A stretch of DNA of 33,709 bases from the IMG/VR virus record IMGVR_UViG_3300023223_001030, positions 1 to 33,709 of that record. One strand, 5' to 3'. This document shows positions 1 to 33,709 of the stretch, in pieces. The position numbers and the translations under genes were made by a program. Each line of letters opens with the position of its first letter. The first letter of the stretch is position 1. This DNA is from a virus. Under the pieces are notes generated by a model. It made no database searches. It was not told the DNA's origin and saw only the letters and a program-made list of their open reading frames with translations.

Positions 1-131
1 CAACCATTGCAGCAACTGGATTTGCAAACATGCAACATACTCACCAAGCTGCAAACACTGGTGGAATACTTGTAGCTACATTAGCATTAACTGCAACAGG
101 AACTAAAGACAATACTACATTCCTTAGAGGT
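1..131. repeat. Terminal direct repeat, left copy
   Basis: These 131 bases are identical to the last 131 bases of the window (33579-33709). The copy lies inside the tail-fibre gene, and joining the two ends restores one uninterrupted reading frame. This is the usual signature of a circular or circularly permuted genome assembled as a linear contig. A true terminal redundancy is less likely because it would cut a gene. Confidence 0.95.
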
Positions 132-1136
132 GATAACACTTGGGCTGTACCTCCTGCAGGTGGTGGTTCACAAACCCCCATCCTGCAAGATGTAGTTTAT
201 GCTGGGTTTGATATTCAAGATATTTCCAATATAGAATTTAGAAATACTACTGGTGCTCCTGCTGGAACTGTTCGAGCAATATGGGCAAACTCTGGAGGTA
301 TTGTATCAAATGTTCCAACAAATGATGTTTACACATTCAAAATTAATAGTGCAGATCAATACACAATGAGTATAGTACAGTTCTCACCAACAGTAATTGG
401 TCGTAATTTAGGTAATGAGACAAATCCTTGGGAAAAATTTAGTGTGAAAGACATTGAGATAGAGATAGGTGGTACATTCACAACAGCTAAAAATAACATT
501 GTTTCAGATACTAGCGGTTTAAAATATAATACTCTCTCTGGGGACACACATCAATTTTTCATTAATGGCTTACCATCATTAAGAATTGATGAAGATGAAA
601 TAAGGTTTACTACTAGTGGAAGACAACATAGAATTACTGCTACTCCTAATGCGTTACAATTAGTTTCTGAATTGGTAACGGATACTGTGGAAATCTTCAC
701 TGGTGCAAGTAGATCCAACCCCACTATAGAAATCAACGATACAACAACCACATGGCTTACAGGTAATGCAGACACCCAAGCAGTACTTTTACAACTTATT
801 CAAAATCATAATACACCCGCAGATTTTAGAACATTGGCCAACATTGATTTTATGGCTGAAAACTCAGTAAGTGTAAATCAAATATATGCTAGAATTTCTG
901 CATCATCTCAAGATGTTACAGAAGCTACAGAAGATGGATTATTACAATTAGGTGTAATATCTGGCGGTACTCTAGTATCTGGTATTGATATTGAAGGCTC
1001 AAGTAGTGCAGGTGCTAATGATGCAAAAATCGGTTTCTATGGAGAGCCAACTGTAGTCCAACAGCAATTAGATGCAACACCTACTAATGCAGAAATATCA
1101 ACAGTACTTAGAAATTTAGGCTTGACAAAATTATAA
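1..1136 (+). CDS. Tail fibre / receptor-binding protein, C-terminal part (joins 33401-33578)
   Basis: The frame is open from the left edge. The true start is ATG 33401 across the circular junction, giving 437 residues in total. This part holds about residues 60-437. It carries the low-complexity signature of phage fibres: a GFANMQHTHQ segment, then FLRGDNTWAVPPAG, then a long Ser/Thr/Asn-rich beta region. It ends with KIGFYGEP and a STVLRNLGL tail, both common at fibre C-termini. An internal ATG at 30 is in frame but is not the start. The protein probably forms the trimeric adhesin that contacts the host surface. It converges with the reverse gene at 1141, only 4 bases away. Confidence 0.8.
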   Translation, partial: TIAATGFANMQHTHQAANTGGILVATLALTATGTKDNTTFLRGDNTWAVPPAGGGSQTPILQDVVYAGFDIQDISNIEFRNTTGAPAGTVRAIWANSGGIVSNVPTNDVYTFKINSADQYTMSIVQFSPTVIGRNLGNETNPWEKFSVKDIEIEIGGTFTTAKNNIVSDTSGLKYNTLSGDTHQFFINGLPSLRIDEDEIRFTTSGRQHRITATPNALQLVSELVTDTVEIFTGASRSNPTIEINDTTTTWLTGNADTQAVLLQLIQNHNTPADFRTLANIDFMAENSVSVNQIYARISASSQDVTEATEDGLLQLGVISGGTLVSGIDIEGSSSAGANDAKIGFYGEPTVVQQQLDATPTNAEISTVLRNLGLTKL

Positions 1137-1140
1137 CTAA

Positions 1141-1656
1141 CTATTTCTCTAATTCAGCTATTCTCTCTTCTAATTGTTGAATGTAATCAACCACCAACAT
1201 GCCTCCAATATTTCCAACCTTGAGCGGATAGTCTTGTTTGTATTGTTTAAAATCATCATCTACTTGTTTAAGTTCTTCCTGTAATGCAGTAATGGTTTGC
1301 TCTTTCTCTACTATGTTATTTAGTAAATGTGAATTATCTAATCCTGCATCTTCAACTTCTTTTTCCAAGATACTAATTCTGTCATCTTTTTGAGCTAACT
1401 CTAATTCAAAAAGTCTTTTTTCTTCATCAGTCAAAGGATTTTCTATCGGTGTAGATACGGAACTGATTTGGATAATTCCCCGTTCAATCAAAAATGTTAT
1501 TGCCTCTCCAAATTCTCCATCATCAATATTTCCTTCAACCCAAAAGTTTGCAACTCCCTTGACCCAAGATGGGATTTCTGTTTGTGCTTCTTGAGCTGAA
1601 ACTAATGGAATTAACAGAATAGGTAAAAGAAGAATTAGAAATATTTTTTTATTCAT
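1141..1656 (-). CDS. Secreted coiled-coil protein with thaumarchaeal surface-protein domain
   Basis: The protein has 171 residues. Residues 1-21 are a signal peptide (MNKK, a long Leu/Ile core, then VSAQ). Residues 28-63 contain IPSWVKGVANFWVEGNIDDGEF...FLIERGII, a short domain that I know as abundant in Nitrososphaeria secreted proteins. Residues 75-171 are heptad-rich coiled coil. It is one of only four genes on the reverse strand and sits between fibre genes, so it looks host-derived. A TTTATC box about 26 bases upstream (near 1682) would give a leaderless mRNA. The virion or the infected cell surface may display it. Its function is unknown; receptor masking or superinfection exclusion are guesses. 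Confidence 0.75.
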   Translation of the reverse strand: MNKKIFLILLLPILLIPLVSAQEAQTEIPSWVKGVANFWVEGNIDDGEFGEAITFLIERGIIQISSVSTPIENPLTDEEKRLFELELAQKDDRISILEKEVEDAGLDNSHLLNNIVEKEQTITALQEELKQVDDDFKQYKQDYPLKVGNIGGMLVVDYIQQLEERIAELEK

Positions 1657-1790
1657 GTTTTACACAATAAATCAACACTAGATAAACATGTCGACTTTAT
1701 TATCTGTTAAGTCAAAAGCCTAAATGACTATTAATAGATGATTCGTTTAACAGGTGGAAGAATGTGTAGAATTTGTCATAATAATAATAG

Positions 1791-1800
1791 TTATAAATCT
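1791..1800 (+). promoter_or_regulatory. Putative TATA box for the 1851-2783 transcription unit
   Basis: TTATAAATCT is preceded by an AT-rich ATAATAATAG stretch. It lies in the gap between the divergent genes at 1656 (reverse) and 1851 (forward). An archaeal TATA box here would start transcription near 1820, just before the first small forward gene. Confidence 0.4.
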
Positions 1801-1850
1801 AGAATTAAATTACGTAGTATTCAAAATGGGTGATAAAAATTTCGCAACAA

Positions 1851-1961
1851 ATGGAGCCATATATTAGTATAGTAGGGGTAGATGGATCGTTGGGGTTTTT
1901 GACTCCTGATAAAAAATGGTCTGATAAAAACGGAAAAGAATTTGATTTGGAGTCGCCATAA
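1851..1961 (+). CDS. Small protein upstream of the discoidin-like fibre protein
   Basis: A 36-residue ORF starts at ATG 1851. Its TAA stop directly abuts the ATG of the next gene at 1962, which suggests co-translation. The peptide begins MEPYISIVGVDGSLGF and has no recognisable domain. No clear ribosome site precedes it. It may be a small virion accessory protein, or a leader whose translation feeds the next gene. Confidence 0.45.
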   Translation: MEPYISIVGVDGSLGFLTPDKKWSDKNGKEFDLESP

Positions 1962-2783
1962 ATGACAATATCTGCCAAATTATCAGACCTTGGGGGATTG
2001 GAATTTGTCGTTTCAGATCCAGCAGATACAGATGATATTAATGGATTCTCAGATACTCAAAGTTCTGTAGGTGGCGAGTCTGCAAAATTCTCTGGTGGTT
2101 CTGCAATGCAAGCAAATTCTGGGAAAAAGATTGGCATATCTCAGGTAAAATTTGAAGCGTTGATAACTGATTTGTCGGCAAGATCTATTCTTTCATCATC
2201 TGGTCTTACAAATCCTGGTAATGTAATTGATGATGACGATGATACTAATACAACCTTTTCAGATACAAACGATGAACTTATAGTAGATTTTGGTTCTTCA
2301 ATTACAGCCGTTCTAAAATCAGTGGGAAATAGAAGTGTATCTGGTTCACACAATATAGAAATATCTCTATCCACGGATGATATAACATACAATTTCTTGG
2401 TGAATTTGAACTACTCAGAAGCAAAACAAACAAGAGACCACGGCACAGAAACTTTTAGATATGTAAAATTTAGAAGCGTTGGAAGTACATCAAGTGCAAA
2501 TGTCTATAGCATATTTGCAGAAGATACAGGAGGGGATGATGTAACTGTACAATTATTATCCACATCTTCTATAGATTCAACTTCTGGAACTACACTAATT
2601 GGTTCAACTGTATTAACTGCCACATCAAGAGATACTGGGTCTATTGCATCTGTTACAACATTCAATACTACTCTGTATCTTACAGATGCAGGTGATTTTG
2701 TTACCTTAAGAGTTGTATCTTATGCAGGCCAATTTACAGTACCTGTAAAACTAAAAGAAATTACTACAGTAAAGGAAGTTTAG
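1962..2783 (+). CDS. Tail-associated protein with discoidin (F5/8 type C)-like domain
   Basis: The protein has 273 residues. Residues 75-187 look like a galactose-binding/discoidin beta sandwich: a NVIDDDDDTNTTFSD segment (the usual 'D.d..T.w' loop), a DELIVDFGS strand, then FRYVKFRSVG before a final strand. The first 70 residues are Gly/Ser-rich. Residues 190-273 are an all-beta Thr/Ser-rich domain ending VPVKLKEITT. Such domains bind glycans, which fits a fibre that recognises the glycosylated S-layer. The gene lies between the fibre genes and the lysis cassette. The fold assignment comes from pattern only. Confidence 0.55.
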   Translation: MTISAKLSDLGGLEFVVSDPADTDDINGFSDTQSSVGGESAKFSGGSAMQANSGKKIGISQVKFEALITDLSARSILSSSGLTNPGNVIDDDDDTNTTFSDTNDELIVDFGSSITAVLKSVGNRSVSGSHNIEISLSTDDITYNFLVNLNYSEAKQTRDHGTETFRYVKFRSVGSTSSANVYSIFAEDTGGDDVTVQLLSTSSIDSTSGTTLIGSTVLTATSRDTGSIASVTTFNTTLYLTDAGDFVTLRVVSYAGQFTVPVKLKEITTVKEV

Positions 2784-2837
2784 TTTCTACACTTTTCTTA
2801 TCTAGATTAATAAGATACATTTCAAATTTTAATCTTA

Positions 2838-2930
2838 ATGGTATGTATTGGAATCTGTGGAAGATACAAAGCTATCAAATCCCACTCACCGCGTTATTTC
2901 TTAATAGGCAATACTAATTATTTACTTTGA
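2838..2930 (+). pseudogene. Truncated copy of a CIGICGRY zinc protein
   Basis: A 30-residue frame begins MVCIGICGRYKAIKSHSPRYF and then runs into a stop without the two later CxxC pairs. The intact relative at 10768-10953 starts MGQCIGICGRY and continues with CTRC and CPCC. Thaumarchaea carry many small proteins with this N-terminus. The frame is probably a decayed or recombination-truncated copy. Translation as a very short peptide cannot be excluded. The rest of the 308-base gap (2784-3091) holds one hairpin and AT-rich DNA. Confidence 0.5.
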
Positions 2931-2947
2931 CTGATCCCCTTCAGTCA
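2928..2947. repeat. Inverted repeat (hairpin) after the zinc-protein remnant
   Basis: TGACTGA and TCAGTCA form a perfect 7-bp stem around a TCCCCT loop. No T-run follows, so it is not a typical archaeal terminator. It could be an operator for the lysis genes, an RNA processing hairpin or a recombination scar. Confidence 0.4.
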
Positions 2948-3091
2948 GTGCCAAGACTCTGATGCACCAGAACCTTGACACCGAATATCAGTTACAAAAT
3001 TTACTATTACCTACAAAAATCAATAATTTACTACATGTAGCTTTAATTCTTTTATCACTTTTTTCAAAATCTGTCATAAGGGGAAAAGGAA

Positions 3092-3355
3092 ATGTTAGAA
3101 ATGTATGTAAATGAAATGTTAATTGAAATCATAATCGTATTGATATGTGCTGCAATAATAGGTGCTGCCACTTCATTTTTTGTTCTAATAAAATGTGTAC
3201 ACAAACAAGCACGAGATATGAGTATGATAAAAAAGGCAACAGCGTTTGTTCTAGGTAGACAAGTCCAGGAAACAAAATTATTACATCCTGATGAGATAGA
3301 TGTCATTGAGGATTTGGAAAAAATTTACAAAGACTTGATAGATGATAATTCCTAA
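3092..3355 (+). CDS. Single-pass membrane protein of the lysis region
   Basis: The 87-residue protein has one strongly hydrophobic segment at about residues 9-33 (IEIIIVLICAAIIGAATSFFVLI). A charged cytoplasmic-type tail follows and ends DLEKIYKDLIDDNS. A purine-rich AGGGGAAAAGG site sits just before ATG 3092, and a CTTTTATC box lies near 3050. It precedes the holin-like gene and the metalloprotease gene. A role as a second holin, an antiholin or a spanin-like partner is plausible from position only. Confidence 0.6.
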   Translation: MLEMYVNEMLIEIIIVLICAAIIGAATSFFVLIKCVHKQARDMSMIKKATAFVLGRQVQETKLLHPDEIDVIEDLEKIYKDLIDDNS

Positions 3356-3392
3356 TTAGTTCTTAAATCTGTATTAATTAAAAAATTTATCA

Positions 3393-3701
3393 ATGCAAGT
3401 ATTCGGATTAGAACCAATTATCGCTGCTATATTAATCACAATAGCAGGGGTATCTGTATCTGTTCTACTCGGATGGCTCAAAGGAAATAATCCAATTAAT
3501 GTTAGACAGGTAGTTGCCTCAGCTCTAATTGCGTTTATCATATCAATACAATTGGTAATAGCGGAATTAACTATACTACCTGAAGAGGTTGAGGGTCTAG
3601 TTCTAGGGGCTATTCTGTTTGGATTGATTGCACAAGTTGGTGGTATCGATTCAATGGCAAAGAGTATGGCACAAGCAGTAGCAAAGGCCCGAAAGGCTTA
3701 A
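3393..3701 (+). CDS. Holin-like small membrane protein
   Basis: The 102-residue protein has three hydrophobic stretches, at about residues 5-28 (EPIIAAILITIAGVSVSVLLGW), 38-60 (VVASALIAFIISIQLVIAEL) and 68-86 (VEGLVLGAILFGLIAQVG). A short, lysine-rich, amphipathic C-terminus (AKSMAQAVAKARKA) follows. Size, topology and a basic tail are typical of phage holins. A TTAAAT box about 28 bases upstream suggests a leaderless mRNA. The metalloprotease starts 15 bases downstream. The assignment is by architecture, not by sequence family. Confidence 0.6.
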   Translation: MQVFGLEPIIAAILITIAGVSVSVLLGWLKGNNPINVRQVVASALIAFIISIQLVIAELTILPEEVEGLVLGAILFGLIAQVGGIDSMAKSMAQAVAKARKA

Positions 3702-3716
3702 TCTTTCTTTTTTATT

Positions 3717-4361
3717 ATGACTGAACACAAATGTGAATTAACACAACTCAAATCAAATTCTCTAAAATTTACAGAAAACATTGAAGGAATTGATGAATGG
3801 CCTCACTCTTGGCCTGATGGTGAAATATCATACAGACTAAACAATCTAACAAAAGACATCACAAAAGGGCCTCATCAACATAGGGCAGTTACAGTATCAC
3901 TAAGAGCATGGCAGTTACGAATATCTAAATTAAAATTCAGACGAGAGAGAAATCCTGATGTAAAAGTTGATTTTGATGTATCATTTGAACCTCTATCTCA
4001 CTTTGATCATAGAGAAGGTGTATTGGCTCATGCATATTTTCCAGGTCAAGGTGATATTTCTGGAGACTGTCATATTAATGACAACTGGGATTGGGTCACA
4101 TCCTCTAAATTCCAAACACTTTCTAAACCTCCACTAATTCCAATTTTAATACATGAGTTTGGTCATTCTTTAGGATTAATCCATGACACATTTACAACTG
4201 ATAGTATAATGTATCCATCATTCAATTTAGGAGAAAAGAAGAATAGATTGGGTCCAAGAGATGTTTCTAGAATTCAAGAAAGGTATGGTGAACGAAAAAT
4301 CTCTCAGAGAATCATTGACTATTTCCGTAACAGACGAGACTTAGCTTGGGATTTTAGGTAA
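3717..4361 (+). CDS. Matrixin-type zinc metalloprotease, putative S-layer-degrading lysin
   Basis: The protein has 214 residues. It has a complete metzincin zinc site, HEFGHSLGLIH, with ligands H146, H150 and H156 and catalytic E147. The Met-turn follows at SIMYP (M165). Upstream, GVLAHAYFPGQGDISGDCHI (101-120) matches the matrixin structural metal loop. There is no signal peptide and no cysteine-switch propeptide, so release would depend on a membrane pore. The gene lies directly behind a holin-like gene. Nitrososphaeria have a protein S-layer and no murein, so a protease is a sensible substitute for an endolysin. A virion-borne entry protease is the main alternative. Confidence 0.85.
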   Translation: MTEHKCELTQLKSNSLKFTENIEGIDEWPHSWPDGEISYRLNNLTKDITKGPHQHRAVTVSLRAWQLRISKLKFRRERNPDVKVDFDVSFEPLSHFDHREGVLAHAYFPGQGDISGDCHINDNWDWVTSSKFQTLSKPPLIPILIHEFGHSLGLIHDTFTTDSIMYPSFNLGEKKNRLGPRDVSRIQERYGERKISQRIIDYFRNRRDLAWDFR

Positions 4362-4418
4362 GTAAAAAATAAGGTGACAATATTTTCATCGTCTTCCGAT
4401 CAGTTGTGTATCAAAATA

Positions 4419-4447
4419 ACTATTAGATAGTAACACTATTAAATAGT
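4419..4447. promoter_or_regulatory. Paired 13-bp palindromes overlapping a TATA element
   Basis: ACTATTAGATAGT (4419-4431) and ACTATTAAATAGT (4435-4447) are tandem palindromes of the form CTAT-NNN-ATAG with centres 16 bp apart. The second one doubles as a TATA-like box centred about 24 bases before ATG 4465, so a bound repressor would block TBP. Related palindromes lie at 24685-24730 before another gene. Confidence 0.6.
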
Positions 4448-4464
4448 GAATATCATAAGATCGT

Positions 4465-4797
4465 ATGAATGACAAAATAATAAAGGAAATGGCTGAAATA
4501 TTTGAAAAGTTTGACCTAGATCCAAAAGAAGTATCTCAAATATTTAGAGTCTGTGCAGAATTAATGGGGTGTACTCTTGTTGTTGGTGATGATAAAACTA
4601 ATGGCAAACTTCGTTCAAAGTTTGAGATTGAACAAAAATATGAAGAACTCAACCAAAGAATGACAAATGCCGATATGTTCAGTAGCACTTCAATAGATGG
4701 TCAGAGGTTTATACTAGAATGGGTACTTGGCCAACACTCTAGTAATGAACTAAAAGAAGAATCCAATATGTTACAAGATTTCATGAAAAATTCATGA
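4465..4797 (+). CDS. Hypothetical helical protein under operator control
   Basis: The 110-residue protein is acidic and mostly helical (MNDKIIKEMAEIFEKFDLD..., then KFEIEQKYEELNQRM and ILEWVLGQ). No catalytic motif is visible. Its ATG sits about 24 bases after a palindrome/TATA element, which suggests a leaderless, repressible transcript. Its stop overlaps the start of the next zinc microprotein (ATGA). I do not recognise the family. Confidence 0.7.
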   Translation: MNDKIIKEMAEIFEKFDLDPKEVSQIFRVCAELMGCTLVVGDDKTNGKLRSKFEIEQKYEELNQRMTNADMFSSTSIDGQRFILEWVLGQHSSNELKEESNMLQDFMKNS

Positions 4798-4910
4798 CCA
4801 CCCAATACCTCTTTTCTTGCACCTGTGGGAATCACTGGATAGGCAAAAAAGAAAAGGCTCAATGCTCAGTTAAAGGATGCTATAGAACCAATACTGGCAA
4901 ACTGATATAA
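4794..4910 (+). CDS. Zinc-ribbon microprotein, IGKK type
   Basis: This 38-residue ORF overlaps the previous stop as ATGA. Its pattern is SCTCG...IGKK...CSVKGC, likely one zinc site made by CxC and CxxxxC. It aligns end to end with the 38-residue frame at 25164-25280 (KCKCG...IGKK...CSKC), so the two are paralogues. Each lies downstream of a gene with a CTATNNNATAG promoter. Confidence 0.6.
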   Translation: MTTQYLFSCTCGNHWIGKKEKAQCSVKGCYRTNTGKLI

Positions 4911-4996
4911 TCCAATTTATTCAATATTTTCATCATCTTCCAAAAGGATTCTAACCAGAATATTCACTTATATGGATTATTTCCATACTATTTTTA

Positions 4997-5161
4997 TTGG
5001 GATTAATACAAAATAATCAATCAGTTCTTTGTCCTGAATGTGGATGGGACGGAGGAAAGTATGGACATACAAAACAAATAAACCCACAAAACCCAAATGA
5101 TTTAATTTGTTCGAAGTGTTCGTTTGCTTGGATTACCAATAGGAGAAATTGCAATGATTGA
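4997..5161 (+). CDS. Zinc-ribbon protein with TTG start
   Basis: A 54-residue frame starts at TTG 4997 and includes CPECGWDGGKYGH and CSKCSFAW, a classic CxxC...CxxC ribbon. There is no ATG or GTG in frame upstream. It overlaps the next gene (ATG 5154) by 8 bases. It probably binds nucleic acid or mediates protein contacts. The start is uncertain because no strong ribosome site is visible. Confidence 0.5.
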   Translation: MGLIQNNQSVLCPECGWDGGKYGHTKQINPQNPNDLICSKCSFAWITNRRNCND

Positions 5162-5258
5162 AAGAAATTGTGTAATATGTAAAAGGTTTTCAAAAACAGA
5201 ATTAGGGGTTTGTTATAATTGCTTTCTACAAATTGAAACAGAAAGGAGAAACGGTTAG
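5154..5258 (+). CDS. Zinc-ribbon microprotein
   Basis: This 34-residue ORF (MIERNCVICKRFSKTELGVCYNCF...) has CxxC and CxxC spaced for one zinc ion. It overlaps the previous frame and abuts the next (TAG then TTG). The tight packing supports expression despite the small size. Confidence 0.55.
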   Translation: MIERNCVICKRFSKTELGVCYNCFLQIETERRNG

Positions 5259-5390
5259 TTGACGAAAGAAAAAGGAATGTGTGATTACTGTTTGGATAAT
5301 TATACTACTAGACAAATTGAAACAGAAGAAGAATTTTGTTTTATTTGTAAGAATTGTTATGGTGAATGGCGTGGAGGAGAATGGAACTAA
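5259..5390 (+). CDS. Zinc-ribbon microprotein with TTG start
   Basis: The 43-residue frame begins at TTG 5259, directly after the previous stop. It contains CDYC and CFICKNC separated by about 18 residues. An in-frame ATG at 5277 would remove six residues but keep all cysteines. It shares the QIETE string with the preceding microprotein, which suggests a tandem duplication. Confidence 0.5.
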   Translation: MTKEKGMCDYCLDNYTTRQIETEEEFCFICKNCYGEWRGGEWN

Positions 5391-5416
5391 ATGACACTTC
5401 GAGGTAAGTGAAACTA

Positions 5417-6643
5417 ATGGAAATCACAGTTGAAGATATAGATGGCAACGCACATCAGAATTTTATAGATTACAACAGAAATGAAAAGACTCTAAATAAT
5501 TACAAATTATACCTCTACAAGTTCCTAGATGTAATTCCAAATGATATATTCATAAAATACCTACACCAAGAACCATCAGAGGATTATATCCAAAAGACAA
5601 TCCAGTTTGTAGAATTATCAAGACAAAACATAAAGCTAACAAAATTAATCATCAAAGCATATGTCCGAGAACTAAAATCCAAAGTTACAGCTAAAGAGGT
5701 AAAACCATCAAATATCAAAAACAGACTAAAACCAATCAAGGCACTATTCAATGCAAATGAAATAGATTTCTCCTGGAAGCTAATAGACAAGGGATTACCC
5801 AAAATTGGCAAATCCCCAGACAGAGCATACACAAGAGAAGAACTACAAATCATGCTGGCAAAATCAGTTGATATTGTTGATAAGGTGATTGTTACGCTGT
5901 TTTCTGCTGCAGGATTCAGAGTTGAGGCTTGGGACTATTTCACCTGGAATGATATTGTATTTTTTTATAATGAGGATGATTCCCCTAAAGGATTAGGGAT
6001 TAAAGTTTATGCAGAAGATGCAGAAGAATATCACACACATGGAACACCAGAAGCTGCAAAAATTTTACTACTATACAAAGAAACTTGGAAAGCCAGATTC
6101 GGGAAATATCCAGAAAACAAAGATCCCTTAATTGTGGCTACAAAAGTTTTGTATCCTACAAGGTTAAGGATGGGTGGAGTTAGAACTAGAGTAGTCAGAT
6201 TACTACGGTCTTCAGGAATTAGACCAATATTTGATGATCATAAAAAGAGACATGAGGTTCCAGCGGATCATGGATATAGGAAATACTGTAATACCATGAT
6301 GAGGAGAGCAAAAGTTGATTTTGCAGATAAAGAAGATATGCAAGGTAGAGATTTGGGAATGGAGTCAAGTTATGAAAGATATGTTGAGGCAGACTTTGAG
6401 CGATGGCCTGAATATCAAAAAGCCATACCATTTTTGACAATTTCAGATGATGAACGAAACAAAGCAAAACTAGTCATTGCAAATCAAAAAAATGATGAGC
6501 TTGAGAAGAAAAGTAGTGAAATTGATGACCTAAAAGGCATGATTACAGACATGCAAGATAAGAAAAGTGTAGTGCCTGATGAGGCCACTAAAGAACTAAT
6601 TATTAAAATCTTAACTGAGAAAAAAATAATTAACAAATATTGA
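5417..6643 (+). CDS. int: Tyrosine recombinase (archaeal viral integrase)
   Basis: The protein has 408 residues. The N-terminal SAM-like core-binding half covers residues 15-125. The catalytic half has R168 in AAGFR, the HxxR box at H285-G-Y-R288 (HGYRKYCNTMMRRAKV, typical of thaumarchaeal integrases) and the nucleophile in SSYERY (Y319 or Y322). The usual second His of GHS is replaced by Met in LGMESS. The C-terminus is a coiled coil. ATG 5417 is preferred over GTG 5408 because GAGGT at 5401-5405 is well spaced for it. The enzyme would integrate and excise the circular genome; the next 386 bases may hold attP. Confidence 0.88.
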   Translation: MEITVEDIDGNAHQNFIDYNRNEKTLNNYKLYLYKFLDVIPNDIFIKYLHQEPSEDYIQKTIQFVELSRQNIKLTKLIIKAYVRELKSKVTAKEVKPSNIKNRLKPIKALFNANEIDFSWKLIDKGLPKIGKSPDRAYTREELQIMLAKSVDIVDKVIVTLFSAAGFRVEAWDYFTWNDIVFFYNEDDSPKGLGIKVYAEDAEEYHTHGTPEAAKILLLYKETWKARFGKYPENKDPLIVATKVLYPTRLRMGGVRTRVVRLLRSSGIRPIFDDHKKRHEVPADHGYRKYCNTMMRRAKVDFADKEDMQGRDLGMESSYERYVEADFERWPEYQKAIPFLTISDDERNKAKLVIANQKNDELEKKSSEIDDLKGMITDMQDKKSVVPDEATKELIIKILTEKKIINKY

Positions 6644-6904
6644 CAGGTGTTATTTCTATTTTTGATAATAACGTGACTGATGATAAATCACTGAAAATCC
6701 TAGGTGAATTATTTAGTAATTATATTCTATTTATATGTGTGATAATAAAAATTAGTCCGTTCAAATTAGGCGATCGCTTATTAGCCGACTCGATCCAGTA
6801 ACGGTATATTGACAGACACTCAAACAGACCTAAAAATGCTTAGTAGTTAAGAAGATGCATGAGTATCTGCCAATATATCTATGTAGACAGCTTTATGAAT
6901 ATTA

Positions 6905-6923
6905 TTGTTTGTTAACCAAACAA
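6905..6923. repeat. Inverted repeat upstream of the early promoter
   Basis: TTGTTTG and CAAACAA form a perfect 7-bp inverted repeat around TTAAC. It lies about 46 bases before the TATA box at 6969 and may bind a regulator such as the ribbon-helix-helix protein encoded next. Confidence 0.5.
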
Positions 6924-6968
6924 ATGTATAATTAATTGCCCACAACTTAAAATTAATTAACAATAATG

Positions 6969-6977
6969 TTTTATATA
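6969..6977 (+). promoter_or_regulatory. Putative early-operon TATA box
   Basis: TTTTATATA lies in AT-rich DNA about 60 bases before the first gene of the long early operon. Transcription would start near 7000. A ribosome site, AGAAGAGG, follows at 7012-7020. Confidence 0.5.
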
Positions 6978-7029
6978 GATCTTACTTCTCTATGATATTG
7001 CTTAGTATGTTTAGAAGAGGCGAGACCAA

Positions 7030-7290
7030 ATAAAGACAATAGGATTAAGAATTTCTGAAGAAACACTTGAGTTAGTTCACAATGTTTTAAAAGAAGTTCT
7101 AGAGAACATATTCTCAAAATATGGATTAGATGTTACTGAAGGAACCACCCTGATGAGGCTAGCGATTTCTAATCTGGTATTTGCCCCTCCACATGAAACA
7201 GACGTGCAAATTATGGCTATCTCCTGCAAAGACGATAGTACGTTTGCAGCTTTTCTGAAAAACATTTTGGAGGTGTCTGTACAGCAATGA
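7030..7290 (+). CDS. Ribbon-helix-helix regulator with apparent ATA start
   Basis: The frame encodes about 86 residues: (M)KTIGLRISEETLELVHNVL..., then TLMRLAISNLVF. A short beta strand followed by two helices is typical of Arc/MetJ-type DNA-binding proteins. There is no ATG, GTG or TTG where the domain begins. An ATA codon at 7030 sits 9 bases after a good ribosome site (GAGG 7017-7020). The first in-frame ATG (7153) would remove the domain. The stop overlaps the next start as ATGA, which supports translation. It is the first gene of the early operon and may be an autoregulator. Confidence 0.6.
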   Translation: MKTIGLRISEETLELVHNVLKEVLENIFSKYGLDVTEGTTLMRLAISNLVFAPPHETDVQIMAISCKDDSTFAAFLKNILEVSVQQ

Positions 7291-7490
7291 GTCTCAATAG
7301 CACAACAATAAAACAATGTTGTGCAACAGCTCCTGTCTGGATATTTGTTTATTCAGATGGGAGAATTTTTGCTATATGTGAGAATGATTTTAGATCACCA
7401 AGTTACAGAATTGGTGTTGAAAAAATAATCAACATGAACACTAAAGCATCATTTCCACCTGAACAAATTTTTGTGGAGAAACTGAAATGA
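7287..7490 (+). CDS. Hypothetical small protein
   Basis: A 67-residue protein starts with ATGA overlap on both sides. It has CC at residues 11-12 and a lone C near 31, with a WIFVYSDGRIFAICENDF beta hairpin. The family is not recognised. Its position second in the early operon suggests a host-takeover or regulatory role. Confidence 0.6.
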   Translation: MSLNSTTIKQCCATAPVWIFVYSDGRIFAICENDFRSPSYRIGVEKIINMNTKASFPPEQIFVEKLK

Positions 7491-7714
7491 AAATTCTAAT
7501 TGTTGATCATAACACTAAAGAAAACATAGTTGTATACCACGATCCACGAGATGTGATTGAAAAACCAAAGGAAAAAATAATCCAAATAATTGGTAATGGG
7601 AAAATCCTGAGACAATTTCATCTAGTATACTGTGATTTAAGAAAGGTGCATTCACAAGATTTAGACTTTATTGAATATGAGTTTTATTATTTTGTAGACA
7701 GGGAGATAAACTAA
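7487..7714 (+). CDS. Hypothetical small protein
   Basis: The 75-residue protein (MKILIVDHNTKENIVVYHD...) looks alpha/beta with an aromatic C-terminus (FIEYEFYYFVD). No motif is recognised. It overlaps its neighbours by 4 bases (ATGA) and 1 base (TAATG). Confidence 0.6.
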   Translation: MKILIVDHNTKENIVVYHDPRDVIEKPKEKIIQIIGNGKILRQFHLVYCDLRKVHSQDLDFIEYEFYYFVDREIN

Positions 7715-7812
7715 TGGGAAATTTCCAATGTTCATTTTGTCCAAAATTATTTCATACAATTAAGGAACATAGACAACATTACAACAAAACACATTGGGTG
7801 GAGGATTGTTAG
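7714..7812 (+). CDS. C2H2 zinc-finger microprotein
   Basis: The 32-residue ORF is essentially one C2H2 finger: C6-x2-C9, 12 residues, H22-x4-H27. It starts by TAATG overlap with the previous gene. Single-finger proteins of this size recur in archaeal viruses as regulators. Its target is unknown. Confidence 0.6.
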   Translation: MGNFQCSFCPKLFHTIKEHRQHYNKTHWVEDC

Positions 7813-7814
7813 TT

Positions 7815-8009
7815 TTGGCTCAACAAATTATCTCTGTACAGAATCATAAAATTAGAAAGATAATCAAGAAAAGTTCTGTGGGATATTTCTGCAACGAATG
7901 CAATGCCCATTATTCACAACTAAACTGGGTGAAAGAAGACCATCCAGGAATTAATGTAAACAAGTTCAGTGTAATTGATTTGAGAAATATGGGGGACATT
8001 TTCTCTTGA
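7815..8009 (+). CDS. Zinc-binding small protein, TTG start
   Basis: TTG 7815 is chosen because GGTGGAGG (7797-7804) is correctly spaced for it; an upstream TTG at 7794 would add seven residues. The roughly 64-residue product has a basic N-terminus (NHKIRKIIKK) and YFCNECNAHY followed by a His-containing segment, possibly a C2H-type zinc site. Confidence 0.55.
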   Translation: MAQQIISVQNHKIRKIIKKSSVGYFCNECNAHYSQLNWVKEDHPGINVNKFSVIDLRNMGDIFS

Positions 8010-8101
8010 TTAAAGATCTAAAATGTGCATTTTGTAGTGATCTTGCAATCTTTCCTTGGAACAGGGGCAAGTCCTGTATTTTTAATGGAGTGAATAACTG
8101 A
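8006..8101 (+). CDS. CxxC microprotein, TTG start
   Basis: A 31-residue frame starts by TTGA overlap with the previous stop and ends by TGATG overlap with the next start. It contains KCAFC and one later Cys (SCIF). The overlaps at both ends are the main support. Confidence 0.45.
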   Translation: MIKDLKCAFCSDLAIFPWNRGKSCIFNGVNN

Positions 8102-8304
8102 TGGGAAAATACCAATATCATGTAAGTGATCATACTGCACAATATCTTTGTACAATTTCAAATGAACTAGCAGAAGCCAACAGACTAAAGAGGATAGAAA
8201 TAAAAATCAATACTGAATCTGGGTTTGGTCATACAGGGAAAGGCATAGGATTATGGATTGTTGAAAAGACCACAGTAAACAAAGAATTGGAGGACAAGGC
8301 ATAA
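8101..8304 (+). CDS. Hypothetical small protein
   Basis: The 67-residue protein (MGKYQYHVSDHTAQYLC...) has a helix rich in Glu/Arg/Lys and a Gly-rich turn (GFGHTGKGIGLWIVEK). No family is recognised. The start and stop overlap the neighbouring genes by one or two bases. Confidence 0.6.
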   Translation: MGKYQYHVSDHTAQYLCTISNELAEANRLKRIEIKINTESGFGHTGKGIGLWIVEKTTVNKELEDKA

Positions 8305-8567
8305 TGTCTTCAGAAGAAAAATCTCCATACTTTTCAACACGAGTAAGAATAGGTACACTCACAACAGTGAAACATTTTGGATTCAAAGAGCTAACAGTAG
8401 AGGTAACATATGGGAATCAGGATGCAATTGAAATTAGAAATAAAGAAGATTTTGCACAGGTAACAGATAACATCACAATACAAAAGAAAATTTGGGATCT
8501 ACATGATGCAGTAATCAAAGAAGGAGAAGATAGAGGGAACAAATTCGTTGAGGTAGAACAAGAATGA
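8304..8567 (+). CDS. Hypothetical protein in the recombination cluster
   Basis: The 87-residue acidic protein has alternating strands (TRVRIGTLTTVKHFGFKELTVEVTYG). It starts by TAATG overlap, and the next gene starts by ATGA overlap. It lies two genes before the putative annealing protein, so it may assist DNA handling. No motif supports this directly. Confidence 0.6.
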   Translation: MSSEEKSPYFSTRVRIGTLTTVKHFGFKELTVEVTYGNQDAIEIRNKEDFAQVTDNITIQKKIWDLHDAVIKEGEDRGNKFVEVEQE

Positions 8568-8911
8568 TGATTAGTAGAATCCTAAAATTTGTCTTAGGAC
8601 ATGAAAGATTTTTCCATACTCTATGTGGTGTACTTGCTGAATCATTCAAGAAAACTAAATACACAGGAAATACTATGGTCTTTACTAATAAAATTAAACT
8701 CAGTATAGAACAACATGATTCAAAATCACTAGCAATATCTAAAGCATTACAAGAAGTAGGAGATCGGATTCTAGACGAATTAAAAGATGTAGATTTTACA
8801 AAAATTTACCTTTGTGAAATTAAAGTTGTAGCAAGGAAGAATCAAGATACAGAAGATGTATATGATAATTTTATGGTATTACCAGATGCCTCAGCGGAGG
8901 TCGAGGAATAA
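8564..8911 (+). CDS. Hypothetical protein preceding the annealing-protein candidate
   Basis: The 115-residue protein begins MMISRILKFVLGHERFFHTL and has the charged strand IYLCEIKVVARKN near the C-terminus. It is translationally coupled to the next gene (TAATG at 8909-8913). I do not recognise the family. Confidence 0.6.
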   Translation: MMISRILKFVLGHERFFHTLCGVLAESFKKTKYTGNTMVFTNKIKLSIEQHDSKSLAISKALQEVGDRILDELKDVDFTKIYLCEIKVVARKNQDTEDVYDNFMVLPDASAEVEE

Positions 8912-9615
8912 TGAATGAAACTACTGACCTCGTAAAATCTGACTATTCAATTATGGATAGTGCCGATGAACAACAAATCATTTCTTCCAATGATGATCTA
9001 AAACATGCACTAGTCTATGATCTCAAGGGAACTAAACAAATTACCTACATTGGATTAAAATATCTCGTTCTAAAAATGAGTCAGAGTAATCAGGCTCTAC
9101 ATATTCTAAAATCTGAAGTTACACTTGACAAAGATGATCCTGAAAATAAACCAATGTGGTATTGGCGAAGTATTGTCCGAGTTAGAAACCACCTCACAGG
9201 ATTAGAAACTGAGGGAATTTCAGAAGCACCATACTTTGAGAATGGTAAATATGATAAATTTGGAAGAACAAAGGCAATTTCAAAAGCAGAAAGAAACGCT
9301 TGGAGAAAACAAATTCCTGAACTTGAAATTATTACATTATTAAAAAATGTAGATGGTGAACGTACTCAGAAGATAGAATCTGGTAGTTCTTCTGCAAAAG
9401 CTCTAAACAAAATTTGTACTTGTGAAAATCCTCATATCGGTATAGCTTCAGGCAAATGTTTGAAATGTGGAGGAAAACAAGAATTAACAACTATAGAAGA
9501 AAATAATGAAATAGATTCTGAATACTACTGCACATGTGAAAACTCAATTCATAATTCTATAACAAATGGAAAGACATGTCTAACTTGTAACAAACTAACG
9601 AGGAGTAAAAAATAA
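8911..9615 (+). CDS. Candidate single-strand annealing protein with two C-terminal zinc ribbons
   Basis: The protein has 234 residues. Residues 40-150 show a pattern seen in phage ssDNA-annealing or Rad52/Erf/Sak-like proteins: QITYIGLKYLV, then MWYWRSIVRVRNHLTGLETEG, then FGRTKAISKAERNAWRKQIPE. The C-terminus adds two zinc ribbons (C169/C171/C183/C186 and C207/C209/C223/C226), which may bind DNA. It would help recombination-dependent replication or circularisation. It is the only replication/recombination-type protein I can suggest in the early operon. The assignment is from remembered motifs and needs a profile search. Confidence 0.45.
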   Translation: MNETTDLVKSDYSIMDSADEQQIISSNDDLKHALVYDLKGTKQITYIGLKYLVLKMSQSNQALHILKSEVTLDKDDPENKPMWYWRSIVRVRNHLTGLETEGISEAPYFENGKYDKFGRTKAISKAERNAWRKQIPELEIITLLKNVDGERTQKIESGSSSAKALNKICTCENPHIGIASGKCLKCGGKQELTTIEENNEIDSEYYCTCENSIHNSITNGKTCLTCNKLTRSKK

Positions 9616-9872
9616 TGATGCAAGATACATCTCTAGAATCATGGTGTAATACTGTAAAACCACAACTTACAGAAAGGCAATTGGAAATTTATCAAACTAT
9701 TCAAAAATCACCTAATCACACAGCAGCCGAATATGCACAACAATTAGTTAGACCTGTCAATACAATTTCAGGAAGATTTGGTGAGCTTAGAGATTTAGGA
9801 AAAATACAACGAATACAGAGAAGACAATGTAACGTTACAAAGGGAAATGCTTGGACTTGGAAAATAAAATGA
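9615..9872 (+). CDS. Winged-helix DNA-binding protein
   Basis: The 85-residue protein has a clear winged helix: LTERQLEIYQTIQ, TAAEYAQQLVRPVNTISGRFGELRDLGKI, then a basic wing (RIQRRQCNVTKGNAWTW). It resembles MarR/replication-associated wHTH proteins of phages. It overlaps the annealing-protein gene (TAATG) and the next microprotein (ATGA). Confidence 0.65.
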   Translation: MMQDTSLESWCNTVKPQLTERQLEIYQTIQKSPNHTAAEYAQQLVRPVNTISGRFGELRDLGKIQRIQRRQCNVTKGNAWTWKIK

Positions 9873-9967
9873 TCACACATGGCATACTAGCATATCATGA
9901 TAAAAATCATGATACTTTGATGCATTATGGAAAAAAATGTGTAATTTGTGAGGAGGGGTTATCTTGA
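9869..9967 (+). CDS. His/Cys-rich microprotein
   Basis: The 32-residue ORF (MITHGILAYHDKNHDTLMHYGKKCVICEEGLS) has a CVIC pair preceded by several His residues that could complete a zinc site. Overlaps at both ends (ATGA and TTGA) support it. Confidence 0.5.
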   Translation: MITHGILAYHDKNHDTLMHYGKKCVICEEGLS

Positions 9968-10266
9968 ATCAAATAGTAATTAATAGACGTAGACCTAGTT
10001 TTCTTCATTCATCATTAAGAATTGATGGTATTACTGCAATTTTAGAGTCACTAAGGAAAGGCGAACTGACTTTTACACAACTATACATGGACTCTAATAT
10101 AAAATTCAAAAAGTCATTCTTGAAATATTCAAAGTATTGTAAAGACAAACAATTCGTTACAAGTAAGCGAGGAATCAGTAAAACTCCGAATAGATGGGAA
10201 GGCAGAACTGTTGTGTATTATTCAATAACTGAAAAGGGAAGAGAATTTTTGGAGATGCTAAAATGA
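9964..10266 (+). CDS. Winged-helix transcription regulator, TTG start
   Basis: TTG 9964 follows a strong GAGGAGGGG site. The 100-residue product is a thaumarchaeal-type wHTH: IDGITAILESLRKGELTFTQLYMDSNIKFKKSFLKYSKYC as the helical core, and YYSITEKGREFLEML as the typical wing and last helix. It probably regulates viral or host promoters. Confidence 0.65.
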   Translation: MNQIVINRRRPSFLHSSLRIDGITAILESLRKGELTFTQLYMDSNIKFKKSFLKYSKYCKDKQFVTSKRGISKTPNRWEGRTVVYYSITEKGREFLEMLK

Positions 10267-10382
10267 AAGTTTATTGTATCAGACATCATGGGGAATGTAT
10301 TAAAAAATTAGATGGGTATTGGTATTGTCCAGAAAATTTTTGTGGGATTATAGAGATTACACTTCGAGGTAAGAAAAAATAA
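10263..10382 (+). CDS. Zinc-ribbon microprotein
   Basis: The 39-residue ORF has YCIRHHGEC and YCPENFC, a likely single zinc site. Its 3' end contains ACACTTCGAGGTAAG, a 15-base string also found exactly at 5394-5408 before the integrase. In both places it supplies a ribosome site to the next gene. Confidence 0.55.
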   Translation: MKVYCIRHHGECIKKLDGYWYCPENFCGIIEITLRGKKK

Positions 10383-10768
10383 TGCCAAAAGCCGGATTCA
10401 AATCAATCACTGTTTCAGAAACTGTTTATGATAAATTTCATGAGACATATCAAAAAAGTAAAGACGACCTTGTAATGAAAGGGGTTAGCAGTTTTTCAGG
10501 TTATTTAACTTACATGTTAGAGGAGATAATGCAAAAGGATAAGACATTTGCAAGATATGCTCCAAAAATTGAAAAAATTTCGGTTGATGATGATCGTGTT
10601 ATACTAAAAGACAATATCAAAAACAGAATTGCCGAAGTTATAATCAACAAAGAAAGAGAATTATTCTGTCAGTTATGTGATGAGGAAGATTGTGTACATA
10701 TCGGTTTTGTGTTTTCATTACCAGATGTCTATGAGATACTAAACGAAAGGAAGAAAGTGACACAATAA
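10382..10768 (+). CDS. Conserved thaumarchaeal RHH-like/zinc protein
   Basis: The 128-residue protein begins MPKAGFKSITVSETVYDKF, a ribbon-helix-helix-like start, then SFSGYLTYMLEEIMQKD, then a second domain IEKISVDDDRVILKDNIKNR. It ends with CQLCDEEDCVHIGFVFSLPDVYEIL, a probable Cys/His zinc site. As I remember, near-identical proteins are common on thaumarchaeal chromosomes, which makes this one of the best host markers here. It is likely a regulator that binds DNA through the N-terminus. Confidence 0.75.
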   Translation: MPKAGFKSITVSETVYDKFHETYQKSKDDLVMKGVSSFSGYLTYMLEEIMQKDKTFARYAPKIEKISVDDDRVILKDNIKNRIAEVIINKERELFCQLCDEEDCVHIGFVFSLPDVYEILNERKKVTQ

Positions 10769-10953
10769 TGGGTCAATGCATCGGTATCTGTGGAAGGTAT
10801 GAAACAACAGGCTTTGCAGGATACATTAAAAATTTCAAGTGGTGTACACGTTGCAGTCTTTTTATCAAAGTTTCTACTAGAATGTGTCCATGTTGTAAGA
10901 CACAATTGAGAGTAAAATCATTTCAGCCCCAACCAATGGAGGTTAAAAATTGA
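10768..10953 (+). CDS. CIGICGRY-type zinc-ribbon protein
   Basis: The 61-residue protein begins MGQCIGICGRY and continues with CTRCSLFI and CPCCKTQL, giving three Cys pairs. This small family is widespread in Nitrososphaeria genomes as I recall. A truncated relative lies at 2838-2930. It starts by TAATG overlap with the previous gene. Its function is unknown. Confidence 0.65.
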   Translation: MGQCIGICGRYETTGFAGYIKNFKWCTRCSLFIKVSTRMCPCCKTQLRVKSFQPQPMEVKN

Positions 10954-11087
10954 TTTACTACACTCAGTGGTGCAACAAGTGCAAAAAGAAGATAGGTAGA
11001 TTTGAAGAGCAATTTCGCAATTCAATGCTATCTGGTTCAAAATGTGGAGTTTGTCACACTGTATTAGAAGTGATGGAGATCACATGA
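10950..11087 (+). CDS. Zinc-ribbon microprotein, TTG start
   Basis: The 45-residue frame starts at TTG 10950 (TTGA overlap) and ends with ATGA overlap. It contains WCNKCKKKIG and CGVCHTVLE, a CxxC...CxxC ribbon with a basic linker. The overlap at its end fixes the start of the next gene at 11084. Confidence 0.55.
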   Translation: MIYYTQWCNKCKKKIGRFEEQFRNSMLSGSKCGVCHTVLEVMEIT

Positions 11088-11416
11088 CAGTCAAACGCAC
11101 AACAATTGTTTCTACAAGATGGGAACTAAAAGACTTGGATGATATTGAGAAATTGTTAAAACCAGATGGTGCATTCAATACCACTTCTGAGGCCATAAGA
11201 GAGTGTACAAAGGTGGGTGTTAAGGTCCACAACTACCAAACAATGATGGAAGATCCTGAGAAAGCAGAAGAATTCAGGAAAAAAATGCAGGAGATTATTG
11301 AAAATGAAGAGATGGATGTTTGGGCTGATTCAATGAGCCATGCCCAAATGGATGGATTCATCTTATTCCTACAAATGAAAAAAGATCAAAGATACAAGGT
11401 GGCAAAGCTTATCTAA
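11084..11416 (+). CDS. Ribbon-helix-helix regulator
   Basis: ATG 11084 is preferred over the upstream ATG 11042, which runs through the preceding zinc microprotein in another frame. The 110-residue protein has TTIVSTRWELKDLDDIEKLL and NTTSEAIRECTKVGVKV, the strand-helix-helix order of RHH proteins. A long acidic helix (MMEDPEKAEEFRKKMQEI) follows for oligomerisation. It closes the first half of the early operon. Confidence 0.65.
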   Translation: MTVKRTTIVSTRWELKDLDDIEKLLKPDGAFNTTSEAIRECTKVGVKVHNYQTMMEDPEKAEEFRKKMQEIIENEEMDVWADSMSHAQMDGFILFLQMKKDQRYKVAKLI

Positions 11417-11441
11417 AAATATTTTATTAGATTCTGTAAGT

Positions 11442-11504
11442 TGTATGTTTGTATGTATGTATGTATGTATTACACATTATTATTATTATTATTATTATTA
11501 TTAT
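11442..11504. repeat. Two adjacent microsatellites, (GTAT)n and (ATT)n
   Basis: A run of GTAT units (about 11442-11470) is followed within six bases by an unbroken ATT run at 11476-11504. Such simple repeats are rare in compact viral genomes and can vary in length by slippage. They lie in the only sizeable gap inside the early operon, so length change could alter promoter spacing. Confidence 0.85.
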
Positions 11505-11512
11505 AGAATAGT

Positions 11513-11544
11513 AATCCTCTCTCTCCCCTCTCTTTTTGGAGGAG
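11513..11544 (+). promoter_or_regulatory. Pyrimidine tract facing a strong ribosome site
   Basis: An uninterrupted C/T tract (CCTCTCTCTCCCCTCTCTTT) is followed at once by GGAGGAG. The tract can pair with the ribosome site and hide it. This might form a translational switch or attenuator before the second half of the early operon. Confidence 0.35.
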
Positions 11545-11549
11545 ATGAT

Positions 11550-11591
11550 ATGAATGATTATTTTTTGTTTGACGACGTGGAGGAAAATTAG
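11550..11591 (+). CDS. Possible 13-residue leader peptide
   Basis: ATG 11550 lies 5 bases after GGAGGAG and encodes MNDYFLFDDVEEN. Its last codons include GTGGAGG, which serves as ribosome site for the next gene at 11594. Such an arrangement couples translation of leader and gene. It is too short to prove from sequence alone. Confidence 0.35.
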   Translation: MNDYFLFDDVEEN

Positions 11592-11593
11592 TT

Positions 11594-11863
11594 ATGGCTA
11601 ATTTAGATAAGTCTTTTGCAATTGCAATTAGTAAAGCTCCTGAAGATCCAGGAGAGAAAAAAGATTGGGTCAATCAAATGATGAGGATACAAGTTGCGAT
11701 GTGGTTAGACGACAAATGTGTTTGTCTTGAATGTAAACACAAGTATGAATCAGTGGATGATTTTATGAAAAGAAGCCCAACAAGAGGTCACACTAAAAAT
11801 TTTACTTTTGTCTGTGAGGAATGTTATCCTACTTACAAATCCAAATTAGGGGATATGAAATAA
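11594..11863 (+). CDS. Zinc-ribbon protein
   Basis: The 89-residue protein has a helical N-half (ANLDKSFAIAISKAPEDPGEKKDWVNQMM) and a zinc-binding C-half, CVCLECKHKYESVDDF and FVCEECYPTY. It starts the second half of the early operon and overlaps the next gene by TAATG. Its role is unknown. Confidence 0.6.
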   Translation: MANLDKSFAIAISKAPEDPGEKKDWVNQMMRIQVAMWLDDKCVCLECKHKYESVDDFMKRSPTRGHTKNFTFVCEECYPTYKSKLGDMK

Positions 11864-12111
11864 TGCCTTTAGTAACTACAGCTTGCAATCAATGTGAACA
11901 AAATTCACATACTAGATGCCCTGCTGAAAATCTAGCTAGATGGGGATTCATTAGTAATGCTGGAGATCATTGTTATTGTGCATCTAAAGGACATCCAACT
12001 CCTGAATCAACCAAAGAAATTCCAAGAATAAAATCAATGTTAGGTAAACAAGACGAAGAGAGAGATATTGCCACTAATACAGTTGTACAAGAAGAGGTTG
12101 AAGTTGATTGA
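11863..12111 (+). CDS. Cys/His-rich small protein
   Basis: ATG 11863 (TAATG overlap) is preferred over ATG 11821, which lies inside the previous gene. The 82-residue product has CNQCEQNSHTRCP and HCYCASKGHP, together a possible zinc-binding site. The C-terminus is acidic (EEVEVD). Confidence 0.6.
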   Translation: MPLVTTACNQCEQNSHTRCPAENLARWGFISNAGDHCYCASKGHPTPESTKEIPRIKSMLGKQDEERDIATNTVVQEEVEVD

Positions 12112-12422
12112 GTGAAAAAGGTAAAGCAATCTTTGAACAAATCTTTGAGGGTAAAACAGCACAAATTTTAGATCATTTAGCTGAAACAACACCTTTTGAT
12201 TTTTCAGTAGATGAATTAGCTAAAATACACTCCATGACATACACCGAAGTCTTCAACATCGTTCAACATTTGAGTGATTTCAAATTAGTAAGAAAATTTC
12301 AAAAAAACAATATTACTTATTATGCTTTGGAAGATAATAAAAAGACTCAGTGTTTAGTGATATTTCTACATGAAGTCATGATGGACTTTTTTGATGCACA
12401 AAAGGAAAATCACGATGCCTAA
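12108..12422 (+). CDS. Winged-helix regulator, TTG start
   Basis: The 104-residue protein starts by TTGA overlap. It has AQILDHLAETTPFDFSVDELAKIHSMTYTEVFNIVQHLSDFKLV, a helix-turn-helix, then a short wing (NNITYYALEDN). A helical dimerisation tail follows. The pattern resembles archaeal ArsR-like regulators. Confidence 0.6.
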   Translation: MSEKGKAIFEQIFEGKTAQILDHLAETTPFDFSVDELAKIHSMTYTEVFNIVQHLSDFKLVRKFQKNNITYYALEDNKKTQCLVIFLHEVMMDFFDAQKENHDA

Positions 12423-12564
12423 AACAAAGTTACCAACCCAATCAAAATCAAAAAAAGTATTTTGTAGAAACTGCAATAAACAATTAATCTTTTCAAAACG
12501 ATTCAATCCATGTCCACAGTGTGATCATGTAAACAAAAAACCATTAACGAGGAGAGCACGATGA
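12415..12564 (+). CDS. Basic zinc-ribbon protein
   Basis: The 49-residue ORF is very basic (MPKTKLPTQSKSKKVF) with CRNC and CPQCDH. It overlaps the regulator before it by 8 bases and the HNH gene by ATGA. Its charge suggests nucleic-acid binding. Confidence 0.55.
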   Translation: MPKTKLPTQSKSKKVFCRNCNKQLIFSKRFNPCPQCDHVNKKPLTRRAR

Positions 12565-13010
12565 GAAAAGATCAAAAAGAATACATGAAGATTTGGAGGA
12601 AAAACAACAAAGAAAAACTAAAACTCTACTTTAAAGAATATAGAAAGAAAAACGTAAAAAAAATTAGACAGAGAGATGCTAAAATTTATCAAAAAAACAA
12701 AGAAGTAGTTTTAATAAGAAACAAAGAATACAGAGATAATCAAAAATTCCAATGTATATATCATTATTCAAAAGGAGAATTAAATTGTAATTGTTGTGGA
12801 GAATCAATACATCAATTTCTGACTATTGATCATATCAACAATGACGGAAACATTCATAGAAAAACTCTCAAAAGATCTGGAGCTGCAACTTACAGATGGC
12901 TCATCAAAAATAATTCTCCAAAAGGATTTCAAGTTTTATGTTTTAATTGTAATCTTGGTAAGTCAATAAACAAAGGTATCTGCCCACATCAAAAGAGGAA
13001 AATGAAATGA
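12561..13010 (+). CDS. HNH endonuclease
   Basis: The protein has 149 residues. A very basic helical N-terminus (residues 1-60, WRKNNKEKLKLYFKEYRKK) is likely DNA-binding. The HNH core follows: CNCCGE at 76-81, TIDHINNDG with D90-H91, and LCFNCNLGKS with C127 and C130. This is the free-standing HNH type common in phages, similar to homing endonucleases. It overlaps the next C2H2 gene and lies one gene before the methyltransferase. Confidence 0.8.
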   Translation: MRKDQKEYMKIWRKNNKEKLKLYFKEYRKKNVKKIRQRDAKIYQKNKEVVLIRNKEYRDNQKFQCIYHYSKGELNCNCCGESIHQFLTIDHINNDGNIHRKTLKRSGAATYRWLIKNNSPKGFQVLCFNCNLGKSINKGICPHQKRKMK

Positions 13011-13111
13011 AGTGTGAAGACTGTCCATTTGAAACTGAATCACCTATTGGCTTAGTAATCCATCTGGGAAAAGCATCACACACCCCAAGAAAAAAAAGGA
13101 GTAGGTTATGA
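13007..13111 (+). CDS. C2H2 zinc-finger microprotein
   Basis: This 34-residue ORF has C3-x2-C6, 12 residues, H19-x5-H25 and then a basic tail (TPRKKRSRL). ATGA overlaps occur at both ends. It lies between the HNH nuclease and the methyltransferase and could be a DNA-binding accessory. Confidence 0.6.
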   Translation: MKCEDCPFETESPIGLVIHLGKASHTPRKKRSRL

Positions 13112-13749
13112 CAATTCCAACAAAGTATAAACTTGTAGTAGGTGATCCTAGCTGGCCTTACACTAAATTCTCAAATGATACCATAGAGGTTGGTGATTCA
13201 AAGAGAAGAATCACACCTTACAGACCGATGTCTGTAGAACAAATAAAATCATTACCAGTAAATGAAATTACTGAAAAGGATTCTGTCTTACTATTATGGT
13301 GTACTGGACCACATAATCAATCAGCACTTGAAGTTATAGAGGCGTGGGGATTCAAATACATAACATGGCAATTCGCATGGCTTAAACGAAATAAAAATGT
13401 GCATTCATTTCATACAGGTTACGGTCATTACACAGGTTCAAACACTGAGATTTGTATTCTAGCAAAGAAAGGAAAGGGATTACCAGTATTACGTCATGGT
13501 ATTAACCAAATCTTTGATGGACCAATAACCACACACTCCAAAAAACCACAGGTATTCAGACAAAGAACTGAACAAATTTTTGGAGATGTTTCACGAATAG
13601 AACTATTTGCACGTACTAATATTCCTGGATGGGTATGTGTGGGTAACGAAGTTGACAGTCAAGATATTAAACTTAGTTTAGAACAAATTTCTAACTCGTC
13701 ATATAATCCAAAATCATTAAAAGAAGAACCTCTGGAGTGTTTCTTTTGA
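13108..13749 (+). CDS. MT-A70-type N6-adenine methyltransferase
   Basis: The 213-residue protein begins with the catalytic motif GDPSWPY (DPSW at residues 13-16, a DPPW variant). YRPMSVEQIKSLPV and the VLLLWCTGPH strand follow. TGYGHYTGSNTEICILAKKG and IELFARTNIPGWVCVGNEV are the usual MT-A70 C-terminal signatures. The family transfers methyl from S-adenosylmethionine to adenine N6. In a virus it could protect DNA from host restriction or from the HNH nucleases on either side. Ser for the second Pro in the motif is unusual but tolerated in relatives. Confidence 0.82.
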   Translation: MTIPTKYKLVVGDPSWPYTKFSNDTIEVGDSKRRITPYRPMSVEQIKSLPVNEITEKDSVLLLWCTGPHNQSALEVIEAWGFKYITWQFAWLKRNKNVHSFHTGYGHYTGSNTEICILAKKGKGLPVLRHGINQIFDGPITTHSKKPQVFRQRTEQIFGDVSRIELFARTNIPGWVCVGNEVDSQDIKLSLEQISNSSYNPKSLKEEPLECFF

Positions 13750-14483
13750 GTAAACAAGGATTGTTACTCAAAGAAGCACCAGAACCCACATCAGTATTTC
13801 ATTGCCACTATACATGTAAAGCAGTCTTTTACAATGTTGAAGAATATAAAAAACACAGAAAAGAAGTACATAATCAAAGATATGAGTACCTATTAGATGA
13901 ATATGATTATCAGTATGGCGGTAAAGGGGGAAAATATCATGCAAGAGATTGGTCTAAAAAATGGGTGACACCTGAAAAATCTCAAGGACGTATAATTGCT
14001 CCACTTGAATTTTCACATAGACCAATTCAAAGATTTGGTGCAAGTGCTGAACAAATGAAAAACAGGCAAATGAAAAACACTTGTCATTGTGGTAAGAAAT
14101 TCAAATGGCCTAGAAGATCTTATTGTAGTGACGAATGCAGTGCAGAATGGAATTTTAAACTAACATCATATTGGAGTGGACATAAAGGCCATTTTTTAGA
14201 CAAACAATCACACAAGCCAGGAAAAAGGTCATGGGAACCAATCTATACATGTGATAATTGTAACACGGATACACAAGAACCGGAAGTTGATCACATAATT
14301 GCAATAATTCTTGGTGGCCATCCTTGGGATTATAGAAATTTACAATTACTTTGTTCTGAATGTCATAAAATCAAAACAAAATCCGATATGGGAATTTATG
14401 CATGGTGGAAAAGACAGGCAAATTATGATATTGGTGTAGTACTTGGTAATAATCAAATTTTACTGGAGGCATTTCTAAATTGA
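13746..14483 (+). CDS. HNH endonuclease with N-terminal zinc fingers, TTG start
   Basis: TTG 13746 overlaps the previous stop as TTGA and is well spaced from CTGGAG; GTG 13737 is an alternative. The 245-residue protein has a C2H2 finger (C20, C24, H37, H42) and a middle Cys cluster (C113/C115/C127/C131). The HNH domain has C159/C162, EVDHIIAII with D172-H173, N188, and LLCSECHKIKTKSD (C193, C196, H197). This is the McrA-like HNH type. Its position right after an adenine methyltransferase suggests a restriction-modification-like pair or a homing nuclease. Confidence 0.8.
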   Translation: MSKQGLLLKEAPEPTSVFHCHYTCKAVFYNVEEYKKHRKEVHNQRYEYLLDEYDYQYGGKGGKYHARDWSKKWVTPEKSQGRIIAPLEFSHRPIQRFGASAEQMKNRQMKNTCHCGKKFKWPRRSYCSDECSAEWNFKLTSYWSGHKGHFLDKQSHKPGKRSWEPIYTCDNCNTDTQEPEVDHIIAIILGGHPWDYRNLQLLCSECHKIKTKSDMGIYAWWKRQANYDIGVVLGNNQILLEAFLN

Positions 14484-14572
14484 ATTCATCCCTTAGAGAA
14501 CTTTGGATGCGTTCGTACTGTGAGAAACACGGTCATTATTGGATGATACAACTACAACAGGAGGAAGCATAA
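14480..14572 (+). CDS. Microprotein, TTG start
   Basis: A 30-residue frame starts by TTGA overlap with the HNH gene and ends two bases before the next ATG. It contains SYCEKHGHYW, a possible partial metal site. The GGAGG inside its end is the ribosome site for the following gene. Support is mainly positional. Confidence 0.4.
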   Translation: MNSSLRELWMRSYCEKHGHYWMIQLQQEEA

Positions 14573-14574
14573 TT

Positions 14575-15048
14575 ATGCCAATCGTGATTTGTGGTAATAA
14601 TTGTGGACGTAAAACTGATAATGAATACGGTACATGCAGACCTTGTGTAAAGTTACTCTGCAGGCCACTTGATGGAATAATACAAATTGAAGAAGTAAAA
14701 CAAGAAAACAAAATGCTCAATGAAGAACAAGAAGACTATCTAAAAGAAATTCAAAAGTGGAAAAGATTGTACCTTATCGATAAAGAGATAGTAGAGAAGA
14801 TAAAGAAACGAATGGATGAAATTGTATTAGATCTTGATGATACGGTAGATTGTTATAAAATAGCCAAATTCGTGAAAGAACTACTAGAAGAGACAAATGA
14901 ATTATCAAGAAAAGTTTGGGTTTTATCTGAAGGTTATGAAACCGGCGGTGCCATTGTTAATATTTTTGATTCCGTAGAAAAAGCAAATAATGCAATGAAA
15001 AAAGAAAACTATGACGATCTATACATTAGGGAATATGATCTAGAATGA
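14575..15048 (+). CDS. Zinc-ribbon / coiled-coil protein
   Basis: ATG 14575 is chosen over ATG 14539 because GGAGG at 14560-14564 is properly spaced. The 157-residue product has a compact N-terminal zinc ribbon (C6, C10, C21, C24) and a coiled coil at about residues 40-100. A C-terminal domain, VWVLSEGYETGGAIVNIFDSV, resembles a small alpha/beta fold. Its function is unknown. Confidence 0.6.
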   Translation: MPIVICGNNCGRKTDNEYGTCRPCVKLLCRPLDGIIQIEEVKQENKMLNEEQEDYLKEIQKWKRLYLIDKEIVEKIKKRMDEIVLDLDDTVDCYKIAKFVKELLEETNELSRKVWVLSEGYETGGAIVNIFDSVEKANNAMKKENYDDLYIREYDLE

Positions 15049-15072
15049 AAACTGCTGGAGAGTGTGATTGGA

Positions 15073-15231
15073 TTGGATGAAGAACAAAGAAATGCAGACA
15101 TTGTAAGAACATTAGACCAAATAATTAATGACTGTAAAATGCATAAACAAAATAAAACACTAGCCAATAATTATCATGTTGTTTTAAGAGAAATGGAAAA
15201 TCTTAGAGAGGGGAATCCTTTTGGGACTTAA
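15073..15231 (+). CDS. Small helical protein, TTG or GTG start
   Basis: The frame runs LDEEQRNADIVRTLDQIINDC... and ends REGNPFGT. TTG 15073 suits the GGAG at 15057-15060; GTG 15064 would add three residues. An 11-residue frame from ATG 15045 (ATGA overlap) precedes it. The product is about 52 residues and fully helical. Confidence 0.45.
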   Translation: MDEEQRNADIVRTLDQIINDCKMHKQNKTLANNYHVVLREMENLREGNPFGT

Positions 15232-15370
15232 AAGGGGATTGAACCATACAAGTATTCATATTTGTATTTGTGGATATTCTACATATTCTAGTAAATGGAT
15301 GAAAAAACATTTAGTTAAAGAACATACTGGAGATGAATTATTTATTTATCCAATGGATGATGCTAAATGA
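15221..15370 (+). CDS. Zinc-finger microprotein, TTG start
   Basis: TTG 15221 follows GAGAGGGG at good spacing. The 49-residue product has HICICGYSTYSSKWMKKHLVKEH, a CxC...HxxxxH finger. It ends by ATGA overlap with the next gene. Confidence 0.5.
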   Translation: MGLKRGLNHTSIHICICGYSTYSSKWMKKHLVKEHTGDELFIYPMDDAK

Positions 15371-15516
15371 GTTATGACGAAGATCACGAACCAGATATTG
15401 ATGATACATTTGATAGCTGTAATTCATGTGATGGAACTGGCATGGAATTAGAGGGTGATCTGGTCATTGGTGATTGTCCAACTTGTAATGGTAGTGGTGT
15501 ATCTGAATTTTCTTAA
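15367..15516 (+). CDS. DnaJ-type CxxCxGxG zinc protein
   Basis: The 49-residue acidic protein has two CxxCxGxG repeats, CNSCDGTG and CPTCNGSG, as in the zinc hairpin of DnaJ. There is no J domain. A similar protein lies at 23416-23571. Such stand-alone repeats may bind zinc or act as disulfide or chaperone modules. Confidence 0.6.
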   Translation: MSYDEDHEPDIDDTFDSCNSCDGTGMELEGDLVIGDCPTCNGSGVSEFS

Positions 15517-15601
15517 ATTTTTATCAGATGTTGGAGCTGGATATTTAATTATTATGGCTTTACCATTTGTACTTTTATCATACATTATGTGGATTAAATG
15601 A
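15497..15601 (+). CDS. Small membrane protein, GTG start
   Basis: A 34-residue frame starts at GTG 15497 inside the end of the preceding gene. It has one hydrophobic helix (AGYLIIMALPFVLLSYIMW) flanked by Lys. It ends by ATGA overlap with 15598. It could be a small membrane-active early protein. Confidence 0.45.
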   Translation: MYLNFLKFLSDVGAGYLIIMALPFVLLSYIMWIK

Positions 15602-15711
15602 ATTGTGTAAAAGAAATGAGTTATCTTCCAACTGACAAGCGTCTTTGCAGTGGGCTGCTTAGACCCATGTTCAAAAGTTACTACTTAATGACTCAGGTGT
15701 GGAATCTATGA
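15598..15711 (+). CDS. Microprotein
   Basis: The 37-residue ORF (MNCVKEMSYLPTDKRLCSGLLRPMF...) has two isolated Cys and no domain. Overlaps at both ends (ATGA) are the main evidence. Confidence 0.45.
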   Translation: MNCVKEMSYLPTDKRLCSGLLRPMFKSYYLMTQVWNL

Positions 15712-16121
15712 CTGATTTTATTGGCAGAGCAGAATCTGAAGTAGAGTCAATTCTAACTCAACTATTATACCCTGAACTAATTAGAACTCAAGTTCCATTA
15801 TCTGTAGTAATAGGTACTGCTGGCGAATACGAATTACTAGACAAAGAAATCAAACAACACAAATTCGATATGGTGGTGTATAGAGAAAATCAATCCAAAC
15901 TAATAGTTGAGGTAAATTACAAACATGGAGAAAAGGCAGCAAAGAAATGGCGAAATATATTTGATCCATTGCTAAAAAAGTATGGCTATGAAATTCTTTT
16001 AATTCACGACTATGAATGCGATTATCTATTCAAGCCACAAGATTACACAAAACACAAATCATCCTGGAATGATGTTATTGATGTATGTAACGCACTAAAA
16101 ATGTGTGAAATATCCACGTAA
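15708..16121 (+). CDS. Putative PD-(D/E)XK-fold nuclease
   Basis: ATG 15708 overlaps the previous stop and is preferred over GTG 15699. The 137-residue protein has a helix with E10, then HKFDMVVY (D54) and KLIVEVNYKHG (E68, K72). This resembles the D...E-x-x-x-K active site of restriction-enzyme and Holliday-junction-resolvase folds, with the Lys shifted. The strand ILLIHDYECDYLF follows. It closes the early operon, a fitting place for a resolvase acting before packaging. Confidence in the fold is moderate. Confidence 0.4.
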   Translation: MTDFIGRAESEVESILTQLLYPELIRTQVPLSVVIGTAGEYELLDKEIKQHKFDMVVYRENQSKLIVEVNYKHGEKAAKKWRNIFDPLLKKYGYEILLIHDYECDYLFKPQDYTKHKSSWNDVIDVCNALKMCEIST

Positions 16122-16167
16122 TAAAAAATTAAATTAAACTAGCTTAAATTATTATGATAATCACAAG

Positions 16168-16215
16168 AAAATATAAATTTCTATCAACACATTTATACTA
16201 AATTATACTGTATAA
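16168..16215 (+). promoter_or_regulatory. Promoter and operator of the 16221 gene
   Basis: An AAATATAAATTT TATA box (about 16168-16180) would start transcription near 16200. Downstream lie TTATACT (16193-16199) and the perfect palindrome TTATACTGTATAA (16203-16215), ending five bases before the start codon. A repressor bound there would block initiation. Confidence 0.5.
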
Positions 16216-16220
16216 ACTCA

Positions 16221-17207
16221 GTGTTGAGTTCCATTACTGAATCTGCTGATTATACACATCTTCTAAGCCAAGTAGTAGAATTAGAAAATGACACTTCATC
16301 CTCATCAAAAGACTTGTGGCTAAAAATGGCATCTACATTAGAAGTGTCAGGATTTGAAAAAAATAAGATTTGGGCTAAAGTTGCAAATGACATTGAAGAT
16401 AGTCTATGGGACAAACACAACAAAGAAGTTCCAAGAGAAGAATTTATATGGAATCGGTCTGGATACTTCTTTAGGGTAGGTTCCGAAACCGATTATACAA
16501 AACATGAAAATAGTTCAACTCCCCCAGGGGAGAAGAAAATAGTTCCACCCTCAGAATACGAAATAGAGAACTATGAATATCTTAAACTCATAAATGACAC
16601 AATTAATTTTCTAAAAGATGTAGTAGCAGCAAAACTAAAAACAAATCCTTTCATGTCACAAATTACATCAAAGGATGTCAAATTAGCATTACATGATTGG
16701 AGAGCACAATTAATAATTGCAGAAGGATTTTTTGATCATAAAGAAAAAGTACCAATTAACACACAGCATATCTTGTTACATCAAATTGCAACAGCTGCAT
16801 CAAACAATGACGCAGCACATGAATATTTTAGAATTAGAGAAGAAACACACACCCTAACCAGTAAACAACTATCAAAGTATAGAGATGGGAAAACAAAGAA
16901 CAGATTAGCAATTTTTACTCCAATGGATCGTACCACTGCAATCTTGTGGAGTTACCTTGGAATACAATGTAAAAACGAATTATGCAATTCATGGCGTCTT
17001 ATAGAATTACCAGGAACTGGAGTCATATTCAAAGCTGGTTGTCTTGACTGTGAATCACGACAGGAAGTAACACAACCAATAAAGTGCAATGTGTGCAGTG
17101 TAATATTTTTTGAAGACGACATTGAACAGTTATCAGACAAAACAACATGTCCATACTGTAAAGAAGAATTCTCCAGTATAGTAATAGATAAAATAAAAAC
17201 ATTTTAA
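16221..17207 (+). CDS. Unknown 328-residue protein with C-terminal zinc ribbons
   Basis: The gene starts at GTG 16221 (TTG 16224 is an alternative). Residues 15-75 look like a small helical domain (DLWLKMASTLEVSGFEKNKIWAKVANDIE). A helical central domain (130-240) includes SKDVKLALHDWRAQLIIAEGFFDH. The C-terminus has four Cys pairs (CKNELC, CLDC, CNVC, CPYC), probably two zinc ribbons. It is the only long non-structural gene with its own promoter, and it is flanked by a convergent cassette. A replication-initiation or master-regulator role is possible but unsupported by any motif I know. Confidence 0.7.
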   Translation: MLSSITESADYTHLLSQVVELENDTSSSSKDLWLKMASTLEVSGFEKNKIWAKVANDIEDSLWDKHNKEVPREEFIWNRSGYFFRVGSETDYTKHENSSTPPGEKKIVPPSEYEIENYEYLKLINDTINFLKDVVAAKLKTNPFMSQITSKDVKLALHDWRAQLIIAEGFFDHKEKVPINTQHILLHQIATAASNNDAAHEYFRIREETHTLTSKQLSKYRDGKTKNRLAIFTPMDRTTAILWSYLGIQCKNELCNSWRLIELPGTGVIFKAGCLDCESRQEVTQPIKCNVCSVIFFEDDIEQLSDKTTCPYCKEEFSSIVIDKIKTF

Positions 17208-17218
17208 AATTTATTATA

Positions 17219-17231
17219 ATAGTTATACTAT
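17219..17231. repeat. Palindrome between convergent genes
   Basis: ATAGT-TAT-ACTAT lies 12 bases after the stop of the forward gene. It can form a short hairpin that separates the convergent units at 17207 and 17269. It is the mirror arrangement of the CTATNNNATAG operators. It may be a weak terminator or a binding site. Confidence 0.4.
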
Positions 17232-17268
17232 CAGTTCCTTCATATCCACCTTTGATGTGTTTAATCAT

Positions 17269-17385
17269 TTAATCCTCATTTCCCTTAACAGGAAACCTCT
17301 TATTGCATTCTCCACACTGTACTTCCAGTTCTTTATTGGTATTGAACTTGTAATAACAGTGTGGACATTTGATGTGAATTTTCAT
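17269..17385 (-). CDS. Zinc-ribbon microprotein of the reverse cassette
   Basis: The 38-residue protein (MKIHIKCPHCYYKFNTNKELEVQCGECNKRFPVKG...) has a textbook CxxC...CxxC ribbon. Its ATG overlaps the stop of the 322-residue gene as ATGA, so the two are translated together. Confidence 0.65.
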   Translation of the reverse strand: MKIHIKCPHCYYKFNTNKELEVQCGECNKRFPVKGNED

Positions 17386-18350
17386 CTTTCCACCTTTAAC
17401 TCCATATACTCTTCTTCTGTAATGTTAAATTTCCATGCCATGCCTGCATCAGCTTTGTCTATTGTAGGAGGTACAAAACTATTGTAAACTCTTTTAGATG
17501 AAGAATCTTTGTATTGTAAGATGTGTATGTGAAAACCATCACTCCAGGTAGATTGAATTGAAAATTTATACAGTTTGTTACCTCTTGCAGATTCATCAAG
17601 TAATCTGGAATTTTTGACTATAATATTAGGACCATACAATTCTAGGGCAACTCGTCTTTGTTCCACATTAGAAAGTTTTAGAACTTTTTCAATTGTCATT
17701 TTTCTATCTTTAATTAATTCCCAATCCTCTTTTAAAAAACTCACACCATGAATATAATATGAATTTCCATCTAAAAAACTAGATTTTGCTGCTCGTTTTA
17801 GGGAATGTAGTTTTTTATTATTATCAAATAATTGAGGACTTTTATATGGAATTAAAACATTTACAGAAATATTCTGTATTGTTCTAACTATTTTATCTTG
17901 ATTCTGTATATTTACATATTGCCCATTATTATCAGGTATTATATAGCTGGGATTTATTTCTGTGTTGGAATATTCATCTATCGATACATTAACAGATAGG
18001 ATTTTTCCACTGGTAAATAATTGTGAAAGTATATTTGTTTCCGAAGTTGTAGCTCCTAATTCATCTTCGTTATGTCCTGTAGCGTCTATGTATTTATCAA
18101 ATAATTCTCTATGATTTTTTAGTTCTGGTGGAATGTAAAATGACTGTAATGATGAAACAGTCCCAATACCATACAATAGAGATTCACTATATTGAATGGT
18201 GTGTATAGGAAGTGAAAATTTGGATGTGATAAAAGCTTGCAAATCTTTTCTATCTAATTTATTAAGTGCATTTGGATGCTCCCAAGTCTTTTTTAGAAAT
18301 AAAATATATTTTTCATGAATTTCATGTTGCTCTTCTGTTAATACATTCAC
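17382..18350 (-). CDS. DUF6745-like protein of unknown function
   Basis: The protein has 322 residues. The C-terminal third resembles a family I recall as DUF6745, found mostly in bacteria: a YIHGVSFLKEDWELI segment, VEQRRVALELYG, SRLLDES, then a HIHILQYKDSSSKRVYNSFVPP strand and DAGMAWKFNITEEEY. In bacteria this family is typically followed or preceded by a short HGDVL...HEEH protein, exactly as here. It lies in a reverse-strand three-gene unit with its own promoter, a moron-like arrangement. No enzymatic motif is visible. Confidence 0.55.
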   Translation of the reverse strand: MNVLTEEQHEIHEKYILFLKKTWEHPNALNKLDRKDLQAFITSKFSLPIHTIQYSESLLYGIGTVSSLQSFYIPPELKNHRELFDKYIDATGHNEDELGATTSETNILSQLFTSGKILSVNVSIDEYSNTEINPSYIIPDNNGQYVNIQNQDKIVRTIQNISVNVLIPYKSPQLFDNNKKLHSLKRAAKSSFLDGNSYYIHGVSFLKEDWELIKDRKMTIEKVLKLSNVEQRRVALELYGPNIIVKNSRLLDESARGNKLYKFSIQSTWSDGFHIHILQYKDSSSKRVYNSFVPPTIDKADAGMAWKFNITEEEYMELKVER

Positions 18351-18380
18351 TGTTTATCACCCATAATAAAAAATATAGAG

Positions 18381-18695
18381 TTAGTCACGTACTTGTTTCT
18401 CCATTTTAGTAAATGCATCATACTCTCGTTCTATAGTTATGGCATAATTACCTTCAGGCATTTCCATGTCTTTATGTTCTTCATGGATTAATGTGTCAGG
18501 TTTTACCAAACTCACATATTTTAGATTTGTATCATTTTTGTAGACTAGTGTTTGTTCATTTTGAAATCTATGATGATGTCCTGTAACTTCTCCTTCTGCA
18601 ACTGTTTTTGTATCTAGTGGAGTAAGATCGGATGGAAGTTCATCAATTCTAGTGAATAAAACGTCCCCATGTCTATAGTGTTTTTGCGGTTCCAT
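18381..18695 (-). CDS. His-rich HGDVLF...GHHHRF...HEEH protein, partner of the DUF6745-like protein
   Basis: The 104-residue protein has YRHGDVLF at residues 7-14, GEVTGHHHRF with H40-H42, TLIHEEH with H71 and H74, and a TIEREYD strand near 88. The spaced His clusters could bind a metal in a small beta fold. I recall short proteins of this pattern in phages, cyanobacteria and actinobacteria next to DUF6745 genes. It is first in the reverse cassette and starts 30 bases before its partner. The pair probably works together; its activity is unknown. Confidence 0.6.
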   Translation of the reverse strand: MEPQKHYRHGDVLFTRIDELPSDLTPLDTKTVAEGEVTGHHHRFQNEQTLVYKNDTNLKYVSLVKPDTLIHEEHKDMEMPEGNYAITIEREYDAFTKMEKQVRD

Positions 18696-18712
18696 ATCAT
18701 CTAATAATTATT

Positions 18713-18738
18713 GTTATACATATAGTTATAGTTATAAC
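18713..18738 (-). promoter_or_regulatory. Promoter/operator of the reverse cassette
   Basis: Three GTTATA repeats (18713, 18725, 18731) end in the palindrome GTTATAAC (18731-18738). The AT-rich core lies about 26 bases before the reverse ATG at 18695, the right place for a TATA box. The repeats may bind a repressor. Confidence 0.5.
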
Positions 18739-18806
18739 AGTAAACTCATGCTTTACCCTCTCTTCTTTTTTTATTTCTAATATTGCATAAAGTACAATTA
18801 ATCATA

Positions 18807-18908
18807 TTGAAAAACACTAACGTAAAATGTAATCTAGGTGACTGTGATTTCATAGCTGAATCCCCAAATAAACTAAAAGCTCACAAGATAGAAAACCATG
18901 CTTACTAG
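18807..18908 (+). CDS. C2H2 zinc-finger microprotein, TTG start
   Basis: The 33-residue frame from TTG 18807 is VKCNLGDCDFIAESPNKLKAHKIENH, a C-x4-C...H-x5-H finger. It resembles the finger at 13007-13111 in the FxAESP / FETESP stretch. No strong ribosome site is visible, so the start is uncertain. Confidence 0.45.
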   Translation: MKNTNVKCNLGDCDFIAESPNKLKAHKIENHAY

Positions 18909-18949
18909 GAATACACTCTATTAATTAACTTCAATAAAGTAAACCAATC

Positions 18950-19045
18950 ATGAGTCTTCTATGTCCTAACTGTAATGAATATGTTAGAGCGAGTTGGAAG
19001 AAATGTCCTAAATGTGATACCCCCCTTATAGAGATAGGTTATTAA
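18950..19045 (+). CDS. Zinc-ribbon microprotein
   Basis: The 31-residue ORF (MSLLCPNCNEYVRASWKKCPKCDTPLIEIGY) is a minimal CxxC...CxxC ribbon. It lies in a loosely packed stretch between the reverse cassette and the packaging genes. Confidence 0.55.
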   Translation: MSLLCPNCNEYVRASWKKCPKCDTPLIEIGY

Positions 19046-19075
19046 CCTCATAGTATTATTAATGGTTAACTGATT

Positions 19076-19321
19076 ATGGAAAATAAACTAAAAATAGACT
19101 CCGATGAAGAATTGTTATTCAATGATTATTTACATAGCCCAATCATTACTTTTGATTATTTAGATCACCCAATCATTAATTTTCCTTGTGACAACGTAAT
19201 TGTTAAAGATGGTACTTTAGAAATACAATCGTCTAAAGGAGGTCCTCTAAATTTTGAGAAAATTAATAAACTAATATTTTCTATAAATGGCAAGAAATAC
19301 ACTTACAAGAAAATTGAATGA
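19076..19321 (+). CDS. Hypothetical beta-rich small protein
   Basis: The 81-residue protein carries an internal near-repeat, SPIITFDYLDHPIINFPCDN, in which HSPIITF and DHPIINF are tandem variants. It ends in a predicted beta hairpin (FSINGKKYTYKKIE). No family is recognised. It stands alone before a repeat-rich promoter. Confidence 0.55.
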   Translation: MENKLKIDSDEELLFNDYLHSPIITFDYLDHPIINFPCDNVIVKDGTLEIQSSKGGPLNFEKINKLIFSINGKKYTYKKIE

Positions 19322-19404
19322 TAATTTAGGTTCTGTCAAGTTAACGGGTGCTAGGTCAAATTCTTCTAACTGTAAAGAATCGGGACACAAGATCCCAAAT
19401 ACTT

Positions 19405-19429
19405 CTTAGTAGTATACTATACTTAGTAG
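19405..19429 (+). promoter_or_regulatory. Repeated operator before the 50-residue gene
   Basis: Two CTTAGTAG direct repeats (19405-19412 and 19422-19429) flank the palindrome TAGTATACTA (19410-19419). They sit just before ATG 19434 and look like a regulator-binding site that controls entry into the packaging region. Confidence 0.45.
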
Positions 19430-19433
19430 GTAT

Positions 19434-19586
19434 ATGAATATAAAGCAAATTAATGTAAAAGTCATGGAAAAATTGACAAAAAAAGAAGAAGAAATACTAC
19501 TAAACAATCTAGAAAAGATGAATGATCATTTTAGGTTTATTGTGAATTCTTACATTGTTATAGATAATCATACGCCTACAAATTAA
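19434..19586 (+). CDS. Small helical protein
   Basis: The 50-residue ORF (MNIKQINVKVMEKLTKKEEEILLNN...) is mostly helical with a short hydrophobic stretch (FRFIVNSYIVI). It directly follows the repeated operator at 19405-19429, so it may encode a small regulator. No family is recognised. Confidence 0.45.
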   Translation: MNIKQINVKVMEKLTKKEEEILLNNLEKMNDHFRFIVNSYIVIDNHTPTN

Positions 19587-19600
19587 GACTTTTCGAGCTA

Positions 19601-19616
19601 AATAATTCCTAATAGA
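19601..19616 (+). promoter_or_regulatory. Structural-gene promoter, terminase unit
   Basis: AATAATTCCTAATAG places its first post-C T at 19610, 29 bases before ATG 19639. It belongs to the repeated AATAATTCYTTT promoter set. A second partial copy (AATAATTCC) lies at 19622-19630. Confidence 0.45.
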
Positions 19617-19638
19617 ATCAAAATAATTCCAATCATTA

Positions 19639-20049
19639 ATGGAACTTAACGACTCTGAATTAATCATGACACAAATCTCTGCATTACACTTAACAGAACA
19701 TCAAGGTTTGAAATTATTTAGTAATTCAGATATTACTATGGCACGTTCAACATATTACGCCCTCAAAGGTAAAGTCTCAGCACTAACCAAACGTAGACTA
19801 ACAGACATTGCAAAAGAATTACCTGAAGAGCATCTCAAAACACTAGACCTCATTAATCTCATTGAACAGAAACTAATTGCAAAAATGATCACCACTGAAA
19901 AGGATACAGATATGGCAAGAATTGCTAAAATTATAGTAGAGATTCAGCCATACAAATCAGCATATCAGGAAGGGGCAAAGTTTGCATTACAGGAGTTAGA
20001 AAAACGTGAACTGGAACAAAAAGGTAATTCTCTATCCATCCTGGCATGA
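19639..20049 (+). CDS. Putative terminase small subunit
   Basis: The 136-residue protein lies directly before and overlaps the large terminase. It has a helix-turn-helix-like N-terminal half (TEHQGLKLFSNSDITMARSTYYALKGKV) and a helical oligomerisation half (KTLDLINLIEQKLIAKMITTEKDTDMARIAKIIVEIQ). This is the usual layout for small terminases, which recognise packaging-site DNA. The call depends on position and architecture. Confidence 0.6.
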   Translation: MELNDSELIMTQISALHLTEHQGLKLFSNSDITMARSTYYALKGKVSALTKRRLTDIAKELPEEHLKTLDLINLIEQKLIAKMITTEKDTDMARIAKIIVEIQPYKSAYQEGAKFALQELEKRELEQKGNSLSILA

Positions 20050-21835
20050 CAAAGAGGATGCTCAAAGAAAAGAGCAATCTCTGATTAGAAGACAACTGAA
20101 TCTAAAAACAAATAAAGAACTGCAGGAGGAACTACCACCACTCCCAAAAGACAGATTAGAATGGGAATACCACTGCAGGCCTAAAATCAAAGGACTCCCT
20201 AATCGATTGAAATATCTTCCAATGCTTCAAAGGATAGTTCAAGACAAGCACCCATTTATCATGGGAATAATTGCTAGACAGTGGTTTAAAACCACAATGA
20301 TTGGCTCTGATTTAGCATATGATGCAACAACACACTATGACTATGATCAGGTGTATCTAAATTTCAAAGAACCTAACCTCAAAACATTTTCAGAAAACAA
20401 ATTCAGACAAGATGTGTTTGGTACGTGGCCACTATCAAAATACATCAAATCAGCTAGTGGAAGACTAGGCTCAATGGAGAGGGTAGTAACTAACACCCGT
20501 AGTATTATTGATATGATGTTACCAGGTCCACTCTGGCAGAACCTACAAGGTAAATCACCTATGAAAATGAAAGTCGATGAAGCACAAGACCATGATTGGG
20601 AAGGATTTCAAAATGCACGAGATGCACAATCCGATACGTTTGGTGATGTAGACATTTGGGGAGTAGGAGGATTCACAGATACTGAATATGATAACATCTG
20701 GAAAACTACAGACCAGCGAGAATGGATTTACAAGAGAAGAGAAAATCACATGAAACATCCTAACATGTCATGGAGGGCTGATTTAGAGTATAATGATGAG
20801 GGACTAATTTATGATGATTACATGCTTGATGTACTAGATGGGGAGTGGGTTCCACAAATACCAAAGAACTACTCAAGGCACGGTTATCATTTATCACAAT
20901 TACAGAACCCTAGAATTCCACTAACTATGGAGAGTGCCATAACTGATTACAAAGTATCACCTGAATTTAGTATAGAGTGGAAGAGAGACCACGATCCAAA
21001 CTTTAATCTCATATTATACAGACGAAACATTCTAGCAGAAAACGTAGAGGGTGAACTTAAACCAATTACAGAAAAGATGATGCTAGCTTTATTTGATAAG
21101 AATATGTCACTAACAAGAGCTGAGGATGTAGATTATGAGGCAGGTGCAGTAATTGTTGGAATTGATTGGGGTGGTGGTGGTAAAACTATCGTATGGATAT
21201 GGCAGTGCATTGATGAGAAAGCTCCAATCTTCAAGTTACTCTGGGTAAAAAGAATGGACACAGGAGATACAGATGAACAATGGGAAATGGTAAAGAATCT
21301 AATTGATGCGTATGAACCTGACTTTATCGGAATAGATGCAGGAGGAGCATCAGATAGAGTACAGAAAACACAAAAGCGTTACACCAATAGGACTAGACGA
21401 GTAACATACCATCCAAGAGCTGAAGCACCACTCCCAACAATTAAAGAGGAAATTGCACAATCACTAGAATTACGATACGTTATAGATAGAACATTCTCAA
21501 TAGATAGAGTAATTGATCTAATCAAACACCCACACAAGGATAAGGACTTTGTATCTAATAGAATCATACTACCAGGAAAGAATCAAGAAGAACTCAAATG
21601 GATGGTAAAGCAGTTTGTAGCAATTGAGGGTGAGAAGGCCAAACTCAAATCAAGTGGTCAAACATACATCAGATATATTCATGCAGATAGTAATCCTGAT
21701 GATGCATTACAAGCATGTAACTATGCACTAATTGCTTGGCATATTTGGAAAGGATCACACACTGGACATGTTGGTGGCGTACTAGACATGACAAAGAAGA
21801 AGACTAATAGGTATGATAGTTCTGATATGATGTGA
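20006..21835 (+). CDS. terL: Terminase large subunit (packaging ATPase-nuclease)
   Basis: The protein has 609 residues and starts at GTG 20006, 44 bases inside the small-subunit gene. The ATPase domain has a divergent Walker A, ARQWFKTT (K95; Phe replaces the usual Gly), and Walker B MKVDEAQD (D191, E192). The RNase H-like nuclease domain starts at VGIDWGGGGKT (D387) and continues with FIGIDAGGASD (D444). Its length is normal. It cuts concatemers and drives DNA into proheads through the portal encoded at 25378. Confidence 0.92.
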   Translation: MNWNKKVILYPSWHDKEDAQRKEQSLIRRQLNLKTNKELQEELPPLPKDRLEWEYHCRPKIKGLPNRLKYLPMLQRIVQDKHPFIMGIIARQWFKTTMIGSDLAYDATTHYDYDQVYLNFKEPNLKTFSENKFRQDVFGTWPLSKYIKSASGRLGSMERVVTNTRSIIDMMLPGPLWQNLQGKSPMKMKVDEAQDHDWEGFQNARDAQSDTFGDVDIWGVGGFTDTEYDNIWKTTDQREWIYKRRENHMKHPNMSWRADLEYNDEGLIYDDYMLDVLDGEWVPQIPKNYSRHGYHLSQLQNPRIPLTMESAITDYKVSPEFSIEWKRDHDPNFNLILYRRNILAENVEGELKPITEKMMLALFDKNMSLTRAEDVDYEAGAVIVGIDWGGGGKTIVWIWQCIDEKAPIFKLLWVKRMDTGDTDEQWEMVKNLIDAYEPDFIGIDAGGASDRVQKTQKRYTNRTRRVTYHPRAEAPLPTIKEEIAQSLELRYVIDRTFSIDRVIDLIKHPHKDKDFVSNRIILPGKNQEELKWMVKQFVAIEGEKAKLKSSGQTYIRYIHADSNPDDALQACNYALIAWHIWKGSHTGHVGGVLDMTKKKTNRYDSSDMM

Positions 21836-22038
21836 TGAGTGCAATAATGAATGAGATAACAAAATCTCTAAGATGGTTACTCGGTGGAGGTTCACTCGGT
21901 GGTCCAAGAAGAGACGATAATTATATAATGAAACAAGACTGCGGATTAAATTGTGTTGATGAGATTTCTGCATATTATCCATATTGTTGTCATAAACACC
22001 AAGCCCAACTAACCGAATGGAGAAACGATAATCCATGA
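21835..22038 (+). CDS. Cys-rich small protein
   Basis: ATG 21835 follows the terminase by TGATG overlap (GTG 21832 is also possible). The protein has about 67 residues, with a Gly-rich segment (LLGGGSLGGPRRDDN) and CGLNC...YCCHKH as a possible zinc site. A similar GGSLGGP/GGSLGP segment occurs in the protein at 23756. Confidence 0.55.
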   Translation: MSAIMNEITKSLRWLLGGGSLGGPRRDDNYIMKQDCGLNCVDEISAYYPYCCHKHQAQLTEWRNDNP

Positions 22039-22268
22039 TTGGAATAGACCTAGATCATAAAAATGATAGGGTAATCCACCACATTCAATGTGGAATATGT
22101 GGAAGACCTGCAACACCGGATGATTCAGATAAAATACATTATCTAGATAATGGTAAAAAGCAAACACCAGTTTGTCCTAGATGTTTAGAAAAATGGATTA
22201 TGCAAGAAGGGTTTTGGAAACAGGAAGTTGATAGGGGTGTATTGAATAGACCTGGGAGAAAGAACTAA
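22035..22268 (+). CDS. Zinc-ribbon protein
   Basis: The 77-residue protein starts by ATGA overlap. It contains CGICGRPATPDDSDKIHY and VCPRCLEKWIMQEGFW, a CxxC...CxxC ribbon with a long central loop. Its function is unknown; it lies in the microprotein cluster behind the terminase. Confidence 0.6.
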   Translation: MIGIDLDHKNDRVIHHIQCGICGRPATPDDSDKIHYLDNGKKQTPVCPRCLEKWIMQEGFWKQEVDRGVLNRPGRKN

Positions 22269-22270
22269 TC

Positions 22271-22396
22271 ATGGTTAAATCAAATTTTAATCATACAGAG
22301 ACGAGTGGAACGTTTAGGGTTACATTAGAGGGAACTTTAACAAATTCAACCTCAACAAAAAATAGAATACTCATTACCTATAGGAGAAAACCATAA
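22271..22396 (+). CDS. Small beta-strand-rich protein
   Basis: The 41-residue ORF (MVKSNFNHTETSGTFRVTLEGTL...) is rich in Thr/Ser and ends basic (ILITYRRKP). It ends by TAATG overlap with the next gene. No family is recognised. Confidence 0.5.
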   Translation: MVKSNFNHTETSGTFRVTLEGTLTNSTSTKNRILITYRRKP

Positions 22397-22620
22397 TGGG
22401 AATGTTACCAAAAGGATTTGGATCATGTGTATCAGCAGATCATAGAGAATTAATTAAGGACTGTACTAGTGCATCATGTCCATTATGCAAAATTAAATTT
22501 TATAAAGACGAGAATCACAAGATTTGTAATATATGCAGTATGCGTATGGTGTGGAATATTGAAAAGCAACAGTACACGTATCATCCTGGACTAGACAAAG
22601 CAAAGCAAGGTTGGAAATAA
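22396..22620 (+). CDS. Zinc-ribbon protein
   Basis: The 74-residue protein has an N-terminal Cys/His stretch (GSCVSADHRELIKDC) and the ribbon CPLCKIKFYKDENHKICNIC. TAATG overlaps occur at both ends. It is probably a nucleic-acid or protein adaptor. Confidence 0.6.
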   Translation: MGMLPKGFGSCVSADHRELIKDCTSASCPLCKIKFYKDENHKICNICSMRMVWNIEKQQYTYHPGLDKAKQGWK

Positions 22621-22733
22621 TGAAAGAACAGCCAAAGGTGAATGCGTGCCCACATCCAGTATATGTTATAACAAATGGAGTTGCATTTTGTAATGAATGT
22701 AAGAAATCATGGAGAAAAGAAAATGAGTATTGA
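22620..22733 (+). CDS. Zinc-ribbon microprotein
   Basis: The 37-residue ORF has CPHP...FCNECKKSW, a Cys/His plus CxxC zinc site typical of HVO-type or DUF ribbon microproteins. It overlaps the next gene by 11 bases. Confidence 0.55.
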   Translation: MKEQPKVNACPHPVYVITNGVAFCNECKKSWRKENEY

Positions 22734-22920
22734 AAAATTACCCATATTCAATTTGATTTGTTCTATGATTAGGCATAAGCCATTATTTGAAATAAAATAC
22801 AGGAATGAAGATTCATTATTTTTAAAATATGATGGACGAACATATCATTTACATTTCGAAGATATTACTGATGAACTAGAATTACGTATTAAGAATAAAC
22901 AAAAAAATATTGGTGTTTAA
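22723..22920 (+). CDS. Hypothetical protein
   Basis: ATG 22723 is preferred over the upstream ATG 22675, which lies inside the preceding zinc gene. The 65-residue product begins MSIEKLPIF and is mixed alpha/beta. Its first codons nearly duplicate those of the next gene (MSIEKF), which hints at a local duplication. Confidence 0.55.
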   Translation: MSIEKLPIFNLICSMIRHKPLFEIKYRNEDSLFLKYDGRTYHLHFEDITDELELRIKNKQKNIGV

Positions 22921-22923
22921 TTA

Positions 22924-23235
22924 ATGAGTATAGAAAAATTCACACCCGATCAACAGGATCAAATTATTAATCAAACACTATTCATAAGAAAATCAAACAT
23001 TGTATTACAGGATTATCTTATAGATTGTATATCTAAAATTAGTAAAGCAGCAACTGAATACCACATATCGATACCTGAAAATCTTGAAATCATACAGCTC
23101 TTAGAGTATCTCAAAGAGAAAAATGAGACATGCCAAGAGGCAGGCAATTCAATGGATGATTTAATGAAAAAGTTTTGTGAAAATAATAATCTAATTCTTG
23201 AGGATGAGATTCCAAAATATTTGAGATGGTGGTAA
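22924..23235 (+). CDS. Hypothetical helical protein
   Basis: The 103-residue protein (MSIEKFTPDQQDQIINQTLF...) is almost entirely helical and ends EIPKYLRWW. There is no motif. It lies in the same transcription unit as its neighbours. Confidence 0.6.
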   Translation: MSIEKFTPDQQDQIINQTLFIRKSNIVLQDYLIDCISKISKAATEYHISIPENLEIIQLLEYLKEKNETCQEAGNSMDDLMKKFCENNNLILEDEIPKYLRWW

Positions 23236-23242
23236 TAGTAAT

Positions 23243-23413
23243 ATGAAACACTTTAAGATAATTGGACCTGAAACCACAAGAGAATTTGACATTGATGATA
23301 ATGAGATGCTTGAATGGAGAATCTACAAAATCTATGATTTTATGAATACCGTTGGATTCACACAAGAGAGTGACATGCAAAATGTAAAATTTTATCCCAC
23401 GGAGAAAGTTTAA
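23243..23413 (+). CDS. Small acidic protein
   Basis: The 56-residue ORF (MKHFKIIGPETTREFDIDDNEMLEW...) is acidic with a central helix. There is no recognised domain. It has a 7-base gap to the previous gene and a 2-base gap to the next. Confidence 0.5.
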   Translation: MKHFKIIGPETTREFDIDDNEMLEWRIYKIYDFMNTVGFTQESDMQNVKFYPTEKV

Positions 23414-23415
23414 TC

Positions 23416-23571
23416 ATGACTGAATGTCAACGATGCCCTGTTTGTAACGGAAATGGTTTAGTTGATAATGGATTTTATCGTCAAACTTCTGGTACTTGGG
23501 CGAGTACAGATACAGCTCCTGAAAAATGTCGAAGTTGTAATGGTCAAGGAATTGTGTGGAATAGCGAGTAA
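23416..23571 (+). CDS. DnaJ-type CxxCxGxG zinc protein
   Basis: The 51-residue protein has CPVCNGNG and CRSCNGQG on either side of a 27-residue loop, the DnaJ zinc-hairpin pattern. It is a second copy of the type seen at 15367-15516, this time in the late region. Confidence 0.6.
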   Translation: MTECQRCPVCNGNGLVDNGFYRQTSGTWASTDTAPEKCRSCNGQGIVWNSE

Positions 23572-23573
23572 TT

Positions 23574-23753
23574 ATGAACAATCTAATCTGTATTTTATTT
23601 GGACATCAAGATGATATGCTTCTCTTAAGACCACCAAATGAAATTAGAGTTGTAGTAAATAATATCCAATATGCAAAATTCACAAGATGTGGTCGTTGTA
23701 AGAATATCTATCTACAATCAACAATTGATGAAGACGGAGATGATACACTATAA
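23574..23753 (+). CDS. Zinc-binding small protein
   Basis: The 59-residue ORF (MNNLICILFGHQDDMLLLRPPNEIRVVV...) has CGRCKNIY near its C-terminus and one Cys plus His near its N-terminus that could complete a zinc site. The middle is beta-rich. Confidence 0.55.
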   Translation: MNNLICILFGHQDDMLLLRPPNEIRVVVNNIQYAKFTRCGRCKNIYLQSTIDEDGDDTL

Positions 23754-23755
23754 TC

Positions 23756-23911
23756 ATGGAAGAAGAAGAAGTAACATTCACCAAAAACAAAAGACTAATT
23801 GAAAATGGTGATGGCTCACACGTTGGTGGCTCACTTGGTCCAAGTAAAGATGATACTGATGGAATTAATAACATAAGACTGAACAAACGTGGAATGGCAT
23901 TGAATGAGTAA
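23756..23911 (+). CDS. Small protein with Gly-rich GGSLGP segment
   Basis: The 51-residue ORF (MEEEEVTFTKNKRLIENGDG...) contains HVGGSLGPSKDD, similar to GGSLGGPRRDD in the protein at 21835. The shared segment suggests a common short linear motif or a duplicated fragment. Confidence 0.45.
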   Translation: MEEEEVTFTKNKRLIENGDGSHVGGSLGPSKDDTDGINNIRLNKRGMALNE

Positions 23912-23945
23912 GTAAATTTAATAGAAAGTGGAGAGGGATAGACTT

Positions 23946-24383
23946 ATGGAAGCACTTGAAGTATTAGATCTACTCAAAACATCAAATCCAAAACCTCCTT
24001 ACGAATGTAAGGCAATAAGAAGAAATCCAGATTTAATTAAAATAGAAAATAAAGAACCTCCATTATTCCGAGAAGACTATGAAGAACATGTAATGTCATC
24101 AGGTCAAAAAGTCTACCAAAGAGAGTTCACAGTAGATGGATCCTGGTATGATGATGAAACGTACGATGAAATAGAAATCATATCTAGAGAAGAGTGGGAA
24201 CAACTCCCAATACAATCAACAGGTGAGTTGGAAGTATTTCGTAAAGAAATTAACAAAAAGGTTTGGGGAGCCAGAGGAAATGGAATCAATCACTATCATC
24301 CTTGGTATGAGTCAGCGTATCACATAGATTCAATGTTTGACAAAATAGAATTACCTCAGCTTGAATTTCATCCAGTAAACTAA
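23946..24383 (+). CDS. Hypothetical protein in the packaging region
   Basis: ATG 23946 follows GGAGAGGGA and is preferred over GTG 23928. The 145-residue acidic protein has a REDYEEHV...GQKVYQREFTVDGSWYDDE beta region and a His/Trp-rich end (GINHYHPWYESAYHIDSMF). The family is not recognised. It closes the microprotein cluster before the head genes. Confidence 0.6.
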   Translation: MEALEVLDLLKTSNPKPPYECKAIRRNPDLIKIENKEPPLFREDYEEHVMSSGQKVYQREFTVDGSWYDDETYDEIEIISREEWEQLPIQSTGELEVFRKEINKKVWGARGNGINHYHPWYESAYHIDSMFDKIELPQLEFHPVN

Positions 24384-24396
24384 TAATTCCTTTAAA
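24382..24396 (+). promoter_or_regulatory. Structural-gene promoter
   Basis: AATAATTCCTTTAAA lies immediately after the previous stop. The first T of TTTAAA (24391) is 28 bases before ATG 24419. This spacing recurs at 27173, 31348 and 33273 and would give leaderless mRNA. Confidence 0.6.
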
Positions 24397-24418
24397 CGAT
24401 TATACAAATTACTAATTC

Positions 24419-24616
24419 ATGGCAGCAGGAGATATTGTTTATGCAAGATTCCCAATTACATTAGATTCAACAGCTGTAGCAGATTCTGCAGTAACTACAG
24501 CATTAACCACATTGTTCCCTATTGCAAATTACACTTTAGTTCACACTGAACTTGTTTTTGATTCAGGTACAAGAACAAAAGGAACTGTAGTAGTTATCGC
24601 ACAAGCCATAACTTAG
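24419..24616 (+). CDS. Small putative virion protein
   Basis: The 65-residue Ala/Thr/Val-rich protein (MAAGDIVYARFPITLDSTAVADSAVTTALTTLF...) is beta-rich and lacks charged patches. It is expressed from the structural promoter. The composition resembles small capsid decoration or head proteins. No family match is known to me. Confidence 0.5.
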   Translation: MAAGDIVYARFPITLDSTAVADSAVTTALTTLFPIANYTLVHTELVFDSGTRTKGTVVVIAQAIT

Positions 24617-24684
24617 TCATTATTACTAACTAATGGAGAATCATTCAATTGGATTTTAATCAAAGATGTGTTCTTTTAGAACTG

Positions 24685-24730
24685 CTATAACATAGAAAGC
24701 AATAAATACAAGAAGTTGCTATAAAATAGC
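24685..24730. promoter_or_regulatory. Paired CTATNNNATAG palindromes
   Basis: CTATAACATAG (24685-24695) and GCTATAAAATAGC (24718-24730) are palindromes of the same class as those at 4419-4447, with centres 34 bp apart. The second contains a TATA-like core about 45 bases before ATG 24769. Both sets probably bind the same viral regulator. Confidence 0.55.
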
Positions 24731-24768
24731 ATGAATCAACAATCAAATCTCAAAGGACATGATAACTA

Positions 24769-25134
24769 ATGTCTGATAGAATCAAGATAACAGGAAAAGA
24801 AATTCAACTAATCAAAGATTCCGGATGCTCTATAGGGGAAGGCCAAGATTATGATGAAGTACGACTAGCAAAAATTGAGAACCAAATCCTATCTGACCAA
24901 AAGAAACTAGACAGTCTCAAAGGATCTGATGTGCCAATGGAATTTCCTATATTCAAAAATATGGAATCTGATCCCTCTTACAAAGATAGATTCCTATACA
25001 ATCATGATGGAACAAAAATGTACTTGATTGACTTCAATACTTTTGTGATGTACGAATACGATTTGGCTATCAAGCGTAAGGTTGAAACCGCTGCATATTC
25101 TAAAACATACAAGTTGATTGAGACATGGTGTTGA
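24769..25134 (+). CDS. Hypothetical protein under operator control
   Basis: The 121-residue protein (MSDRIKITGKEIQLIKDSGCSIGEGQDYDE...) has a helical first half and a beta-rich second half (FLYNHDGTKMYLIDFNTFVMYEYD). The family is unknown. Like the gene at 4465, it follows paired palindromes and precedes an IGKK zinc microprotein. Confidence 0.6.
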   Translation: MSDRIKITGKEIQLIKDSGCSIGEGQDYDEVRLAKIENQILSDQKKLDSLKGSDVPMEFPIFKNMESDPSYKDRFLYNHDGTKMYLIDFNTFVMYEYDLAIKRKVETAAYSKTYKLIETWC

Positions 25135-25163
25135 GGTTGAAAAGAAACAAGAGGAGTTAAATC

Positions 25164-25280
25164 ATTACTGATTATTTCTTATTCAAATGCAAGTGTGGGC
25201 ATTACTTTATCGGTAAAAAATTGAAAGGCGCTTGCTCCAAGTGTTACACTAGATTTGAGGGTAAGCAACTATCATCATGA
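25164..25280 (+). CDS. Zinc-ribbon microprotein, IGKK type, with apparent ATT start
   Basis: The frame is bounded upstream by a TAA at 25158 and has no ATG, GTG or TTG before its first CxC. ATT 25164 lies 7 bases after GAGGAG and aligns exactly with the ATG of the paralogue at 4794; both would encode 38 residues. The conserved core is KCKCG...IGKK...CSKCY. Either ATT is used as a start or the gene has lost its ATG. Confidence 0.5.
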   Translation: MTDYFLFKCKCGHYFIGKKLKGACSKCYTRFEGKQLSS

Positions 25281-25333
25281 TCTGCTCTAAATGTCATAAA
25301 TAATACAATAGATTAACAGGAAGGCATTACCCC

Positions 25334-25348
25334 AATAATTCCTTTATT
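25334..25348 (+). promoter_or_regulatory. Structural-gene promoter, portal unit
   Basis: AATAATTCCTTTATT has its first T at 25343, 35 bases before GTG 25378. The protease/scaffold gene, also GTG-started, has the same 35-base spacing. Between box and gene lie overlapping palindromes GTTCATGAAC (25364-25373) and GAACGTTC (25370-25377). Confidence 0.55.
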
Positions 25349-25377
25349 CATTTTTCACAAACTGTTCATGAACGTTC

Positions 25378-27162
25378 GTGATTAAAACCAAACAAGTTAA
25401 AAAAATAGAATCACACATCTTACAATATCCTACTGTGTCAGATGCACAAATTGCATTAAAATTTAATATTAATCGAAGTAAGGTTTGGAGAATAAGACGA
25501 GCACTAAACACACTACCATTCAATAAAAATGAGGGAACTCCAAGAAAAACCTCATCAAACACTAATGGGTTTGATGGACTAATCGAAACCACAAAAATTA
25601 AAGATGAAATTACAGGATTAGAACGAGATAAAATTCAGATTGCTCATGCAGGTGGACCAATCACAGGAACACGCAACAAAATTAATTATTCTGTAATGGG
25701 ATTTGGTGATGAGTATGATGAGGAATTAGTGAGTAACTGGACTCCTAGTATGCAGTTGTCCCCAGTGAATAGTAATACTGGAATACCACTCTCTGCTGCA
25801 CAAGTAAAAACAAGGATACGAAGAAATCCAAAATCATATTTTCAATATTCAGTTAATCCATTACAATCACTAGATTATAGAGCGATTCAGGCCATGCTAC
25901 GTAGTACGATTGGCTCATCCTTATTTTTGGCACTTGTAAAATTTATCGTAGGTAAGGGATTCAAACCAGAATTAGAATTGATTAATCCAGATGAGGACTC
26001 TACTAAAAACCAAAAAGAGATTGATGATAATCAACATGTCATTCATGATCTAATATCTATTGATAGACAACTATCCTTTGATGATTCAGGAGAGTTAGAT
26101 GTTTCATTTATTGAAAAAATTTCAGGACTAATCCTAAACGCCCTAACATACAACAGAGGAGCTTTAATTTTTGGATATGACAAACCAGTAGAAGTGAATG
26201 GTAAGAAATGGGCAGAAATTCCAAGCTCACTCAAACCAGCTCACCCTGCAGATATGGGAATCATAAAAGAAAATCCAGAAACTGGTAGACTACAGGCATT
26301 CCAATGGAGAAATGCATTTGAGATGATCCCAATGTATGATTCAATTTATTTATTCAATTCAGTATTAGCATCTAATACACACAACGCAAACAATTACGGT
26401 GATTCAATGGCCATATCCATGATAGATGCACTAAGAGTGATTAGAAAAAATAATGGTGTAAACTTTGGTGCAATGGCTGAAGTTGCTTATGCTGGACTAG
26501 GATTACTAATAGTTAGACCGCAAGGGAGTACTGCATCACAAAAACAGGCAGAATACAGAGCAGTATCACAAAATATTGTCCCAGCAGCAATTAACGCACT
26601 AATTGAAAAGCCTGAAGATGTAATGTATCATGCAGTAGATTACAAACCACAAGTAGACCAATTTGTAAAAATGAATGAATCTCTAATAAAATACTGTGTT
26701 GCTTGTTTACAATTACCTCATGCACTATTCTATGATGAAGCTGCTGCAAACAGGGCAACAATGATTGGAAAAATTCAACTAACCATTGCTACAGTAATTA
26801 ACCCAATGAGGGAATGGATTGGACGTTCCATCACTGATCAGTGGTATGATAGATGGTTTAGACTAATGTACAAAGATACAGATATTGTAAAAAAATTCAA
26901 AATCAAGATGGTCTTTGAAGATTTACACATTGAGGAATGGTTTGATAAAATAGAGGCTACACTTGCACTTGATTCTAGAAAACAACTAACAGACAAGGCA
27001 TTTGGTGAAAAGACAGGAATTGATAATTACACTGGAGATGTTGAGACAGATGCTGAAACTATCCCTGGAGGTTCATCATCAAAATCTATGAAGTTTGGAG
27101 CAGACCAAGAAGGCAAAGGTGGATTTGAGATTAAGGATAACTCTAAAAAATCTATAAAATAA
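25378..27162 (+). CDS. Portal protein with N-terminal helix-turn-helix
   Basis: The 594-residue protein forms the dodecameric DNA-entry ring. The portal body spans about residues 150-560: YRAIQAMLRSTIGSSLFLALVKFIVGKG, YNRGALIFGYDK, HPADMGIIKENPETG, then MYDSIYLFN and a long helical stem with MNESLIKYCVACLQLPHALF. Residues 10-43 (SHILQYPTVSDAQIALKFNI, then NRSKVWRIRRAL) are a clear helix-turn-helix, not usual in portals. The C-terminus is Gly/Lys-rich. Its position between terminase and protease/capsid genes is canonical. The GTG start is supported by the promoter upstream. Confidence 0.82.
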   Translation: MIKTKQVKKIESHILQYPTVSDAQIALKFNINRSKVWRIRRALNTLPFNKNEGTPRKTSSNTNGFDGLIETTKIKDEITGLERDKIQIAHAGGPITGTRNKINYSVMGFGDEYDEELVSNWTPSMQLSPVNSNTGIPLSAAQVKTRIRRNPKSYFQYSVNPLQSLDYRAIQAMLRSTIGSSLFLALVKFIVGKGFKPELELINPDEDSTKNQKEIDDNQHVIHDLISIDRQLSFDDSGELDVSFIEKISGLILNALTYNRGALIFGYDKPVEVNGKKWAEIPSSLKPAHPADMGIIKENPETGRLQAFQWRNAFEMIPMYDSIYLFNSVLASNTHNANNYGDSMAISMIDALRVIRKNNGVNFGAMAEVAYAGLGLLIVRPQGSTASQKQAEYRAVSQNIVPAAINALIEKPEDVMYHAVDYKPQVDQFVKMNESLIKYCVACLQLPHALFYDEAAANRATMIGKIQLTIATVINPMREWIGRSITDQWYDRWFRLMYKDTDIVKKFKIKMVFEDLHIEEWFDKIEATLALDSRKQLTDKAFGEKTGIDNYTGDVETDAETIPGGSSSKSMKFGADQEGKGGFEIKDNSKKSIK

Positions 27163-27163
27163 T

Positions 27164-27180
27164 AATAATCCCTTTATATC
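27164..27180 (+). promoter_or_regulatory. Structural-gene promoter
   Basis: AATAATCCCTTTATATC has the first T of its TATA element at 27173, exactly 28 bases before ATG 27201. Confidence 0.55.
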
Positions 27181-27200
27181 GAATAGACTGATTAATTCTA

Positions 27201-27455
27201 ATGGGTACTGAAAAACAACTCAAAGAACAAATAGATAGTCTCAAAAAAGAACTTGATGAAAAAGATAACAAAATTGTTGAATTAGCAGAATCAGTTGCAA
27301 AAACTCAAGCACCACCAAAACGAGTACCTCTTAATGTAAAATATTCAAACAAATACACTAAAAGTCAGATTAAAGCCTTTAAGAAAAATGGAATATCTAC
27401 TGAAAATCTAGATACAGAACCAGAACCAGATGAAGAATCTGAAATTAAAGCATAA
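27201..27455 (+). CDS. Small coiled-coil head protein
   Basis: The 84-residue protein begins with a coiled coil (KQLKEQIDSLKKELDEKDNKIVELAESVAK), has a basic middle (YSNKYTKSQIKAFKKNG) and an acidic tail (EPEPDEESE). It lies between portal and protease/scaffold genes. It may be an assembly or scaffold accessory. Confidence 0.55.
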   Translation: MGTEKQLKEQIDSLKKELDEKDNKIVELAESVAKTQAPPKRVPLNVKYSNKYTKSQIKAFKKNGISTENLDTEPEPDEESEIKA

Positions 27456-27470
27456 TTCTTTCTTCTTTTA
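27452..27470 (+). promoter_or_regulatory. Structural-gene promoter, protease/scaffold unit
   Basis: ATAATTCTTTCTTCTTTTA overlaps the previous stop. Its first post-C T (27459) is 35 bases before GTG 27494, the same offset as for the portal gene. Confidence 0.45.
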
Positions 27471-27493
27471 TCTTTTAATTCCGTTTTTAATTC

Positions 27494-28939
27494 GTGTATC
27501 TATCAGCTAAAGAAATTCCTAAAACATCACTACTAACTGAATGGAAGGGGAAAAAAGGCAGATTCGTTAGAACTTTTGGAATTGATACTACACGAAACAA
27601 GAACAAATGGCGTGTTACCTGGGATAGCATTGTAAAAAATATTGAGACAGCTATTACAATGCCTGGTATTGAGTTTATGAATTGTGAAAGTGGAGAATGT
27701 GATTTGGATCACGTTGAGGCTGAAACTTTCAAGGGATTAGTAGAAAAACAAAAGCCATACAAAAGAGCAACTACCATCGATTACGTTCTAGATGAGAAAA
27801 ACCAGTCAGCAGATACAATTGATGAGGTCCACGATGATGAATTTTGGGAAAAACTAAATAACGGTGAGATAAAATATGTGTCTCCGTTAATCTGGCCTTA
27901 CACTGGTGGATATGAGATTATTGGGTATGATGAACGTACAGGAAACAAAATTATTGATGCATGGGATTGGCATTGGGTACACAAGGCATATCTAACTAAA
28001 GATCCTGCATTTGGAGTAGAAAAAGCAAACATCAAAGCTATGTGTGAAGGAGATAACTGCCAAATGCAAATGCTATCTGCAAAACAACTCATTGATATTT
28101 CATTGAATAACAACACATCACCACCAGAAAAACAATTTCCAATGATTGTAAAACATCAAGATCACTTACATTATCTGTCAGCATCTGAAAAAGTGCAGGA
28201 GATAATCACAAAGAAAAAACAAGCTGGAATTAAAATTGATGATCAAGCCATAGCAATTGCGTATAATGAAGCAGGAGAATCAAACAAAGCTAAAAGTTCT
28301 TTTAACACTTGTACATGTGAATCAAAACAGAATAAAATGCCTACTGATGAAGAATCTTACAAAAAACTCGAAGCAAAATTAAAAGCTGCTGAAGATGATA
28401 ACAAAGACCTCAAAGGAAAATTAAAAGCTAATGAGGATGATAAAGATACAGTAGCAAAATATGCTAGAGTAAAAGCAAAATTCTCTGCAATGTTCAAAGG
28501 CATGACAGAAGATGAACGTAAAAACATGAAAGGAAAACTCAAAGGAGTTGAAGATGAGGAAAACATGAAAGCAATGCATGAAGTTCACGATGAGATGAAA
28601 GCCAAAGAAGACGGTGAAGGAAATGATACTACAATTACAAAATTAAAAGCAAGAGTTGACAAAATGGAAAAATTAAACTTACCAATGTATGTAGACGGAT
28701 TAATAGCACTAAAAGCATCTACTGGTGTAGAACAAAAAACTCTTAGAGAATATCATACAGCATTACTAGGAAAAACATATGCTGAAGTTGAAACACTATA
28801 CGCTGCAGATGAAATTATAATTAAAGGATTACCTGCAAAATCTGTTCAATCTACAGAAAAAAGATTTGAAATGAACGATGAGATTACATCACTAAAAGGA
28901 AAATCCTCTGAAGAAATTATTGCGGAGGCACAACAATAA
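27494..28939 (+). CDS. Putative prohead protease / scaffold fusion
   Basis: The 481-residue protein lies between portal and capsid genes, the usual place for these functions. Residues 50-185 form an alpha/beta domain (CDLDHVEAETFKGLVEKQKPYKRATT, then KYVSPLIWPYTGGYEIIGYD and WHWVHKAYLTKDPAFG) that resembles phage prohead proteases or DUF2213-like proteins. Residues 280-420 are a Lys/Glu/Asp-rich coiled coil with several KLKA-type repeats, typical of scaffold. A CEGDNC and a TCTCES pair lie between. No catalytic triad is certain. It would guide shell assembly and then be removed. Confidence 0.55.
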   Translation: MYLSAKEIPKTSLLTEWKGKKGRFVRTFGIDTTRNKNKWRVTWDSIVKNIETAITMPGIEFMNCESGECDLDHVEAETFKGLVEKQKPYKRATTIDYVLDEKNQSADTIDEVHDDEFWEKLNNGEIKYVSPLIWPYTGGYEIIGYDERTGNKIIDAWDWHWVHKAYLTKDPAFGVEKANIKAMCEGDNCQMQMLSAKQLIDISLNNNTSPPEKQFPMIVKHQDHLHYLSASEKVQEIITKKKQAGIKIDDQAIAIAYNEAGESNKAKSSFNTCTCESKQNKMPTDEESYKKLEAKLKAAEDDNKDLKGKLKANEDDKDTVAKYARVKAKFSAMFKGMTEDERKNMKGKLKGVEDEENMKAMHEVHDEMKAKEDGEGNDTTITKLKARVDKMEKLNLPMYVDGLIALKASTGVEQKTLREYHTALLGKTYAEVETLYAADEIIIKGLPAKSVQSTEKRFEMNDEITSLKGKSSEEIIAEAQQ

Positions 28940-28940
28940 A

Positions 28941-29399
28941 ATGCCTAACTTTATTCCAGCAAATCCAGGAGATTTAGTTTATCCAAAATATGCCGTAGTA
29001 ACTACTGAACCAATTAGTGCAGCACTACAAATCATCAAAGGTCAATTATACACAACTGATGCAAGTGCAAATCTTATCGCAGTTACAACTACATTACAGC
29101 CAGGATTTTTCCAAGCAGCAGATACTCCAGTAGCAGTTTCAGGTGCAGCAGGAGTGGATTCTGTTCAAGTGAATGGTACAAGAACTAGAATGCTGTTTAC
29201 GACACAAATAGCAGGATTAAGGGTAGGTGAAGATGTTAAGATAGTTGCAGCATCTACAAATGTAGTAACATCAACAAAAGCAGATCTTCTTTATGTAGGA
29301 AAAATATTTGAAATTTACAATTTAGCTTCTGATAATATCACACCAAAACACCTTACAGCAGTTGGCGATAAAGTCATAGTGGAGACAGTGCAAGCATAA
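28941..29399 (+). CDS. Capsid decoration / head-stabilising protein
   Basis: ATG 28941, directly after the previous stop, is preferred over ATG 28920. The 152-residue product is all-beta and rich in Ala/Val/Thr (IPANPGDLVYPKYAVVTTEP...GLRVGEDVKIVAAST). This is the composition of phage head-decoration proteins, which commonly precede the capsid gene. The capsid gene starts by TAATG overlap. Confidence 0.6.
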   Translation: MPNFIPANPGDLVYPKYAVVTTEPISAALQIIKGQLYTTDASANLIAVTTTLQPGFFQAADTPVAVSGAAGVDSVQVNGTRTRMLFTTQIAGLRVGEDVKIVAASTNVVTSTKADLLYVGKIFEIYNLASDNITPKHLTAVGDKVIVETVQA

Positions 29400-30538
29400 T
29401 GGTTACTGATTACTCTGATTACCATCACTCTATTGTTGTGATGCCAAATGGTCAGGTACTAAAAGCATCACAAGATGAGAAAAATCCAACATTAACTGGT
29501 GAAATTATTGGTAGTGTTAAAAAGCCACAAATTCAAGGAAACGGATTATATGCAAAGTCACAAGACTATCCTAATACTAAACTAGGTGGACTACTCGGAA
29601 AGATCTCTTCATACGAGGAAAACATCAAAGACATTGACACTTTTATCGGTGCAATGAAAGGTGCAACTACAATTGCAAACTCTACTAATTTAACACACTT
29701 ACAATTAATCAGACTCTTCCCTGAAGCACAAGGAACTCCTGATGAATATTTCTACTTGGATAACGCATACATATCTAGAGACATTCCAGCTTTACAATTT
29801 AGAGAAACTTTCTATGACACCACATCAACTGCACGTTACTATGATAGATTAGAGGAATCAAAAGCAACAGTAACTCCATACGATGAGATTAATTACAACC
29901 TAAGAAAATTAACTGATAATGTTTACACACCAATTGAGGATATTCTTAGAACTATCATTAACCCACAAGAGATTGATTTACAACAAATCAGATGGGGTAT
30001 GAAATACAAAAGAAACCTTGAAGCACTCAAACACATCTTACTTGTTGGAAACTCACAAGGTACACTAGGTAATCCTGCAGATATTGGTTCAAACTACCAT
30101 TCAACTTTTAGAACAGCAGATGAGATTAACGAGTTAAACGTTGCATTCTTGAAGACTAATGATGTAAAAATCACTCACGCTATCATGTCTCCAAAACTAT
30201 ACGATCAATTAAACGATAACACTTGGGGTCAACCTGGTGGTCCAACTGGACTCAAAAGCAATAGAAACCAAGGTGGACTATACGGATTCCCTGGAATTAT
30301 AGATATTGATGCAATAGTTGATGCTCAAGTGGATGACACTACAATGGTACTCATTAACAAACCTAATGCTCTCAGACTTGGTGAAGGTCCAAAAATGATG
30401 AAACGTTATGAGGATAATTTCAAAGATGCAGAAGCAATCAAAGCAATTGACTTTAACGAATACATCGCAGTGAATGAGCAAATCACCAAACTCACAAGAA
30501 AATTCGGCTACACTGTAACATTCAACCCAGCAGCCTAG
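29399..30538 (+). CDS. Major capsid protein, HK97-type
   Basis: The 379-residue protein follows protease/scaffold and decoration genes. It has a helical N-terminus, an aromatic ALQFRETFYDTTSTARYYDRLEESKATVTPYDEI region, a spine-helix-like stretch (TPIEDILRTIINPQEIDLQQIRWGMKYKRNLEALKHILL) and a C-terminal VNEQITKLTRKFGYTVTFNP strand. Its size matches HK97-fold capsid proteins. The fold is inferred from synteny and composition. Confidence 0.75.
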   Translation: MVTDYSDYHHSIVVMPNGQVLKASQDEKNPTLTGEIIGSVKKPQIQGNGLYAKSQDYPNTKLGGLLGKISSYEENIKDIDTFIGAMKGATTIANSTNLTHLQLIRLFPEAQGTPDEYFYLDNAYISRDIPALQFRETFYDTTSTARYYDRLEESKATVTPYDEINYNLRKLTDNVYTPIEDILRTIINPQEIDLQQIRWGMKYKRNLEALKHILLVGNSQGTLGNPADIGSNYHSTFRTADEINELNVAFLKTNDVKITHAIMSPKLYDQLNDNTWGQPGGPTGLKSNRNQGGLYGFPGIIDIDAIVDAQVDDTTMVLINKPNALRLGEGPKMMKRYEDNFKDAEAIKAIDFNEYIAVNEQITKLTRKFGYTVTFNPAA

Positions 30539-30548
30539 AAAAGTACCG

Positions 30549-30701
30549 ATGAGTAAAAATGCACCTAGTAAAAATTCTAAAGCATGGATAGTATCTTCTA
30601 AATGGACTGCTAATGGATACAGATTCGATCTTGACAAAATATACAAAAGTTCTCTTAAATGTCGAATGTATTTGATAGTAGGTGAAATATTTCGGGAGTA
30701 A
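30549..30701 (+). CDS. Small basic protein after the capsid gene
   Basis: The 50-residue ORF (MSKNAPSKNSKAWIVSSKWTANGYRFD...) is basic and aromatic. It lies between capsid and connector genes and may be a minor head protein. No family is recognised. Confidence 0.5.
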   Translation: MSKNAPSKNSKAWIVSSKWTANGYRFDLDKIYKSSLKCRMYLIVGEIFRE

Positions 30702-30724
30702 ATTATGGTCAACCAAGAAATAGA

Positions 30725-30889
30725 ATGGAGGAACTAAAAGCACTAGATGATGTAACACTAGCATCAATTGGTGAGACTGATATGGAAATATGGCAATATG
30801 ATTATCAACAAGTAGCAGATAGAATTAATGAGGAGCTAGACAGAGTACAAGCAGCATACAATAAGAGGTATAATTTCCCACCACCATGA
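30725..30889 (+). CDS. Small helical protein before the connector
   Basis: The 54-residue protein (MEELKALDDVTLASIGETDMEIWQYDYQQVADRINEELDRVQ...) is acidic and helical. It overlaps the connector gene by ATGA. An ATG at 30705 opens only a 10-residue frame. It may be a head-tail joining accessory. Confidence 0.5.
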   Translation: MEELKALDDVTLASIGETDMEIWQYDYQQVADRINEELDRVQAAYNKRYNFPPP

Positions 30890-31344
30890 GCGTTCAACCA
30901 CTAGACCAATTTCTAACTCTTGATCTTTGGAAAGCTGTATTAAAAATTACAGATACACAAGATGATGATGGATTTTTAGAATTTATCGATGATGCAAACT
31001 CCAAAGTACAAACTGCAATATCTAGATATATCGATACGCCAATTGGCGCTGGTTCCATTTACTGGAGTAGATGTAAAAATGCAGCACTAGCATTTGCACG
31101 TTCACTCCATGCAGAAGACATTGAACTACTTGAAAAATCAGCAAACTATCTAAAAAAATACAATATCGAACTGTATGGCGATGATGGTACAGAGGGCGCT
31201 CCAATGGCTGGAGGACTAATCCAGGAATTAATTGCAGCTAGAACTAATAGAACTGAAACAGTATTGGCAGTCTTTGATCCTAGACTAATCAAAACTGTCT
31301 TACCATCACAGTTAGATTTGGCAAGTAGTGAGAGATTCCAATAA
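30886..31344 (+). CDS. Head-tail connector (adaptor) protein
   Basis: The 152-residue protein has the helical pattern of gp6/gp15-like adaptors: DLWKAVLKITDTQDDDGFLEFIDDANSKVQTAI, then SRCKNAALAFARSLHAEDIELLEKSANYLKKY. A loop and C-terminal tail follow (TVLAVFDPRLIKTVLPS). Its place just after the capsid gene fits. It would bind under the portal and start the tail. Confidence 0.6.
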   Translation: MSVQPLDQFLTLDLWKAVLKITDTQDDDGFLEFIDDANSKVQTAISRYIDTPIGAGSIYWSRCKNAALAFARSLHAEDIELLEKSANYLKKYNIELYGDDGTEGAPMAGGLIQELIAARTNRTETVLAVFDPRLIKTVLPSQLDLASSERFQ

Positions 31345-31354
31345 TTCTTTTTAA
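31340..31354 (+). promoter_or_regulatory. Structural-gene promoter, tail unit
   Basis: AATAATTCTTTTTAA has its first post-C T at 31348, exactly 28 bases before ATG 31376. A ribosome site (GAGGTG) is also present downstream, so this mRNA might have both signals. Confidence 0.55.
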
Positions 31355-31375
31355 TCCTTAGAGGTGAAATAATTT

Positions 31376-31714
31376 ATGGTTACATTTCCAATAAGTGAAG
31401 GTATTAGACTAGTAGCTGATTCGATTCTAGTTGTAACTGCAAAAGGTATAGATGTTGAATGGTTTACAGAGGATATTGTCATAAATTTATCCAGTACTGG
31501 TCTTATCGGTACAATTGTTGTTGATTTTTCTTATGATATATCTAGTATTATAGAATATACTTTGAATAGTGGAACCACTTGGAATGCATTTAATAGTGGT
31601 ACAGCAATATCTGGAGGTCAAAGTAGATTTATTCGTGTAACTGATGGTAATGAAGTAAATTTTAGAGCAAAGATTGCAGGAAACATTAACCGAGTGGTGG
31701 TAAGCACACCCTGA
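31376..31714 (+). CDS. Beta-rich putative tail protein
   Basis: The 112-residue all-beta protein (ISEGIRLVADSILVVTAKGIDVEWF...) has FIRVTDGNEVNFRAKIAGN near its end, resembling small virion beta sandwiches. It lies right after the connector. It could be a tail-tube, stopper or fibre-base protein. The next frame overlaps its stop (CTGA). Confidence 0.55.
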   Translation: MVTFPISEGIRLVADSILVVTAKGIDVEWFTEDIVINLSSTGLIGTIVVDFSYDISSIIEYTLNSGTTWNAFNSGTAISGGQSRFIRVTDGNEVNFRAKIAGNINRVVVSTP

Positions 31715-31911
31715 CCATATGGGCAATAGAGCCACCTCAAGGATTTACAGAAGAGCAGCAACTAACAATTATAGGACGACCATCTATTATCCGATTTGAT
31801 ACTCCACAATCATCTGATGCTAGTGGTTCATTATTAGAATCTATGATATTCAATAATACTTTGGAAATAATGACATTCAATAATTCATTAGAAATAATGG
31901 AATACAATTAA
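31711..31911 (+). CDS. Short ORF with apparent CTG start or frameshift extension
   Basis: The open frame TLTIWAIEPPQGFTEEQQLT... runs 66 codons with no ATG, GTG or TTG until near its end; upstream it is closed by TAA at 31687. CTG 31711 overlaps the previous TGA, matching the ATGA/TTGA overlaps elsewhere. A -1 frameshift from the previous gene is the alternative. The C-terminus has the tandem repeat FNNTLEIMTFNNSLEIMEYN. Confidence 0.45.
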   Translation: MTIWAIEPPQGFTEEQQLTIIGRPSIIRFDTPQSSDASGSLLESMIFNNTLEIMTFNNSLEIMEYN

Positions 31912-31958
31912 CTCCAAAGGAAATAGTTCTTATGTATACCTATTTGGTTTATTAAGCC

Positions 31959-32216
31959 ATGAGTACACAAGAACCACAACCACAATCTACACCAATGATG
32001 ACTATAGAACAAATACAACAATCAAGATTTAATATTGTCAATAATTTAGCCAACACTCAAACATCAACGTTAATTTTAGTTGACACATTAGCAAGCCAAC
32101 ATGAAATGCTCATTGAAGAATTAAAAAAACTAAGGACTGATCTAGAAACATCAAACACTCAACTACAGGTAGCAAATGTGGAAATTAAAAAATTAAAAGA
32201 AAACCCAAAGAAATAG
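31959..32216 (+). CDS. Coiled-coil tail protein
   Basis: The 85-residue protein has a Gln/Pro/Thr-rich start (STQEPQPQSTPMMTIEQIQQSRF) and a coiled coil at residues 45-80 (HEMLIEELKKLRTDLETSNTQL). A weak promoter-like TTCTTAT lies 29 bases upstream (31930). At 85 residues it is too short for a normal tape measure, but it is the only coiled coil in the tail block. Confidence 0.55.
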   Translation: MSTQEPQPQSTPMMTIEQIQQSRFNIVNNLANTQTSTLILVDTLASQHEMLIEELKKLRTDLETSNTQLQVANVEIKKLKENPKK

Positions 32217-32339
32217 ATACTCTTGCAATTATAACTCCACCAAAAACAAGTTAAGATTTCTAATACTTCTTTTTTATCAAAATAACTGTATTAAAAAGTA
32301 TGATCTGTATGCAGATAAAAAGGGGACGGAGTTTAATGG

Positions 32340-33194
32340 ATGTCATCAACCTGGGATGGTAAAGCACTAAAGGCAACTCCTGTAAGTGCTGATGAAGTTT
32401 TAATTATAGATACAGAAGATTCCAGAAACCAAAAACGTGTCACCATCCAATCTATGCCGTTTGGTGGTGGTGAAGTATTCACATGGACTAATGACCACTC
32501 TATGGATTCCTTCAAACTTACTGCTGGTGCAGGTAATGATGTAGTTCTAAACATACCAACAGGACAAATATTAGATATACAAGTTGCTGGAGGTAATGAA
32601 TTTCTTTTTAGTGCATCTATAGCCAACGCAGTTAATGCGGAATGGCAAGAAGCAGGTGTTCCTATTTCTCCTATTGGAAAGAATTCACATTATGTAAATG
32701 CAAGTGATGTATACCCAAATGTTACAGATGGGGTACTTCCTGATATTATCTTTGAATCTCCAACTAATTTAGTTAATGTCCAAGGGGTAACTTTTCTTGC
32801 TGGTGCAAACGATTTTGCCTCTTATACTTGGATTCCACCTATTGAATGGGATGCTGGTACTGTTACTGTAAAATTCTATTGGAATTCACCAAACGGTACT
32901 GCTGCTCAAGTTGTAGAGTTTCAAATTGCAGCTAATGCTTATTCTTCAGGTGATTTAATAGATGTTGCATATCCTGCCACTGTATCAGTTACTGATACAT
33001 TAACTGGTGTTGCTTCAATAGATATAACTGCTGAATCATCTGCTATAACAATAGGTAATACACCTGCAAAAGGCGATATGATAATTTTTCAAATTGAAAG
33101 AGATGCCCTTGCAGGTAGTGATACTATAACTGGTGCAGTTCGACTTGTAGGTATGGAGATTTTCTATACTACTGATGCTGCAAATAGTGAATAG
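32340..33194 (+). CDS. Tail fibre / spike protein
   Basis: The 284-residue protein follows the ribosome site GGGGACGGAG. Its N-terminus (KATPVSADEVLIIDTEDSRNQKRVTIQSM) is the common phage fibre attachment domain. It leads to Gly/Ala-rich beta repeats and a C-terminal VRLVGMEIFY strand. It is the first of two consecutive fibre proteins; the second starts at 33401. Confidence 0.65.
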   Translation: MSSTWDGKALKATPVSADEVLIIDTEDSRNQKRVTIQSMPFGGGEVFTWTNDHSMDSFKLTAGAGNDVVLNIPTGQILDIQVAGGNEFLFSASIANAVNAEWQEAGVPISPIGKNSHYVNASDVYPNVTDGVLPDIIFESPTNLVNVQGVTFLAGANDFASYTWIPPIEWDAGTVTVKFYWNSPNGTAAQVVEFQIAANAYSSGDLIDVAYPATVSVTDTLTGVASIDITAESSAITIGNTPAKGDMIIFQIERDALAGSDTITGAVRLVGMEIFYTTDAANSE

Positions 33195-33264
33195 AGAACA
33201 ATGACAAAGATAGATGTAGAAGAGGATTAGAAATTTTATCCTTATTACCATGAAATTATAGTTA

Positions 33265-33277
33265 AATAATTCTTTTT
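33265..33277 (+). promoter_or_regulatory. Structural-gene promoter before the fibre gene
   Basis: AATAATTCTTTTT has its first post-C T at 33273, exactly 28 bases before ATG 33301. It would produce an mRNA that starts at the small frame preceding the fibre gene. Confidence 0.55.
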
Positions 33278-33300
33278 ACCTAAATTAATAAAAATAATTC

Positions 33301-33345
33301 ATGAGTGTTTCTGTTTGTCTGGTATTATTTATTGGGGTATGTTAG
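33301..33345 (+). CDS. Possible 14-residue leader peptide
   Basis: ATG 33301 is where the promoter predicts transcription start. It encodes MSVSVCLVLFIGVC, a hydrophobic peptide. It may be a leader whose translation precedes the fibre gene at 33401, which has its own TTGGAGAT site. Confidence 0.3.
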   Translation: MSVSVCLVLFIGVC

Positions 33346-33400
33346 ATAATGCATTCTGTCAATATTGATAATGTCTACACAACATTGGAGATAATTATTA

Positions 33401-33709
33401 ATGGCTGATGAAAAGATCACAGCATTACCTGCAATCCCTGCAGTTTCAGGAGTAGATCTTTTAGCAATAGTTGATGATCCTTCTGTAACTCCAATTACAT
33501 CCAAAGGAACAATAGATCAACTTGCTACATTTTTAGCTGCTAACCCCATTACATTATTAAACAAAACACTAATCACTCCAACCATTGCAGCAACTGGATT
33601 TGCAAACATGCAACATACTCACCAAGCTGCAAACACTGGTGGAATACTTGTAGCTACATTAGCATTAACTGCAACAGGAACTAAAGACAATACTACATTC
33701 CTTAGAGGT
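33401..33709 (+). CDS. Tail fibre / receptor-binding protein, N-terminal part (continues at 1)
   Basis: ATG 33401 opens the 437-residue fibre gene, which continues through the circular junction to 1136. Only 33401-33578 is unique; the rest repeats the left end. The N-terminus KITALPAIPAVSGVDLLAIVDD is a typical virion-attachment domain (the 'ITxLPxxxxVxxxDLLxIVDD' pattern). An in-frame TAA at 33392 excludes an earlier start. Confidence 0.8.
   Translation, partial: MADEKITALPAIPAVSGVDLLAIVDDPSVTPITSKGTIDQLATFLAANPITLLNKTLITPTIAATGFANMQHTHQAANTGGILVATLALTATGTKDNTTFLRG
33579..33709. repeat. Terminal direct repeat, right copy
   Basis: This is identical to 1-131. One copy should be removed to obtain the 33,578-bp circle. 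Confidence 0.95.

Follow-up and report, generated by a model that had tools for sequence, protein, structure and literature searches.

How do viruses leave S-layered archaea other than by pyramids? The question is open. A holin acting together with an S-layer protease was put forward for archaeal viruses in words, with no gene named (Quemin and Quax 2015, PMC4456609), in a review which also stated that no molecular mechanism had yet been proposed by which archaeal membranes could be completely disrupted. For archaeal viruses, a survey of viral lytic proteins from 2025 covers pseudomurein enzymes, PVAP and putative holins called on the basis of structure, and does not use the terms metallopeptidase or peptidase M (PMC12596118). 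A glycosyl hydrolase plus a holin-like protein have been suggested for HRTV-DL1 (PMC10384203), and holins and matrixins both go unmentioned in a study of elements integrated into Thaumarchaeota genomes (PMC6563490). The N. maritimus S-layer covers almost all of the cell surface and has an apparently calcium-dependent role in cell shape (PMC11153153). Here we analyse a row of two membrane-protein genes and a metalloprotease gene in a virus genome, which supplies candidate genes for the 2015 proposal. The window, meaning the whole stretch of DNA analysed, is the entire 33709-base IMG/VR record IMGVR_UViG_3300023223_001030.

Results and discussion

Genome and host

The genome is complete because its first bases recur at its right end as a direct terminal repeat of 131 bp (Table 1), leaving ~33.58 kb of unique sequence, and therefore no further lysis gene is concealed past the window ends. 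It encodes a terminase large subunit at 20006-21835 (Terminase_6C E 2e-5; phage terminases matched by tblastn), which identifies a tailed virus. No murein-degrading or other lytic enzyme was found by Pfam among 30 window ORFs, a set that covers not every small ORF.

A scan of species genomes found a single Nitrosopumilus MAG with two matrixin copies, at 77% identity to the window matrixin by the scan. At one of these loci (L007; loci are numbered with L), an intact matrixin gene lies beside a frameshifted holin-like gene and integrase fragments, flanked by ordinary cellular genes, a placement that may still reflect a binning or assembly error. This decayed pair, plus the Nitrosopumilaceae genomes that hold the three-gene order described below, supports on sequence grounds a Nitrosopumilaceae host, in keeping with the Nitrososphaeria host of the original prediction. 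At L008 5989-6627, also in a Nitrosopumilus MAG, the host chromosome carries an intact matrixin of the viral type by itself, without an upstream membrane protein.

Table 1 Features of the cassette and the genome ends, in window coordinates.
Feature	Position	Strand	Description
Left direct terminal repeat copy	1..131	.	Same bases recur at 33579-33709
Single-pass membrane protein, 87 aa	3092..3355	+	One hydrophobic segment, short N-terminus
Holin-like protein, 102 aa	3393..3701	+	Three hydrophobic segments (residues 9-27, 44-62, 68-86), basic C-terminus
Intergenic T-tract (CTTTCTTTTTTATT)	3702..3716	+	Directly before the matrixin start
Matrixin (Peptidase M10), 214 aa	3717..4361	+	PF00413, no signal peptide
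Right direct terminal repeat copy	33579..33709	.	Repeats bases 1-131

Layout of the cassette

The single-pass protein, three-segment protein and metzincin named in the original prediction do lie in a row on the + strand, with gaps of 37 and 15 bases between the three ORFs. The hydrophobic segment of the 87-aa protein is followed by a soluble tail, first basic and then helical, with an HPD/HPE motif at its end. Homologues occupy the same place in L022, L025, L055 and L066, and the similarity to the L022 homologue reaches z 10.4 over segment-wise shuffles. The 102-aa protein, which has homologues in L054 (41%), L055 (50%), the frameshifted L007 copy and several host chromosomes, has a basic first loop in addition to its basic C-terminus and an acidic second loop, as read from the sequence by eye; such a charge pattern may fit the N-out, C-in topology of class I holins. 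It is small, falls within the holin range of 1-4 transmembrane segments and adjoins a lytic-type enzyme, the matrixin, 15 bp downstream. We use the label holin-like because no holin family matched it in Pfam or PHROG.

A run of at least six T precedes the matrixin start in 11 of the 12 relatives that have a gap there, compared with 4 of 51 other gapped genes. The T-tract could be an archaeal terminator between the holin-like and protease genes, or part of a leaderless promoter. Elsewhere in the window, 1141-1656 (-) encodes a secreted protein with a coiled coil; its WVKGVANFWVEGNIDDGEF segment is similar to a domain that occurs in cell-surface proteins and matrixins (L031) of the host. We considered this protein as a spanin-like part and dropped it, as no viral relatives were found.

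The matrixin and its N-terminus

By sequence and predicted fold, the 214-aa protein is beyond doubt a true matrixin. It matches PF00413 with an E-value of 1.1e-26, scoring 94 bits where the cut-off is 24, and stromelysin-1 with a phmmer E-value of 1.5e-18. The zinc motif HEFGHSLGLIH spans residues 146-156 and is followed by a Met-turn at M165; H146, E147, H150, G153, H156 and M165 are invariant across 20 aligned relatives, so the HExxHxxGxxH site and Met-turn are intact, as first described. The structure prediction that had been suggested as a check returned a matrixin fold, with an AlphaFold model at pLDDT 92.9 that superimposes on MMP-1 with a Z-score of 20.6 (rmsd 1.8 over 160 residues) and on bacterial karilysin with a Z-score of 19.8. 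This model, built from 19 sequences (pLDDT 93), replaced a poor one from 7 sequences (pLDDT 44). The protein has a basic helix at its C-terminus (residues 197-208). Pfam shows only the matrixin domain in the protein and no muralytic domain; the matrixin is endolysin-like at most by analogy.

The original prediction also held that the protease has neither signal peptide nor propeptide. The first half stands, and the second has to be revised, as ~25 residues precede the catalytic domain and are predicted to form an ordered beta-hairpin at residues 5-20. Within this extension, C6 is invariant in 27/27 signal-peptide-less viral-type relatives, 3-18 residues from the start, and the cysteine column is conserved in 19/19 aligned sequences amid variable neighbouring N-terminal columns. 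In animal MMPs, latency is maintained by a prodomain cysteine bound to zinc. The hairpin is possibly a latency switch by analogy with these enzymes, an attractive idea that we put no more strongly because the 214-aa protein lacks the PRCGxPD cysteine-switch motif, along with an MMP-sized prodomain; a PRCGxPD prodomain is not required of prokaryotic Peptidase M10 members. Alignments of the model to the proMMP chains 1slm, 1gxd and 1su3 reach back to model residue 11, a reading from range ends only that we do not count toward latency.

None of the viral-type matrixins has a signal peptide. Of 16 loci with host matrixins that are not of the viral type (L028-L043), 11 show a signal-like N-terminus by a hydropathy threshold; others have truncated or uncertain starts, and L037 seemingly has no signal. 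Judged from these N-termini, the viral-type protease is made for the cytosol. At L023 653-2283, in a Nitrosopumilaceae genome, a matrixin that lacks a signal peptide and bears an additional coiled coil at its C-terminus is encoded next to a gene resembling that of a CdvB/ESCRT-III-type protein.

A conserved membrane-protein neighbour

Scans located the matrixin in 18 further IMG/VR contigs, at 52-72% identity to the window's among the members compared, which reduce to 14 non-redundant viral loci besides the window. Directly upstream of the matrixin in 15/15 of these loci, window included, lies a gene for a 50-105-aa protein that has one or more hydrophobic segments, contradicting the possibility, raised at the outset, that relatives never neighbour a membrane protein. 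The partner has at least two segments in 11 of the 15 loci, compared with 6 of the 235 remaining ORFs at these loci (Fisher 3e-12, a P value that overstates independence because the 15 loci are related), and only one by the hydropathy threshold in the other four. Under a stricter threshold, at least two segments are found in 8/15 versus 3/235, and L047 falls below one segment.

The partners fall into families without detectable mutual similarity (window/L007; L003/L006/L009; L005/L014 and others; L002), and the pair occurs in at least four virus groups that have hardly any other genes in common: the window with L002; L006, L009, L011, L012, L014 and L045; L005, L015, L016, L047, L049 and L051; and the L067 provirus. 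Retention of a membrane-protein neighbour, through changes in both that neighbour's family and the genome around it, is the pattern of a lysis cassette.

We then searched 250 Nitrosopumilaceae genomes in reverse, using the window's two membrane proteins as queries. The order single-pass, multi-pass, matrixin was recovered in L055, L066 and L025/L064, where the matrixins match PF00413 at 2e-14, 5e-11 and 3e-14, respectively. In L055, the multi-pass protein is 50% identical to the window's, the matrixin is diverged, and the genes sit within a run of virus-like structural genes on a 776-kb contig. The single-pass protein lies directly upstream of the matrixin in L022; no viral relatives came from a scan with the diverged L022 protein.

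Outside these lineages, tblastn against INPHARED gave no close matrixin match, the best weak one being a Lactobacillus phage Zn-protease (E 0.1), and no PHROGs family matches the matrixin. Bacteriophage structural matches to the model are weak (Maribacter phage Colly_1 and Lactobacillus phage 3-521). A second, diverged matrixin is carried by G257, G258 and G259, the records of L017, L016 and L005.

Upstream of the pair, group B viruses encode a secreted protein (~340-385 aa) and a small one of 87-131 aa that looks secreted (L003 3559-5608, L006 3495-5507, L009 219-1687, L011 4237-5720, L045 4348-5630). Several of the group B secreted proteins contain an HExxH-type motif (for example HEIQH, HEIEH or HELYH) with no Pfam match. 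It is possible that group B carries a larger envelope-attack module.

Exit, entry or another role

We read the three genes, with a probability of about 0.7, as the lysis cassette of a tailed Nitrosopumilaceae virus, in which a holin-like opening would let the matrixin cut the S-layer and the cell burst. The hydrophobic protein upstream at every viral locus and the recurrence of the gene order in Nitrosopumilaceae genomes favour this exit through a holin plus S-layer protease, as first envisaged. Late in infection, the matrixin would build up in the cytosol, where the cysteine hairpin at its N-terminus and a low calcium level might keep it latent. The membrane would then be opened, in the manner of a holin, by the small multi-pass protein, possibly timed by the single-pass protein, and the protease would reach the space beneath the S-layer and cleave the S-layer protein. 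Loss of the lattice would cause the cell to burst.

The S-layer blocks entry too, and a virion protein requires no signal peptide. The matrixin could be a part of the virion, in its tail, that clears the S-layer on the way in, with the membrane proteins as unrelated neighbours or entry parts. The cassette indeed comes after tail-fibre-like genes in the window and in L067, so that its description as the end of the tail region holds for the window. It does not extend to the other viruses, where the pair adjoins the terminase or separates the capsid genes from those of the tail; in group C, the matrixin is found beside the terminase, not the tail. The protein is also free-standing, without fusion to a tail protein, and retains its small hydrophobic partner while all else changes. 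We favour exit and consider a role in entry unlikely, given a free-standing gene that is linked to a membrane protein but not, across all groups, to tail genes.

The pairing is not obligate, because the holin-like gene and the matrixin gene each also occur alone. The holin-like protein of the window type is present without a matrixin in L054, a 42.5-kb virus fragment, L057 has both membrane proteins without the protease, and several Nitrosopumilaceae chromosomes hold a lone homologue of the holin-like protein; the matrixin stands alone in L008. The lone homologues in L056, L058, L059, L060 and L061 have no phage genes nearby and are remnants or domesticated genes. Persistence of lone holin-like genes in several host genomes, and of intact matrixins in a Nitrosopumilus genome, one beside the frameshifted gene and one by itself, would suit a moron-type function or one directed at the host (superinfection exclusion, nutrient release or antagonism) that hosts later retained. 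We regard such a function as improbable: the matrixin lies beside a membrane protein in at least three unrelated virus groups, including a complete genome in which no other lytic enzyme was found, and a dispensable gene is not expected to hold that order. Least probable of all is an intracellular protease for prohead maturation or host-protein degradation, which would fit the cytosolic character of the sequence and the lack of a Pfam prohead protease in the window ORFs tested, but leaves the membrane-protein linkage unexplained, runs against the generally secreted, calcium-dependent nature of matrixins and a gene position not tied to the capsid gene, and is at odds with thaumarchaeal tailed proviruses maturing with S78 or chymotrypsin-like proteases (PMC6563490).

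Relation to known systems

The proposed lysis cassette resembles the holin-endolysin systems of phages, in which a small membrane protein likewise lies directly upstream of a signal-less cytosolic hydrolase and is swapped for unrelated ones; there the enzyme is a murein hydrolase, whereas here it is a zinc protease with a presumed protein S-layer target in an archaeal host. PeiW and PeiP of the methanogen viruses psiM100/psiM1-2 are likewise archaeal virus enzymes that act on the envelope of the host and for which no secretion route is known; their fold is unrelated to that of matrixins. Their target is pseudomurein, and no holin has been identified there (PMC4456609). PVAP pyramids (SIRV2, STIV) also take archaeal viruses out through the S-layer, but do so without a protease, as one large membrane assembly that pushes the S-layer aside.

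The nearest viral structural matches are the matrix metalloproteinases of insect viruses (granulovirus, ascovirus, entomopoxvirus), which are virus-encoded matrixins. They belong to eukaryotic viruses, act at the level of tissue and are not known to have a holin partner. Karilysin of Tannerella forsythia is a prokaryotic matrixin that is secreted by means of a signal peptide and has a very short prodomain with aspartate latency; the window matrixin differs in its invariant cysteine and lack of a signal peptide. The original prediction knew of no characterised example. None was found in the literature searched, although the idea of the mechanism itself dates from 2015 (PMC4456609). In that literature, which lacked most subscription papers, no paper linked a matrixin with archaeal viruses.

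Implications

A broader version of the exit reading, to which we give somewhat less than even odds, is that an exchangeable holin-like protein frees a cysteine-latched matrixin onto the S-layer. The genes would then form a general archaeal lysis cassette that is transferred between unrelated tailed viruses infecting ammonia-oxidising archaea, and host genomes would also keep the pore and protease genes separately. Should the cysteine at the N-terminus act as a switch, it would represent a new, minimal form of matrixin latency. Named, testable genes are now given in viruses of archaea that are central to the ocean nitrogen cycle, and the cassette could mark lytic capacity in metagenomic archaeal viruses.
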